A DNA stretch of 50,168 bases from Pseudobdellovibrionaceae bacterium (lineage in GTDB: Bacteria > Bdellovibrionota > Bdellovibrionia > Bdellovibrionales > JAMPXM01). The notes under the pieces were generated by a model, which saw only the letters and a program-made list of their open reading frames with translations, was not told the DNA's origin and made no database searches. Shown here piece by piece: positions 1-50,168 of the stretch. The stretch covers positions 1-50,168 of the forward strand of contig CANHQR010000019.1 in NCBI GenBank assembly GCA_947462815.1, given 5' to 3'. Position 1 is the stretch's first letter. Each line of letters starts with the position of its first letter. Position numbers and translations under genes: made by a program.

Positions 1-83
1 AGGCTCAAACCCTTGCCCTCTTCGAGTTCCACCGTTCGCAATTGCTGGATGATTTCTTCGGCCTTAAAATGCTTTCGTCCCAT
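1..83 (-). CDS. IS3-family transposase OrfA, N-terminal fragment
   Basis: The frame opens with ATG at 83 and runs off the left edge. Its first residues, MGRKHFKAEEIIQQLR, match the usual start of IS3-family OrfA proteins (M-x-R-K-x-F-x-x-E-x-I-I-x-x-L-R). That segment begins the helix-turn-helix that binds the element's ends. Only 27 residues are visible, so neither the OrfA leucine zipper nor the OrfB DDE integrase can be assessed. In this family OrfA and OrfB are normally joined by programmed -1 frameshifting. The frame was read directly from the sequence because it is too short for a standard ORF search. Confidence 0.7.
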   Translation of the reverse strand, partial: MGRKHFKAEEIIQQLRTVELEEGKGLS

Positions 84-149
84 ATTCTGAACCTGCCTTT
101 CGGGCCCAGATTAACATTTCATCTGGACCAATTTAAGCCGGCCAGGTCA
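1..149 (-). mobile_element. Edge of an IS3-family-like insertion sequence (partial)
   Basis: The left edge holds the first codons of a transposase OrfA on the minus strand, preceded by about 66 bases of leader. Read on the minus strand, that leader starts near position 149 with TGACCTGGCCGGCTTAAATT, a TG-initiated end of the kind seen in IS3-group elements. The spacing from end to OrfA start also suits IS3 elements. The rest of the element lies outside the window, so the other terminal repeat and target duplication cannot be checked. The exact boundary is an inference. Confidence 0.6.
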
Positions 150-492
150 CATCGAGTTGGCCTTGTAGGCTCGAAACAGTGGAAAATTGTCGGTTTGGAT
201 CGTCTTTGAAGGAGAACTCGCTACGCTCAAATCTCAAAATCCAGAAAGAGCTCGGCCTCTCCTAGTTGAGTTGAATTGAAATCGTTCTTTGTGCATCCGA
301 CAGGAGCTTTGTCGTCGACGGCAGATTTCGTCCTTTGAGATCGATGCGGGAGAACTTCATTCCCTGCTCGACGATGACTCTTTGATCGGCAAGACAGGTA
401 TCTGAGGAGTTGGACAAGATTCCAACCAGTATGATCTCGAAGATTCGAAGGTGCGCCGGGATTCGTCCTCGTTTCATTTTGCGACCTGACAT
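133..492 (-). pseudogene. Decayed PilZ-domain protein with an in-frame stop
   Basis: From ATG at 492 the minus strand encodes 76 residues, meets TAG at 264-262, then continues in the same frame to a TAA at 135-133. The two halves together resemble one PilZ-like domain. The first half has a basic R-x-P-A-H-L-R-I-F-E start, a V-G-I-L segment, a P-I-x-x-G-like segment (VIVEQGMKFS) and an R-I-D-L-K-G strand. Beyond the stop comes S-F-W-I-L-R-F-E-R-S, like the final G-F-x-F strand. PilZ domains bind c-di-GMP. No clear RxxxR plus DxSxxG pair is left. The terminal stop falls inside the adjoining insertion-sequence end, suggesting the insertion removed the original 3' end. The family assignment is by eye. 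Confidence 0.45.
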
Positions 493-744
493 CTATTTCA
501 TTCCTGTCGCTCGTTAAGTCGTGAAAGGGAGTTTGATGTTCGGAGATTCACATCTCGAGTATGAGGCACTTTGAGTCTTCGAACGATGGTCTTTGCAAAG
601 TTCGCAACTCCGACCCAAGTCACGTTCAAGTTTTGCGATGTTGGACCGTAAGATAGAGGTGTGAGGCTGCTCAAGGGGCGTCACTGCCAAGGGCTGAAAC
701 GATGATTGGTTTTCGTGAAATGATCTCGCAATCGTGAGGAAGCA

Positions 745-984
745 ATGAAGAGAAGTGATCCGACGCTGAAATTGGTCGACGACGAGTCGAAGAGCGCCTC
801 GGGGGTCCGGCAAATTTCAATCAGCCAATCCTCCATCAGCCACTGGCGGGTGGAGCAGCTCAAGTCCGAACGGCGAAAGCAGCGTCGTGGTTGGGTGAAG
901 CTTCTGGTCGGAGGATCCATCGTTGTCGTCCTCGTCGCGGTGGCCACGTACTGGTCCCTTCAGTCTTGGATCGGAGGAGCCTGA
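745..984 (+). CDS. Small membrane-anchored protein, unknown function
   Basis: A 79-residue frame starts at ATG 745 behind GAGGAAGCA, a good ribosome-binding site. The first 50 residues are polar and charged, ending in a basic patch (SERRKQRRGW). One hydrophobic helix follows at about residues 51-72 (LLVGGSIVVVLVAVATYW), then a few residues to the end. This looks like a tail-anchored or single-pass inner-membrane protein with a cytoplasmic N-terminus, going by the basic residues before the helix. I recognise no family. It lies 71 bases upstream of the next small gene on the same strand and may share its transcript. Confidence 0.6.
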   Translation: MKRSDPTLKLVDDESKSASGVRQISISQSSISHWRVEQLKSERRKQRRGWVKLLVGGSIVVVLVAVATYWSLQSWIGGA

Positions 985-1055
985 TTCAAAAATGGAGCTC
1001 TGGCGGGAGCTCGACGACGAAATGATGAATTGAGCTCAGTGAGGGGAAAACAACG

Positions 1056-1355
1056 ATGCACGATCTGCGGCGACTCAATCAGTTGATCGAAACGGCCACG
1101 GCGCTCGTGAATGCCAAACAGCTGGATTATGACACTCGCGGCCTCATTCTTGAGCTCACCGACACCATCGAGTCTTTCAAAGCTCGGGTGGCCGTTCAAG
1201 ATGGTCGTGTCGTGCAGGCGAGTTTGACGGAAAGAAGATATCGCGATTTGAAGGAGCGACACCTTGAACTCGAAAAAGGCGTGGTCAGATGGAAAAGAAG
1301 CTGGGGGTTTGCGCTTCGGATCTTCTTTACCAGTTTCTGCCGATTCTACCGATGA
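1056..1355 (+). CDS. Coiled-coil-like hypothetical protein, possibly 5' half of a frameshifted gene
   Basis: ATG 1056 follows GAGGGGAAAACAACG, a plausible ribosome-binding site. Residues 1-77 are mostly helical and charged. The last 20 residues (from W-K-R-S-W-G to F-Y-R) turn aromatic and basic, which looks like out-of-frame translation. A second frame starting inside this one at 1289 carries on with normal-looking helical sequence. The simplest reading is one gene of about 150 residues with a single-base frameshift between roughly 1270 and 1340, where runs of A and G occur. Two overlapping genes are possible but less likely. The family is not recognised. Confidence 0.5.
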   Translation: MHDLRRLNQLIETATALVNAKQLDYDTRGLILELTDTIESFKARVAVQDGRVVQASLTERRYRDLKERHLELEKGVVRWKRSWGFALRIFFTSFCRFYR

Positions 1356-1510
1356 TGAGAGAAAATGTGGAGCTCAACAAAGTGCTCGTCGAATCCGGGT
1401 TCGCGGATCGAATTTCCCTGGTGAAGCACAAGTTGAGTGAGCTCTTTAAGCTGCTTGAGGAAATGGATCACCTCGAGCGTTCCAAAGCTTCAGGATCGGG
1501 GAGCGATTGA
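1289..1510 (+). CDS. Helical hypothetical protein, possibly 3' half of the frameshifted gene
   Basis: This 73-residue frame overlaps the preceding one by 67 bases in another phase. Its ATG at 1289 has no ribosome-binding site (GTGGTCAG precedes it), arguing against independent initiation. Residues 20-60 (around ENVELNKVLVESG to KLLEEMDHLERS) look like an ordinary soluble helical protein, continuing the style of the upstream frame. I therefore regard it as the displaced C-terminal part of the gene at 1056. It ends with a Ser/Gly-rich tail. No function can be assigned. Confidence 0.45.
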   Translation: MEKKLGVCASDLLYQFLPILPMMRENVELNKVLVESGFADRISLVKHKLSELFKLLEEMDHLERSKASGSGSD

Positions 1511-1549
1511 AAATAGCGTCGGTCGGCCCGAAACCCGTGCCGACCGGCG
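1508..1549 (-). terminator. Candidate terminator for the CIA30-domain gene
   Basis: CGTCGGTCGGC (1517-1527) pairs with GCCGACCGGCG (1539-1549): 11 pairs with one G-U. On the minus strand the stem is followed by CTATTTTC, a short T run. It sits just past the stop of the gene ending at 1575. On the plus strand no T run follows. Confidence 0.45.
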
Positions 1550-1574
1550 AAGTTCAATCAATCGGGTCCAACTC

Positions 1575-2264
1575 TCACTTGACCTCGACGGCCTTCAGGT
1601 CGAGGCGGAAAGGACCATTTTGCTTATCATTGATTTGAAATCCAATCTCCATCACGTTTGAAGCATCGAAAGCTGGTGCGCCGACGAAGACTTGACCCCG
1701 CGAGACTGGAACAAGTTGGTCGACCTGAATCTCAATCTCACCAAATTGATTGGTCGGTGGAACGAAGGCCGCCTGCCATGTGAACTTGGGGCGACTTGAC
1801 GATGAATTTTTATCTTCAATTAGCAGCTTGTATTCGCGTCCGTCGCCGCGGGCCTCGATCACCAGGGCCTGGGCTGATCCTATATTCCAGTTCGTCCCGT
1901 CTTCGCGCTGGACACGATACGACGCGAATCCGGCGTTGCTTTCGTTGAGAACGAGTTCGCCCGATACGGTCGCGGTTTGGTCCCGATTCACTTGCATGAA
2001 GATTGTCGACTTCCCTCCGCGTACTGCGTCGGTCACTGGAAACCAGAACCCCTCGGCGGCTGCCGATGTGAAATTGATGAGACTTTGTCGTGAGGCGGCG
2101 TGTGCCGGTCGTAAAGTGAAAACAGTAAGAAGGGCGAGTCCGCAAAGCATCAAAATCTGTCGACTTGATGACTCGCTTTTTGCGGTCAAACCGAGTCCGT
2201 TTAATCGTCTCTTGAATCCGAGGCCGCTGTTTTCGAGGCGTGAAGTGTATTGAGCGAAGTCCAT
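1575..2264 (-). CDS. Exported protein with a CIA30-like domain
   Basis: The chosen start, ATG at 2264, has GGAGAA nine bases upstream; a longer frame up to 2342 lacks this. The 229-residue product has a basic N-terminus, then a hydrophobic signal segment at about 31-55 ending in RPAHA. The remainder resembles the CIA30 (complex I intermediate-associated protein 30) jelly-roll domain: F-W-F-P-V-T-D-x-V-x-G-G near its start, G-F-A-S-Y-R-V, and a C-terminal V-M-E-I-G-F-Q strand before F-x-L-D-L-K-A-V-E-V. In bacteria this fold is usually carbohydrate-binding-like and of unknown role. The signal peptide points to the periplasm or outside. It is flanked by apparent terminators, so probably monocistronic. 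Confidence 0.8.
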   Translation of the reverse strand: MDFAQYTSRLENSGLGFKRRLNGLGLTAKSESSSRQILMLCGLALLTVFTLRPAHAASRQSLINFTSAAAEGFWFPVTDAVRGGKSTIFMQVNRDQTATVSGELVLNESNAGFASYRVQREDGTNWNIGSAQALVIEARGDGREYKLLIEDKNSSSSRPKFTWQAAFVPPTNQFGEIEIQVDQLVPVSRGQVFVGAPAFDASNVMEIGFQINDKQNGPFRLDLKAVEVK

Positions 2265-2478
2265 AAATCCTGATTCTCCTTCGGAATGAATCATTTGGAT
2301 GAGCCAAGTGGATGAGCCAACTTTTCGGGATCCGTCCATCATTTAAGAGTCAATCGATCGTCAGTCATTCGATAGTCCATCGTCAGTCAGGCATCATTCC
2401 TTCGTATAACAAGGACGCAGTGAGCCCTCGGATTACTTGTTGGTGAGGCGCATGTCCATGGCGCAGTTTGCATCGGGG

Positions 2479-2520
2479 AAAAAAAACCGTTGGCGCCGAG
2501 CCTTCACTCGGCACCAACGG
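2479..2520 (-). terminator. Rho-independent terminator of the fasciclin gene
   Basis: On the minus strand, CCGTTGGTGCCGAG pairs with CTCGGCGCCAACGG (14 positions, one G-T) around a 6-base loop. Eight T residues follow. It begins 17 bases after the stop of the fasciclin gene and is a textbook intrinsic terminator. Confidence 0.9.
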
Positions 2521-2536
2521 CGGCTACCGCAACCCC

Positions 2537-3010
2537 TCATTTCGGCAGCAAAACTGTATCAATCACCTGAATGATGCCGTTGGACGTCTTGATGTTGCTC
2601 ATCACGACTTCCGAATCGTTCAAGAAAAGCTTACCCCCGCGAACGGTGATTTCGACTTCTTGACCCTGCACGGTCATCACTTTGCCGAGCTTTGCGAGGT
2701 TCTTGGCTGAGAACTCGCCCGGGATGACATGGTAAGTCAGAATCTTAGTGAGCGTGGGGATGTCTGCCAAAAGCGCATCAATCGTGCCTGCGGGCAGTTT
2801 TGCGAATGCCGCATCTGTCGGTGCGAGCACGGTGAATGGGCCGGGACCTTTGAGGGTCGGGACCAAACCTGCCGCGTCGACGGCTGCGACCAGCGTGTTG
2901 AATTGACCTGCCGAGATCGCGGTCTCGACCAGATCCGCCTTGGGCGGGCATTGAGCGTGGGCGGAAAGAGCGAACAGGCTCATCATGATGGCAGCGAACA
3001 TTTGTTTCAT
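2537..3010 (-). CDS. Secreted fasciclin (FAS1) domain protein
   Basis: ATG 3010 is preceded by GAGGAGTTCCCG, so it is preferred over an upstream in-frame codon at 3118. The 157-residue protein begins with a signal peptide ([20 protein letters not shown], cleavage near AHA-Q) and consists otherwise of a single FAS1 domain. The two conserved FAS1 boxes are visible: [11 protein letters not shown] near residues 58-68, and [11 protein letters not shown] at the C-terminus, with Y-H-V-I-P-G between them. FAS1 proteins generally mediate adhesion or surface interactions, so a periplasmic or surface role is likely. A strong terminator follows. It is divergent from the LysR gene, with 149 bases between the starts. 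Confidence 0.93.
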
Positions 3011-3159
3011 CGGGAACTCCTCTGTTGTTGGTCCAAAGAACCATTCCTTGGATGAACTCAAGGTAGTGGAATTCTCTGGCCGAAGGTTAGGTCGTAAAAA
3101 TCTATGGGTGTTGATCATTCGTCTACACGCTGGCTCGAGTCTCTGTTAGGGTCCGATCG

Positions 3160-4080
3160 ATGCAGAATCTTCTCCTCGAACTTTCGTTCAGAGATTTACA
3201 AATTCTCGAGAGCCTGAGCTCCGAGAGCAGCTTGCGCGCGATCTCAAGAAAGATTGGGCGTGAGCCTGCCGTGATTTCCAAGCGATTGGTGCAACTCGAA
3301 GAGATCTTTGGTTTTGAAATCGCCAAACGCTCGTCCAAGGGCTTCGTTCTGACCGGCGAGGGGAGCAAGATTTGCGCGGCGGCGAGCAGCGTCTTGTCGA
3401 CGAGCCAAGATCTCTTCGCTACGGGGTTTGAGAGACGAAAATCGAGATTCGCGAAGGTTCTCACGGTCGGAGGCCGGGGTTTTCTCAACATTCTTTTTTC
3501 GGAGACTTTGATTCGCGCGCAGAAAAGTATCGGCCTTGAATATCGGAATCGCTATATTGATCTTTCGCCCGAAGAACTCCGCCAGGCGGCTTTCGCGGGT
3601 GTGATCGATTTAGCTTTCCACTTGGAAGAAATGGAGTTCACTTCCTCCTGGAAGAGTGAACTCGTTGCGCCTTTGACTTGGAAACTATTCGCTCGGCGCG
3701 ATCATCCGCTCAAAAGTGTTTCCACCATTGAGCAGGCGCTCGAGTACCCCTTCATTGCGCCTCGATATTGGGACGGTCGAACCTTGGCGCTCGGTGAGGA
3801 TGGATTTCCCGTGCCGTGGAAACGGCGAATTCAAGGTCATGAAGCGCAAACAGCCTTCAATGCGATGCGAATCCTCAAATGTACAGATCACGTCGTTCTG
3901 CTGCCGACGCTACTTGCGCAGGACTGGATCATGAATGCCGAACTCAGACTCATCGAGCTGACAGACTTAAAGCCCATCGAGGCACATCTTTGGCTTTCGA
4001 TTCATAAAGACCGTGTGAGCCAGAAATTTCTCAATTCAGCACGCGAGCAAATCAAGCGCCAGGTCGAAAAGAATTCTTAG
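3160..4080 (+). CDS. LysR-family transcriptional regulator
   Basis: The 306-residue protein has the LysR length and layout. An N-terminal winged helix-turn-helix covers about residues 8-66: L-x-I-L-E-S-L-S-S-E-S-S-L-R-A, then I-G-R-E-P-A-V-I-S-K-R-L-x-x-L-E, F-E-I and L-T-G-E-G. A periplasmic-binding-protein-like effector domain follows at about 90-300. The ligand cannot be predicted. LysR regulators often control the divergent neighbour and themselves; the neighbour here is the fasciclin gene. The aceBA operon downstream is another conceivable target but is separated by about 300 bases and a facing terminator. ATG 3160 was taken because it begins the family-like sequence; no strong ribosome-binding site is visible. 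Confidence 0.9.
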   Translation: MQNLLLELSFRDLQILESLSSESSLRAISRKIGREPAVISKRLVQLEEIFGFEIAKRSSKGFVLTGEGSKICAAASSVLSTSQDLFATGFERRKSRFAKVLTVGGRGFLNILFSETLIRAQKSIGLEYRNRYIDLSPEELRQAAFAGVIDLAFHLEEMEFTSSWKSELVAPLTWKLFARRDHPLKSVSTIEQALEYPFIAPRYWDGRTLALGEDGFPVPWKRRIQGHEAQTAFNAMRILKCTDHVVLLPTLLAQDWIMNAELRLIELTDLKPIEAHLWLSIHKDRVSQKFLNSAREQIKRQVEKNS

Positions 4081-4249
4081 AATCTCCGAGTCGATCGAGG
4101 CATGGCGACGTTCTGGCGCATTGAAGTCTCCATGATCGAACCCGTGTCGGGCGGGGCGGCGTGACCGTGCAGTCCTGTGATTGGCATGGGACACGCTGGC
4201 GAGTCGGACATCGAACAATTGTGTTCCGCCCGCATCACGTCCCACTATG

Positions 4250-4289
4250 AAAAAACGAGGGCGGTGTCCGCATCGGTAGCACCGCCCTC
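4250..4289 (-). terminator. Rho-independent terminator of aceBA
   Basis: GAGGGCGGTG (4257-4266) and CACCGCCCTC (4280-4289) form a perfect 10-bp stem with a 13-base loop. On the minus strand GTTTTTT follows. It lies about 90 bases past the aceA stop. I see no gene or other structure in the rest of the gap between the LysR gene and aceA. Confidence 0.85.
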
Positions 4290-4376
4290 TCCGCTGAGAT
4301 TCGCAAGGGCGAGGCTACAAAAAGGGGAACCTCCATTGCGACCTCAATTTGGTATCAACATTCTACGGGCACGATG

Positions 4377-5683
<1,307 letters not shown>

Positions 5684-5687
<4 letters not shown>

Positions 5688-7360
5688 AGCGGGTCTCCTT
5701 TTGTTGTTGGGCTATGGTGCTGGGCACGTCGCTCACGGTTGACGTCGAGTCGGTCGCGCGATGATTCGCGCTCGAGCGCCTCGAGGGCCGGAAGCGTTAA
5801 AAACGAAATGAATTTCGAGCTGCTCGTGAGCTGTTTCAAAAGCTCCCGAGCCGTCGCGAGATGAGCAGCAGCTTGCGGACTCATTGAAGAAGCATTCGCG
5901 TCCGCCACGAGCGCCTGCGCCACGCTGTCGATATCGGCGAGAATCGCAGACAGTTGAAAATGCGAGTCGCGAGCGTGCGCGGCCTGCCAGAGTTGAGCGC
6001 GCGAGATCTCCGCCGTGGCCGCGTCTTCCATCAGGTTATAAATGGCCACGGCTCCGAGGCCACCTAGCCAAGCACTCAAATAGCGAAGCGACACATCGAT
6101 GTTGGCGAGTAGGCCTTGGTGCGTGAGCTGCGAGCCGACCGGCAAAGTCGATGGCGAGGGCAGAAGCTCTTGCCGAGTCGCTGCCGAGCGGTCGTGTCCC
6201 ACGTGTTTTTGTGAGACTCGGTCGCCGAGCCGAGCAGCGAAAGCCTCGCGTGCGGTCGCGATCAAGTCAGGATGTGCGACCCAAGTTCCATCAAAGCCCT
6301 GCGAGGCCTCGCGCTCTTTGTCGCGTCGAACTTGCTCCAAGGCTCGGGCGTTCACTTCAGGTTCGCGGCGCGAGGGAATGAAGGCCGACATGCCGCCCAT
6401 GGCGTGAGCGCCTCGCCGATGCGCAATGCGAACGATCTCCTCGGCGTAGGCCTGCATGAAAGGCGTTTGCATCGAAAGCGCGGCGCGGTCAGGAAAGAGC
6501 GGGGCGAGGCCTTCGTGCTCTGTGGATTTGATGGCCGAAAACAAGTAGTCCCATCGACCTGCATTGAGTCCCACGATCCAATGCCTGAGCTCCCAGAGAA
6601 TTTCGTGCATTTGAAATGCCGCGGGCAAGGTTTCAATCAGCACCGTGCAGCGAATGCGACCGCGAGGAATTTGAAAGTGATCCTCGGCGGACTGAAATAA
6701 CTCGGCCCACAGACGCGCTTCGCCTGCGCTTTCGAGTTTCGGCAGGTAAAAGTAAAGACCTCCCGGAAGGGATTCGCTCAGGGACACGTGCAAGCCGAAA
6801 TCAAACAGCGAAGCAGAAAGAGAGGTCGACTCGAATCCGCCCGGCGTGGCCTCGACGCTGACGCGCGGCTCAGGCAGATGCCAGCCACGCGGACGAACCA
6901 ACAAGGTCGTGCGGGAATCCTTGTGAAGCTCAAGCCTCCGACCGGTCTTCGCCTCTTCATAAACGAGCTCTCGAGCTTTCACCTGTTGCAAGGCCAGATG
7001 ACCTTGTAGCACATTGTCCCAAGTGGGCGAGAGTGCGTCCTCCAAATCGGCCATGAAAGCATCAGCGCCCGAGTTGAGCGCATTGAGAATCATTTTCGCA
7101 TCAGCAGGGCCGGTGATTTCCACCCATCGCTTTTCAAGATCGGGTGGCGGCGGAGCCACTTGCCAATCACTCTCGCGAATCGAGAGAGTCGAAGCCTGAA
7201 AGTCCAGGCGTCCCCGGGTTTCGCGCAAAGAGAGCAGACTCTGGCGCTGCTTTTCAAACTTCGTGTGGAGCTTGAGTAACCAAGCTTCGGTTTCCGAAGT
7301 GACGAGTTGGGAAAGCAAAGCGTGCGGGGTAAACTTCAAAGAGCTCAGAGATGCTGACAT
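5684..7360 (-). CDS. aceB: Malate synthase A
   Basis: Condenses glyoxylate with acetyl-CoA to give malate, the second step of the glyoxylate shunt. At 558 residues it is slightly longer than the roughly 530 usual for type A. The family signature is present as [15 protein letters not shown], and the early V-R-P-R-G-W-H-L-P motif carries the active-site arginine. It is the first gene of a two-gene operon with aceA, overlapping it by 4 bases. The start ATG 7360 has only a weak GAGAG upstream. The 214 bases between it and the divergent GDT1-type gene probably hold promoters for both. Confidence 0.97.
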
Positions 7361-7574
7361 AGCTCTCGAGCGAAGTGAACTTTCTCAGGCCTGTCGAGCA
7401 CATCGATTTTGGTCGAGTTGGCCGCATGTCTCGATCTTGTAGATTCGCGCACTTGCGAGCTCGCAGACTTAGTGCATTCACTCCATTAGAGTGCTTGCTC
7501 GCGTCGTCCTCGATGTGAGAGACCCAAGCTTTCCGGAAACTTTTGGTTGGCAACTTCTTGGCGCGAGGCTCTTT

Positions 7575-7847
7575 GTGGATTGGAAACTCTTTTCGGCAAC
7601 CTTCATCACCATCTTCGTTGCGGAGCTCGGCGATAAAACTCAGTTCGCCGCGGTCGCTGCTTCCTCACGGGCTTCATCAATTGTGCCGGTTTGGTTGGCT
7701 GTGGTTTTGGCGCTGGCGCTGGCGGGCACGATGGGTGTCTGGGGCGGTCGCTTGATCGCTCAGTTTTTGAACCCCGATCACATGAAGTGGATTTCTGGGA
7801 GCTTGTTCATCGCTATCGGGATCTGGACTTTGTTGAAAAAAGACTGA
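7575..7847 (+). CDS. GDT1/TMEM165 (UPF0016) family cation transporter, single-repeat form
   Basis: The protein carries the family hallmark E-L-G-D-K-T-Q near its start, in the first of about three membrane helices. UPF0016 proteins move Mn2+ or Ca2+, exchanging them for protons. Most bacterial members have two such repeats in about 190 residues. This one has only one repeat in about 90 residues, so it would have to form a dimer or pair with a second half encoded elsewhere. I chose GTG 7575, preceded by GCGAGG; an ATG at 7491 would add 28 residues without any membrane segment. The downstream gene converges and starts 8 bases later on the other strand. Confidence 0.85.
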   Translation: MDWKLFSATFITIFVAELGDKTQFAAVAASSRASSIVPVWLAVVLALALAGTMGVWGGRLIAQFLNPDHMKWISGSLFIAIGIWTLLKKD

Positions 7848-7855
7848 GATCGAGC

Positions 7856-8539
7856 TTAAAGCATGAGCGAGAACTCACGCTCGTAAACGGTGCGCGCCCG
7901 CTCGCCGTCGCTCGAGAGGGCCGCATCGAGCATCATCGATTGAAACTCAATGCGGAGATAAATCACAGCGGCCTCAGCCCGTGTACAAGACTTCAAAGCC
8001 CCCGGGCACATGAAGCGAACGCTGGTTGTCGCGCGGGCAAAACATTCGGGCGAATTGAGCGCCACGATCTCCGCGTCTCGGGAGAGGCAACTCGGTTCGT
8101 CGGGCGGACCCGAGAGCGGCAGCGCCTCGTCCTCGCGAGGGAGCTGTCCTGAGTCGTCGGGTTCAAGATTCACGCTGCGAAAAGCGAGGCCGAGACTTGA
8201 ACCTTCTTTATGCGACCAGCAGCAGCCGCTCATTTGATCCGAACAAGTCTCAGTTCCGAAGACACAAGCTTTCGCTGCCGCATCTGTGCTTTGAATGACC
8301 GAATGTTCCAGGGCGGTGCGCGACAGGACTTGTTCTTCCAGTCGCAATCTCACTTGGTCACGCGCGACTAAGTCGTTGAGCTGCTGGTGTCGCAAATTTT
8401 GACTCAAGAAAAAAAACACCAAAAAGCCGATGATCAGCATGCCGCCCAAGATGAGGGCCGCAAACTCGAGTCGCGTGAAGGCTCGGCGCGCCCTCCGCGG
8501 TTTCGAAAGGCGAAAGTCACTCGCGGTAGACAAGCTCAA
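7856..8539 (-). CDS. Prepilin-like exported protein (type IV pilin/pseudopilin N-terminus)
   Basis: The 227-residue protein begins with a short basic leader (K-P-R-R-A-R-R-A) followed directly by FTRLEFAALIL and a helix to about residue 46. This is a class III (prepilin) signal: cleavage would fall between A20 and F21, with Glu at +5. Ala replaces the usual Gly at -1, which prepilin peptidases can tolerate. The rest is a periplasmic domain with several cysteines (C-V-F-G-T-E-T-C, G-C-C-W, C-F-A, C-P-G). It overlaps the preceding gene by 23 bases and ends a leftward run of exported-protein genes. It may be a minor pseudopilin or a membrane-anchored orphan; no other secretion gene is nearby. 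Confidence 0.75.
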   Translation of the reverse strand: MSLSTASDFRLSKPRRARRAFTRLEFAALILGGMLIIGFLVFFFLSQNLRHQQLNDLVARDQVRLRLEEQVLSRTALEHSVIQSTDAAAKACVFGTETCSDQMSGCCWSHKEGSSLGLAFRSVNLEPDDSGQLPREDEALPLSGPPDEPSCLSRDAEIVALNSPECFARATTSVRFMCPGALKSCTRAEAAVIYLRIEFQSMMLDAALSSDGERARTVYEREFSLML

Positions 8540-9020
8540 ACTTCTCCGGTGTCGCCAGAATCTTTAGCGTTTGCTCTTGATTGCTGAACTCAAACAAGCC
8601 AGGAGACGTGGGGTGGAGCATTTTAAAAAGTGTGAGCGCTTCTTCGCCCGACGCGAGGTAATTCACCTGCGGCGGCGAAATCTGCGTTCGACTCTGCAGA
8701 TCTGTTCCGATTTGCCCCGGGCGAATCAGAAGCGCGCAATGAAAGCCCGCTTGTCCTCGATCAGCACAGGTCCAGTTGAGAAGCTTGCCTGAATCGACGA
8801 TGGCTTTGCCTGGGCCGAGCGGCGAAGTTTGTAGGGGAACATTCATCGCATCCATCAGGACTCTCGCGTCGCGATCATCGCCGAGTCCCGCCGTGCCTTT
8901 ATAAAGCGTGACTTGCACTTGCCCGCCCAAGGGGAAACCTCGGGCCATGGTGTCGGCCGAGGCGGGGCGCGAGGCGTGAAGTCCGCACGCCAGAGCGATG
9001 AGGCTCATGCCAAGCCTCAT
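8517..9020 (-). CDS. Exported hypothetical protein
   Basis: From ATG 9020 the product is 167 residues with a signal peptide (MRLGMSLIALACGLHASRPA, cleavage near P-A-S-A). A longer start at 9086 would put 22 extra, uncharged residues in front; neither start has a clear ribosome-binding site. The mature part contains T-L-Y-K-G-T-A-G-L-G-D-D and a cysteine pair (W-T-C-A-D, F-H-C-A-L) that could form a disulfide. I recognise no family. Its end overlaps the prepilin-like gene by 23 bases, so the two are likely co-expressed and may act together in the periplasm. Confidence 0.7.
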   Translation of the reverse strand: MRLGMSLIALACGLHASRPASADTMARGFPLGGQVQVTLYKGTAGLGDDRDARVLMDAMNVPLQTSPLGPGKAIVDSGKLLNWTCADRGQAGFHCALLIRPGQIGTDLQSRTQISPPQVNYLASGEEALTLFKMLHPTSPGLFEFSNQEQTLKILATPEKFELVYRE

Positions 9021-9128
9021 CGATGACAAACCGAGAAAAGTTCGAGGTGAAGGGGGCGAAAGGGGAACGAATTGATGTGGGCTCATTAAGTTCTAAGCCT
9101 AGGGTCTCAAACCCCCAGGGCGCAAGTC

Positions 9129-9755
9129 TCAAAGTCGGTTCAAAGCCTCTTGCAATTGCAAGCGTTGCGCTCGGGCCTGCGCCGTCGAGCCCAAAGTGTT
9201 CGACGAGATCATCGAGGCGTCGGCCCATAGGCAGAGCTCAACATTTGGGGCGGCGAAGCTTTGTGCTCCCAGGGCTTCACAGTTCTCGGCCGAAGACATC
9301 AAGGATTCATCTTGGAGAGCCGCCAAGGCCTGCGTCGAGCGGGCCTCCACCCAAGCGATCAAGGACAAGGTGTCGATCTGCGAGCTCGCATACGCGCAAA
9401 CACCCACTTCGTCCGCGCCCAAGACCCGAGTCGCAAATTGCCCTTGGCTCTGCAAACAGAGTCGAATTTGCGGGTTACGAATGCCGCCTGCCCCGGTCAG
9501 AGGCTCGAGACTTTGCGCCAATCCGAGGGTCGGAAATGTCCCGAGAGTCCATGCCACGAGTCCGACCATCTGGCCCAGGTTTTGGCCCAGTATTTGGCCC
9601 AGTGTTTGGCCACGATCTCGACGGCGACCTAAGGCACGCCGGGCGTCCGGGCAGAATCGTGAACATCGAGAGTTGGTTTGGACCAAGCAAGCCTCAAATA
9701 GATGGGCATCGAGCCAAGATTTCACAACGGCGAATTGCCGATGGAGGACAGACAT
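9129..9755 (-). CDS. Exported protein with one or two DUF333-like segments
   Basis: The 208-residue frame has AAGGCAGG just upstream of ATG 9755. It contains a tetrapeptide repeat (LGQT-LGQI-LGQN-LGQM), then a hydrophobic stretch ending in L-G-L-A-Q that looks like a late signal peptide. The mature part begins with N-P-Q-I-R-L-C-L-Q-S-Q-G-Q and G-V-C-A-Y-A, resembling DUF333 (N-P-A-x-x-Y-C-x-x-x-G-G ... G-x-C). A second similar unit appears as N-C-E-A-L-G-A-Q-S followed by E-L-C-L-W-A. A start near residue 63, after the repeats, is possible. Large frames on the opposite strand have no recognisable content. It precedes two more exported-protein genes. Confidence 0.6.
   Translation of the reverse strand: MSVLHRQFAVVKSWLDAHLFEACLVQTNSRCSRFCPDARRALGRRRDRGQTLGQILGQNLGQMVGLVAWTLGTFPTLGLAQSLEPLTGAGGIRNPQIRLCLQSQGQFATRVLGADEVGVCAYASSQIDTLSLIAWVEARSTQALAALQDESLMSSAENCEALGAQSFAAPNVELCLWADASMISSNTLGSTAQARAQRLQLQEALNRL
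9571..9612. repeat. 12-bp tandem repeat inside a coding region
   Basis: Three units, TGGCCCAGGTTT, TGGCCCAGTATT and TGGCCCAGTGTT, plus a partial fourth. The 12-base period keeps frame and encodes the LGQx tetrapeptides of the minus-strand gene just before its hydrophobic signal segment. Such arrays can change copy number by slippage without shifting frame. Confidence 0.85.
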
Positions 9756-9961
9756 ACGACCTGCCTTCTTCGCCGCGGGAGGCGAGTTGAGACCACAGGT
9801 CAGGGACTACCCCGGTGTTGCGTTTTTGTCCACTTTAAAGCGGCTCACTTGCCTGGTTACGAGTTAAGGCAAGCGATCGAAAATATTGAAGTAAATTGCA
9901 AACCGCCGAGCCGTCGGCGAAGCGCTCTACGGTACCGTAACCGATTCGAGGGGAGGCTGAA

Positions 9962-9987
9962 GGGTGGTCGGAATGTCACGACCACCC
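9962..9987. other. Perfect hairpin after an exported-protein gene
   Basis: GGGTGGTCG (9962-9970) pairs with CGACCACCC (9979-9987) around an 8-base loop, 13 bases past the stop at 10000. No T run follows on either strand, so it may be a processing or stability stem rather than a classical terminator. I see nothing else in the 244 bases up to the next gene. Confidence 0.4.
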
Positions 9988-9999
9988 AAGTGGCCCAGC

Positions 10000-11370
10000 T
10001 CAACGGATTTCCGTGAGCGGTTCGCAGAATCGAACCTGCGTCCTCGCGCAACCTGTCGTTTGATCCGATCTGCACCAGGCACGCACTTCGGTTTTCCACA
10101 AACGTGTGTTCTGACAGCTGAGGCCCATCGACTGATCGTCATCGTCCGGATCTCCGTCCGCACTCGGAGTGGCGACATCGGCTCCAGCGCTCGGGCCCGA
10201 GAGTTGACGCGAGCGGCGCTCACGAACTTCAGCGGCGGCGCGATCGAGAAGTTCAGCGACCTCGCCCAACTGCACATCCAAGGAGATTCCGTAGGCGCTG
10301 GCCTCCAGTGCATCGAGGTCTGAGGTGCGTAAGGAGCGTCGCACGACCTTTCCCCCGACGGTACCTTCCATGACGTACGCACCGGGCAAGAGAGCGACAG
10401 ATTGTTGTCCGTTCAGCGGTGCTGCGATCAACTGCTTGAGCAAGCGAATCGGAAAGGCATCGCCTGGCGACTGCACGGAAAACTGTGTGCCGGTGCCATT
10501 GGCACGCAGGTCAAAGAGCTCATTGACCGCAAAAGCATGTCGCAAGTTCCACACCCTGCAGAGGCGATCGGCGCGCAGCGAGAGCTCGGGACGTCGCTCG
10601 CGTTCGCAGATCTTGTAGCTCGGATTGGGAACCGCGTCCGTCAGAGGGAAGCGACGCAAATAGTGATCGCCGAAATCATACTCGGCCACCGAGAAGAATC
10701 TTTCACCTGACGCAAAGGTCGCCCACATGAGCTTTCGCTGTTCTGCAGGATGGTTGAGATCCCGGAACACCTTGATGGGCGTTTCCGATCGTTGCAATTC
10801 GCGCGGCACACCCACGCGCTGCAAGTCCAGACGAGTGAGCTGGTCAGCTCGCACATGCACAAATCCCGGCTGCAACATATTCTCGAATCCAACGAGGTAG
10901 CTGCCTTCTGGGACTTCGGTTTCCGTATTGAGATCAAAGAAGATCGGGTTGAAACAGCGGCTTCGCTGTGGACGGAATGTTTGCGAGGCGAATAACCCCG
11001 CCGAGGCGACTTCAATTTCACAGCGCATAATCTTCACGCGCTTAAAGAGTTGCGTTTCGCCCGCTTGGCCCGCCACGAGGAGGCGGCCTTTCGCACGGAC
11101 TTCGGTCTCTTCAAGCAAAAATCGCGAGCTACGTTGCGTGCGGGCTTCATATTCTTCCATCATCATGTGGCGCGCAGCGGGATTGAGATCGGGACTTCCA
11201 CTCGCATGGGCGAGCGAGAGCGGCCATAGACCCAGTGCGCTCACTGCCGCAAAGGCCCATGCGGTGAGGCTTCGGTTTTGAGTCGGCGCTCGCCCCGCAA
11301 CACGGGCAGTCATACGGCCATTGAGACGTAATGAAGTCATTAAAGCTGAAGTCCGTAAATTAGAATTCAC
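10000..11370 (-). CDS. Large exported hypothetical protein
   Basis: The start is taken as GTG 11370, which overlaps the upstream transpeptidase gene by 11 bases and has GGAGG five bases ahead; ATG 11340 is the alternative. The 456-residue product has a basic N-terminus and a hydrophobic segment at about 35-55 ending in S-L-A-H-A, a likely signal peptide. The mature region contains beta-rich units such as V-P-E-G-S-Y-L-V-G-F-E and L-L-P-G-A-Y-V-M-E-G, and a Cys-rich end (S-C-Q-N-T, W-C-R-S, G-C-A-R, F-C-E). An acidic low-complexity patch (DPDDDD) precedes that end. I recognise no family. Coupling to the transpeptidase suggests a cell-envelope role. Confidence 0.8.
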   Translation of the reverse strand: MNSNLRTSALMTSLRLNGRMTARVAGRAPTQNRSLTAWAFAAVSALGLWPLSLAHASGSPDLNPAARHMMMEEYEARTQRSSRFLLEETEVRAKGRLLVAGQAGETQLFKRVKIMRCEIEVASAGLFASQTFRPQRSRCFNPIFFDLNTETEVPEGSYLVGFENMLQPGFVHVRADQLTRLDLQRVGVPRELQRSETPIKVFRDLNHPAEQRKLMWATFASGERFFSVAEYDFGDHYLRRFPLTDAVPNPSYKICERERRPELSLRADRLCRVWNLRHAFAVNELFDLRANGTGTQFSVQSPGDAFPIRLLKQLIAAPLNGQQSVALLPGAYVMEGTVGGKVVRRSLRTSDLDALEASAYGISLDVQLGEVAELLDRAAAEVRERRSRQLSGPSAGADVATPSADGDPDDDDQSMGLSCQNTRLWKTEVRAWCRSDQTTGCARTQVRFCEPLTEIR

Positions 11371-13210
11371 TTTGGCCTCCGGCGTTCACGTTGAGCGGCT
11401 GCATGAGCTGCAGGATTCGACCATCTTGCCCGTAAGAATCAGGAGCAAATTTGACCCTTGTGAGCCCGCCTTCAGTCGGCACTTCGACGGTGAAAAAGCC
11501 GATGTACACAGAAACCTGCTCGCGAAGGTCAATTTTGAAGTCGGGGCTCTCCAGCGGCCTCGACCAGAAATCTTGAATGCGCTCGGCTGTCCACTCGGGT
11601 TGATCGCGCAGCAAGTAGAGCGCAAAGCGCAGCGGATCTTCGAGTCGGATACAGCCTGAGGAGAACTGGCGAACACTCTTGGGGAAGTCTTCACGATGAG
11701 GCGTATCGTGGAGATAGATAGCCCGCGAATTCGTGAGATTGAACTTCACCTGGCCCAAAGAGTTGTGCGGACCGGGATCCTGACGGAAGTAAAAGGGCAG
11801 ATGCTGAATGCTGAACTGGCGCCAGTTGATTCGCGTCGGATCCACCTCTTGCCCGCGCAAATCGAAAACACGAATGCCGATCTCTTGAGCGCCCCGTAGA
11901 TTGGTGGCGAACTTCGGTACCAGGTCTTTGGCGGCGATGGAGGCTGGCGCACTCCAATAGGGATTGAGGCGAATGTCGGTGAAGCGATCCACCAGCGTGG
12001 GAGTGCGACGGAGAACTCGACCGATCACCGTCTTCATCCGGAGAACTTCGCGATCGCCTTCGACCGCGGCCAATTCTTGATGAGCGGTGTTGACGAATAC
12101 ATGTCGGTTCGCAAGTTGGGTCGGCATCCATCGCCACCGCTCCATATTCACGCGGACTTGTTGAATGCGCTGTGCGAGCGTGGTGTTGAGAGCTGCGAAA
12201 GCTCGCGGTCCGATCACGCCGTCTGGCTCGAGCTTATGCCGAGTCTGAAAGTCCTGGACGATCGCCACCAAGGCTGGATCGTAAACAGCTGAGGTGAGAT
12301 CGCTTGGATTCGCACCGCCGTAGCCGAGATCGGCCAGGCGTTGACGAATCTGAGGCACAACTCGATGTGTGACACCGGGGCGAAGGGTCTCGCGAGCATC
12401 GATGGGCCGAAAGCGCTCAGCCGGGGTTTCGCGAAGGGACTTGAGCAGATCGCGCAAGCGTCGATAGGCGAGGTGCTTCGGCTCGAGTTCATCCAGAGTC
12501 GCCTGGAGCTGACCGCGGCTCAGTCCAGCGGCCAGAATCTCATACTCCCGAAACGGACGACGAGTCAGATCAGTTTCGTCGTCGACAAGCTTCGGATCGA
12601 CGCGCCCATGAGCTGCATGCGAAGCTAAACGCACAAGGCCTTGCGCGAGGCTCAGCTCCATTTCAAGAGCTTCTTGAGCTGGCATTTCACCTGTGGTGGC
12701 GAGTTTCTGAATGTCGGCGAGTCGCGCATTCCAGTAATCTTCAGTTTGTAGACCTCGCAAGGGTGCGCTCTGGAGCGCCGCAAGTACGAGATTTCCTTCG
12801 TTGGTCAGTTGATAAAGGCCCAAGGTGTTGCGAATCACGAACAACGGGCGATCGGGTAGAGCTCGCGTCGCCACATACAAAGGACGAATCAGGGAGGTCT
12901 CGACCGCCAGGCCGCCCACCACTTGGGCCTGAGACCTTTGCATCATTTGAAAGAGAATCGGACGGATATCCGTGTTCGCTGATAGATTCGTGGCCGAGAG
13001 ATTTTGACCAGCGAGCGGCTGCAAGGCGAGAGGTTCGCCAGGTCCTTGTGTTGGAGGCGTTTGGGCTGAGGCCATTCCCGTCCAGACGAAGAGAGCCGCG
13101 AGCAATCCGACGCCGATCAGGCGGGACAGCTCGTGCCGATCGCGAGTCCCCCAGATCTGTGGCTTTGAGATCTGATGATTCGACTTCTTGCTCGCCAGCG
13201 AATGAAACAT
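11360..13210 (-). CDS. L,D-transpeptidase, YcbB (LdtD)-like
   Basis: Forms or exchanges meso-DAP to meso-DAP crosslinks in peptidoglycan. The 616-residue protein starts at ATG 13210 behind GAGGAGACCTT. It has a signal anchor at about residues 30-49 (VGLLAALFVWTGMASA). A peptidoglycan-binding-1 type motif follows (V-Q-D-F-Q-T-R-H-x-L-E-P-D-G-V-I-G), then the YkuD catalytic domain. The active-site block is H-D-T-P-H-R ... F-S-S-G-C-I-R-L-E-D-P, with the nucleophile Cys at about residue 520. Domain order and size match E. coli YcbB/LdtD. It leads a leftward run of exported-protein genes and overlaps the next by 11 bases. Its 5' side is a 1-kb region without genes. Confidence 0.95.
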   Translation of the reverse strand: MFHSLASKKSNHQISKPQIWGTRDRHELSRLIGVGLLAALFVWTGMASAQTPPTQGPGEPLALQPLAGQNLSATNLSANTDIRPILFQMMQRSQAQVVGGLAVETSLIRPLYVATRALPDRPLFVIRNTLGLYQLTNEGNLVLAALQSAPLRGLQTEDYWNARLADIQKLATTGEMPAQEALEMELSLAQGLVRLASHAAHGRVDPKLVDDETDLTRRPFREYEILAAGLSRGQLQATLDELEPKHLAYRRLRDLLKSLRETPAERFRPIDARETLRPGVTHRVVPQIRQRLADLGYGGANPSDLTSAVYDPALVAIVQDFQTRHKLEPDGVIGPRAFAALNTTLAQRIQQVRVNMERWRWMPTQLANRHVFVNTAHQELAAVEGDREVLRMKTVIGRVLRRTPTLVDRFTDIRLNPYWSAPASIAAKDLVPKFATNLRGAQEIGIRVFDLRGQEVDPTRINWRQFSIQHLPFYFRQDPGPHNSLGQVKFNLTNSRAIYLHDTPHREDFPKSVRQFSSGCIRLEDPLRFALYLLRDQPEWTAERIQDFWSRPLESPDFKIDLREQVSVYIGFFTVEVPTEGGLTRVKFAPDSYGQDGRILQLMQPLNVNAGGQSEF

Positions 13211-13649
13211 AAGGTCTCCTCAAAGCTTCATGACGACGAACTCTCGTCTTGCGAGAATCGCCGCAAAGCGTTTTGCTGCCCTCAAAATTCTCGAAACCAT
13301 CGACCGTCAGGGGTGAAGTCGGGGCAAGCTTTGGACCGATGCTGGTATGAAGCTATTTCTAAGCTGGCGATGAGGGGTGACGTTTTCAGGCGCTTTATCG
13401 AGATCGCGAGCGTGATTTGGTCACTGAAACTGAGCCGGATTTTGAAGTTCGTGAATTTCGCAAGTTGCGAAGTCAGCAGGGAAATTTCGTAAAGTGGGTC
13501 ACTTGATTGTGCTGACCCAAATCCATTTCGCTCGCCCGAAGCAGGTCGGCGTCTCTTCGCCGGGTCCATTCGAGTCTCTACAAATGAGATGAGTTGGAGA
13601 CCGCTCGACGTGATTTCGGATGGTCGAGCACACTCAAAGGGCCCAGGTT
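13211..13649. other. Gene-free leader region upstream of the L,D-transpeptidase
   Basis: No frame here has recognisable content or a convincing ribosome-binding site. The stretch is more AT-rich than its surroundings and presumably carries the promoter of the leftward transpeptidase operon. The only clear structure is the palindrome at 13457-13471, listed separately. Confidence 0.5.
13457..13471. promoter_or_regulatory. Palindrome TTCGCAA-G-TTGCGAA, candidate operator
   Basis: A perfect 7-bp inverted repeat with a 1-base spacer lies about 250 bases upstream of the transpeptidase start. Just beside it is a partly matching half-site (AAATTTCGTAAAG against GAATTTCGCAAG). The arrangement suits a dimeric regulator, but the regulator is unknown. 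Confidence 0.35.
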
Positions 13650-13694
13650 AAAAAATTTTAGCCCGATCATCGAGGTCGTGGCGATGATCGGGCT
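13650..13694 (-). terminator. Candidate terminator at the end of the structured RNA
   Basis: AGCCCGATCATCG (13660-13672) and CGATGATCGGGCT (13682-13694) form a perfect 13-bp stem with a 9-base loop. On the minus strand it is followed by AAAATTTTTT. The four A residues before the T run make it slightly unusual. Confidence 0.65.
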
Positions 13695-13710
13695 CGTCAC
13701 CCGCCGCTGT

Positions 13711-13743
13711 GTGTGGTCCCGCCCTCGTTTTTTATTCCGAGTC
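13711..13743. repeat. 33-bp direct repeat, copy 1
   Basis: Identical to 13827-13859, with starts 116 bases apart. That distance is not a multiple of three, so the pair is not a protein repeat. The copy forms the loop of a hairpin closed by CGCTGTG/CACAGCG. Confidence 0.9.
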
Positions 13744-13826
13744 ACAGCGACAGATTTTTTAAAGACAAAGAAAGTCGGGCCCTGCCACCCAGGTCGTGTA
13801 GGCAACCGGGCCCTATCAGTACGGCG

Positions 13827-13859
13827 GTGTGGTCCCGCCCTCGTTTTTTATTCCGAGTC
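13827..13859. repeat. 33-bp direct repeat, copy 2
   Basis: Identical to 13711-13743. Here it lies inside a hairpin closed by the unrelated 9-bp stem TCAGTACGG/CCGTACTGA. Confidence 0.9.
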
Positions 13860-13885
13860 CACCGTACTGACAGGACTGAAACTAC

Positions 13886-14213
13886 AGGTGTCTGGATTTT
13901 TACGCATGGAACATCGATGAACGTGTTTTCAGTTTTTCAGCGAATTTTCGTGCTGTCTTTGGGCTAACACCTGACCAGAGAATGGACAGTGTTTCGGCTT
14001 GAGGCCTCAGTCTGAGACGAATGATGACCCAACTAAGTCTTTGATATCGGCAGGTTTTCTCAAAGTGAGATCGTTCGCGTCTCAGAGCTGGCCGCGGCGT
14101 CTCGCGGCCTCAGGATTGCTCCCCTCAAAGCGTGGGAACCGAAGTGAAAAGGACGCTCGAAACGCGTGCCGATCACTCTTCAGAGTCTTTATCAACAGCG
14201 AGAGGAAGAACAT
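13886..14213. other. Intergenic region, no feature recognised
   Basis: Between the candidate RNA and the next rightward gene I see no convincing gene, repeat or hairpin. Promoters for the rightward gene at 14214, and possibly for the leftward RNA, would have to lie here. Confidence 0.5.
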
Positions 14214-15494
14214 ATGCGGCTGCAGAAACGAACCAAGACAGCGAACGGGTGTGAGATCGTGTCGCCGATTTCTGTGCATTCGCTCTCTGAGCCCGTGCTT
14301 CGAATCGCGTTGTTAGGTATGGCCGTCGCGCTCGGACTTGTTCACTCCAATGTGGTTGCCGAACAGCGAGTCCCCACGTCCAGTATCGCGAGAAGCTTTC
14401 AACTCTCGAGCTGCGGCACAGAGCGACTGCATCCACCCATCGACCCTCGTCAGACCGCCGAATATGCACAGATGCGCGATGCTTACGAAACCATCTTCTC
14501 TTCGACGCAAGTTGGGCGTGCGATTTGTCATCGAATGGCACCTTCGACAGACGTGTTGCGAATCTCAGGCGTATTTTCTGAACGCCTGCAGGAGCTGCAG
14601 CGCGAGTGCGAGACTCGAGACGTCTCGGGCGAAAATTGGATCCGACTTGAGGCACCTCGCCGCGAGTCGAATCCCGACACTTGCGGCGAGTCCTACGAGT
14701 CGGTGCAAGCCTCCATTCCTCGCAATCTCTCACCGCAACAGTTCCGAGACATCGTTCGACAACTGAGCCGGCCGGAGGCCTCGGGCCAATATGATTTACC
14801 TCGCAATATCGAGTTTGTCCGCGCACCGCGAGGCCATGTGGTGGAAAGCTGGTCGGCAGGTCGAACACTCACGATCTTTGTTCCGCCCGAGGGCCTCTCT
14901 TCGGAGGCGGCCCTGCGGATCGCGGCCCATGAGCTCGCTGTGCATCTCGATGCGAAAGCAGACTTCGAGCACGGGATTTCCCTCGATGCGAGCTTGCGGG
15001 CGAATGATCCAGAGCGCGTTCGCCAGGTGTTGAGGTCAAGCCCTCTGCTGGGCCCAGCGTTCGCCGCGATTCGCGCGTATCGAGTTGAAGAGCGAATTCT
15101 CAGACAGGCGAATCCGCAAGCGCAAGATGAACGGACGCGGCGTCTGCGCCGCTTGGTGAATGAGATTCGCGATGCCGACAGTTGCCGGCGTGTGGTGGCG
15201 GAGGTCGCCGATCTTTTGGCACCCTCGACGCAGCTTTTCCGCAACGGCAGTCAGAGTTGCGAAGTGCTGAGCCCCGAGCAGATCCGAGAAGAGTCGCGTC
15301 GCGTGCGATCGGCGATTCGCGATCTGAACGGACTTCACTTCCGCACACTGCAAACGGATGAATTTTACTCAGCTCGAAGTGGTCCAGCCACAGGTCAAGA
15401 CGCATGCTTGTTTCTGGTGGAACCTGAACTGACAAACGCCAATCGCGCTCGAAGCGATGGCCCTTCCCCCGGAACTGGTCGCTTACCGCCTTAA
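14214..15494 (+). CDS. Exported protein with an HExxxH motif, unknown
   Basis: ATG 14214 follows GAGGAAGAACAT, a good ribosome-binding site, so it is preferred over 14166. The 426-residue product has a signal-like hydrophobic segment at about 29-47 ending in N-V-V-A-E. Near residue 239 is A-A-H-E-L-A-V-H-L-D-A-K, preceded by a beta strand (T-L-T-I-F-V-P-P). This resembles the helix of a zinc peptidase, but the two histidines are three residues apart from the Glu (HExxxH) instead of two (HExxH), so canonical metal binding is uncertain. Several cysteines are present. It may be a diverged peptidase or only a look-alike. The C-terminal tail is Pro/Gly-rich. Confidence 0.75.
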   Translation: MRLQKRTKTANGCEIVSPISVHSLSEPVLRIALLGMAVALGLVHSNVVAEQRVPTSSIARSFQLSSCGTERLHPPIDPRQTAEYAQMRDAYETIFSSTQVGRAICHRMAPSTDVLRISGVFSERLQELQRECETRDVSGENWIRLEAPRRESNPDTCGESYESVQASIPRNLSPQQFRDIVRQLSRPEASGQYDLPRNIEFVRAPRGHVVESWSAGRTLTIFVPPEGLSSEAALRIAAHELAVHLDAKADFEHGISLDASLRANDPERVRQVLRSSPLLGPAFAAIRAYRVEERILRQANPQAQDERTRRLRRLVNEIRDADSCRRVVAEVADLLAPSTQLFRNGSQSCEVLSPEQIREESRRVRSAIRDLNGLHFRTLQTDEFYSARSGPATGQDACLFLVEPELTNANRARSDGPSPGTGRLPP

Positions 15495-15577
15495 GCTGGA
15501 GCGCACCAGGATCGAATGCCCCGAAACGACGTGCAGTCGCAAGTGAAGTTGAATGAACCGAGACGAGGAGATGGAAG

Positions 15578-17005
15578 ATGGAACGCAAAGACTTTGTCGA
15601 AATGTCGCAAGCGATCCGCCGCGATTATGTCCTCGGTCGTATGAACGAAGCCGAATCAAAGTGGCGTGCGCTGGTACCGGCGACTCCCGTTGAGCATCGA
15701 ATTACGGGTTATTGGGAAGGTCGTTTGGCGATGGCGGCGGGACGCTTTCAAGAGGCCGCCCAAGTTTTCGAGTCGACCAAAACGAAATACGGCAATCACG
15801 TTTCGCTTCTGCAAGATCTTGCGAGCGCGCACTATCTCGCCGGTCACATGGACCGCTGGATTCGCGCGGTGAGTGAACTTGAGGCCGAGTTCGAACGCGC
15901 ACGACTCATGCTGACCCCGGAGGGTCGGGCTCGCGTCCTGTATGACTTAGCGAAGTTTCGTGAAGAAGAAGGCGATATTCCAAAGGGAATTGAACTCTAC
16001 GAAGCCGCGCTCGAAGAGTTGAAGCGTCACGAGGCCACCACCGGCCAGCGACCGACAGAGGGCTTTGTCACCGCCTTGCTCTCGCAAATCATTCGCGCCC
16101 GATCGGTGTCGGGTATGAAGCGAGGGCTCAGTGAAGTCTACACGCAGCTTCTGCATGCGATTGAGGGTCTTGAAGCTCGGGATCTCTTTTTGGAGATCGA
16201 GCACGCCTTGATTTTGGCCGAGCATGTTTTGGTTGGACCCGCTCAGGCGCTCGCGCGTTTGGAAAAGCTGATGGCTCGCGAGGATCTTCCCGATCATGAG
16301 CGCCGCTTGATCTTTTTTGATGTGATTGAAATGGAGTTGGCCGCCGGTCGGCCTGCTCAAGCTCTCTTGGCGCGGGGAATTCGGAATTGGCAGGTGAGAC
16401 CTGAAAATTTTAATGCTTATGAGCGCCGGCTCCAGCAGCTTCTCGATGAACAAAGTGTGGACCCCGGGCACCTCATCGGTTTATCGCGTGGCGTGAGTCC
16501 GGCCTCGTGGCTCAAGCTCTTGGCGGCCAGCCTTCGTGTTGAGACCAACGCTGAACGTCGCGAACTCCTCCGGCATCAATTTGCGTTGCTCATTGAGCGC
16601 CTCGACCGAGCGGCTCGACAAACCTGGTTTCAGCGCGCCGGTGAAGCTATGGAAGAGTCGGGAATTCAAATTGAATTAGATCTGAAGGCTCACACGTTGA
16701 GCTGCGGTCATCGCATGGCCGAGATGTCGCGTCGGCAAACTTTGGAAAAGTTATTGGCCGCTCTGGCTGAGACCGGTTCGCTTGAAATGGATCAGCTTGT
16801 GGCGAGAGTGTGGGATGCGGAGTTCAACGCGAGCTATTTGGATCGCGTGCGCATGTTGGTTCGCCGCGGAAATGAATTTCTCCTCGATTTGAGTGGCACG
16901 GCGGAGATTATGATTTTTCGCCAAGGTGAGGTGAAATTGCGCCCCGGAGTAAAAATTCTCCGAAATGCCGAGGTCGAGGCCTCAACGCCGCAGCGCTCTC
17001 ACTGA
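15578..17005 (+). CDS. TPR-repeat protein with a C-terminal helical domain
   Basis: The 475-residue cytoplasmic protein starts at ATG 15578 behind GAGGAGATGGAAG. Residues 10-300 are helical repeats of the tetratricopeptide type, for example G-R-F-Q-E-A-A-Q-V-F-E near 55 and G-D-I-P-K-G-I-E-L-Y-E-A-A-L near 132. The last 100 residues (from R-R-Q-T-L-E-K-L-L-A-A-L) resemble a small winged-helix-like unit: a helix-rich part, then L-V-R-R-G-N-E-F-L-L-D-L-S and beta strands. No signal peptide or membrane segment is seen. A scaffold or regulatory role is plausible but not shown. No overlap with its neighbours suggests co-translation. Confidence 0.8.
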   Translation: MERKDFVEMSQAIRRDYVLGRMNEAESKWRALVPATPVEHRITGYWEGRLAMAAGRFQEAAQVFESTKTKYGNHVSLLQDLASAHYLAGHMDRWIRAVSELEAEFERARLMLTPEGRARVLYDLAKFREEEGDIPKGIELYEAALEELKRHEATTGQRPTEGFVTALLSQIIRARSVSGMKRGLSEVYTQLLHAIEGLEARDLFLEIEHALILAEHVLVGPAQALARLEKLMAREDLPDHERRLIFFDVIEMELAAGRPAQALLARGIRNWQVRPENFNAYERRLQQLLDEQSVDPGHLIGLSRGVSPASWLKLLAASLRVETNAERRELLRHQFALLIERLDRAARQTWFQRAGEAMEESGIQIELDLKAHTLSCGHRMAEMSRRQTLEKLLAALAETGSLEMDQLVARVWDAEFNASYLDRVRMLVRRGNEFLLDLSGTAEIMIFRQGEVKLRPGVKILRNAEVEASTPQRSH

Positions 17006-17129
17006 TTTCGATGACCCTGTCTGGTAAATAACGCCCCGCGCTTCGCATGCGAGGCGGGACCGGCATTGACGAATCCCTCTGAAGCGGGCGAGCTTCCCTT
17101 CGTGTGAGGCAGAAGCCAGAGGGGGGTCT

Positions 17130-18548
17130 ATGCTTCAAGACGAGGGCGCATCTCGCCGCAAGTTTTTACATTCCACATTGCAAACGTCGCTGTTGGGCCT
17201 CGCCACTTGGGGGATGGGTGCGACCTCCGCACGTGCACGTGAGGCTTGGCCTCCTCGGCGTCCCGGCTTTGGTCCTTCGTCCGCGCTCCTGCCGAGCGCG
17301 GGATCTTCATCCCCTCGCGTGACCGGCTTCTTTCCCATTCTTCAAGGCGCGACGTCAGCAACCGAAACTCAGTTGCATGTTCTCACGCCCACCGAGGCTG
17401 TTTGCAAATACGTGGTGATCGATGCCGTTGGAGGTCGACGCGAATTTTGGGCCGCGCGACGTCGTGGTGTCGCAGCTTCAGGTTGGCTGAGTGATCATGT
17501 TTGGATCGATGGACTTCAGCCGGGCCTCGATTACCGGCTGGAAGTCGAGCGCGTGGATCAGGCCGGAGAGCGCAGTGGCGTACTCGATCGGCGCGAATTC
17601 AAAACTCTTGCCCATGCCGCGGCAGCGACGCGGCCATTGAAGACGGCCCTCATTTCCTGCATGAACGATCGCTATGTGAATGACCAAGCTGCAATGTGGG
17701 CAGCGGTTGCAGTAAGCGAGCCTGAACTGATGATCTTCAACGGTGATCTTTGCTATGTCGATCAACGCTCCAGCGGCACGATTGACGGAATGTGGGATCG
17801 GCACGTGACCACGCGACGCATGCTCGACGTCTTTCGCTGGCATAAACTCGTTCCCACTTTGGTGAATTGGGATGACCATGACCTGGCGGAGAACGATTCC
17901 AACGTTCGCAATCCTCGCGTGCAGCCCGCGGGTGAGTTTTTTGATGCGATGTTTGGCGTCGATCCGGTGCAAGGACTGACGCGTGCTCCGGGGCGAAGCT
18001 TTGCGATGGAGTTCGGTGGAATCAAATTTCTCATGCTCGATGGGCGAAGCGCTTTGGATGCACGTGCGAGTCGCGTGTTCTCAGAGGACGAGCTGCATTG
18101 GGCGGAACGAGAAATTCAGAGTGCGAACAAACCGATGGTCCTCGTTTGCGGCCAACAGTTTTTTGGCGACTATTTGATCGGTGCCGAGAGTGTAGAGCGT
18201 TACGCGCGACCCCAGCTCCAGCGCCTGATGCAAGCCGGTCAGCAAAGCAATGTGCCTTTGGTTCTGGTGTCGGGAGATGTGCACTTTTCGGAGATCATGC
18301 GTCTTGAATCTTCGCTGATGGGCTACGAGTCTCTCGAGATCACTTCAAGCGCCATTCATTCGCGCACCTTTATCGGTCAGCAGTACAGATCCAGCAATCC
18401 GCGTCGCCTCGAATCGACCTCGCGCAACAACTTCTGTCTCACGACCTTCACGCCGTCGCTGGACGGGCGGGAAGTCGCTGTGGATTTGAGGTGCTTAGGA
18501 CGCGATCAAACGGAGTACTTCCAGTTTAAGGATCGCATTCGGCGTTAA
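17130..18548 (+). CDS. PhoD-family alkaline phosphatase/phosphodiesterase, Tat-exported
   Basis: The 472-residue product starts at ATG 17130 behind GAGGGGGGTCT. It has a twin-arginine signal, S-R-R-K-F-L-H-S-T, then a hydrophobic stretch ending in T-S-A-R-A at about residue 36. The catalytic metallophosphatase domain shows the PhoD motifs: N-G-D-L-C-Y-V-D, then L-V-N-W-D-D-H-D-L-A-E-N-D, and near the end V-S-G-D-V-H-F-S-E. These residues bind the Fe/Ca-type metal centre in characterised PhoD enzymes, which hydrolyse phosphate mono- and diesters and lipoteichoic acids. The N-terminal fibronectin-like part of the family is present. Export by Tat implies cofactor loading before transport. No pho-box was identified. 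Confidence 0.92.
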   Translation: MLQDEGASRRKFLHSTLQTSLLGLATWGMGATSARAREAWPPRRPGFGPSSALLPSAGSSSPRVTGFFPILQGATSATETQLHVLTPTEAVCKYVVIDAVGGRREFWAARRRGVAASGWLSDHVWIDGLQPGLDYRLEVERVDQAGERSGVLDRREFKTLAHAAAATRPLKTALISCMNDRYVNDQAAMWAAVAVSEPELMIFNGDLCYVDQRSSGTIDGMWDRHVTTRRMLDVFRWHKLVPTLVNWDDHDLAENDSNVRNPRVQPAGEFFDAMFGVDPVQGLTRAPGRSFAMEFGGIKFLMLDGRSALDARASRVFSEDELHWAEREIQSANKPMVLVCGQQFFGDYLIGAESVERYARPQLQRLMQAGQQSNVPLVLVSGDVHFSEIMRLESSLMGYESLEITSSAIHSRTFIGQQYRSSNPRRLESTSRNNFCLTTFTPSLDGREVAVDLRCLGRDQTEYFQFKDRIRR

Positions 18549-18611
18549 GAGGAAGTTTGAGAGCAAAGTTGTCGTTGCATTTGGGTGCCCCGCGGGAGTT
18601 TCGTCTGAGGC

Positions 18612-18866
18612 TCAATTTGAAGGCGCCGAGTTCAGCATCGCAAGACTCATGTGCATCTCATGAAACCTTTGGCGCACAGTTTCTCGCCATGCCTGGCCGG
18701 CGTCGTCTTTGAGCCAAGCCTCCACCTCTTCGCGCGAGACCTCAAGTTGCGGGAATTTGAAGATCTGTTCGCAGACGCCCGCCTCGGCCTTCACAATCCA
18801 TTTGTCGTTGGCGGTGAAGAGCACAAATCGGAAACCGGCTTGGGGGAACTCGGAGAGGATTCGCAT
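18612..18866 (-). CDS. Small hypothetical protein
   Basis: An 84-residue frame from ATG 18866. The sequence looks like a genuine soluble protein: F-R-F-V-L-F-T-A-N-D-K-W-I-V-K-A-E-A-G, then a helical acidic C-terminal half with E-E-V-E-A-W-L and R-F-H-E-M-H. The upstream frame stops within a dozen codons and offers no better start; no strong ribosome-binding site is visible. It is divergent from the gene at 18993, with 126 bases between the starts. The overlapping plus-strand extension of that neighbour looks less natural and was not used. No family is recognised. Confidence 0.6.
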   Translation of the reverse strand: MRILSEFPQAGFRFVLFTANDKWIVKAEAGVCEQIFKFPQLEVSREEVEAWLKDDAGQAWRETVRQRFHEMHMSLAMLNSAPSN

Positions 18867-18992
18867 GAAAGTGTCGATCTCATGTTCAGGTGGGTGGGGT
18901 CAAGATCAGCGGGCGTCTCAATTTCATCTGAGAGTGTGAAGAACCGACCGCGATGCTCGTGGCACGCAAGATCCAATGCGAAACTGAAGGGC

Positions 18993-19538
18993 ATGAGTCA
19001 TATTCTTTTGCTCACCTCTGTTTCACCGAATCAAAAGTGTATCGAATGGCCGAAGTGGCTCAGAGGCGTGACCCGAGCTGACTTGTTGGTCATGAATCCA
19101 CATCGCCTCCAGTTCGGCGTCGAAGAGACAGACGTCGTGCGCGAGGTGATTGAATCGACGGTCCCGACGGGGTTTCGCATCAGATCGCATGGGGTTGAAC
19201 CCGTGCTGTTTTTTAGAGCGCACAATGAGGAGTTGCGCCGTCAGTTTCGCGAACTTTTGCGCTGGGGAAAGTGGGACGCTCTCGTCTTGGATGGACTTGA
19301 GGCTTCAAGTCCCTTGATGGGCGATCGGGGCTATGAGATTCCGCGGTCGCTCTCCTGGGTCGTATATGGCCTCCGCGAAGATGAGCACGATTATTTGGAG
19401 GGTGAGTTTGAGGTTCGGGGCCTGGGGGCACGTCGGGCTCGCGAATGGCATCAGCGTTTGATCGGCTTATCGAGTGAGATCGTCAGTGCGCCCTGGAGTC
19501 GTGATCCTGTCTTTGGCATTTCAGGCTTGACGATCTGA
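18993..19538 (+). CDS. Hypothetical protein
   Basis: I chose ATG 18993, which has GAAGG close upstream and begins with MSHILLLTSVSPNQ. The same frame extends to 18651 but overlaps the opposite-strand gene and reads unnaturally there. The 181-residue protein is soluble, with alternating strands and helices: A-D-L-L-V-M-N-P, then G-K-W-D-A-L-V-L-D-G-L-E. It ends with several tryptophans. I recognise no family. It lies 25 bases before the CLC-family gene on the same strand and may share its transcript. Confidence 0.7.
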   Translation: MSHILLLTSVSPNQKCIEWPKWLRGVTRADLLVMNPHRLQFGVEETDVVREVIESTVPTGFRIRSHGVEPVLFFRAHNEELRRQFRELLRWGKWDALVLDGLEASSPLMGDRGYEIPRSLSWVVYGLREDEHDYLEGEFEVRGLGARRAREWHQRLIGLSSEIVSAPWSRDPVFGISGLTI

Positions 19539-19563
19539 GTGCTCGGGCGCCAGCTCAAAGACT

Positions 19564-20766
19564 ATGTCGACTTCAGAATCTATCCGGAGTTGGGGACTTC
19601 GCGGGCTTGAAGCTTTGAAGTTGGCGTTGGCGGTGAGCCTCGCCACGCTGGTTTTTCGAGCAGGGCTTGATGCCATCCTGGAAGCTCGAAAGCATTTCAC
19701 TTCACCTGTCCTGTACGCTTTGCTCGCCTCATGGCCGCTCCTTGCGCTTCTCTCACGTCCGTCGCGTGAGGGCTCTTGGTGGGATGGGATTCGGCAGATC
19801 ACGGATCCTTGGCTGGGGCATTTGGCCGGAGCGAGCCTCGGACGCGAGGGCGTGGGCTTGCGAATCGGCGAGTGGCTCGCCCTAAAATTCAGTGCCCACT
19901 CTCGGCCCGTCGAGGTCTCAGGTCTTCAAGCAAACCAGAGGCATCTTCGCCACCAAGATCTTCAGGCTCTTTGCTGGGCGGCAGGTTTCACGGCTATTTT
20001 TCATACACCCTTTGCCGCTATGGCTTGGGTCATGAGTGAAATTCGTCCTCAGGCTCGATCGATGTCGCAGTGGCTTGGGCCTAGCGCTTGGGCGGCCTTT
20101 GGGAGCGGCCTGGCTTGGCTCGTGGCGGAAGCCTTCGGCTTTCACCTTCACAGGTGGCCGATCGGGCCCAAGGCGGTTGAGGGTGTTGGACAATTCTTGT
20201 GGCATATCAGTTGGCTTGTGCCCGCCACGGCCTTGGCAGCTCTCGTTTTTCTGCGCGTGAAGGCTTTTGTGAGCGAGCGAGCGGCGGCACCCGCGACCTT
20301 GGCAGGGCTTTGGGCGGCTGCGGGTTTGTTGGTGTTTGTTGGATTACAAGCGGGCGGCGGGCGGGGCCTGATGGGCTTGGGCCTCGAGCTATTTCCTATG
20401 GTGGGAACGTCTGGCGTGGGTGGCGCGTCGATGATCGAACTTTCGCCCCGGATCGTGGTCGTCAGCGAGGTTGTGTTGAAGTTGGTGTTGACGGCCCTTT
20501 TTGTGGGCGGCGGCCTTCGAGGAGGCGAGGTGACACCACTGTTGATGTGTGGCTCGGCTCTGGGCGGTTTCATGGCAGGCCCGATCGGTGCAGGATTGGG
20601 TTTCGTCACATTGTGGGGTGCTGTCAGCGGTCGAGCTTTTCCGGCCGTGGTGATGGCCTGGGAAGTCTTGGGTCTGGGTGCGGGCTCTTTATTGACCGTG
20701 TTTTCTGCGGTGGTTTTGGCCCGAAGGCTTCTCGGATTATTCGTCGATCTCAAAGCCAATAGCTAA
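19564..20766 (+). CDS. CLC-family anion channel/antiporter, possibly fluoride-type
   Basis: A 400-residue multi-spanning membrane protein with the CLC layout. The gating-glutamate motif is present as G-R-E-G-V (residues 93-97, Glu95), with Val where chloride CLCs usually have Pro. The N-helix motif is G-G-E-V-T-P (320-325). The usual G-S-G-I-P selectivity motif is replaced by G-S-W-W-D at about 70-74. GGEVTP together with a changed GSGIP is, from memory, a trait of the fluoride-exporting CLC-F clade, which carries F-/H+ antiport. That subtype is an inference. It probably follows the gene at 18993 in an operon and converges on sodB across a terminator. Confidence 0.82.
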   Translation: MSTSESIRSWGLRGLEALKLALAVSLATLVFRAGLDAILEARKHFTSPVLYALLASWPLLALLSRPSREGSWWDGIRQITDPWLGHLAGASLGREGVGLRIGEWLALKFSAHSRPVEVSGLQANQRHLRHQDLQALCWAAGFTAIFHTPFAAMAWVMSEIRPQARSMSQWLGPSAWAAFGSGLAWLVAEAFGFHLHRWPIGPKAVEGVGQFLWHISWLVPATALAALVFLRVKAFVSERAAAPATLAGLWAAAGLLVFVGLQAGGGRGLMGLGLELFPMVGTSGVGGASMIELSPRIVVVSEVVLKLVLTALFVGGGLRGGEVTPLLMCGSALGGFMAGPIGAGLGFVTLWGAVSGRAFPAVVMAWEVLGLGAGSLLTVFSAVVLARRLLGLFVDLKANS

Positions 20767-20804
20767 AATAAAAAACGCGCGGAGGTCGTGGCCGTCCGCG
20801 CGTT
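20765..20804 (-). terminator. Rho-independent terminator of sodB
   Basis: AACGCGCGGA (20774-20783) pairs perfectly with TCCGCGCGTT (20795-20804). On the minus strand it runs into TTTTTATTTTA. It lies between the convergent CLC and sodB genes and touches the stop of the former. Confidence 0.88.
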
Positions 20805-20826
20805 CATTCGTCGTTTTCGGCCGAGC

Positions 20827-21411
20827 TTATTTCGCGAAATTCTGAGCGGCAAATTTCCAATTCGCGATCTTAAAGAAGGTCTCGACGAAGCCTGCGCGAT
20901 TGTTACGGTAGTCGATGTAATAGGCGTGCTCCCACACGTCGACTGTCAGCAAGGGCTTGTGCCCCTCTGTCAAAGGGCAGCCTGCATTGGATGTCGAGAC
21001 GCACTCGAGCTGACCTGTGTTTTTGTTCACCACCAGCCAGGCCCAACCGGAGCCGAAGGTCTTGATCGCTGTTTCCGTGAATTTTTCTTTGAAGGCTGCG
21101 AATGATCCAAAGTCGCGCTTGATCGCATCCGCCAGTGCGCCGGTCGGTTCGCCGCCACCGTTGGGGCTTAAGCAGTTCCAAAAGAAGGTGTGGTTCCAGA
21201 CTTGAGCGGCGTTGTTGAAGACGGGTCCCGAGCTCTTTTTGATGATCTCTTCGAGAGTCAGTTTTTCGAACTCAGTTCCGGGAATGAGTTTATTCAAGTT
21301 ATCGACGTAGGCTTTGTGGTGCTTGGCGTGGTGGAAGTCAAAAGTCTCCGGTGACATGTGCGGCACAAGAGCGTCTTTTGCGAAGGGGAGTGCGGGAAGT
21401 TCGATGGCCAT
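20827..21411 (-). CDS. sodB: Superoxide dismutase, iron type
   Basis: Converts superoxide to oxygen and hydrogen peroxide in the cytoplasm. The 194-residue length is typical of Fe-SOD. Metal ligands are visible as His27, His74, Asp158 and His162; the last two lie in D-V-W-E-H-A-Y-Y-I-D-Y. Gln70, just before His74, is the position expected for the iron form. The motif H-H-A-K-H-H-K-A-Y-V-D sits at the N-terminus. ATG 21411 is preceded by AAGGAGATCACGAA. No signal peptide is present. The gene is followed by a strong terminator and is probably transcribed alone. The metal type is inferred from sequence only. Confidence 0.97.
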   Translation of the reverse strand: MAIELPALPFAKDALVPHMSPETFDFHHAKHHKAYVDNLNKLIPGTEFEKLTLEEIIKKSSGPVFNNAAQVWNHTFFWNCLSPNGGGEPTGALADAIKRDFGSFAAFKEKFTETAIKTFGSGWAWLVVNKNTGQLECVSTSNAGCPLTEGHKPLLTVDVWEHAYYIDYRNNRAGFVETFFKIANWKFAAQNFAK

Positions 21412-21791
21412 TTCGTGATCTCCTTAGAAGTTACACAGATTAGCAGTGACAATGATTAAACAGTTCGACTTAAAAATTGATGATGAGTTATCCACTGTGA
21501 GTTGATGACCAAAAAAGAGACTCTGTTGTCGAGGGCTCGGGGAGAGAGCAACGACCAGGAGTCTTTCCCTCTGTCGCGCCGATCACTTTCGATAAGCTCT
21601 TCAGCACCCCTCCTGCAGATCTCCGTTTCAATTCCTTATTCAAATCCTGATTCAAATCCTGATTCAAATCCTGATTCAAATCCTGATTCATTTACTGGTC
21701 CCAAGGTGCCAGATGTGAGTGGCGCGCACCAGCCTCGACGCCGAGCGGTTTACGCTTCCTTGGACGTGGTCCGCGCTGCTAGTCTTGCCCG
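21412..21791. other. Intergenic region with a short tandem repeat
   Basis: It should contain the divergent promoters of sodB and the PAP2 gene. Frames of 67 and 97 codons cross the repeat on the two strands, but outside the repeat they have no recognisable content. I see no gene here apart from the repeat listed separately. Confidence 0.5.
21639..21690. repeat. 12-bp tandem repeat, about 4.3 copies
   Basis: The unit TTCAAATCCTGA occurs four times without change, then partially. The period is a multiple of three, so frames across it give NQDL (minus) or NPDS-like (plus) tetrapeptides. It lies about 100 bases upstream of the PAP2 gene. Confidence 0.9.
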
Positions 21792-22589
21792 GTGAACTCC
21801 GTCGATTCCTCATCTCAGGTCAACGTTCAGCCCCGCGATAACCCCAGCGCATCCTCCGCCGCGCCTTCGCGTTCTCTTCTCGAGTCTTGGCGTCGGCGGC
21901 ATCCCGTCCACAACTGGCTCACGAGCGATCAATTGGCTCGTCAGTCGCGCACCTGGCTGATTTTGGCCCTATCCTTGATCTTGCTTTCGCCTCTTGTGGG
22001 TTACTTTTTCGATGCGTCGGCCAAGGATTTTTTTGAGCACAACCCGTGGCGCAATTGGGCCAAGCACATCACGGGCGTGGGTGAGGCGAGCGCTTACCTC
22101 ACCCTGAGTTTGGGACTTTGGGTGATGGGTCAGGGTATTTTACCCAAAGTGCATAGCCGTCGTTCTGAGTCTTGGCGGCGCATGGGTCGCGTGGCGGGAT
22201 TTTTTTTGGCAGGCTTCCTCCTGAGCGGTCTGTATGTCCAAGTCGCCAAGGCCTTGATCGGCCGTCGTCGGCCCCTGGATCCGGGGCTTGAGCGAGTGTT
22301 TGAATTCTCACCTTTCAACACGCATTGGGATTTTCACTCTTACCCCTCGGGACACTCACAAGTACTCATGAGTTTTGCCGTCCTCACCTCACTTTTGTTC
22401 CCGCGTTACGCTTGGGCTTTGGTGTTGCTTGCGGTATCGGCGGCGTCGACCAGAGTCATGGTGTTGCAGCACTATCCAAGCGATGTCATGGCGGGTTTAG
22501 GAGTGGGGATCTTGGGCGCCTTGAGTTTGCGTCGGATTTGGATTTGGCGAACTCAGGCGCAGGCTCCGTCATCAGCCGGGCGGACCTAG
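21792..22589 (+). CDS. PAP2-superfamily membrane phosphatase
   Basis: The 265-residue protein has about six membrane helices and the three PAP2 phosphatase motifs: K-A-L-I-G-R-R-R-P, then Y-P-S-G-H-S, and S-T-R-V-M-V-L-Q-H-Y-P-S-D. The family removes phosphate from membrane lipids such as phosphatidic acid, undecaprenyl pyrophosphate or lipid A. The substrate here is not determined; an E. coli PgpB/LpxT-like role is possible. The start is GTG 21792; the frame is closed by a stop four codons upstream and no ribosome-binding site is evident, so the N-terminus is uncertain. The first 55 residues are Ser/Pro-rich and cytoplasmic. It converges with mgtE, overlapping its end by 4 bases. Confidence 0.9.
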   Translation: MNSVDSSSQVNVQPRDNPSASSAAPSRSLLESWRRRHPVHNWLTSDQLARQSRTWLILALSLILLSPLVGYFFDASAKDFFEHNPWRNWAKHITGVGEASAYLTLSLGLWVMGQGILPKVHSRRSESWRRMGRVAGFFLAGFLLSGLYVQVAKALIGRRRPLDPGLERVFEFSPFNTHWDFHSYPSGHSQVLMSFAVLTSLLFPRYAWALVLLAVSAASTRVMVLQHYPSDVMAGLGVGILGALSLRRIWIWRTQAQAPSSAGRT

Positions 22590-23965
22590 AGCATCGTACC
22601 GGTGAGCAGAAGCTTGGCGACGCTGAAGTAAATCACAAGCCCCGTCACGTCGACCAAAGTGGCGACAAAGGGCGCTGAGGCGCTGGCCGGATCGAGCTTT
22701 AAAGAGCGAAGCACAAAGGGCAAGGTCGCGCCGACCATACATCCAAAGAGCACCACACCCATCAAGCTGATGCCAACCGTGAGGGATAAAAGTCCCCAGT
22801 GTTCACCGAAATGTTCGGTGCGCGTGGGCCAAAGCGCGATCCGCATCGCACCCACGACGGCCAAAATCAGACCGAGACTGGCGCCAACCATTGCTTCGCG
22901 ACCGATCACTTTCCACCAATCGCTCAAACGCAACTCGCGAAGCGCCAGGGAGCGAATGATGAGAGTCGAAGCCTGTGAACCCGAGTTTCCGCCGCTGGAG
23001 ATGATGAGGGGGATGAAGATGGTGAGTACAACGGCCTTGGCGATTTCGTCTTCAAACTGGTGCATCGCGGAGGCCGTGAACATCTCGCCGATGAAGAGCA
23101 CCAGGAGCCAGCCTCCGCGCTTTCGGACCATTTCCCAAAGCGGGACCTCTGGGTAGGGGGCATCGAGAGCCTCCTGACCGCCGAGCTTTTGAATGTCTTC
23201 GGTCGCCTCTTCTTGGCTGACATCCAAAATGTCATCGACCGTGACGATCCCTTGCATCTTCCGCTGCGAATCTAAAACCGGCAAAGCGACGAAGCGATGC
23301 TGTTGAAAAATTCGGCTGACCTGCTCTTGATCCATCTCATCCGGGATGGTCACCAAATCCGTCTCCATCACCTCGGAAATGCGGCGCTCGGCGGGACTTA
23401 CGAAGAGTTGGCGAAGTGAGAGCACGCCCAATAGGACTTGCTGGGAATCCAAGACGTAGACGTAATGAATAGGTTCGACGGCTATGGCTTGTTGACGGAC
23501 GTAGCGAATGGCCTCGGCAACGAGCATATCGGGACGCACGCGCACAAAGCGGGGATTCATCAAGCCGCCGGCCTCGTCTTCACGATAAGACAGCAGCGCC
23601 ATGATTTCGCGGCGCACTTTCTCGTCGATCATCTGCAAGGCTTCGGGTCGAACATCGTCGGGAAGCTCTTGGATCATATCGGCCGCGTCGTCGGGCGCTA
23701 GAAATCTCAGCCAAAGCCGGCGCTCCGCGCGATTCATGTCGAGATAGAGTGCGGCGTGCTCGCGAGCGTCGAGCAAAAGATAGAAGTCTTCGCTGTCGTC
23801 CGGAGAGAGACCTCGAAAGGCCGACAGTTTTTGCTCTGAAGTCAGATCGCGCCAAGACTCTTGCAGCCTCTCGAAGGGCGAAAGTTCGGGGGTTGAGTCT
23901 GAGTTGGGGCGTTCGACGTCTTCGCTCACATCTCTACGATTCGATGAAAGTGCAGACGGGATCAA
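22586..23965 (-). CDS. mgtE: Magnesium transporter MgtE
   Basis: A 459-residue Mg2+-gated channel of the inner membrane with the full MgtE layout. There is a cytoplasmic N domain with repeated A-D-x-I/L helices (L-A-P-D-D-A-A-D-M-I near 90), two CBS domains at about 140-265, a connecting helix, and five membrane helices from about residue 285. The pore signature region includes I-I-S-S-G-G-N-S-G-S-Q-A and the late L-D-P-A-S-A-S-A-P-F-V-A-T. The longest frame begins at TTG 23965; GTG 23929 is an alternative, and neither has a strong ribosome-binding site. No magnesium riboswitch was recognised. The upstream neighbour on this strand is apaG, 63 bases away. Confidence 0.96.
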   Translation of the reverse strand: MIPSALSSNRRDVSEDVERPNSDSTPELSPFERLQESWRDLTSEQKLSAFRGLSPDDSEDFYLLLDAREHAALYLDMNRAERRLWLRFLAPDDAADMIQELPDDVRPEALQMIDEKVRREIMALLSYREDEAGGLMNPRFVRVRPDMLVAEAIRYVRQQAIAVEPIHYVYVLDSQQVLLGVLSLRQLFVSPAERRISEVMETDLVTIPDEMDQEQVSRIFQQHRFVALPVLDSQRKMQGIVTVDDILDVSQEEATEDIQKLGGQEALDAPYPEVPLWEMVRKRGGWLLVLFIGEMFTASAMHQFEDEIAKAVVLTIFIPLIISSGGNSGSQASTLIIRSLALRELRLSDWWKVIGREAMVGASLGLILAVVGAMRIALWPTRTEHFGEHWGLLSLTVGISLMGVVLFGCMVGATLPFVLRSLKLDPASASAPFVATLVDVTGLVIYFSVAKLLLTGTML

Positions 23966-24028
23966 GCAATGATTGCGTGAACCGGTCGAAAATTGCCCCG
24001 ACAGGCGCTGGGTATCGGCCGCGCTGGC

Positions 24029-24418
24029 TCAGTGAAAGGCGCTGGGCTCGACGAGGAAAAACGACGGAATCTCCGCGAGGAAGCTTTCGCCCGCTTGCAG
24101 ATCCATCATTTCGTAGGTACCACGCATTTCACCCGTTGGCGTTCGCAGAGGGCAAAAGCTCTCGTAGTTGAACTCTTCGCCGGGGCCGAGTCGCGGCTGT
24201 TGGCCGATGACTCCTGGACCTTTGACTTCTTCCACGCGACCTCGGCCATCGGTGATCACCCAATGCCGATTCAAAATCTGCACAGGATGATCGCTGAGAT
24301 TGCGAATGCTGATTTGATAGGCGAAGAGATACTCGTTTTCGGCCGGAGAGCTTTGCTCCGGAACAAATCGAGCCACCACCTGCACGCGCACGCCGCGAGT
24401 TTCTGCGATTTCTGCCAT
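24029..24418 (-). CDS. apaG: ApaG protein
   Basis: The 129-residue product is a complete ApaG immunoglobulin-like domain. Conserved segments are Y-L-F-A-Y-Q-I-S-I-R-N-L-S, R-H-W-V-I-T-D-G-R-G, and G-P-G-V-I-G-Q-Q-P-R-L-G-P-G-E-E-F-N-Y, ending with T-P-T-G-E-M-R-G-T-Y-E-M. ApaG binds nucleotides weakly, and its exact cellular role is not settled. In E. coli it sits between rsmA/ksgA and apaH, but neither is present here. It probably precedes mgtE on one transcript. ATG 24418 is the only start giving the normal N-terminus; no strong ribosome-binding site is visible. Confidence 0.96.
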   Translation of the reverse strand: MAEIAETRGVRVQVVARFVPEQSSPAENEYLFAYQISIRNLSDHPVQILNRHWVITDGRGRVEEVKGPGVIGQQPRLGPGEEFNYESFCPLRTPTGEMRGTYEMMDLQAGESFLAEIPSFFLVEPSAFH

Positions 24419-24555
24419 AGATCGAGGTCGCCACAGGCCATTCTGGAGGTCAAGCCCTTCTCATTCTGAGACACGGACCTCGGCCGGCGAAAGTTCACGC
24501 CTCGATCCGCCGATAAGTGGGGCGTAAAGCGCGCGTCGAGGAGGTCGGTCAGGTC

Positions 24556-24900
24556 ATGCAAAAACTCTCTATCGCCCTCACAGCTGCAGCCCTATTGCTT
24601 TTGAGCGCCTGCTCAGAGAGCAAGCGTTCGCCACCCGATGACGGAGACGAGTTCCACGCCTCGCGCGTGGAGGCGGATGTGTCTGCCTCCAAAGCGGATG
24701 CCTTCAGCACGGGTGCTGATCAGCGCTGGTCCTTCTGTGTCGCAGACACCCTGATTGCTACGGATCAAGATTGGTCCGTCGAGGCCGTGCAATTCTTCAA
24801 GGACTCGCCGCCCTGGAATCGCTCGACTCACCTCCACATGAGTGAGAACTTCACGTCCGTTTATCAGTACCTGGATTCGCACTGCGCCGCGGAACTTTAA
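24556..24900 (+). CDS. Small lipoprotein, unknown function
   Basis: Starting at ATG 24556 gives a compact lipoprotein signal: MQKLSIALTAAALLLLSAC, with lipobox L-S-A-C and acylated Cys19. The same frame extends to 24517 but would push the signal inward. Of the 114 residues, the region after the lipobox is acidic and disordered-looking (R-S-P-P-D-D-G-D-E), then there is a folded segment with W-S-F-C-V-A-D and a final D-S-H-C-A-A-E-L. Those two cysteines may pair in the periplasm. Ser after the lipidated Cys would favour outer-membrane sorting by the E. coli rule. The family is not recognised. It converges with the response-regulator gene. Confidence 0.8.
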   Translation: MQKLSIALTAAALLLLSACSESKRSPPDDGDEFHASRVEADVSASKADAFSTGADQRWSFCVADTLIATDQDWSVEAVQFFKDSPPWNRSTHLHMSENFTSVYQYLDSHCAAEL

Positions 24901-24957
24901 GACTCATCCGAATTTAGGCTCGAAGATAGATCACGTGTTTTGCCGAGCGAGGCCCGC

Positions 24958-25740
24958 TCACTCGAACTCGAGTCGATAACCCACTCCATAAACGCTCTCA
25001 ACGCGCGCGCCAAGAGCCGCGATCTTGCGGCGAACGGCGCAAACATGATGGTCCACGCAGCGTGCGGAAACATGGGTGCGATCACCCCAGACTTCTTTGA
25101 GGATCAATTCTCGAGACACGGCCGCGCGCAAAGCTTGATGGAGATCGGCCTTAATCCTCTCCCTGGTGAAGAGTAAGAGCAGGCGAAACTCCACCGGAGT
25201 GAAGTCCAACTCTCGGCGATCCGACCCCTGAAGCTGATAAGCTCGCTGCCGATCGAGGTCGATCTCCAAATTACGAAGCTTAAGAATTTGCGTCTGCGGT
25301 GCGGCCTGAGCGGCGAGGGAGGTCGAGCGCCCAAACTTCAGTCGCGAAGCGATGCGCACTTGAAACTCACGGGGATCGAAGGGCTTGGCGATAAAGTCTA
25401 CGGCTCCCGAAGTAAAGCCTTTCACACGTGTATCCACCGAATTAAAAGCCGTGAGCAAAATGGTTTTTTGGCCGACGGCCTCGCCACCCAGTTCACCGCG
25501 GCTCAATGCCTCAACGCCGTCGCCATCGGGAAGATCCACGTCCAAGAGCACAAGGTCATACTCGTGGCCGCGGGCGGAGAGCTCGAGTTTGGCTTCGCTC
25601 AAGGACTTCGACCAAGTGATGCGGTGATCTCGACCCATGAGTGCGGCCACCATGCGGTGCACGTCTTCACTGTCATCGATCAAGAGAATCTGGCTTGAAC
25701 GACTCGAATCGGCGAGATGAGATTTGATTGCCGCTGTCAT
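24958..25740 (-). CDS. OmpR/PhoB-type response regulator
   Basis: The 260-residue protein has a receiver domain at about 16-135: an acidic pair at D22-D23, the phosphorylation site Asp67 in L-L-L-D-V-D-L-P, Thr97 and Lys119 in I-A-K-P-F-D. A DNA-binding winged helix follows at about 150-258 (L-D-F-T-P-V-E-F-R-L-L-L-L-F, then V-D-H-H-V-C-A-V-R-R-K-I and V-Y-G-V-G-Y-R-L). The stretch I-K-A-D-L-H-Q-A-L-R-A-A-V-S-R is longer than usual between helices. No histidine kinase is adjacent, so this is an orphan regulator whose partner and targets are unknown. Confidence 0.94.
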   Translation of the reverse strand: MTAAIKSHLADSSRSSQILLIDDSEDVHRMVAALMGRDHRITWSKSLSEAKLELSARGHEYDLVLLDVDLPDGDGVEALSRGELGGEAVGQKTILLTAFNSVDTRVKGFTSGAVDFIAKPFDPREFQVRIASRLKFGRSTSLAAQAAPQTQILKLRNLEIDLDRQRAYQLQGSDRRELDFTPVEFRLLLLFTRERIKADLHQALRAAVSRELILKEVWGDRTHVSARCVDHHVCAVRRKIAALGARVESVYGVGYRLEFE

Positions 25741-25831
25741 GTCGAGAGCCTCCCGATGTCCTCATTGAGGTCGAGGTCATGCCTCGGATCCTCTAGGACT
25801 TGTCGGCTCGACGAAGGGAGGAATTAAATGT

Positions 25832-27595
25832 TCAGTTTCCTGTCGAAGAATTCGACGGTAGTTCCAGGCCTAACCCTAAGAGCACGAGCAGGCTTTGCCC
25901 TGGGGAGAATCGATGGATGAAATCAAAGCGGAAGAACACGGGTCCAGAGACTTGCACGCGACCTCCGCCCCCGTAATGCCAGCCGCCACTGGGTCGGTAC
26001 GCTGTCACCTCATTGTAGACGTCGAGCGAAGTGAAGTAGTCACCATGAAGTCCCAAGAGGAAGTGGGCATGGCCAAAGTCATTCCGCATGTTGACTCGAT
26101 ACGAAACTAAGAAGGTGTTGTAATTCAGTCCTTCGCCGCGTCCATTGAAGGCGAGCGTTTCAAAAGTACCTTTGTTCGTCGGAAAGCTTCCGCGTAGAGC
26201 CCAGCCGTTGAGGATTTCGCGCACCCCCGCGATACGACTGGGAAGAAAGGGGCCAAAGCCGACACTGGCCTCGATGGGTCGTTCATCGTTTTCTTGAGCG
26301 AAGCCTATTGGGGACGCGAAAGTGACTAAGCCGATCAGGATCCAACCTGTCACGGCGGGGCCCGCGGATTTCGCCCACGCTCGCAGGCTTTGCCGAGTCG
26401 ACCAGCCGACGTAGACGGCGATGGCAATCGCCGCTCCCGCCATAGTTTGAAAGTGCGCGAAGTACCCGACACGATCGGCCCATTGTCCGCTGATGAGATT
26501 CGCCGACATTTGCGACACCACGACAATTGAAGCTTGCAGAGTGTAATCCGAGGCCGAATGCAGCGGACGACATCGATCCATCATACAAGCAAACAAAGTG
26601 ACCGTGGCCAGACCGCTCGTGAAGTGGTCGAGGCCTGTGGCTGCGATCACTTTCCAAGTCGCGTGTTCGCCCCAAAGCGGGAGAAGATAAAAGCTCACCC
26701 CCAAAGCTTGAGCGATGGCGAGCGTCGCGAGAGTTTTCAGTCGACCTTCTGGCGTGCGTGAAGCTATCCCGCCACCGATCACCGCACCTGCCAGTCCGCA
26801 ACCTGTTCCCACTAAACCCAGCAAGGTTCCAATTTCAATCAAGTTGTAGCCGGTATCGACCATCCAGGGCCGAAAGATGAAGCTGGAGCTTTGGTGTGCA
26901 AACTTAAAAAGCAGCAACAAGACCAACCATGTCCACATTCCCGGCTCACGAGCGAAGCTCCAGACATCTCGCCAGGCCGGCGTTTCTCGGGGAGCGCGAA
27001 CGCCCTCCATCGGCGGTTCTCGATCGAGCAAAACGGGAATCGAGGTCAAGGCTAGCGTCAGTGCCATCGCACCCATGGCCATCGACCAACCGTACTTGTG
27101 CAGCACAAAGAGTGCGCCTGCACCGCTGATGATCATGCCGACGCGATAGGCCCCCACTTGGAGGGTGTTGGTCCAGCCGCGAGCTTGTGCTGGCAAACGG
27201 TCAACCGCCAGGCCATCGGTGGCGACGTCTTGCATGGCTGCAAGAAGATTGCAAAGCAGCACGCCCCACATGATCGGTCGCAAGCCGTCGTTGGGATCTT
27301 GGAGGCCCAGCCACACGAGCACGAGCACAGAGGCCCATTGGATCGGGATCAACCAACTTCGTCGAAGACCTAAGCTTTGAAAACCATAGCGATCGACCAA
27401 CGGCGCCCACATAAATTTGAGCGCCCAAGGCGCGACCAAGAGGCTCGCGCCGCCAATCTCCGCAAGGCTCGCCTTCGAATCGCGAAGGATCACCGGCAAA
27501 GTTTGGGTGAAAAATCCGTAGGGAAGGCCCTGAGCGAGATACAGGCCGCCCAACAGGGTCCAGAGCTTCCACCTTGAGGTCTCAGCACCCCTCAT
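25832..27595 (-). CDS. AmpG-like MFS transporter fused to a beta-barrel-like exported domain
   Basis: Residues 1-400 form a 12-helix major-facilitator transporter. The start (L-Y-L-A-Q-G-L-P-Y-G) and A-A-M-Q-D-V-A-T-D-G resemble the AmpG/acetyl-CoA-transporter group, so muropeptide or CoA-derivative uptake is possible. After a basic linker comes a hydrophobic segment, G-W-I-L-I-G-L-V-T-F-A-S-P, ending in G-F-A-Q-E-N like a signal peptide. Some 150 residues follow of alternating strands (A-S-V-G-F-G-P-F, F-L-L-G-L-H-G-D-Y-F, L-L-G-L-G-L-E-L-P), typical of an outer-membrane barrel. A GTG at 26353 could start the second part separately but lacks a ribosome-binding site. The ATG overlaps the stop of the upstream glycerophosphodiesterase gene by 4 bases. 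Confidence 0.85.
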   Translation of the reverse strand: MRGAETSRWKLWTLLGGLYLAQGLPYGFFTQTLPVILRDSKASLAEIGGASLLVAPWALKFMWAPLVDRYGFQSLGLRRSWLIPIQWASVLVLVWLGLQDPNDGLRPIMWGVLLCNLLAAMQDVATDGLAVDRLPAQARGWTNTLQVGAYRVGMIISGAGALFVLHKYGWSMAMGAMALTLALTSIPVLLDREPPMEGVRAPRETPAWRDVWSFAREPGMWTWLVLLLLFKFAHQSSSFIFRPWMVDTGYNLIEIGTLLGLVGTGCGLAGAVIGGGIASRTPEGRLKTLATLAIAQALGVSFYLLPLWGEHATWKVIAATGLDHFTSGLATVTLFACMMDRCRPLHSASDYTLQASIVVVSQMSANLISGQWADRVGYFAHFQTMAGAAIAIAVYVGWSTRQSLRAWAKSAGPAVTGWILIGLVTFASPIGFAQENDERPIEASVGFGPFLPSRIAGVREILNGWALRGSFPTNKGTFETLAFNGRGEGLNYNTFLVSYRVNMRNDFGHAHFLLGLHGDYFTSLDVYNEVTAYRPSGGWHYGGGGRVQVSGPVFFRFDFIHRFSPGQSLLVLLGLGLELPSNSSTGN

Positions 27596-28500
27596 GGAGT
27601 TCCCCCGTCAGCGGGATCATGGGGGGATGCTGCGGAAAGCGTCTTCCACCACCCGGGTGCCAAGTGTCCATGATTGGTGAAAATCCAACCCACGCCGCGA
27701 AACCATTCGCGCGCCAGAGAGTTGGGACTGGCGATGAAGCCAGCCCCCAACATTTGCCCGCGAGCGCGATGCAAGCGAATTCGCCCGTTCGTCAACAAGA
27801 GCCATTGCCCGGTCAGGGCGGCCCAGTTTTGCTCGAGGGCGAGTTGCGAGGCCTCGACAACATTCGTTGTTGCCACTGGCACACAGCGCTTTGAACCAAA
27901 GTGAGGATCTTGGGCAAACTGCGTGAGGGTTTTGAGATCTAAGGACATCACATGCCACTGAGCATGATCGCTCAGCGCCTGACGGACGAGTTCCCGTTCC
28001 TTGGCTGACCAAATTTCGGCACCACCTTTGATCTCGACAAAGAGATGGGCGAAGGGAAAGCGTGAAGCCACTTCGGCGAGGGTGGGAATTTGCGGAAAGC
28101 CACGCCGCAGATCCGCAAAGTTGGTCTCGGCCAATCGACAGGCTCGTCCGAACACTCGCTCCGTGTCGGGATCGTGATGAACGACGGGGACTCCGTCGGC
28201 GGTCAGGTGCACGTCAAACTCAAGCCCTTGGCAGCCGCAGTCGATGGCCCGCTGGAAGGCGGGGAGTGTATTTTCAAGAAATCCTGCTTCGAGCCAAGCG
28301 CCTCGGTGCGCGATGAGCAGGGGGTGATCTCGTCCGGGATCCAGCTGGAGTTTCGCGTTCAACAGAGACTTCGGCCAAAGCGCGATGCTCTGATCGGCCG
28401 CCAGCATCAATTGATCTTCAAGTCGATGTCGCAAATCCTTGAGCCCCTGAGCCAGACTTCGACCGGTCCCCGGTTTGTGGTCCTTCGTGTCGCTCGACAT
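27592..28500 (-). CDS. Glycerophosphodiester phosphodiesterase family protein
   Basis: The 302-residue protein carries the GDPD TIM-barrel motifs: I-A-H-R-G-A at about 63-68, E-N-T-L-P-A-F, then E-F-D-V-H-L-T-A-D-G-V-P-V-V-H-H-D and later F-V-E-I-K-G. These bind the metal and the glycerophosphate group. The family splits deacylated phospholipids into glycerol-3-phosphate and an alcohol. A 55-residue N-terminal extension precedes the barrel and no signal peptide is seen, so it should be cytoplasmic. The motifs near the C-terminus (W-I-F-T-N-H) are slightly changed from the usual V-x-T-D/N. It overlaps the MFS gene by 4 bases, implying one operon, perhaps for uptake and breakdown of envelope material. 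Confidence 0.92.
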   Translation of the reverse strand: MSSDTKDHKPGTGRSLAQGLKDLRHRLEDQLMLAADQSIALWPKSLLNAKLQLDPGRDHPLLIAHRGAWLEAGFLENTLPAFQRAIDCGCQGLEFDVHLTADGVPVVHHDPDTERVFGRACRLAETNFADLRRGFPQIPTLAEVASRFPFAHLFVEIKGGAEIWSAKERELVRQALSDHAQWHVMSLDLKTLTQFAQDPHFGSKRCVPVATTNVVEASQLALEQNWAALTGQWLLLTNGRIRLHRARGQMLGAGFIASPNSLAREWFRGVGWIFTNHGHLAPGWWKTLSAASPHDPADGGTP

Positions 28501-28596
28501 GCGAGAGGCTCCCTGTTGATCTCTGCGATCCGCCGAGGCCTCATTGTTTCAATCCCGCGCAAGCGGGTCAATGGCCGAAGGGCGAATCGGAGAAAA

Positions 28597-30234
28597 TCAG
28601 ATGGAGTTCGGGCAGCTTCGAACGCAAGTTTCGTACGTCAGGCGTAAGGGGGCCGCCTTACACTCAGGTGTGCCAAGGTGTCGGACGACACTCGCATCGG
28701 AGTTTTTGGAATTGAGCGTTTTGTTTTGAAACTTAGCGCGGCAGGCCTGCACGGCATGCTGGCGAAGACCGCGGCCCATGGTCCCATCGTTGGTCAAATA
28801 ATCGCGCGCTCGCATTTTGTTCACACCCACGCCGCCTTTTGAGGGCGACGACTGCATGATCGTAAAATCAAAACGCTTCACATCGATGTTGGCGAGTGTG
28901 CACTGGGATTCAGATTTGATATTGACTAAACCAAAGGGATCTTCGCCGACCACTTCCGTCATGACGACATGGCCAGGGATTGAAATGATATCGCCTGGCT
29001 TCAGTGACTCTCGAGGTGAGAAGCTCGCGTGATTCAGGCAGCTCAGGCCGTTGCTCTGCGGCTCAGTCAGCATGGTTGAGTTCACGCCGTGAACCAAGGA
29101 CGCGCGAAGACTGGTTTCGCGTTTAAACTTCAAGCCTGCCAATGCATAAGCCGTATAAACGAAGGCCGAGCAGTCGATCCCAAGTTCCTTGGTGCCGGTG
29201 CCGGCGTCTGCAAACAAATCCAAGACCGATTCATCGCGTGTGCTGGTGGAGGGTTTGCCGCCGTAATCGTAAATGGGGGGAGCGGAAGACACGTTGAAAC
29301 AACCTGAGGCCGGCGCGCGCCACGCGTGCAGGTAGGGATGGTCGCTCAGGAACGCGCTGAGGTTGGAGATCACACGTTTATTGCCCGCACCGCTCGAGTG
29401 TCTTCCGACAACGCTGATCCCGTCGACATCGCGATCGCTGGCGCCCATAGGCTGTCGCGTGCCCGCCGCACAACTCTGATAGGTGACCGCGATGGTCTTG
29501 AGTCCGCCGAACACCGCTGGAGCATGACGACTTTGCCAATCCTCAAAGAGGTTGTTGGTCGTCGACCCTCCAGAAGGTGGCGCCGATGCGGGAGGAGCCG
29601 AATCCGTTGGCGGTGCAGCCGCGTCCTCGCAAGATTTTCTTGTCACCGACTGCATCGACTTGAGGGCTTGCAAGGACTGAAGATCCTCACCGAGGCCTTG
29701 CATTTGCGCGCGCAGCTGATCCACAGCGTGAGATCGCTCAGGGGTGCTTCGATCACCCAATTCGAGTGCCGCTAAAATTTCTTTAAGTTCTTCGCGATCG
29801 GTGGGGTTCTTCGCCAATGACTGCACGATTTCAAATTGTAAGGTTTCAGCGAGCTTAGCATAGCGATCCGCCACTTTGGCCTTCATCGCCCGTGCCTGCC
29901 CATCGCCTTTCATCGCGCGCGGAGCGGCGGCCTCGAGACTTTGCTCAATCAGCGTCCTCGCTTCATCGGCGAGCGGGAGTCGCCCGCGATCTTCCACGGA
30001 AGCCTGCAGGCTTTGCCAGAGTTTTTCCTGCGTCTTTTCGAAGTTCGCGCAGGTCAATCCATCTTCCAGCGAGGCCGACGAGTTTTGTTGAGTCATCGGG
30101 CTCATGCCTTGGCCGCAAGCGCTTTGCAGGGCCACGAGAGCGAGCAGGGAACTGGTTCGAGCCAGACGAAGCTTCGCAGGCTTTTGCATCCAAGCTTGAA
30201 CGAGAACCTGAAGTGAAAGTTTGTTTCGCGACAT
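28597..30234 (-). CDS. Lipoprotein with an NlpC/P60-like cysteine peptidase domain
   Basis: ATG 30234 gives a lipoprotein signal, with a basic N-terminus and L-V-A-L-Q-S-A-C-G-Q-G near residue 31; the longer frame to 30504 buries it. Of 545 residues, about 45-210 are helical and may form a coiled coil. A Ser/Pro/Gly linker follows, then the catalytic-type domain: G-I-D-C-S-A-F-V-Y-T-A-Y-A-L with the nucleophile Cys, and K-P-G-D-I-I-S-I-P-G-H-V-V-M-T-E with the His. This matches NlpC/P60 enzymes that cut peptidoglycan stem peptides. The C-terminal basic region has extra cysteines. Lipidation and domain predict action in the periplasm on the cell wall. Confidence 0.88.
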   Translation of the reverse strand: MSRNKLSLQVLVQAWMQKPAKLRLARTSSLLALVALQSACGQGMSPMTQQNSSASLEDGLTCANFEKTQEKLWQSLQASVEDRGRLPLADEARTLIEQSLEAAAPRAMKGDGQARAMKAKVADRYAKLAETLQFEIVQSLAKNPTDREELKEILAALELGDRSTPERSHAVDQLRAQMQGLGEDLQSLQALKSMQSVTRKSCEDAAAPPTDSAPPASAPPSGGSTTNNLFEDWQSRHAPAVFGGLKTIAVTYQSCAAGTRQPMGASDRDVDGISVVGRHSSGAGNKRVISNLSAFLSDHPYLHAWRAPASGCFNVSSAPPIYDYGGKPSTSTRDESVLDLFADAGTGTKELGIDCSAFVYTAYALAGLKFKRETSLRASLVHGVNSTMLTEPQSNGLSCLNHASFSPRESLKPGDIISIPGHVVMTEVVGEDPFGLVNIKSESQCTLANIDVKRFDFTIMQSSPSKGGVGVNKMRARDYLTNDGTMGRGLRQHAVQACRAKFQNKTLNSKNSDASVVRHLGTPECKAAPLRLTYETCVRSCPNSI

Positions 30235-30465
30235 GCTCTTAGGATCGGAAGCTTTGCGCGTTTTCGCTTGCCCTGAGACGTCTAGCTCGACTGATTTCAG
30301 TCGGATGTCTTGCTTCTGTCTCAGAAATGCTGTGCGAATGTTTGGAAATTCCGGCAATTTTTGCCGGTGCGAAATTCCACTCGGCCCAAGTCCGTAGGGA
30401 AGTGTCGAACTTCGAAACAGCCGTTGCAGCAGCGGCACCGAACGGAAAGAGAGTTCAGCAAACTC
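30235..30465. promoter_or_regulatory. Upstream region of the NlpC/P60-like gene with two palindromes
   Basis: Two perfect inverted repeats stand out: CGACTGA-TT-TCAGTCG (30288-30303) and CCGGCAA-TTT-TTGCCGG (30351-30367). The second is flanked by GAAATTCC-like copies on both sides. Neither has a T run suiting a terminator, so they may be operators for the leftward lipoprotein gene. No gene is seen in this stretch. Confidence 0.4.
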
Positions 30466-30496
30466 TAAAAAGCAAACGGCCGAGTGTCCTCGGCCG
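30466..30496 (-). terminator. Rho-independent terminator of rpsN
   Basis: CGGCCGAG (30477-30484) and CTCGGCCG (30489-30496) form a perfect 8-bp stem with a 4-base loop. On the minus strand it is followed by TTTGCTTTTT. It lies 80 bases after the rpsN stop. Confidence 0.8.
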
Positions 30497-30576
30497 CTCA
30501 ACATCCACGCCGCGTGGCGGGTGGATCGCGATCTTCACAAAGGCTTCACAGATCGAGAGCCTTCACGTGTGAATTC

Positions 30577-30882
30577 TTACCAGCTCGACTTCGTCACGCC
30601 CGGAATTTGACCGAAGCTTGCGAGACGGCGGAACTCGTTTCGGCAAAGACCGAAGTCGCCGATAAAGCCGCGCGAACGGCCGGTGAGTTTGCAGCGATTG
30701 CGCAAGCGAGCCGGAGCCGAATTCTTCGGAAGCTTCTGCAAAGCCACGCGAGCGGCCTGACGCTCTTCTTCAGAGAGCTTCATGTTGACGCTCTTGCTGC
30801 GCAGATCTGCGCGCTTTGCCGCGTGCTGGGCCACCAGCTTGCCGCGTTTAACTTCCTTCATTCGCATTGCCAATCGAGCCAT
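30577..30882 (-). CDS. rpsN: 30S ribosomal protein S14
   Basis: The 101-residue protein is S14 of the long, zinc-free type. It has a basic N-terminus ([10 protein letters not shown]) and the conserved [11 protein letters not shown] and [11 protein letters not shown] end. The two CxxC pairs of the zinc-binding form are absent. ATG 30882 follows GGAGAGGACATTC. S14 binds 16S rRNA in the head of the small subunit. The gene stands alone with its own terminator instead of lying in the spc ribosomal operon. Either it was relocated, or it is a second zinc-independent copy kept for metal starvation. The AT-rich tandem repeat upstream may be part of its control. Confidence 0.95.
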
Positions 30883-30927
30883 GAATGTCCTCTCCGTTGC
30901 GATCAAATCCCTAAGGATTATTTTAAT

Positions 30928-30983
30928 TTTAGTTTCTAATTCAGATTCTAATTTTCAGATTCTAATTTTCAGTTCTTAATTCT
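30928..30983. repeat. 14-bp AT-rich tandem repeat upstream of rpsN
   Basis: The unit CAGATTCTAATTTT occurs twice in perfect tandem (30942-30955 and 30956-30969), with degenerate copies on either side. The array is about 50 bases upstream of the rpsN start and very AT-rich. It could act as an upstream promoter element or a repeated binding site. Confidence 0.75.
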
Positions 30984-31031
30984 GTTTGTTCTTACGTCCA
31001 AAAAGCTCTCGAAAAAGTCGGTCCAAAACAT

Positions 31032-31104
31032 GTCGATCTCAAGCGCGTCGATCTCAAACACTTTCAAGTTCAGCACTTGCAAGTTCAGCACTTGCAAGTT
31101 CAGG
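31032..31104. repeat. 15-bp-period tandem repeats downstream of a stop codon
   Basis: GTCGATCTCAA recurs 15 bases apart (31032 and 31047). Then CAAGTTCAGCACTTG occurs twice in tandem (31065-31094) with a partial third copy. On the minus strand the period keeps frame and continues the reading frame of the neighbouring gene past its TGA, giving (A-E-L-A-S)-type units to a second stop. Confidence 0.8.
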
Positions 31105-31113
31105 TCGGCCACT

Positions 31114-32379
31114 TCAGGTCAACGTGGGCTCGGGGGTGAGAACCTCAAGCTCGCGACGGATCAAGACCTGTGGATCGGCCTCGATCCAGGTGTACTCAGC
31201 GTTAAACTCTTGCGCCAAGAACCCTGAAGCCAACGACGAGGTCGGTGTATTCATCGACGCCGAGTTCGACCACCGGGTCAAATTCGTCATGTTCGTCAGA
31301 GTTGAACTTTGTCGGCTCCGACCAAGTCCAGCACCTAACGAACTGCCCAAGGATCCGCTAAACGCTCCGCCTAAACTGCTGCCGTAACTTAAGCTGAGGG
31401 CTGACTCGGGCGCAAGCCCGCGAAATACTCCAGCAAAAGCCCCGAGATACTGGCTGATTTTACGTTCCGGGTCAAACCCTACGAGTTGATCGGCAAAGCC
31501 CTCGGGGCTCGCCAAAAGCACCCAGAGATCTCCGTCGCGGTTGAGAAGCGCGGTGCAGGCCTCCGCAGCCGGCCAAGGTGCCTGCAGGACCTGGATGAGG
31601 CCTGTATTGCAACTATATAAAATAACAGGGTTTTCAACAGCTTCACCCCGCCAGGTGGCGGTCTCGGGAACGAACATCACTTCCGTCGGCGAAAGCCTCG
31701 TCATGCAGCGAATGTGATCAACTTGCACGCCCTGGTGAGCGGCCAAGTGATTGAAGGTGTTGAGCAGCTGGCCCTTTAGGTCAAAGAAGGCGAGGCCACC
31801 GCGCTGATAGACTTCGGTTTTAAAGCCCCATCTCGCGGCCGAGCTGGGGTGGTAGGCCACAATCAGCATCCCGCCATGCATCGCCGCGATCTCCACGGGT
31901 GCTGCACCCAGATCAAAGCGCTCTTCGACTTGTCCGCGGCGATTGATGATCCAGGCGTTGGGGCCTTGCGCGGACTGAGGATGGGTGTCGACCAAGAGGA
32001 GGCGGCCGTCGGGGAGGGCGCGCAGGTGGGGAAAGTCGGGATTTTTCCAATCGGGTGGCAATTCAAAATGTTGGTTTTCAATGACCAAGAACTGTCCACG
32101 CTGATTGCCTTGAATCGACACCCATTCGCGACCACCCAGCGGCATCGAATCCCAATTCGACAGCGAATTCATCCAGGTGCTTCGCGGCGCGAGCGGGTCT
32201 GGATCGATGTCGAGCACAACACCGATATCCAAATCAAAGCGAATGGACCGAGCCCGCACGGGCACGGAGCTGATGCTGCGCCTTAGGGGGCGAAAGCCTC
32301 TGTTCATGCGACTCTTCTGGCGTCGCCTTGCACCAGCGTCAAGCGCCAAATACTTGCCGCCACCTCGTTGCGCGCTCAT
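31114..32379 (-). CDS. Hypothetical protein, possibly beta-propeller-like
   Basis: The first sensible start after lon is ATG 32379, 22 bases past the lon stop; an ATG at 32307 is an alternative. The product is about 421 residues, without a clear signal peptide. The middle contains repeated strand-turn units such as L-R-A-L-P-D-G-R-L-L-L-V-D-T-H, R-D-G-D-L-W-V-L-L-A and G-L-A-F-F-D-L-K-G-Q-L, as in beta-propeller proteins. A Ser/Gly/Leu low-complexity segment (G-S-S-L-G-G-A-F-S-G-S-L-G) lies near the C-terminus. No family is recognised with confidence. Its position right behind lon suggests co-transcription. Confidence 0.7.
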   Translation of the reverse strand: MSAQRGGGKYLALDAGARRRQKSRMNRGFRPLRRSISSVPVRARSIRFDLDIGVVLDIDPDPLAPRSTWMNSLSNWDSMPLGGREWVSIQGNQRGQFLVIENQHFELPPDWKNPDFPHLRALPDGRLLLVDTHPQSAQGPNAWIINRRGQVEERFDLGAAPVEIAAMHGGMLIVAYHPSSAARWGFKTEVYQRGGLAFFDLKGQLLNTFNHLAAHQGVQVDHIRCMTRLSPTEVMFVPETATWRGEAVENPVILYSCNTGLIQVLQAPWPAAEACTALLNRDGDLWVLLASPEGFADQLVGFDPERKISQYLGAFAGVFRGLAPESALSLSYGSSLGGAFSGSLGSSLGAGLGRSRQSSTLTNMTNLTRWSNSASMNTPTSSLASGFLAQEFNAEYTWIEADPQVLIRRELEVLTPEPTLT

Positions 32380-32401
32380 CTGAGCTTTGCGCGAAAAATC
32401 A

Positions 32402-34882
32402 TCAATCCGCGTGCGGCACAGGTTTGGCTGTCGGGCTCGCGGGAGTTCGCGCGGCCGTCGGCGTAAAGCTTCCCCAGAGCCCTGTGGCCTGATCTTGAGC
32501 CGGCAGTTCCAAGCCCAAGGCCACGCGCAACACGTCGGCGACATCGTCCATCAGCTCCACGCGCACAGCTTCCAGCACTTCCGGTGGAACGTCTTTCAGG
32601 TCGCGTTCATTCTTTCGCGGGATCAACACGGTTTTCACACCCGCGCGATGCGCGCCCATGATCTTTTCTTTCACACCACCCACCGGTGTGACTTTGCCGC
32701 GCAAGGTGACCTCGCCGGTCATCGCCACTTTCGTGTCGACGGTTTTACCCGTCATGAGCGAAGCCAAGGCTGTGACCATCGCCACCCCCGCACTGGGTCC
32801 ATCTTTGGGAATGGCACCTGCCGGCACATGCACGTGAAAGTCGCGTTTTTCGAAGTCGACTTTCTCTGCGATGTGCGGCAGTCGAGAGCGAATCAGCGAC
32901 AGAGCGATCTGCGCGGACTCCTTCATCACATCACCGAGTTGACCCGTGAGCGCGAGCTTACCGCTGCCGGGCATGCTGGTGGCCTCAACAAACAAAATTT
33001 CGCCGCCGAACGGTGTCCAAGCTAGGCCCGTGACCACGCCTGCGGGAGCAAAGCGGTTGGTCTCTTCGTGCTCAAATCGTGGGGCGCCGAGAGCTTCATC
33101 GACCATGTCGAGTGTCGCGCTAACCGCACCGGCGGATTCTTTCTCTACGACGCGAGCGGCGAGATTGCGGCAAAGTGATGCGAGCTGGCGCTGCAGGCTT
33201 CGCACGCCGGCTTCGCGCGTGTGGCGATGGATGATGTGCTGAAGAATCTCGTCGGGGATCTCTACCTGCTCGGGTTTAAGACCATGCTCTTCCATTTGCT
33301 TGGGCAGCAGATGATTTCGCGCGATATGCAGCTTTTCCGCTGAGGTGTACCCCGATAGATCGATGACCTCCATGCGATCCAAGAGGGGGCCTGGAATACC
33401 TTCGAGCGAGTTCGCTGTCGCGATGAACATGACTTTGGAAAGGTCATAGGGCACATCGAGATAGTGATCATGAAAAGTCGCGTTTTGCTCGGGATCGAGG
33501 ACTTCCAAGAGGGCGGCCGCGGGATCACCGCTAAAGCCGCGCGAGAGCTTGTCGATTTCATCGAGCAGGAAGACCGGGTTCATCACGCCGGCGCGCTTGA
33601 TCCCTTGAATGATTCGACCGGGCATCGCACCCACATAGGTGCGACGATGCCCGCGCACTTCGGCGTCATCGCGCACTCCGCCGAGGGCCGCACGCACAAA
33701 TTTGCGGTTCATAGCCTTGGCAATGGAGCTTCCAAGCGACGTCTTGCCGACGCCCGGCGGGCCGATCAACAGCAGAATCATGCCGCGCTGACCGCCGCGA
33801 AGCTTGAGTGTCGCCAAGTGTTCAACGATGCGTTTTTTAACCTTATCGAGGCCGAAGTGATCCGCGTCGAGCGAGGCACGGGCCGCTTTGAGATCAAAGT
33901 CCGGTGTTTCCTTGTCGTCGATCTTCCAAGGAAGCGCCAGGAGGAGGTCGAGGTAGTTGCGGATGACGTGCGTCTCGGGTGACTGATTGGAGAGGGCTTC
34001 GAGGCGCTTCACCTCATCGCGGGCGATCTTTTTGACATCGTCGGGCATCGCCGATTCTTCAATGCGACGTTTGTAGTCGTCGGCCTTGTCGCTTTCGCTC
34101 TCGGCTTCGCCGAGTTCCTCTTTGATGGCTCGCATTTGCTCGCGCAAAATCGCTTCGCGCTGGTTTTTACCGAGCTTGTTGGTCAGCTTGTCGCGAATTT
34201 CGGTCTTCACTTGCAGCTCAGCTTTAATCCGCGTCATGGCTTCGAGCATGCGCTCAGCTCGAGCGCGCACCGAGCGCTCGGCGAGATGTTTTTGCTTCTC
34301 CTCAATGGGGAGATCGAGGTTGGCGGCGATGATGTAGGTGAGAAAGCTCAAGTCCTCGATATTCTCGACGACTTGGGCCACCTGATCGGCACCTTGTGGC
34401 AGATGATGAGCGAGATCTTTGGCGGCTTCTTTGAGAGTGAGAAACACGCGCTCCAGGCTCTCTGTGCTGGATGTCATCGCGCCGTCGTTTTGATCTGTCC
34501 AGGCTTCGTAGCCGGCTTCCAAATACTGGCCGTTATCGACGGTGTCTTTGAGACGCACGCGCGTCACGCCCTTCAAGATGAGTTGCAGGCCCTCGTTCTC
34601 ATTGCCGCGCACTTTCTCGATCTCGCAGAGCACGCCGATTTCGTTCAGATCGTTGGGTTGCACGCGATCGATCTGCGCGTCGGGGTTGGTTTGCAGGGTG
34701 GCGAGAATTTGGGCTGTGCCGGGGACGCTTCGCGCCTCGCGAAGTGCGGCTAAAGACTGGGCGCGGCCGACGCGAATGGGCACGCTGAGGCCAGGGAAGA
34801 CCACCAGATTGCGGAGCGCCAGCACGGGCCTTCGCGTTTCACTCGGGGCTGGGTGCGGGGACGCAGGCGTTTCGGATGTCAT
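32402..34882 (-). CDS. lon: ATP-dependent protease Lon
   Basis: The 826-residue protein degrades misfolded and regulatory proteins in the cytoplasm. The N-terminal LAN domain starts with R-R-P-V-L-A-L-R-N-L-V-V-F-P-G. The AAA+ module has Walker A G-P-P-G-V-G-K-T-S-L and Walker B V-F-L-L-D-E-I-D-K. The C-terminal protease domain has the catalytic Ser near 697 in P-K-D-G-P-S-A-G-V and Lys near 740 in G-G-V-K-E-K. ATG 34882 was chosen over 34930 because of AAGGAG upstream. The last 30 residues are a Pro/Ala-rich tail. It is divergent from rlmE, 158 bases away. No heat-shock promoter was recognised. Confidence 0.98.
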   Translation of the reverse strand: MTSETPASPHPAPSETRRPVLALRNLVVFPGLSVPIRVGRAQSLAALREARSVPGTAQILATLQTNPDAQIDRVQPNDLNEIGVLCEIEKVRGNENEGLQLILKGVTRVRLKDTVDNGQYLEAGYEAWTDQNDGAMTSSTESLERVFLTLKEAAKDLAHHLPQGADQVAQVVENIEDLSFLTYIIAANLDLPIEEKQKHLAERSVRARAERMLEAMTRIKAELQVKTEIRDKLTNKLGKNQREAILREQMRAIKEELGEAESESDKADDYKRRIEESAMPDDVKKIARDEVKRLEALSNQSPETHVIRNYLDLLLALPWKIDDKETPDFDLKAARASLDADHFGLDKVKKRIVEHLATLKLRGGQRGMILLLIGPPGVGKTSLGSSIAKAMNRKFVRAALGGVRDDAEVRGHRRTYVGAMPGRIIQGIKRAGVMNPVFLLDEIDKLSRGFSGDPAAALLEVLDPEQNATFHDHYLDVPYDLSKVMFIATANSLEGIPGPLLDRMEVIDLSGYTSAEKLHIARNHLLPKQMEEHGLKPEQVEIPDEILQHIIHRHTREAGVRSLQRQLASLCRNLAARVVEKESAGAVSATLDMVDEALGAPRFEHEETNRFAPAGVVTGLAWTPFGGEILFVEATSMPGSGKLALTGQLGDVMKESAQIALSLIRSRLPHIAEKVDFEKRDFHVHVPAGAIPKDGPSAGVAMVTALASLMTGKTVDTKVAMTGEVTLRGKVTPVGGVKEKIMGAHRAGVKTVLIPRKNERDLKDVPPEVLEAVRVELMDDVADVLRVALGLELPAQDQATGLWGSFTPTAARTPASPTAKPVPHAD

Positions 34883-35040
34883 GGCGAACTCCTTAGGCGC
34901 GCACCTCGAATTGGCGCAACCTTCGCTCAATTTGGGTCGGCTCCGCTTCCCGTCAAGGCGGTTGGCATGAACATGTTGCGAAAATCAGCTGCTTAAAAAT
35001 TAGGTTTGTCTCATCGGCGAAAACAGGCTTTTGTGAACTC

Positions 35041-35631
35041 GTGGGTTACAATCCTCGCGATCACTATTTTAAAAAAGCCAAGAAGGAAAACTTCGCAGCG
35101 CGATCGATTTACAAGCTCGAGGAGATCGACCAGCGTTATCGCGTGATCAAACGCGGAGGCACGGTGCTGGACTTGGGCTGCAGCCCAGGAAGCTGGTCGC
35201 AGTATGCGAGTCAAAAAGTGGGCGAGAATGGTCGCGTGTTGGGTGTCGATCTGCAGCCGGTGACGGTGAGCCTGCCGAATGCCGTGTTCATTCAGGCGGA
35301 TCTTTACGACTTGAATCTTGAAGAGACCTTTCAGCAGCATGGCTTCACGCCGCCTTTTGATGCGGTGATTTCGGATATGGCGCCGAAAACCACAGGTATC
35401 AAGTTCACCGATCAAACGCGCTCAACGCAGCTTTGTGAGTTGGCGATCGCGACCGCCGATCGCTTTTTGAAAAAGGGTGGGCATTTTGTCTGTAAGTTCT
35501 TTCACTCCGGCGACTTTGGCTTGATGAAGAAAGAGCTGAATCGCCGGTACAAGCGCGTTGAAGTGGTGAAGCCGGATGCCACTCGCGAAATTTCCAAAGA
35601 GATTTTCTTTGTGGGGCTTGAGAAGCTCTGA
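35041..35631 (+). CDS. rlmE: 23S rRNA 2'-O-methyltransferase RlmE (FtsJ/RrmJ)
   Basis: Methylates U2552 (E. coli numbering) of 23S rRNA during late large-subunit assembly, using S-adenosylmethionine. The 196-residue protein shows the family layout: an N-terminal F-A-A-R-S-I-Y-K-L-E-E-I-D with the first catalytic Lys, SAM motif L-D-L-G-C-S-P-G-S-W, catalytic Asp in I-S-D-M-A-P-K-T-T-G, Lys in F-V-C-K-F-F, and Glu near the end (V-G-L-E). The start is GTG 35041, and the product begins close to the family N-terminus. No good ribosome-binding site precedes it. It is transcribed away from lon; both are heat-shock linked in E. coli, though that cannot be shown here. Confidence 0.94.
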   Translation: MGYNPRDHYFKKAKKENFAARSIYKLEEIDQRYRVIKRGGTVLDLGCSPGSWSQYASQKVGENGRVLGVDLQPVTVSLPNAVFIQADLYDLNLEETFQQHGFTPPFDAVISDMAPKTTGIKFTDQTRSTQLCELAIATADRFLKKGGHFVCKFFHSGDFGLMKKELNRRYKRVEVVKPDATREISKEIFFVGLEKL

Positions 35632-35713
35632 GGGTCGCGCCAACTTTCTCGAGTTCTGCGTTAAGACTTTTTTGACCTACTGATTGTCTCATTCTGAGAT
35701 GGTTGCGGATTGA

Positions 35714-35737
35714 GACCTAAAATCGACACTTTAGGTC
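35714..35737. promoter_or_regulatory. Inverted repeat GACCTAAA-N8-TTTAGGTC upstream of the sigma factor
   Basis: A perfect 8-bp inverted repeat with an 8-base spacer lies about 120 bases upstream of the sigma-factor start. No T run follows on the plus strand, so a terminator for rlmE is unlikely. Its size suits a dimer-binding operator. Confidence 0.45.
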
Positions 35738-35859
35738 GAAACCCAAAAAAAGTTTTAAGAAATTCCGTTCCGACTCGTTGTCCCTTTCGAAGGGCTTGAT
35801 GAGGCTTGAGATCCCGCGAGGGATGGAAAGCGTCAGGCCGTAACAGGAGAAGGTCTCGC

Positions 35860-36432
35860 TTGGATTCGGCGAAGTGGCTCAAGACCATGGTTCGAGAACA
35901 CGAAGGCGCGCTGTTGCGTTACGTGTCTCGCTACGTGGACCGGGCCACAGCCGCTGAAATCGTCCAAGAGAGTTTTCTCCGACTTTGGAAGGAGGACATG
36001 CAGGAGCTTCAGGGCCGCGAGAAGGCTTGGCTCTTTTGTGTGAGTCGGAATATGGCGCTGGATCAACTCAAGAAAAAAGGTCAGCTCGGGAAGGACGCGG
36101 AGAGTTTCGATGAAGCTTCCGTCGGTGCGGCCAGCGGGCAAACTTTGCGCTCGTCGACACCCGAAGAAGACCTCGATCGTCGCCAACAATTGGCGGCTTT
36201 GCAGCAGGCGCTCCGTCAACTCGCACCCAAAGAGGAGGAAGTCGTTCGTCTCAAGTTTCTCGATGGATTTAGCTACAAAGAGATCAGCGCGATCACGGGG
36301 CTTTCGGTTTCCCATGTCGGCGTTTTGATTCATCAAGCCATGAAGTTCCTCAGGTCTTCAGCTTCGGCGTCCATGTTGGGCACCGAAGTGGCCGTGACCG
36401 CTGCGGCCGCATCGAAAGGAGGTCGTCCATGA
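35860..36432 (+). CDS. RNA polymerase sigma factor, ECF-like sigma-70 family
   Basis: TTG 35860 has AGGAGA nine bases upstream, so it is favoured over an in-frame TTG at 35806. The 190-residue protein has sigma region 2 (L-L-R-Y-V-S-R-Y-V, then A-A-E-I-V-Q-E-S-F-L-R-L-W-K) and region 4 (L-R-Q-L-A-P-K-E-E-E-V-V-R-L-K-F-L-D-G, then Y-K-E-I-S-A-I-T-G-L-S-V-S-H-V-G). It lacks region 3, as in group 4 (ECF) factors. It ends in C-C-A-T-G-A, overlapping the ATG of the next gene by 4 bases. That gene begins with an anti-sigma-like region, the classic sigma/anti-sigma arrangement. Confidence 0.93.
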   Translation: MDSAKWLKTMVREHEGALLRYVSRYVDRATAAEIVQESFLRLWKEDMQELQGREKAWLFCVSRNMALDQLKKKGQLGKDAESFDEASVGAASGQTLRSSTPEEDLDRRQQLAALQQALRQLAPKEEEVVRLKFLDGFSYKEISAITGLSVSHVGVLIHQAMKFLRSSASASMLGTEVAVTAAAASKGGRP

Positions 36433-38660
36433 CGGACTCACGCGACCCCAAAATTCTTGGTGTTGACGATCCACGACTAACGGCCTTTGCGCTCGGTGAG
36501 CTCGAAGGCGAGGAGGCAAGACTCATGGCTCAGGAAATCGAGAAAGATCCGGAGTTGAAGAAGCAAGTCGAAGAGATTCACGAGATGGCCGGCGATGTGC
36601 AAAACGTGCTCGAGCGCGAGCAGCGCGCTGCACCCCTCCTCAGTGTCGCCGAGCGCGAGCGAATCTTTGAAAAGACCGTGGATCGCGCCGCAAGTGGCGG
36701 ATCGCTTTGGTTCAAGTGGGCCGGCTTTTCTGTTGCAGGCACTCTCGCCACGGCTGTTTTGGCCTATCTGATGATGCCGGATTTTCAGCGTTTTCATGGC
36801 TCACCGGCCGTCGAGACGCAGCCGGCTTTGCAAGAGCCGATCTCAAGTTCTGGTGTCGTGGCCGCTCAAGACGCGCCCGCTCATGACACGCAAGGTATCG
36901 CCAGTGCGCCGGTCGTTTCAGAAGCGTCCGTCGACAGAACCGAGAGCACGCAGCCGTCGGCGCAAACCGTAGCAGCCGCTGAGAAGGAGTACGCACTCGA
37001 AGAAGGCGATGCGAGCCTCCTTGATCAGAGCATCGCGGCGGCACCGCCGCCTTCAGCGAAGATGGCCGCACCCATGAGCCCCTCAGCTTCGCAACTGGGT
37101 GGTTTGAGTCGCACGCGCGAAGCCAAGCGCGATTCAATGATGGCCGGCCCCAGGCCGGGTGCTCCGGCGAAGATGAAAGCCGAATCGCGCGCGCAAATGG
37201 CGCTCGATGTACCTCACAACACCGAGGCCTACGCGCCGATCGTGGAGAACGAGTTTAAGTCGGTGAAGGATCAACCGCTTTCGACCTTTTCCGTCGATGT
37301 GGACACCGCGAGCTACGCCAACGTTCGCCGTTTGCTCGTGGCAGGACAGTGGCCGCAGCCTGATGCAGTTCGGATCGAAGAGCTGGTCAATTACTTTACG
37401 TATGAGCTTGCGCAGCCCAAAGAGGGGCGGCCCTTTTCGGTGACCACGGAGATTTCACAATCGCCTTGGGCACCTCAGCATCAGTTGTTGAGAATTGCTC
37501 TTAAAGCTCGAGAGCTACCGGCCTCTGAGCGCCCGGCCTCAAACCTGGTCTTTCTCATCGATGTGTCGGGCTCCATGGAAGATCCCACCAAGCTTCCACT
37601 CGCTCGTCGCGCGCTGAAGCTGCTCGTCGATCAAACGCGAGCCAAAGATAAGATCGCGATCATCGTCTATGCAAGCAGCACGGGGTTGGTGTTGCCGCCG
37701 ACTTCGGGTGAAAACAAGACACGTATCCTCGAAGCTCTGGACCGCCTGCAGGCGGGTGGCTCCACCAATGGCGAAGGCGGTCTCCTACAGGCCTATGAGG
37801 TGGCGCAGGCGAACTTCATCAAAGGTGGTATCAACCGCGTGATCTTGGCAACAGACGGTGACTTTAACGTCGGTGTTTCGAGCGAAGGCGGCATGCAGCG
37901 CCTCATCGAAGAGAAGGCCAAGTCCGGAGTGTTCTTGAGTGTTCTGGGCTTCGGCATGGGTAATTACAAGGACAGCATGATGCAGACCTTGGCGCAAAAG
38001 GGAAATGGTGTCGCCGCCTACATTGACTCCATTCGCGAAGCTCGCCGCGTGCTGGTCGAACAAGCCGGTGGCACGCTCAACACCATTGCCAAAGACGTGA
38101 AGTTGCAGCTCGAGTTCAATCCCGCACAGGTGCAGTCCTATCGCTTGATTGGTTATGAATCACGAATGCTCGCTGCTGAAGACTTCAACGACGATAAGAA
38201 AGATGCGGGTGAGATCGGTGAAGGGCACACCGTGACAGCCCTCTACGAGATCGTCCCCGTGGGTGTCACAAGTCCTGTGACGTCGCCCAAAGTGGATGCG
38301 CTGAAGTATCAAGCGGGTGCCTCGGCAGCTTCTGGGACACCGGCCATGTCGGGCTCGACCGAGCTGCTCACCGTGAAGCTTCGTTTCAAAAAACCAGACG
38401 GTGACGTGAGTGAGAAGATCGAAGTGCCGGTGCAGAAGTCGAGTAAGTCCTTCAGTGAAGCCTCGCGCGATCATCGATTTGCGACGAGTGTGGCGGGCTT
38501 CGGTATGATTCTTCGCGGGTCCCAGCATCATGGCGATTGGACGCTGGACCAAGTTCTGCAAACAGCGGGGGCGACCTCGTCAGGAGATGAGTACCGACAA
38601 GAGTTCGTTCAGCTCGTGAGGCGTGCACAAAATCTGCGATCCAGCCCGCCCGAGCGCTGA
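36429..38660 (+). CDS. Anti-sigma-like membrane protein fused to a YfbK-type VWA domain
   Basis: The 743-residue protein starts at ATG 36429, inside the sigma-factor stop and behind GGAGGTCG. Residues 12-70 (D-D-P-R-L-T-A-F-A-L-G-E-L-E-G-E-E-A) look like an anti-sigma N-terminus. One membrane helix spans 95-117, and a long Ala/Pro/Ser linker runs to about 260. Then comes the YfbK/VWA-N motif (F-S-V-D-V-D-T-A-S-Y-A-N-V-R-R) and a von Willebrand A domain with MIDAS D-V-S-G-S at 378-382. A DUF3520-like C-terminal domain ends it. The layout predicts that the cytoplasmic head holds the sigma factor while the periplasmic metal-dependent adhesion domain senses something outside. The anti-sigma role is inferred from position and motif. 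Confidence 0.9.
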   Translation: MTDSRDPKILGVDDPRLTAFALGELEGEEARLMAQEIEKDPELKKQVEEIHEMAGDVQNVLEREQRAAPLLSVAERERIFEKTVDRAASGGSLWFKWAGFSVAGTLATAVLAYLMMPDFQRFHGSPAVETQPALQEPISSSGVVAAQDAPAHDTQGIASAPVVSEASVDRTESTQPSAQTVAAAEKEYALEEGDASLLDQSIAAAPPPSAKMAAPMSPSASQLGGLSRTREAKRDSMMAGPRPGAPAKMKAESRAQMALDVPHNTEAYAPIVENEFKSVKDQPLSTFSVDVDTASYANVRRLLVAGQWPQPDAVRIEELVNYFTYELAQPKEGRPFSVTTEISQSPWAPQHQLLRIALKARELPASERPASNLVFLIDVSGSMEDPTKLPLARRALKLLVDQTRAKDKIAIIVYASSTGLVLPPTSGENKTRILEALDRLQAGGSTNGEGGLLQAYEVAQANFIKGGINRVILATDGDFNVGVSSEGGMQRLIEEKAKSGVFLSVLGFGMGNYKDSMMQTLAQKGNGVAAYIDSIREARRVLVEQAGGTLNTIAKDVKLQLEFNPAQVQSYRLIGYESRMLAAEDFNDDKKDAGEIGEGHTVTALYEIVPVGVTSPVTSPKVDALKYQAGASAASGTPAMSGSTELLTVKLRFKKPDGDVSEKIEVPVQKSSKSFSEASRDHRFATSVAGFGMILRGSQHHGDWTLDQVLQTAGATSSGDEYRQEFVQLVRRAQNLRSSPPER

Positions 38661-38702
38661 AGGCGAAAACACTTTGAATCTCATTGAATTCTCAATCATA
38701 GG

Positions 38703-38726
38703 GCGGCGAGGCGAAAGCTTCGCCGC
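38703..38726. terminator. Possible bidirectional terminator between convergent genes
   Basis: GCGGCGA (38703-38709) pairs with TCGCCGC (38720-38726) between the VWA gene and the convergent peptidase gene. No strong T run follows on either side, so termination is uncertain. Confidence 0.3.
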
Positions 38727-38742
38727 TTGGTTCGGATCTCGC

Positions 38743-39429
38743 TTAGCTTTGCGGAACCAAAATCCCAATCAACTCAAAGCCTCGTCCCGGTGCACAGCGC
38801 TGACCGCCGCCGCTGATAGCGTCATCAGCGCCCGTCACGGGCCGGGAGCTTGCATAATCACTGATGTAGCGGGAGCCCACGCGAATTTCGACATGCCCAC
38901 AGTCCTCGCGTCCACAGAGAATTCGCCGCGCAGGCGGACAATTGCCACCGCGATAGACGAGGACGGCGCCATCGGGCGCATCCGCGGGCGTGCGAAAACG
39001 ATCGCGACACGCGGGCTCCGTCATGAGGTTCACAAAACCAAATTGCGACAGATGCGTTTCCGCATCGCGTGCGGCGGCTCCGATGCCGGAGTAGGGAATG
39101 GCGCCCGAGCGATGAAGAGCATTCTGTACGGCGCTGTAGCAGCGGCCTCCCGAGGTGCGGATGCGGCCACCGATGCGCTCAATGTGGCGCGTGATGCTCT
39201 GGCTGGTGGGACTCGACTGAAATCGATCGGCGATCGCGCAGCCGCGAGCCGACCCCGATGCGCCATGTGCCGGCGAGGCTGGTCGCGGCGATGTCGTTTC
39301 GGCGTGGCCGTTCTCGGAAAAAGTCTGGCAGAGGCTGAGGATCAGGCCGAGTCGGAGGCCGAGTTTGAGGCTGAGCCTGAGGCCGCGTCGGAGAGGCGTC
39401 GCAAGATACGCTTTAAGCTGAGTTCGCAT
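38743..39429 (-). CDS. Exported CHAP/NlpC-like cysteine peptidase
   Basis: The 228-residue protein has a basic N-terminus and an unusual signal segment of alternating Leu (L-R-L-S-L-K-L-G-L-R-L-G-L-I-L-S-L). The probable active site is Cys97 in G-G-R-C-Y-S-A-V-Q-N-A-L, His179 in C-G-H-V-E-I-R-V-G, and possibly Asp191 in Y-I-S-D-Y. The G-A-V-L-V-Y-R-G-G strand before the His is typical of the NlpC/CHAP fold. Such enzymes cleave peptidoglycan peptides or crosslinks. Additional cysteines could form disulfides. A long plus-strand frame covers the same bases but has no recognisable content. The gene converges on the VWA gene. Confidence 0.85.
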   Translation of the reverse strand: MRTQLKAYLATPLRRGLRLSLKLGLRLGLILSLCQTFSENGHAETTSPRPASPAHGASGSARGCAIADRFQSSPTSQSITRHIERIGGRIRTSGGRCYSAVQNALHRSGAIPYSGIGAAARDAETHLSQFGFVNLMTEPACRDRFRTPADAPDGAVLVYRGGNCPPARRILCGREDCGHVEIRVGSRYISDYASSRPVTGADDAISGGGQRCAPGRGFELIGILVPQS

Positions 39430-39591
39430 ACCCTATTGTCTCAGATTGGAATTTGAGCTCAAGCCCGAACCGGGTCGAGTTAGGTCATCAAAAAAAGTTC
39501 GGCCTTCGACTAATAAAATGGGGGCCTCAATCGTTGTTGAGATTTCGATGCTTTGCATTTGGACGCCTTTGATACCTTCGAGGAGGTTTTC

Positions 39592-40395
39592 GTGAAATCC
39601 ACGCCGACGTCGATGTCTCAAAACGATCCAGACCTTCGTCTGCCCTCAGGCTTGAAGGCTTGGCTCGAACGAGGATCAAGATGGATGAGGCCAACTCAAA
39701 TCGCGAAGGATCCGCTCTTGAATCTTCGCGTCGCCGCTCCTTGTACCGAAGACTGGAGTCGCATGAAGGGTGATGCGCGGGTTCGCGACTGCGGCAGTTG
39801 CCATATGAAAGTCTTCAATCTCTCAGAAATGACGGCCGACGAAGCACGCGCCCTCATCGCCCGATCTCTCAAAGGTGAGCGAGTCTGTGCGCGTTTCTAT
39901 CGCCGCGCCGATGGCAAAGTGATGACGCGCGATTGTGGTCCCGGACGATCGCGCCGACAGAGCCTACGTCTCAAGATTGCCGTCAGTGTGTTGGCTGCTT
40001 GGGCAGGGAGTCTGGCTTCGTTGATGGGAGCTTCTGCGCAAGGCAAGAGTCGACGCGAAAAATCTGAGATTCATTTTATCACCGGAAAAATTGCGGCTCC
40101 GGCCGCGGACGACACACCTCAGGCCGCAGAGGCGCAAGGGCCGTCGGTGCTGATGGGGCAGATCGTCGAGCCCTCTGTCATCATGGGTGAGATCGCTCCG
40201 GATCCTGGCCCGCAACTTCCTCAGCCGGAATTGCCGCCTCAGTCCGGAGGAGCGCCCTGGGCGCCGTGGAATGCCAATCCGCCTCCACAGACTTTGCCGG
40301 CACCGCTGCCATCGCCTCAACCGGTAGAGCCGCCTCATCACGATCGCGAAACGCCTTATCAATTCGACGAGCGCTCGTCCGATTCCACGAATTGA
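39592..40395 (+). CDS. Cys-rich membrane-anchored protein of unknown function
   Basis: GTG 39592 follows GAGGAGGTTTTC, a strong ribosome-binding site, so the frame's extension to 39553 was not used. In the 267-residue product, about 45-115 form a conserved-looking domain: A-P-C-T-E-D-W-S-R-M, then V-R-D-C-G-S-C-H-M-K-V-F-N-L-S-E-M-T-A-D-E-A, E-R-V-C-A-R-F-Y-R-R-A-D-G and T-R-D-C. The five cysteines, including a CxxC, could bind a metal or cluster. I remember this pattern from other bacterial genomes but not a function. A basic segment and one membrane helix (about 127-145) follow, then a Pro-rich tail, probably periplasmic. Confidence 0.82.
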   Translation: MKSTPTSMSQNDPDLRLPSGLKAWLERGSRWMRPTQIAKDPLLNLRVAAPCTEDWSRMKGDARVRDCGSCHMKVFNLSEMTADEARALIARSLKGERVCARFYRRADGKVMTRDCGPGRSRRQSLRLKIAVSVLAAWAGSLASLMGASAQGKSRREKSEIHFITGKIAAPAADDTPQAAEAQGPSVLMGQIVEPSVIMGEIAPDPGPQLPQPELPPQSGGAPWAPWNANPPPQTLPAPLPSPQPVEPPHHDRETPYQFDERSSDSTN

Positions 40396-40479
40396 GTCCT
40401 CCATGATGACGCGACGGAAAAACTGCTGAATCAAAGGGCAGAAACTCCTCCCACCGACATCCGTGGAGATCTGCGAAGG

Positions 40480-40515
40480 GCCCGAGGTTCATGTTTCGGG
40501 CTGAATTTCTATGAT
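40480..40515 (+). terminator. Possible terminator after the Cys-rich protein gene
   Basis: GCCCGAG (40480-40486) pairs with TTCGGGC (40495-40501, one G-T), followed on the plus strand by TGAATTTCTATGATTTTCT, an imperfect T-rich tail. It lies about 85 bases after the gene. Confidence 0.4.
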
Positions 40516-40545
40516 TTTCTTTCTGGTCTTCGCTAACGTCCGCGC

Positions 40546-41886
40546 ATGGAAACAAGCGCAGAGGTTCTCGATCTTCTTGAAGTGAGCAGCTTTCAAACCT
40601 GGAGTGCGATTCTCTTTGCAATCGCGGTGCTGCATACGTTCGCCGCCGCAGGTTTGAGGCATCTGGCTCATAAATTCCCCGCCGAAAGTGTGCGCCACAA
40701 TGCGCTACATTTGCTTGGTGAAGTCGAGGTTGTGTTTGGAATTTGGGGTTCGATCCTCATTGGCTGGGCGATTTTGAATTTCGGCTTTAAATCCACAATT
40801 CAGTATCTCGAGTCGCGCAACTTCACCGAAGCCATCTTTGTTTTTGCCATCATGGTGACCTGTGCAACACGCCCTGTCACCGGTGTGGTCGAACGCGCGA
40901 CACGTGGGATTGCGAATTTACTTCATGAGACCCTGCATGTGCCCGCGGCCTCGGCCAAGCTCTTCACGATTTTGTTTTTAGGTCCGCTCTCAGGAAGTTT
41001 TATCACTGAGCCCGCAGCCATGACGATTTGTGCATTACTCTTGCGAGATGACTTCTTCGCTCGCACGCGATCGACGCGACTGAAATATGCCATGATCGGC
41101 GTGCTGTTTGTGAACGTTTCTGTTGGCGGTACGCTGACCAATTTTGCAGCGCCACCTGTGCTGATGGTGGCGGGACCTTGGGGATGGGACACTTGGTACA
41201 TGCTCACGCATTTCGGTTGGAAAGCGGCGACGGCCTGCTTCCTCAATGCTCTTGGTCTTTGCTTCATCTTTAAGAGTGAGCTCAAGCATATGAGCGGCGA
41301 TGCAGCGGGAAAAGCGCAAGCCCAACAGGGTTTGAAGACGCCGATCTGGTTGTCGTTGGCGCATTTTGGTGCCATCGGGCTGTTGGTGGTGGGTGCTCAC
41401 TACCCCGTGATCGTGATGGGTGTCTTCATGATGTTCCTTGGGCTGACGTTCGCGACAAAAAAGTACCAAGGCTCTTTGCAAATCAAAGAGGGAATGTTGG
41501 TGGGTTATTTTCTTGCGGGACTCGTGGTCTTGGGCGGTGGTCAAGGCTGGTGGGTTTCACCGATCCTGCAGTCGATGGGATCAAACGCACTCTTCTGGGT
41601 GGCCACCGCGCTTACCGCGATCACGGATAATGCGGCACTCGCTTACCTGGCAACCTTAGTGCCCGATCTATCCACGGCGTCCAAGTATTCGGTAATCGCA
41701 GGTGCCGTGACCGGCGGGGGCCTCACGGTGATCGCGAATGCGCCCAACCCCGCAGGCTATGGAATTTTGAGTGGTAAGTTTGGCGAGTCCGGAATCAAGC
41801 CTCAGTACTTATTCTTAGGAGCGTTGATCCCCACACTTGTCACGGCCACATTGTTTGTTCTGTTCATCAACCTGTGGCCGCATTGA
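40546..41886 (+). CDS. Putative Na+/H+ antiporter family membrane protein
   Basis: The 446-residue protein has 10-12 membrane helices and resembles the group annotated as putative Na+/H+ antiporters, within the ion-transporter superfamily of NhaD and ArsB. Recognisable parts are F-I-T-E-P-A-A-M-T-I-C-A-L-L-L, the G-G-T-L-T-N-F-A-A-P-P-V-L-M-V-A loop, and near the end A-I-T-D-N-A-A-L-A-Y-L-A-T-L with G-G-L-T-V-I-A-N-A-P-N-P-A-G. The two N-A-P or N-F-A-A-P loops are the re-entrant ion-binding sites of that superfamily. The family is mostly uncharacterised, so the transported ion is an inference. No strong ribosome-binding site precedes ATG 40546. It is monocistronic by position. Confidence 0.85.
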   Translation: METSAEVLDLLEVSSFQTWSAILFAIAVLHTFAAAGLRHLAHKFPAESVRHNALHLLGEVEVVFGIWGSILIGWAILNFGFKSTIQYLESRNFTEAIFVFAIMVTCATRPVTGVVERATRGIANLLHETLHVPAASAKLFTILFLGPLSGSFITEPAAMTICALLLRDDFFARTRSTRLKYAMIGVLFVNVSVGGTLTNFAAPPVLMVAGPWGWDTWYMLTHFGWKAATACFLNALGLCFIFKSELKHMSGDAAGKAQAQQGLKTPIWLSLAHFGAIGLLVVGAHYPVIVMGVFMMFLGLTFATKKYQGSLQIKEGMLVGYFLAGLVVLGGGQGWWVSPILQSMGSNALFWVATALTAITDNAALAYLATLVPDLSTASKYSVIAGAVTGGGLTVIANAPNPAGYGILSGKFGESGIKPQYLFLGALIPTLVTATLFVLFINLWPH

Positions 41887-42108
41887 TAGGTGACTGAGCG
41901 ATGCTTCCGCGGTCGCGCATCGCGGGCTTCGTAGCGGGCGAGATCGCATGTTGGCGACTGGTCGATCACCCAGGACTGTGAACTTGCTGGACAGATGTTA
42001 GAGGCGCATACAGTGGTGGCTTGTGAGCTCAGCGTAGTTCGTCCTTTGACCATGACGGAGAGGGACCTCGATTTGCTTCTCTAAGATCGAGAAGATGGGG
42101 GTCTCAAA

Positions 42109-43098
42109 TTGAGACGAATTGAAGTTCAACTCAAAGATTTGAAGTTTCTTCGATCGACCTTAGGGGCGAGCATTTTGTTTTTTGCCGCCCTCATGACTCA
42201 ATCCGTTCATGCTCAGCAACTCGCCATGATTGCAAGCCTCGAGTCGCAAAATCGAGCTTGTGTGGCTCGTGCGCCTGCAAGTGCGGAAGGTACACAGCGA
42301 AGTGGAGTCACGGTGAGTGGCGCTCGCGGCGATGAGCAGCGTTTGGTCCATTCCGCGATTGCTCGAATCAACGTACTCGCCGGCGGTGGTCGTCTCAGTG
42401 AACTTCGTGGATTGCAGATTCGTTTCAAAGAAACGCTCGGTCGACCGCGCACCGATGGTGGCTGTCTGCCGGCCTCGCAGATGACGGGTGCGGTGGAGAT
42501 CGCAAGACGATGTGCTCCGGGTGCGCGCGTGCAAGAGAACAACATTGTCGGCAGTTACGGCACAGGGCTTTTGATCCATGAGATCGGACACTATGTCGGG
42601 AATCGCGGTGGCTATCGCGGCTATCCCGGTGGTTGCCGGATTTCCCAGTATTGCACGCATTCGATGTCAGGCCGAGCTCACTCGGCTCATCAGCAAAAAC
42701 GCGAGGAATTTGCTGAGGTCTTTGCCGCGTACGTGCTGCAACCGGATCGCTTGCGACAGCATCCTGGTTGCCAGGCCGCTTACCAGCACATGCGCCGCAT
42801 GTTCGGTGGTCAAGAGCCGGGTCGAGATTGTGGTTCTGGATCTGGCCCTGCAACAATGATTGCCGGATCGGGTCCCGCTCAGCCAGGGGCGATTCGTCCG
42901 CAAGGGCGACGAACTGAGGTGGCTCAGCTCCCGCCACCGTCTCGTTCAGCTCGGGCCCCGGCCGCAAGTTTGGCGGCTCAAGCTTGGCCGTATCCGGGTG
43001 TCGATCCGGACTCGGCGCATGGTTTCTGGCTTGGAGAACAACTACGTCGCGAGCAAGCGGCACGCGCGAGACCAGCGGGTCGAGCTACAGCGCGATAG
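42109..43098 (+). CDS. Exported zinc metallopeptidase (HExxH)
   Basis: The longest frame begins at TTG 42109; the exact start is uncertain. It encodes a signal peptide (L-G-A-S-I-L-F-F-A-A-L-M-T, cleavage near V-H-A-Q). The zinc site is L-L-I-H-E-I-G-H-Y-V-G-N at 155-166, with His157, Glu158 and His161. The third ligand is probably one of the Glu residues in R-E-E-F-A-E-V-F-A-A-Y (198-208), as in gluzincins. A Cys-rich loop lies between them. The last 90 residues are Pro/Ala/Arg-rich and disordered. Substrate and family are not determined. It converges with the RnfD-like gene 6 bases away. Confidence 0.85.
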   Translation: MRRIEVQLKDLKFLRSTLGASILFFAALMTQSVHAQQLAMIASLESQNRACVARAPASAEGTQRSGVTVSGARGDEQRLVHSAIARINVLAGGGRLSELRGLQIRFKETLGRPRTDGGCLPASQMTGAVEIARRCAPGARVQENNIVGSYGTGLLIHEIGHYVGNRGGYRGYPGGCRISQYCTHSMSGRAHSAHQQKREEFAEVFAAYVLQPDRLRQHPGCQAAYQHMRRMFGGQEPGRDCGSGSGPATMIAGSGPAQPGAIRPQGRRTEVAQLPPPSRSARAPAASLAAQAWPYPGVDPDSAHGFWLGEQLRREQAARARPAGRATAR

Positions 43099-43103
43099 CT
43101 CGA

Positions 43104-43943
43104 TCAGGACGCCTGTGTCTGTGGTCGATGCAGTGGCCACAAACGATGCGCCGTCTTTTCCCATTCAAATTTTTCGGCCCGCCAAATTCGATTCATGACG
43201 GGTACGAGCGTCGAGAAGATCAAGAGTGACCAGATCAAGCCGTTGGTGCGGAACAATTTAAACTGAATGTAATAGGCTCCGCCTGCGACAAGAGCCGCGA
43301 AGAGAATTCGCGCTGGTCGAGCAACGGGCGTTGTTCGTGGATCTGAGATCATGAAGAAGGTGAATAAGAGTAGTGCGCCGTTCTCGAGACGATTGAGTTG
43401 GATGGGCCAAGGCTCGTGGAGAACCATCATTCGGTAGCCGAGCGCCATTGACCAAAAGGCGAGAAAATAAAGACTCACATCACTTCGCAAGGCGCGGTGT
43501 GAAACAAAGCCACCGGCGATCAGCACGATAAAGGCGATCACAGCGAGAGATCCCCATTGTCCCGCGGCGATCCACACCTCGCCCCCACTGAGGAGGAGAC
43601 ATGCACCGAGGGCGAAGTTCGCTGGGTTGTAAATGTGTCGTCCGTCCCAGCGAAGTGCGAACTTAGAGAGCATGGCGATGGAGCTCCCTGCGATCCACCA
43701 GAGCGGGTTGTTGGATCGAAGTAGCAAGCAAAGTGAGAACGTCGTGATGAGAGCGCTTCGCCACTCGATCTCCGACCACCGCTTTTTGGCCCAAAGTATT
43801 TCTGCGAGAACTTGCGTTCCAAGTCCCGCGGCGATCGTCAAAAAAACTTGCAGGGGCGAGAACTCAAACCCCAGAATCAAGAATCCCAAAACCACAAAGC
43901 TTCCGAGCATGACAATTTGGTAAGTCCGCGCGTCAGTCATCAT
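43104..43943 (-). CDS. RnfD/NqrB-family-like membrane protein
   Basis: The 279-residue protein has about eight to nine membrane helices. The segment H-I-Y-N-P-A-N-F-A-L-G-A-C-L-L-L and the late F-M-I-S-D-P-R-T-T-P are characteristic of the NQR2/RnfD/RnfE family. RnfD and NqrB carry covalent FMN on a Thr in an S-G-A-T or S-x-A-T loop, and I see no such motif here. A role as a cofactor-carrying electron-transfer subunit is therefore uncertain. It overlaps the ferredoxin-like gene by 4 bases and ends the operon that starts with the RND pump. No other rnf or nqr gene is present in the window. Confidence 0.85.
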   Translation of the reverse strand: MMTDARTYQIVMLGSFVVLGFLILGFEFSPLQVFLTIAAGLGTQVLAEILWAKKRWSEIEWRSALITTFSLCLLLRSNNPLWWIAGSSIAMLSKFALRWDGRHIYNPANFALGACLLLSGGEVWIAAGQWGSLAVIAFIVLIAGGFVSHRALRSDVSLYFLAFWSMALGYRMMVLHEPWPIQLNRLENGALLLFTFFMISDPRTTPVARPARILFAALVAGGAYYIQFKLFRTNGLIWSLLIFSTLVPVMNRIWRAEKFEWEKTAHRLWPLHRPQTQAS

Positions 43944-44275
43944 ACGTCGTCTCCTTCAGGTGGGGAGGCCTGGATCTCGGCAAAGCCGAATTCGAGCTGT
44001 CGAGTGGGGTCAAAGAGTTTGTCGACTTGTTGGAGGTCCGTCGGACTCAGCACGCGAGATTTACCTCGGCGTTCGATGCTGAGGCCCTCTCGAGGGCAGA
44101 GCGAGAGACAGGGTACGGGTTCGATTCGCTCGACATCCAAGGCGTCGCGGAGTTTGAGAATGAAAGACCGCTGCTGATCTTCGTGGCCCTGGAGAAAAAG
44201 GTCAGCCCGCGCCTGTTTGAGGCAGGTGATGCAGAAAAGTCCGTTTGGTCGAAGCCGCTGACGGCGCTGCCCCAT
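43940..44275 (-). CDS. Small ferredoxin-like protein (probable 2Fe-2S, thioredoxin-fold type)
   Basis: The 111-residue protein has four cysteines spaced as in thioredoxin-like [2Fe-2S] ferredoxins: F-C-I-T-C-L near residue 14 and V-P-C-L-S-L-C-P near residue 54. Between and after them are charged helices, and the C-terminus is acidic. The region around E-P-V-P-C-L-S-L-C-P-R-E-G matches the second cluster-binding loop of that group. It is cytoplasmic. Its ATG lies 14 bases after the parvulin gene, and its stop overlaps the RnfD-like start. This suggests it passes electrons to, or accepts them from, that membrane protein. That pairing is an inference. Confidence 0.75.
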   Translation of the reverse strand: MGQRRQRLRPNGLFCITCLKQARADLFLQGHEDQQRSFILKLRDALDVERIEPVPCLSLCPREGLSIERRGKSRVLSPTDLQQVDKLFDPTRQLEFGFAEIQASPPEGDDV

Positions 44276-44289
44276 ATGAGCATTGCAGC

Positions 44290-44577
44290 TTAGTCTATAC
44301 GTAGAATCAAGTGATGCCCAAAGTTGCTGCGAACGGGGGTGGACAGCTCACCTATTTTGAGTGCGATGAGGGCATCGCGAAATCGTTCGTCCAGCCGATG
44401 CAGATCCCGACTCAGGTCACCTAAATCACCACCCTTGCGGCCGGATGAACACTGCGAATAGCGCTGCGCCAATTCTTGAAACCGCGCCTCCAGCGCCTGG
44501 CCTTGCAAGCTTTCCAATTTGCGAAGTAGATCCTCGGCCTCGAATCGCTGTTCGACAAGAATATGGCGAACTCTCAT
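44290..44577 (-). CDS. Parvulin-type peptidyl-prolyl cis-trans isomerase
   Basis: The 95-residue protein is a stand-alone parvulin domain of the E. coli PpiC size. It has V-R-H-I-L-V at the start, Y-S-Q-C-S-S-G-R-K-G-G-D-L-G near the middle, and the ending P-V-R-S-N-F-G-H-H-L-I. It has no signal peptide, so it should be cytoplasmic, unlike SurA or PpiD. It isomerises proline bonds. ATG 44577 overlaps the RND pump stop (ATGA) and has GGAG upstream inside the pump gene, so translation is coupled. A link to folding of a neighbour product is possible but not shown. Confidence 0.9.
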   Translation of the reverse strand: MRVRHILVEQRFEAEDLLRKLESLQGQALEARFQELAQRYSQCSSGRKGGDLGDLSRDLHRLDERFRDALIALKIGELSTPVRSNFGHHLILRID

Positions 44578-47500
44578 AAACTGAGCTCCGTGCGGGGCTT
44601 CTTCGATTCAAGTTTCGCTAACAGGAGGTAGATACAGGGTACGACAAATAGCGTGAAAACCGTCGACACCAGGCTGCCGCCGATAATGGTTAAACCCATC
44701 GGAGTTCTTGTCTCTTGCCCGATGTCGTTACCCAAAACCAACGGCAGGGCCGCTGCAATCGTCGCCACGCTCGTCATCAAAATCGGTCGCAACCGCACGG
44801 GACAAGCCTCGACGAGGGCCTTATGAACATCGGGCTCTCCGCGAGCGCGGACTTGATTGGTGAAGTCCACCAACAAGATCGAGTTCTTTTTGGCGATGCC
44901 CATAAGGACGATGATGCCAATGAAGCTAAATAAGTTGAGCGACTCACCAAAAACCCACAAGGAAAGCACTGCACCGGTGAGTCCGAAGGGCAGAGCCATC
45001 AGAACTGAGATGGGGTGCAAGAAGGAGTTGTATTGAATCGCGAGAACCATGTAAGCCACGACAAAGCCCATGATCAAAGCCGTGAGCAAGCTTTGAAATC
45101 CCTCAGCCAATCCAGCCGCGGCTCCATCCAGTCCAAAGCGGTAGTTCTCAGGGAGATACTCCTTGGCAAGAACTTGAGCGCGCGCCAGAGCGGCCTGCTG
45201 AGACTTTCCTTCGCCGACATTGCCGAACACTCCGATGGTTCGCATACGATTGACTCGCGTGATACTTTGGTAACTCTTCGCTGTTTCAAAGCTCACGAGA
45301 TTCGCAAGGGGCACCTGATTGCCAAATTGGTTTCGCACCGTGATTCTGCGCACATCGTCGAGGGTGCGGACAATTTGGTCGCGAACTTTGATGCGAACAT
45401 CGTAGCGACGACCCTCGTTCGTGAAGCGATTGACTCGCAGTCCGGCGATCGCTGTGGTCAGCGTTCGCGCCACCGCATCGATGCTCACTCCAAACTGCGC
45501 CATTTTCTCGCGATCGGGCTTGATGAGAAGTTCAGGGATACCCAGTTTGAAGTCTGTGTCCAGATCCGTCGCGAGACCTTCTTTCTCGAGCTCTTCTTGA
45601 ATCTTCTTGGCGGCATTTTGCAGGGTTTCCAGATTTCCGCCGCTCAGATTAAAGGCTACAGGATAGGAACGGCCGCCGGTGAGACCCCGCGAGGACAAGT
45701 CTCGCATGGTGATCCGCGCCCCTTTGACCTCTTTGAACTTCGCGCGCAGGCGTTCCATGATTTCCAGATGTGTTTCATCCCGTTTGGTTTTGTCCTTGAG
45801 GAAGGTTGGAACCGAGAATTGATTCACCTCCGCATTCGGGCCGCCTGCGCCGACCGTCACGAAATAGCGTTCGATTTGGGATTCTGCTTTGATGACCTCT
45901 TCGGCCGCAATCGCCGCTTCATAAGTTTTTTCGAGCGAAGTTCCCGGGGGCGCTTGGCCGCTGATGAAGATCAGATTCAAGTCTTGTGAAGGTACGAGCT
46001 CCTTATCGATCTTCTTGAAAGAAATCAGCGAAGCCGCAAACAGGAGCGTCGCGATTCCGGTCACCCACCAAGCGCGACGAAGGGCGGCTTGCAAAAGCTT
46101 TTGGTAGAAGGCCGACCACTTTTCAAACGCGTGATCCAGCCAGAGCTCGAATCGATTGGGTTTTGGCGAGGTCGACAAAAATGCCGCCGCTCGCATTGGC
46201 GTGATCGTCACCGCCTCAAGCAGCGACAGCATGACCGCGGCCGACATGGTGATGCCAAACTGATAAAAGAACTTACCGACAACGCCACCCATAAAGATCA
46301 CGGGAATAAACACTGCGACGACCGCCAAAGAAGCCGCGATTGCGGCTCCCAAAACTTCCATCGAGCCATCATAGGAGGCCTGTTCGGCGCTTTTGCCCAT
46401 TCGGTGATGGCGAACAATGTTCTCCAAGAGCATGATCGCATCGTCGACCACGATCGAAATCGCCAGAGTCAGGGCGAGCAGCGTGAAGAGATTGAGCGTA
46501 AATCCGGACCAATAAATAATCGTGAACGTGCCGACGATGGAAGTGGGAATCGAAAAGAGAATATTGAGGGCTGCCTGCCAGCTTCCCAAAAAGAAAAAGC
46601 AGACGAGAATCGTGACCAGACCGGCAACCCAGAGTTTGGAATACGTCGATTTGACCGTCGCTTCTGTTGATCGAGTGAAGTCGACATTGATGCGAAGCAA
46701 GTAGCCTTCCGGCAGCTTGTCTTGGAGCGCGTTCACCCGGTCCGTGACAGCTTTGGAAACGCGAACCTCGTTTTGCCCGCGTTGTTTTCGCACCAGAAGT
46801 GACAAAGCCTCTTTGCCGTCGACTCGCGCCATTCGTCGAATGTCGCTCAAACCGTCCTCGACTTCAGCGACATCACCAATGCGAATGACGGCATCGTGAA
46901 TGATTCCGCCCCCACGCCTTAGAATTCGTACGTTGGCAAGCTCCTCGGGTGTCGCAGCTTCGCCGAGCCAACGCACACGGCTTTCAACTCGCCCGTCACT
47001 CAGCTGACCCGCAGCGGTCTCGATGTGTTGGGTTTGTACGGCATCCAAAACATCGATCAAAGTGAGATCATAACGGCGCAACTTTTCGGGATCGGGCCAA
47101 ATCCTGAGGTTCCGAACAGCGAAACCGCCGATCGACACCTCGCCGACACCCGGAAGGAATCGCAGTTCATCCAAAATGACGTCTTCCGTGTAGGCGATGA
47201 CTTCGCGAATAGGTCGCGGCGCAGCCACCGAAAGGAACATGATCGGATTCTCTTCGGGGTTTTGCTTTCGCACGACCGGACTATCGACGCCCGTCGGCAG
47301 GCGGACCTGCGAAAGAGCGGTCTGCACCTCTTGGAGCGCCACATCCACATTTCGTTCGATATCGAATTCCAAAGTCACAGAGCCGCCGCCTTGGCGAACG
47401 GTCGACCGCATTTGCGTCACACCTTCGATCGCCAGCAACCCCTGCTCGATGGGATCGATGATCTCAGCTTCGACAACTTCGGGAGCTGCGCCTTCATAAC

Positions 47501-47678
47501 TGACTGAAACCGTAAGAACGGGAAAATCCACATCGGGAAGTTGGCTCACGCCCAGTCGGTTGGCGAAGATCGCACCAAAAATGATGAGAGCACTCATCAG
47601 AACCCAAGCAAATACGGGACGTCGAATGGAGAGAGCGATCAGATTCAGTGAGCTTGGCTTTTGTGACGTTTGCGACAT
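44574..47678 (-). CDS. RND-family efflux pump permease (AcrB/HAE-1-like)
   Basis: The 1034-residue inner-membrane protein has the RND layout of 12 helices and two large periplasmic loops. It starts with R-R-P-V-F-A-W-V-L-M and has the proton-relay motif S-I-V-V-D-D-A-I-M-L-L-E-N-I in helix 4. The second half shows G-I-A-K-K-N-S-I-L-L-V-D-F and P-I-L-M-T-S-V-A-T-I. Such pumps export drugs, bile salts or lipids using the proton gradient, with a periplasmic adaptor and an outer-membrane channel. Neither partner is encoded here, so it must borrow them or have them elsewhere. It is first in a leftward operon, followed by parvulin, ferredoxin-like and RnfD-like genes. The substrate is unknown. Confidence 0.96.
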   Translation of the reverse strand: MSQTSQKPSSLNLIALSIRRPVFAWVLMSALIIFGAIFANRLGVSQLPDVDFPVLTVSVSYEGAAPEVVEAEIIDPIEQGLLAIEGVTQMRSTVRQGGGSVTLEFDIERNVDVALQEVQTALSQVRLPTGVDSPVVRKQNPEENPIMFLSVAAPRPIREVIAYTEDVILDELRFLPGVGEVSIGGFAVRNLRIWPDPEKLRRYDLTLIDVLDAVQTQHIETAAGQLSDGRVESRVRWLGEAATPEELANVRILRRGGGIIHDAVIRIGDVAEVEDGLSDIRRMARVDGKEALSLLVRKQRGQNEVRVSKAVTDRVNALQDKLPEGYLLRINVDFTRSTEATVKSTYSKLWVAGLVTILVCFFFLGSWQAALNILFSIPTSIVGTFTIIYWSGFTLNLFTLLALTLAISIVVDDAIMLLENIVRHHRMGKSAEQASYDGSMEVLGAAIAASLAVVAVFIPVIFMGGVVGKFFYQFGITMSAAVMLSLLEAVTITPMRAAAFLSTSPKPNRFELWLDHAFEKWSAFYQKLLQAALRRAWWVTGIATLLFAASLISFKKIDKELVPSQDLNLIFISGQAPPGTSLEKTYEAAIAAEEVIKAESQIERYFVTVGAGGPNAEVNQFSVPTFLKDKTKRDETHLEIMERLRAKFKEVKGARITMRDLSSRGLTGGRSYPVAFNLSGGNLETLQNAAKKIQEELEKEGLATDLDTDFKLGIPELLIKPDREKMAQFGVSIDAVARTLTTAIAGLRVNRFTNEGRRYDVRIKVRDQIVRTLDDVRRITVRNQFGNQVPLANLVSFETAKSYQSITRVNRMRTIGVFGNVGEGKSQQAALARAQVLAKEYLPENYRFGLDGAAAGLAEGFQSLLTALIMGFVVAYMVLAIQYNSFLHPISVLMALPFGLTGAVLSLWVFGESLNLFSFIGIIVLMGIAKKNSILLVDFTNQVRARGEPDVHKALVEACPVRLRPILMTSVATIAAALPLVLGNDIGQETRTPMGLTIIGGSLVSTVFTLFVVPCIYLLLAKLESKKPRTELSL

Positions 47679-47747
47679 GACTCAGCTCAACCAATCTTCG
47701 CCATAGCGTCAATCTCGCAAGCCTCATTTTAATCGGATCGAATCAGC

Positions 47748-48254
47748 CTAGCGCCGAGAGGGCGAAGTCTTAGTGAAAAGTAGAAACCCAAATATTGAGC
47801 TAAGGCCAGAGGACACCGCCACCTTGATCCAAAACGGCGGTTGGTCTCGCATCCAAATGAACCCGATCGAGCTCAAGATGATGAGAGCGGCCACGAGTTT
47901 GTGCCGCAAGGAGACAGAGCGATCGCGTTGCCAGTTTTCAATCAAAGGCCCAAATTCTCTGTGCTCATGAATCCACTTGTGCCAATGGGGCGACGACCTG
48001 GCAAAGCACCAGCCTGAGAGCAAAATGAAAGGTGTGGTGGGCAATAGAGGGAGAACGAGGCCCGCAAATCCAAGTCCCAGTGACACCAAGCCAACAGCCT
48101 TCAAGGCCTTGGCTCGCAATCCCGAGATACCCTGCGACGCGTGTCGGGAGCGAGGCTCGGGTTTCACCCATGTTCCCGATGAGTCCGTCTCGGCCAAAGG
48201 CTCTTGTTGCGGCTTTTGCTCTCGATGTTGGGGTTTGGTTTCCGAATCGGCCAA
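47748..48254 (-). CDS. DUF454 (YbaN-like) membrane protein
   Basis: The 168-residue protein starts at TTG 48254, supported by AAGGAG seven bases upstream. An N-terminal polar region of about 50 residues precedes a DUF454 domain: L-G-L-G-F-A-G-L-V-L-P-L-L-P-T-T-P-F-I-L-L, then C-F-A-R-S-S-P-H-W-H-K-W-I, and later I-E-N-W-Q-R-D-R-S-V-S. Three to four membrane helices are predicted. Members such as E. coli YbaN have no settled function. It lies downstream of a large unknown gene on the same strand, 77 bases away, and upstream of the RND operon. Confidence 0.88.
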   Translation of the reverse strand: MADSETKPQHREQKPQQEPLAETDSSGTWVKPEPRSRHASQGISGLRAKALKAVGLVSLGLGFAGLVLPLLPTTPFILLSGWCFARSSPHWHKWIHEHREFGPLIENWQRDRSVSLRHKLVAALIILSSIGFIWMRDQPPFWIKVAVSSGLSSIFGFLLFTKTSPSRR

Positions 48255-48331
48255 CGCAGGGCTCCTTGAAGAGCGCTAAGTTAGTCGACCGTCCTAGGTC
48301 TGTCAGCTGGAAAGGGAACAGGGAGACTGTC

Positions 48332-50168
48332 TTATGAAGTCTGGGCGGCTTTTTCTTTCGCATATTCTTGGCGAATCCAGGCCCGCAGCTTTTGTTGAAT
48401 GCGTTCCACAGAACCGAAGAACACGAATTCGTTAATCCAGGTCCCGTCGCTCTGGCGTCCGGAACCGACACATTTGACCCAGACACCGAGATCGCCAAAC
48501 TCGAGTGCGTCGGAGAACACCCGGAGTCCCGCGCCTCTTTGTAGGGCGAAGGGCATTTCCAACTCGAGTCCGTATTCCGCGAGGCTGGTACTGGGATAGG
48601 CCTGAGTCAGTGTGGTCGGCATGTGAATGGATGTGAGACGTTCTCGGGTGGCCGCAGGGTGGTGAAAGGCATCGGGAGCCACATCGAGAAACAACTGCGC
48701 GATGAGGTGTCGATCATAGACTTTTCGATGGAAGTAGATCTGCACTACGGCTGGCCCATCCTTCTTGTCCTCAGAAAGGCTTTCGAAGTCCTCAAATCCG
48801 ACGTCCAACTTTTCGTCGACCAAGACAATCAGCGGAGGAACTCGACCAAAGCTATTGAAGATTTGTCGACTCTCGAGTTCACGATGCAAAGTCCGAAGTT
48901 TGAGAGCGCGCGATGGGGCATCGTCTCCGAGAAGATGCAGATCAACGGCAACGGCATCGACGATGACACGAGAGTTTTCATGGGTTCCTGCCATCGCCCC
49001 ATAGGATTTGTCGACGGAGACTTGATCGGTTGTGCTCCACTGGATTTCAAAGCTCGCTGTCGCTTCTCTTTGGCCAACCTCGAGTCGCAGCTGGATCTGC
49101 CACTCGGCTCCTTCAGGGCGTTCCAATGCCGCTTCGAATTGGGCAGGGAGGGGGAGGATCAGTTTTAAGTTGGCGTTCGAGCTTTGACCCGCCGATTGCG
49201 CACTCAGCCATCGCAGTTGCTCTTGCCATTCCTCGAGGTCCTCGCGAGCGAAAAGTTTTTCCCACAATTTGGCTTCGCCACACCAGCGATCGAGACTTTG
49301 TCCCTCAATCGACTCTGTGTCCCCTGCCTTGAGTTCAAGCACAACCTCGTCGGCAAGTCTTAATCTCCCCTGCAGGGGACCCTTCCAAAGTGATGCAGGT
49401 GCAGTTACCAGGGAAATGATATCGATATTTGCGTCTGTCGAGCCCGAAGCCTGCGTTGTCACAGACGGACTTGAAGGCGGAGAAGGCGAAGAGGCGGGCG
49501 CGCTAGCAGTCTCGGTCATCGGGGCTGCCGCGACGGCAGGCGAAGATGCCGTCAGTTGTCCCGAGAATCGCCGCAAAAAACGACTGACACTGGGGAAGCT
49601 CTGCAATCTAAGTTGAGCAATCTCTTCAAGACTGGAGGCCGCGAGCTTTGCCGACATAGGATCTGGATCGATGATGGCGAGGTGAAAGGGCATGAGCTCT
49701 CGAGTCGGATCGCCATGTGCGGGGGAAATTGTGGCGGAGTTCGGCAGCCGCGCTTTTGCTGGGCGGACACTTTTATGTTGTCGGCCCCGCTGATCTTTCA
49801 TCAAGCGTCGAAAGCTCTTGAGTTGTGTGCTGGTGATACCGATCCAGCGCAGAGAGATGCGGTAAGCGGAACCTTCAGGTTCGACATCGATCACCCTTCC
49901 CGCAAGTCGACTTTCGCGTCCCGGTCCGAGTTCAGCGGCATGGAGCCATACAATCTTGCCTCGCTTCAATCGGCGAGGATTCAAGAACTCACCACGAATC
50001 TCGTTGATCTGATCGAGTACGACATCTTTGCCGAGCAAGATTCTCTGCTGGGATGCGCGCCGGAACAGATGCTCGGGCGAGACCTTTTTCCCCTCAGGGG
50101 CGGACCAAAACTGCAACTTTTGCTTGAAGAGCGATGGATCAATTGGCGTCGAAAATATATCGGCGATC
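48332..50168 (-). CDS. Large multi-domain protein of unknown function, N-terminus beyond the window
   Basis: The frame is open to the right edge, so the gene is partial; a TTG at 50116 is probably internal because the sequence upstream of it (I-A-D-I-F-S-T-P-I-D-P-S-L-F) still reads like protein. At least 611 residues are encoded. A small beta-rich domain comes first (R-L-A-G-R-V-I-D-V-E-P), then a receiver-like stretch (M-P-F-H-L-A-I-I-D-P-D-P). A Ser/Pro/Ala linker follows at about 205-240. The rest alternates strands and helices, ending with G-L-E-L-E-M-P-F and W-I-N-E-F-V-F-F-G that faintly resemble a PilZ or flagellar-brake fold. That likeness is weak, and no function is assigned. Confidence 0.75.
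   Translation of the reverse strand, partial: IADIFSTPIDPSLFKQKLQFWSAPEGKKVSPEHLFRRASQQRILLGKDVVLDQINEIRGEFLNPRRLKRGKIVWLHAAELGPGRESRLAGRVIDVEPEGSAYRISLRWIGITSTQLKSFRRLMKDQRGRQHKSVRPAKARLPNSATISPAHGDPTRELMPFHLAIIDPDPMSAKLAASSLEEIAQLRLQSFPSVSRFLRRFSGQLTASSPAVAAAPMTETASAPASSPSPPSSPSVTTQASGSTDANIDIISLVTAPASLWKGPLQGRLRLADEVVLELKAGDTESIEGQSLDRWCGEAKLWEKLFAREDLEEWQEQLRWLSAQSAGQSSNANLKLILPLPAQFEAALERPEGAEWQIQLRLEVGQREATASFEIQWSTTDQVSVDKSYGAMAGTHENSRVIVDAVAVDLHLLGDDAPSRALKLRTLHRELESRQIFNSFGRVPPLIVLVDEKLDVGFEDFESLSEDKKDGPAVVQIYFHRKVYDRHLIAQLFLDVAPDAFHHPAATRERLTSIHMPTTLTQAYPSTSLAEYGLELEMPFALQRGAGLRVFSDALEFGDLGVWVKCVGSGRQSDGTWINEFVFFGSVERIQQKLRAWIRQEYAKEKAAQTS

Follow-up and report, generated by a model that had tools for sequence, protein, structure and literature searches.

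The interval between two divergent genes in a 50,168-nt window (the whole stretch of DNA from a Pseudobdellovibrionaceae bacterium that was analysed) carries on its minus strand an array of four hairpins (13650-13876), two of which present an identical 31-nt core on stems of different sequence. The array very probably folds as a real RNA, seemingly a small regulatory RNA that has not been described, and no relative of it was found; most likely it is a lineage-specific sRNA that stands alone and carries one binding module in two identical copies. We give this reading, in which a leftward transcript of approximately 230-250 nt would use its two modules to trap or scaffold a protein or ligand, a probability of roughly 0.45. 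The features of the locus are as follows (minus-strand features in 5' to 3' order):

14166-15494, plus strand: rightward gene, family unknown
13810-13876, minus strand: hairpin B, 18-pair stem around the first (5') core copy
13828-13858, minus strand: core copy B, ACUCGGAAUAAAAAACGAGGGCGGGACCACA, 31 nt, consisting of an inner hairpin CUCG/CGAG with an A-rich 10-nt loop, then GGCGGGACCACA
13777-13813, minus strand: spacer hairpin, GGGCCC/GGGCCC plus an inner helix
13699-13755, minus strand: hairpin A, 13-pair stem around the second (3') core copy
13712-13742, minus strand: core copy A, the same 31 nt
13660-13694, minus strand: terminator-like hairpin, 13 bp, 9-nt loop
13650-13655, minus strand: T6 run 3' of the terminator-like hairpin, behind an AAAA spacer (13656-13659)
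13493-13649, no strand assigned: copy of a dispersed inverted-repeat element of about 150 bp, outside the RNA and bordering its 3' end
11360-13210, minus strand: L,D-transpeptidase gene with Scaffold, peptidoglycan-binding and YkuD (Pfam) domains

The twin sequence described in the first-pass annotation was confirmed: 33 nt are present in two exact copies at 13711-13743 and 13827-13859, 116 nt apart, in a gene-free stretch. No further copy with up to three mismatches was detected in the rest of the window (shuffles expect 0.00) or elsewhere in the 3.43-Mb assembly, which was searched as a whole; the array is single copy. The interval between the divergent genes contains no convincing open reading frame that could account for the array, and the core spacing of 116 nt is no multiple of 3. 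In the minus-strand direction, the array consists of hairpin B, the spacer hairpin (the third hairpin that had been noted between the copies, and which is indeed present), hairpin A, the 13-bp hairpin, AAAA and T6; the outermost bases of the spacer hairpin (13813-13777) compete with those of hairpin B. Within hairpins A and B the core shows zero differences between its copies, the inner helix CUCG/CGAG being identical as well, and both the A-rich loop GAAUAAAAAA and GGGCGGGACCAC are predicted to be largely single-stranded in either copy.

The stems around the cores, previously given as CGCTGTG/CACAGCG and TCAGTACGG/CCGTACTGA, are real and become longer when read on the minus strand: copy A is closed by 13 contiguous pairs and copy B by 18, each including three G-U pairs. 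For each of 49,868 positions of the minus strand, the uninterrupted pairs (G-U allowed) flanking a gap of 31 nt were counted; copy B and copy A ranked first and second. On the plus strand the stem of copy B stops after two pairs and that of copy A after seven, because all six non-Watson-Crick pairs of the two stems, which are G-U on the minus strand, become A-C. The same strand preference was seen in the folding energy of the array, i.e. −102.1 kcal/mol (z −5.97) on the minus strand compared with −81.2 kcal/mol (z −2.44) on the plus strand; when both strands of the window were tiled into 426 segments of 236 nt, the lowest z-score of all belonged to the minus-strand array (−6.17, a coarse ranking with 15 shuffles per segment). 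A reading of the hairpins as tandem terminators of the plus strand was rejected, as only copy B fits it.

Over most of their length the stem sequences of A and B differ, and pairing is retained throughout. A CUGUC is common to the 5' arm of both stems towards the base; its partner is GGCGG in hairpin A and GAUAG in hairpin B, and G-U and A-U changes keep the two arms paired. This is as expected for duplicated hairpins that diverge under a pairing constraint. From these sequences we read the array as hairpins that were probably duplicated and then diverged under pairing pressure, with stronger pressure on the core, the covariation being that between two paralogous copies only. The proposal that pairing was selected while the sequence changed is supported for the minus strand by the stem changes that preserve pairing, the G-U strand bias and the top-ranking z-score.

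As to the ends of the putative transcript, a consensus scan revealed no sigma-70 promoter upstream of the array; the best sites there, FliA-like (8/11) and sigma-70-like (8/12), are unconvincing. A leftward sRNA of about 230-250 nt would end at hairpin 13660-13694. Both the 13-bp stem and the T run that had been noted on the minus strand are present (hairpin 13660/13694 and T6), but they do not adjoin: the intervening AAAA weakens the assignment as a terminator, and it is the reason why this hairpin was not listed by the consensus terminator scan.

Such an sRNA would offer the same 31-nt module twice, on hairpins whose stems may vary as long as pairing holds. The conservation of the core alone, on changed stems, would mark the core as the functional part, and since the inner helix is identical in both copies besides the loops, the whole module would probably be recognised as a shape, rather than a loop seed alone. 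Most likely the sRNA would act in trans, binding a protein or ligand at two sites and perhaps trapping it, although the trans action and the binding partner are guesses on our side. It is possible, albeit at rather low odds, that the core constitutes an RNA module not described before, which binds a protein (as a recognition motif) or a ligand (as an aptamer of a new class), and that the stand-alone sRNA employs it twice as a two-site sponge. If transcribed, the array would represent an sRNA without relative in Rfam or the genomes searched, and its two copies would amount to an internal experiment of unusual clarity, the 31-base core being identical and the stems almost completely changed; the core would provide a short, testable bait for the partner.

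By analogy, a lineage-restricted stand-alone sRNA with a binding module would have a known precedent in merRNA of Bdellovibrio bacteriovorus, which is restricted to its lineage and carries its binding module without a downstream gene (PMC3627812). The array resembles merRNA and the APsRNAs of this species as a lineage-restricted structured sRNA (PMC3627812), but differs from them in the lack of a c-di-GMP aptamer (no Rfam match) and of a FliA promoter of the TTAAG-N16-CCGATA form: a candidate with CCGATA on the correct strand was dismissed, its −35 element being ATCTC and its overall agreement 7/11.

Next after the two-module trap or scaffold ranks a base-pairing sRNA with a duplicated seed (GAAUAAAAAA and/or GGGCGGGACCAC) that would address mRNA targets, possibly with Hfq, an alternative to which we give a minor share of the probability. 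Both segments are predicted to be largely unpaired in both copies, known sRNAs can bear duplicate seeds on different hairpins, and the A-rich loop of the core resembles the ARN repeats bound by the distal face of Hfq; the identity of the CUCG/CGAG helix, however, would not be needed for a seed alone. Somewhat less probable are tandem aptamers ahead of the L,D-transpeptidase gene, one of two functions proposed in the first-pass annotation; they would form a riboswitch in the leader of this gene, and hairpin 13660-13694 would be the terminator under its control. The array lies upstream of this YkuD-type gene (11360-13210) on the same strand. Aptamers typically combine a small conserved core with free stems, and some riboswitches occur as tandem copies; the array is like tandem riboswitches in its small conserved core, its variable closing stems, its two copies and the terminator-like hairpin that follows them. 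It is unlike them in that no family matches it, no gene follows closely downstream and no switch is visible: the terminator-like hairpin is located 440 nt before the start codon with an unrelated dispersed repeat (13493-13649) in between, its 5' arm finds weak and mixed partners, i.e. no clear antiterminator, in the transcript folded without the 3' arm, no Rfam match rises above chance, and the family genomes that contain transpeptidase homologues give no real match to the RNA model. The aptamer proposal is weak on account of the gap, the intervening repeat and the missing antiterminator pairing. The segment AGGGCGGGACCaC resembles AGGGUGGNACCGC of the T-box antiterminator bulge, but in contrast to a T-box the array has no specifier stem or pairing partner and repeats the motif twice; no Rfam T-box match to the array was obtained, even at an E-value of 10.

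A feature acting at the DNA level (a cruciform, a transposon end or a recombination site, attC-like or otherwise) is improbable, and so is a recent local duplication that left the array behind by chance. The dispersed inverted-repeat element adjoining the array could speak for it; against it stand the non-Watson-Crick pairs, which are all G-U on one strand, and the single-copy nature of the array, while a plain duplication would have copied the stems as well. In attC sites and IS200/605 ends the stem sequence is conserved, whereas conservation is limited to the core in the present case. Least probable is the other function proposed earlier, a decoy of the CsrB/RsmZ kind that sequesters CsrA/Rsm. 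The gene csrA, for which the first-pass annotation had suggested looking, was found in the same genome with 89.9 bits (G000:C102:1518-1673; gene span L058 1502-1729), and two GGA motifs are present in each core as claimed, but they are no commoner than composition predicts (5 in the array versus 4.8 expected). High affinity for CsrA is defined by an ANGGAX hexaloop carried on a stem (PMC4005645). In the array, 0/5 GGA sites stand in an ANGGA or AGGA context, and those of the cores are positioned where a helix meets its loop or in a 2-bp loop, never in a tight stem-borne loop; with the motif context absent, the count at expectation and the structural placement wrong, the decoy hypothesis fails the motif test and is not supported. 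Like the CsrB/RsmZ sRNAs, the array would be an RNA that stands alone and repeats its binding module from one hairpin to another, but it deviates from them in lacking ANGGA hexaloops, in having two modules only and in the large size (31 nt) of the module.

No relatives of the favored two-module sRNA were found. A covariance model built from both 45-nt hairpins was searched against the family, order, class and phylum (369 genomes, including all 13 of the family) and gave no real homologue and no homologue with covarying stems among the strongest matches. The other matches were few and weak; the strongest of them across the phylum are coding sequence and were rejected, namely a methionyl-tRNA synthetase gene (metG) in genome G001, genes resembling rhodanese in G007 and imidazolonepropionase in G224 (all three named from the translation) and a position within a coding frame in G010. 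No match was obtained with the covariance models of Rfam 15 at gathering score, and chance matches only at E-values of up to 10. BLAST matches to the array from 60 relatives and from the phage and plasmid collections proved to be A-rich or GC-rich scraps, and a gapped core pattern searched in about 85,000 species retrieved two matches, about the chance number, both devoid of stems. Neither the GTDB collection nor those of viruses, phages and plasmids yielded a real homologue; the further copies in related genomes and Rfam that a model of the two hairpins might have uncovered are absent as far as these collections reach. This absence argues only weakly against function, because the nearest genomes are distant: transpeptidase homologues within the family are only 34-38% identical. 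A homologue of the plus-strand neighbor (14166-15494) was not found in the family genomes. The array is an orphan, and the evidence from its two paralogous copies is not undone by this result.

The dispersed element that borders the array (13493-13649) was traced from a 27-nt match. It is approximately 145-155 bp long, its inverted ends TGGGCCACTTGATTGTGCT / TGGGCCCTTTGATTGTGCT point inward, and it has the look of a miniature inverted-repeat element; it is not part of the array. A pattern search of the genome retrieved 53 arms (reversed control: 0), 44 of which make up 22 pairs with a spacing of about 118-139 nt, the remaining nine being single arms, several of them near contig starts; 21 of the paired copies are located beyond the window on other contigs (e.g. 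L065, L071, L079, L088). Sixteen copies align over about 140 nt, with two that have little in common besides the ends, which are conserved even where the interior varies. In the 12 other family genomes the element is essentially absent, with six scattered matches at two mismatches only.

Three further stretches of the window showed repeats or strong predicted folds. The second-strongest folding z-score of the tiled segments (−5.83 with 15 shuffles; −3.32 for a longer stretch) belongs to 30917-31152 on the plus strand, a segment between genes with AT-rich repeats TTCTAATTTTCAGA and a repeated GCACTTGCAAGTTCA. A strong fold on both strands (z −4.8 and −3.7) was predicted for 3541-3776, inside a LysR-like regulator gene (3160-4080, name read from the translation), and a tandem 12-bp repeat, TTCAAATCCTGA, is present in several copies at 21627-21698.
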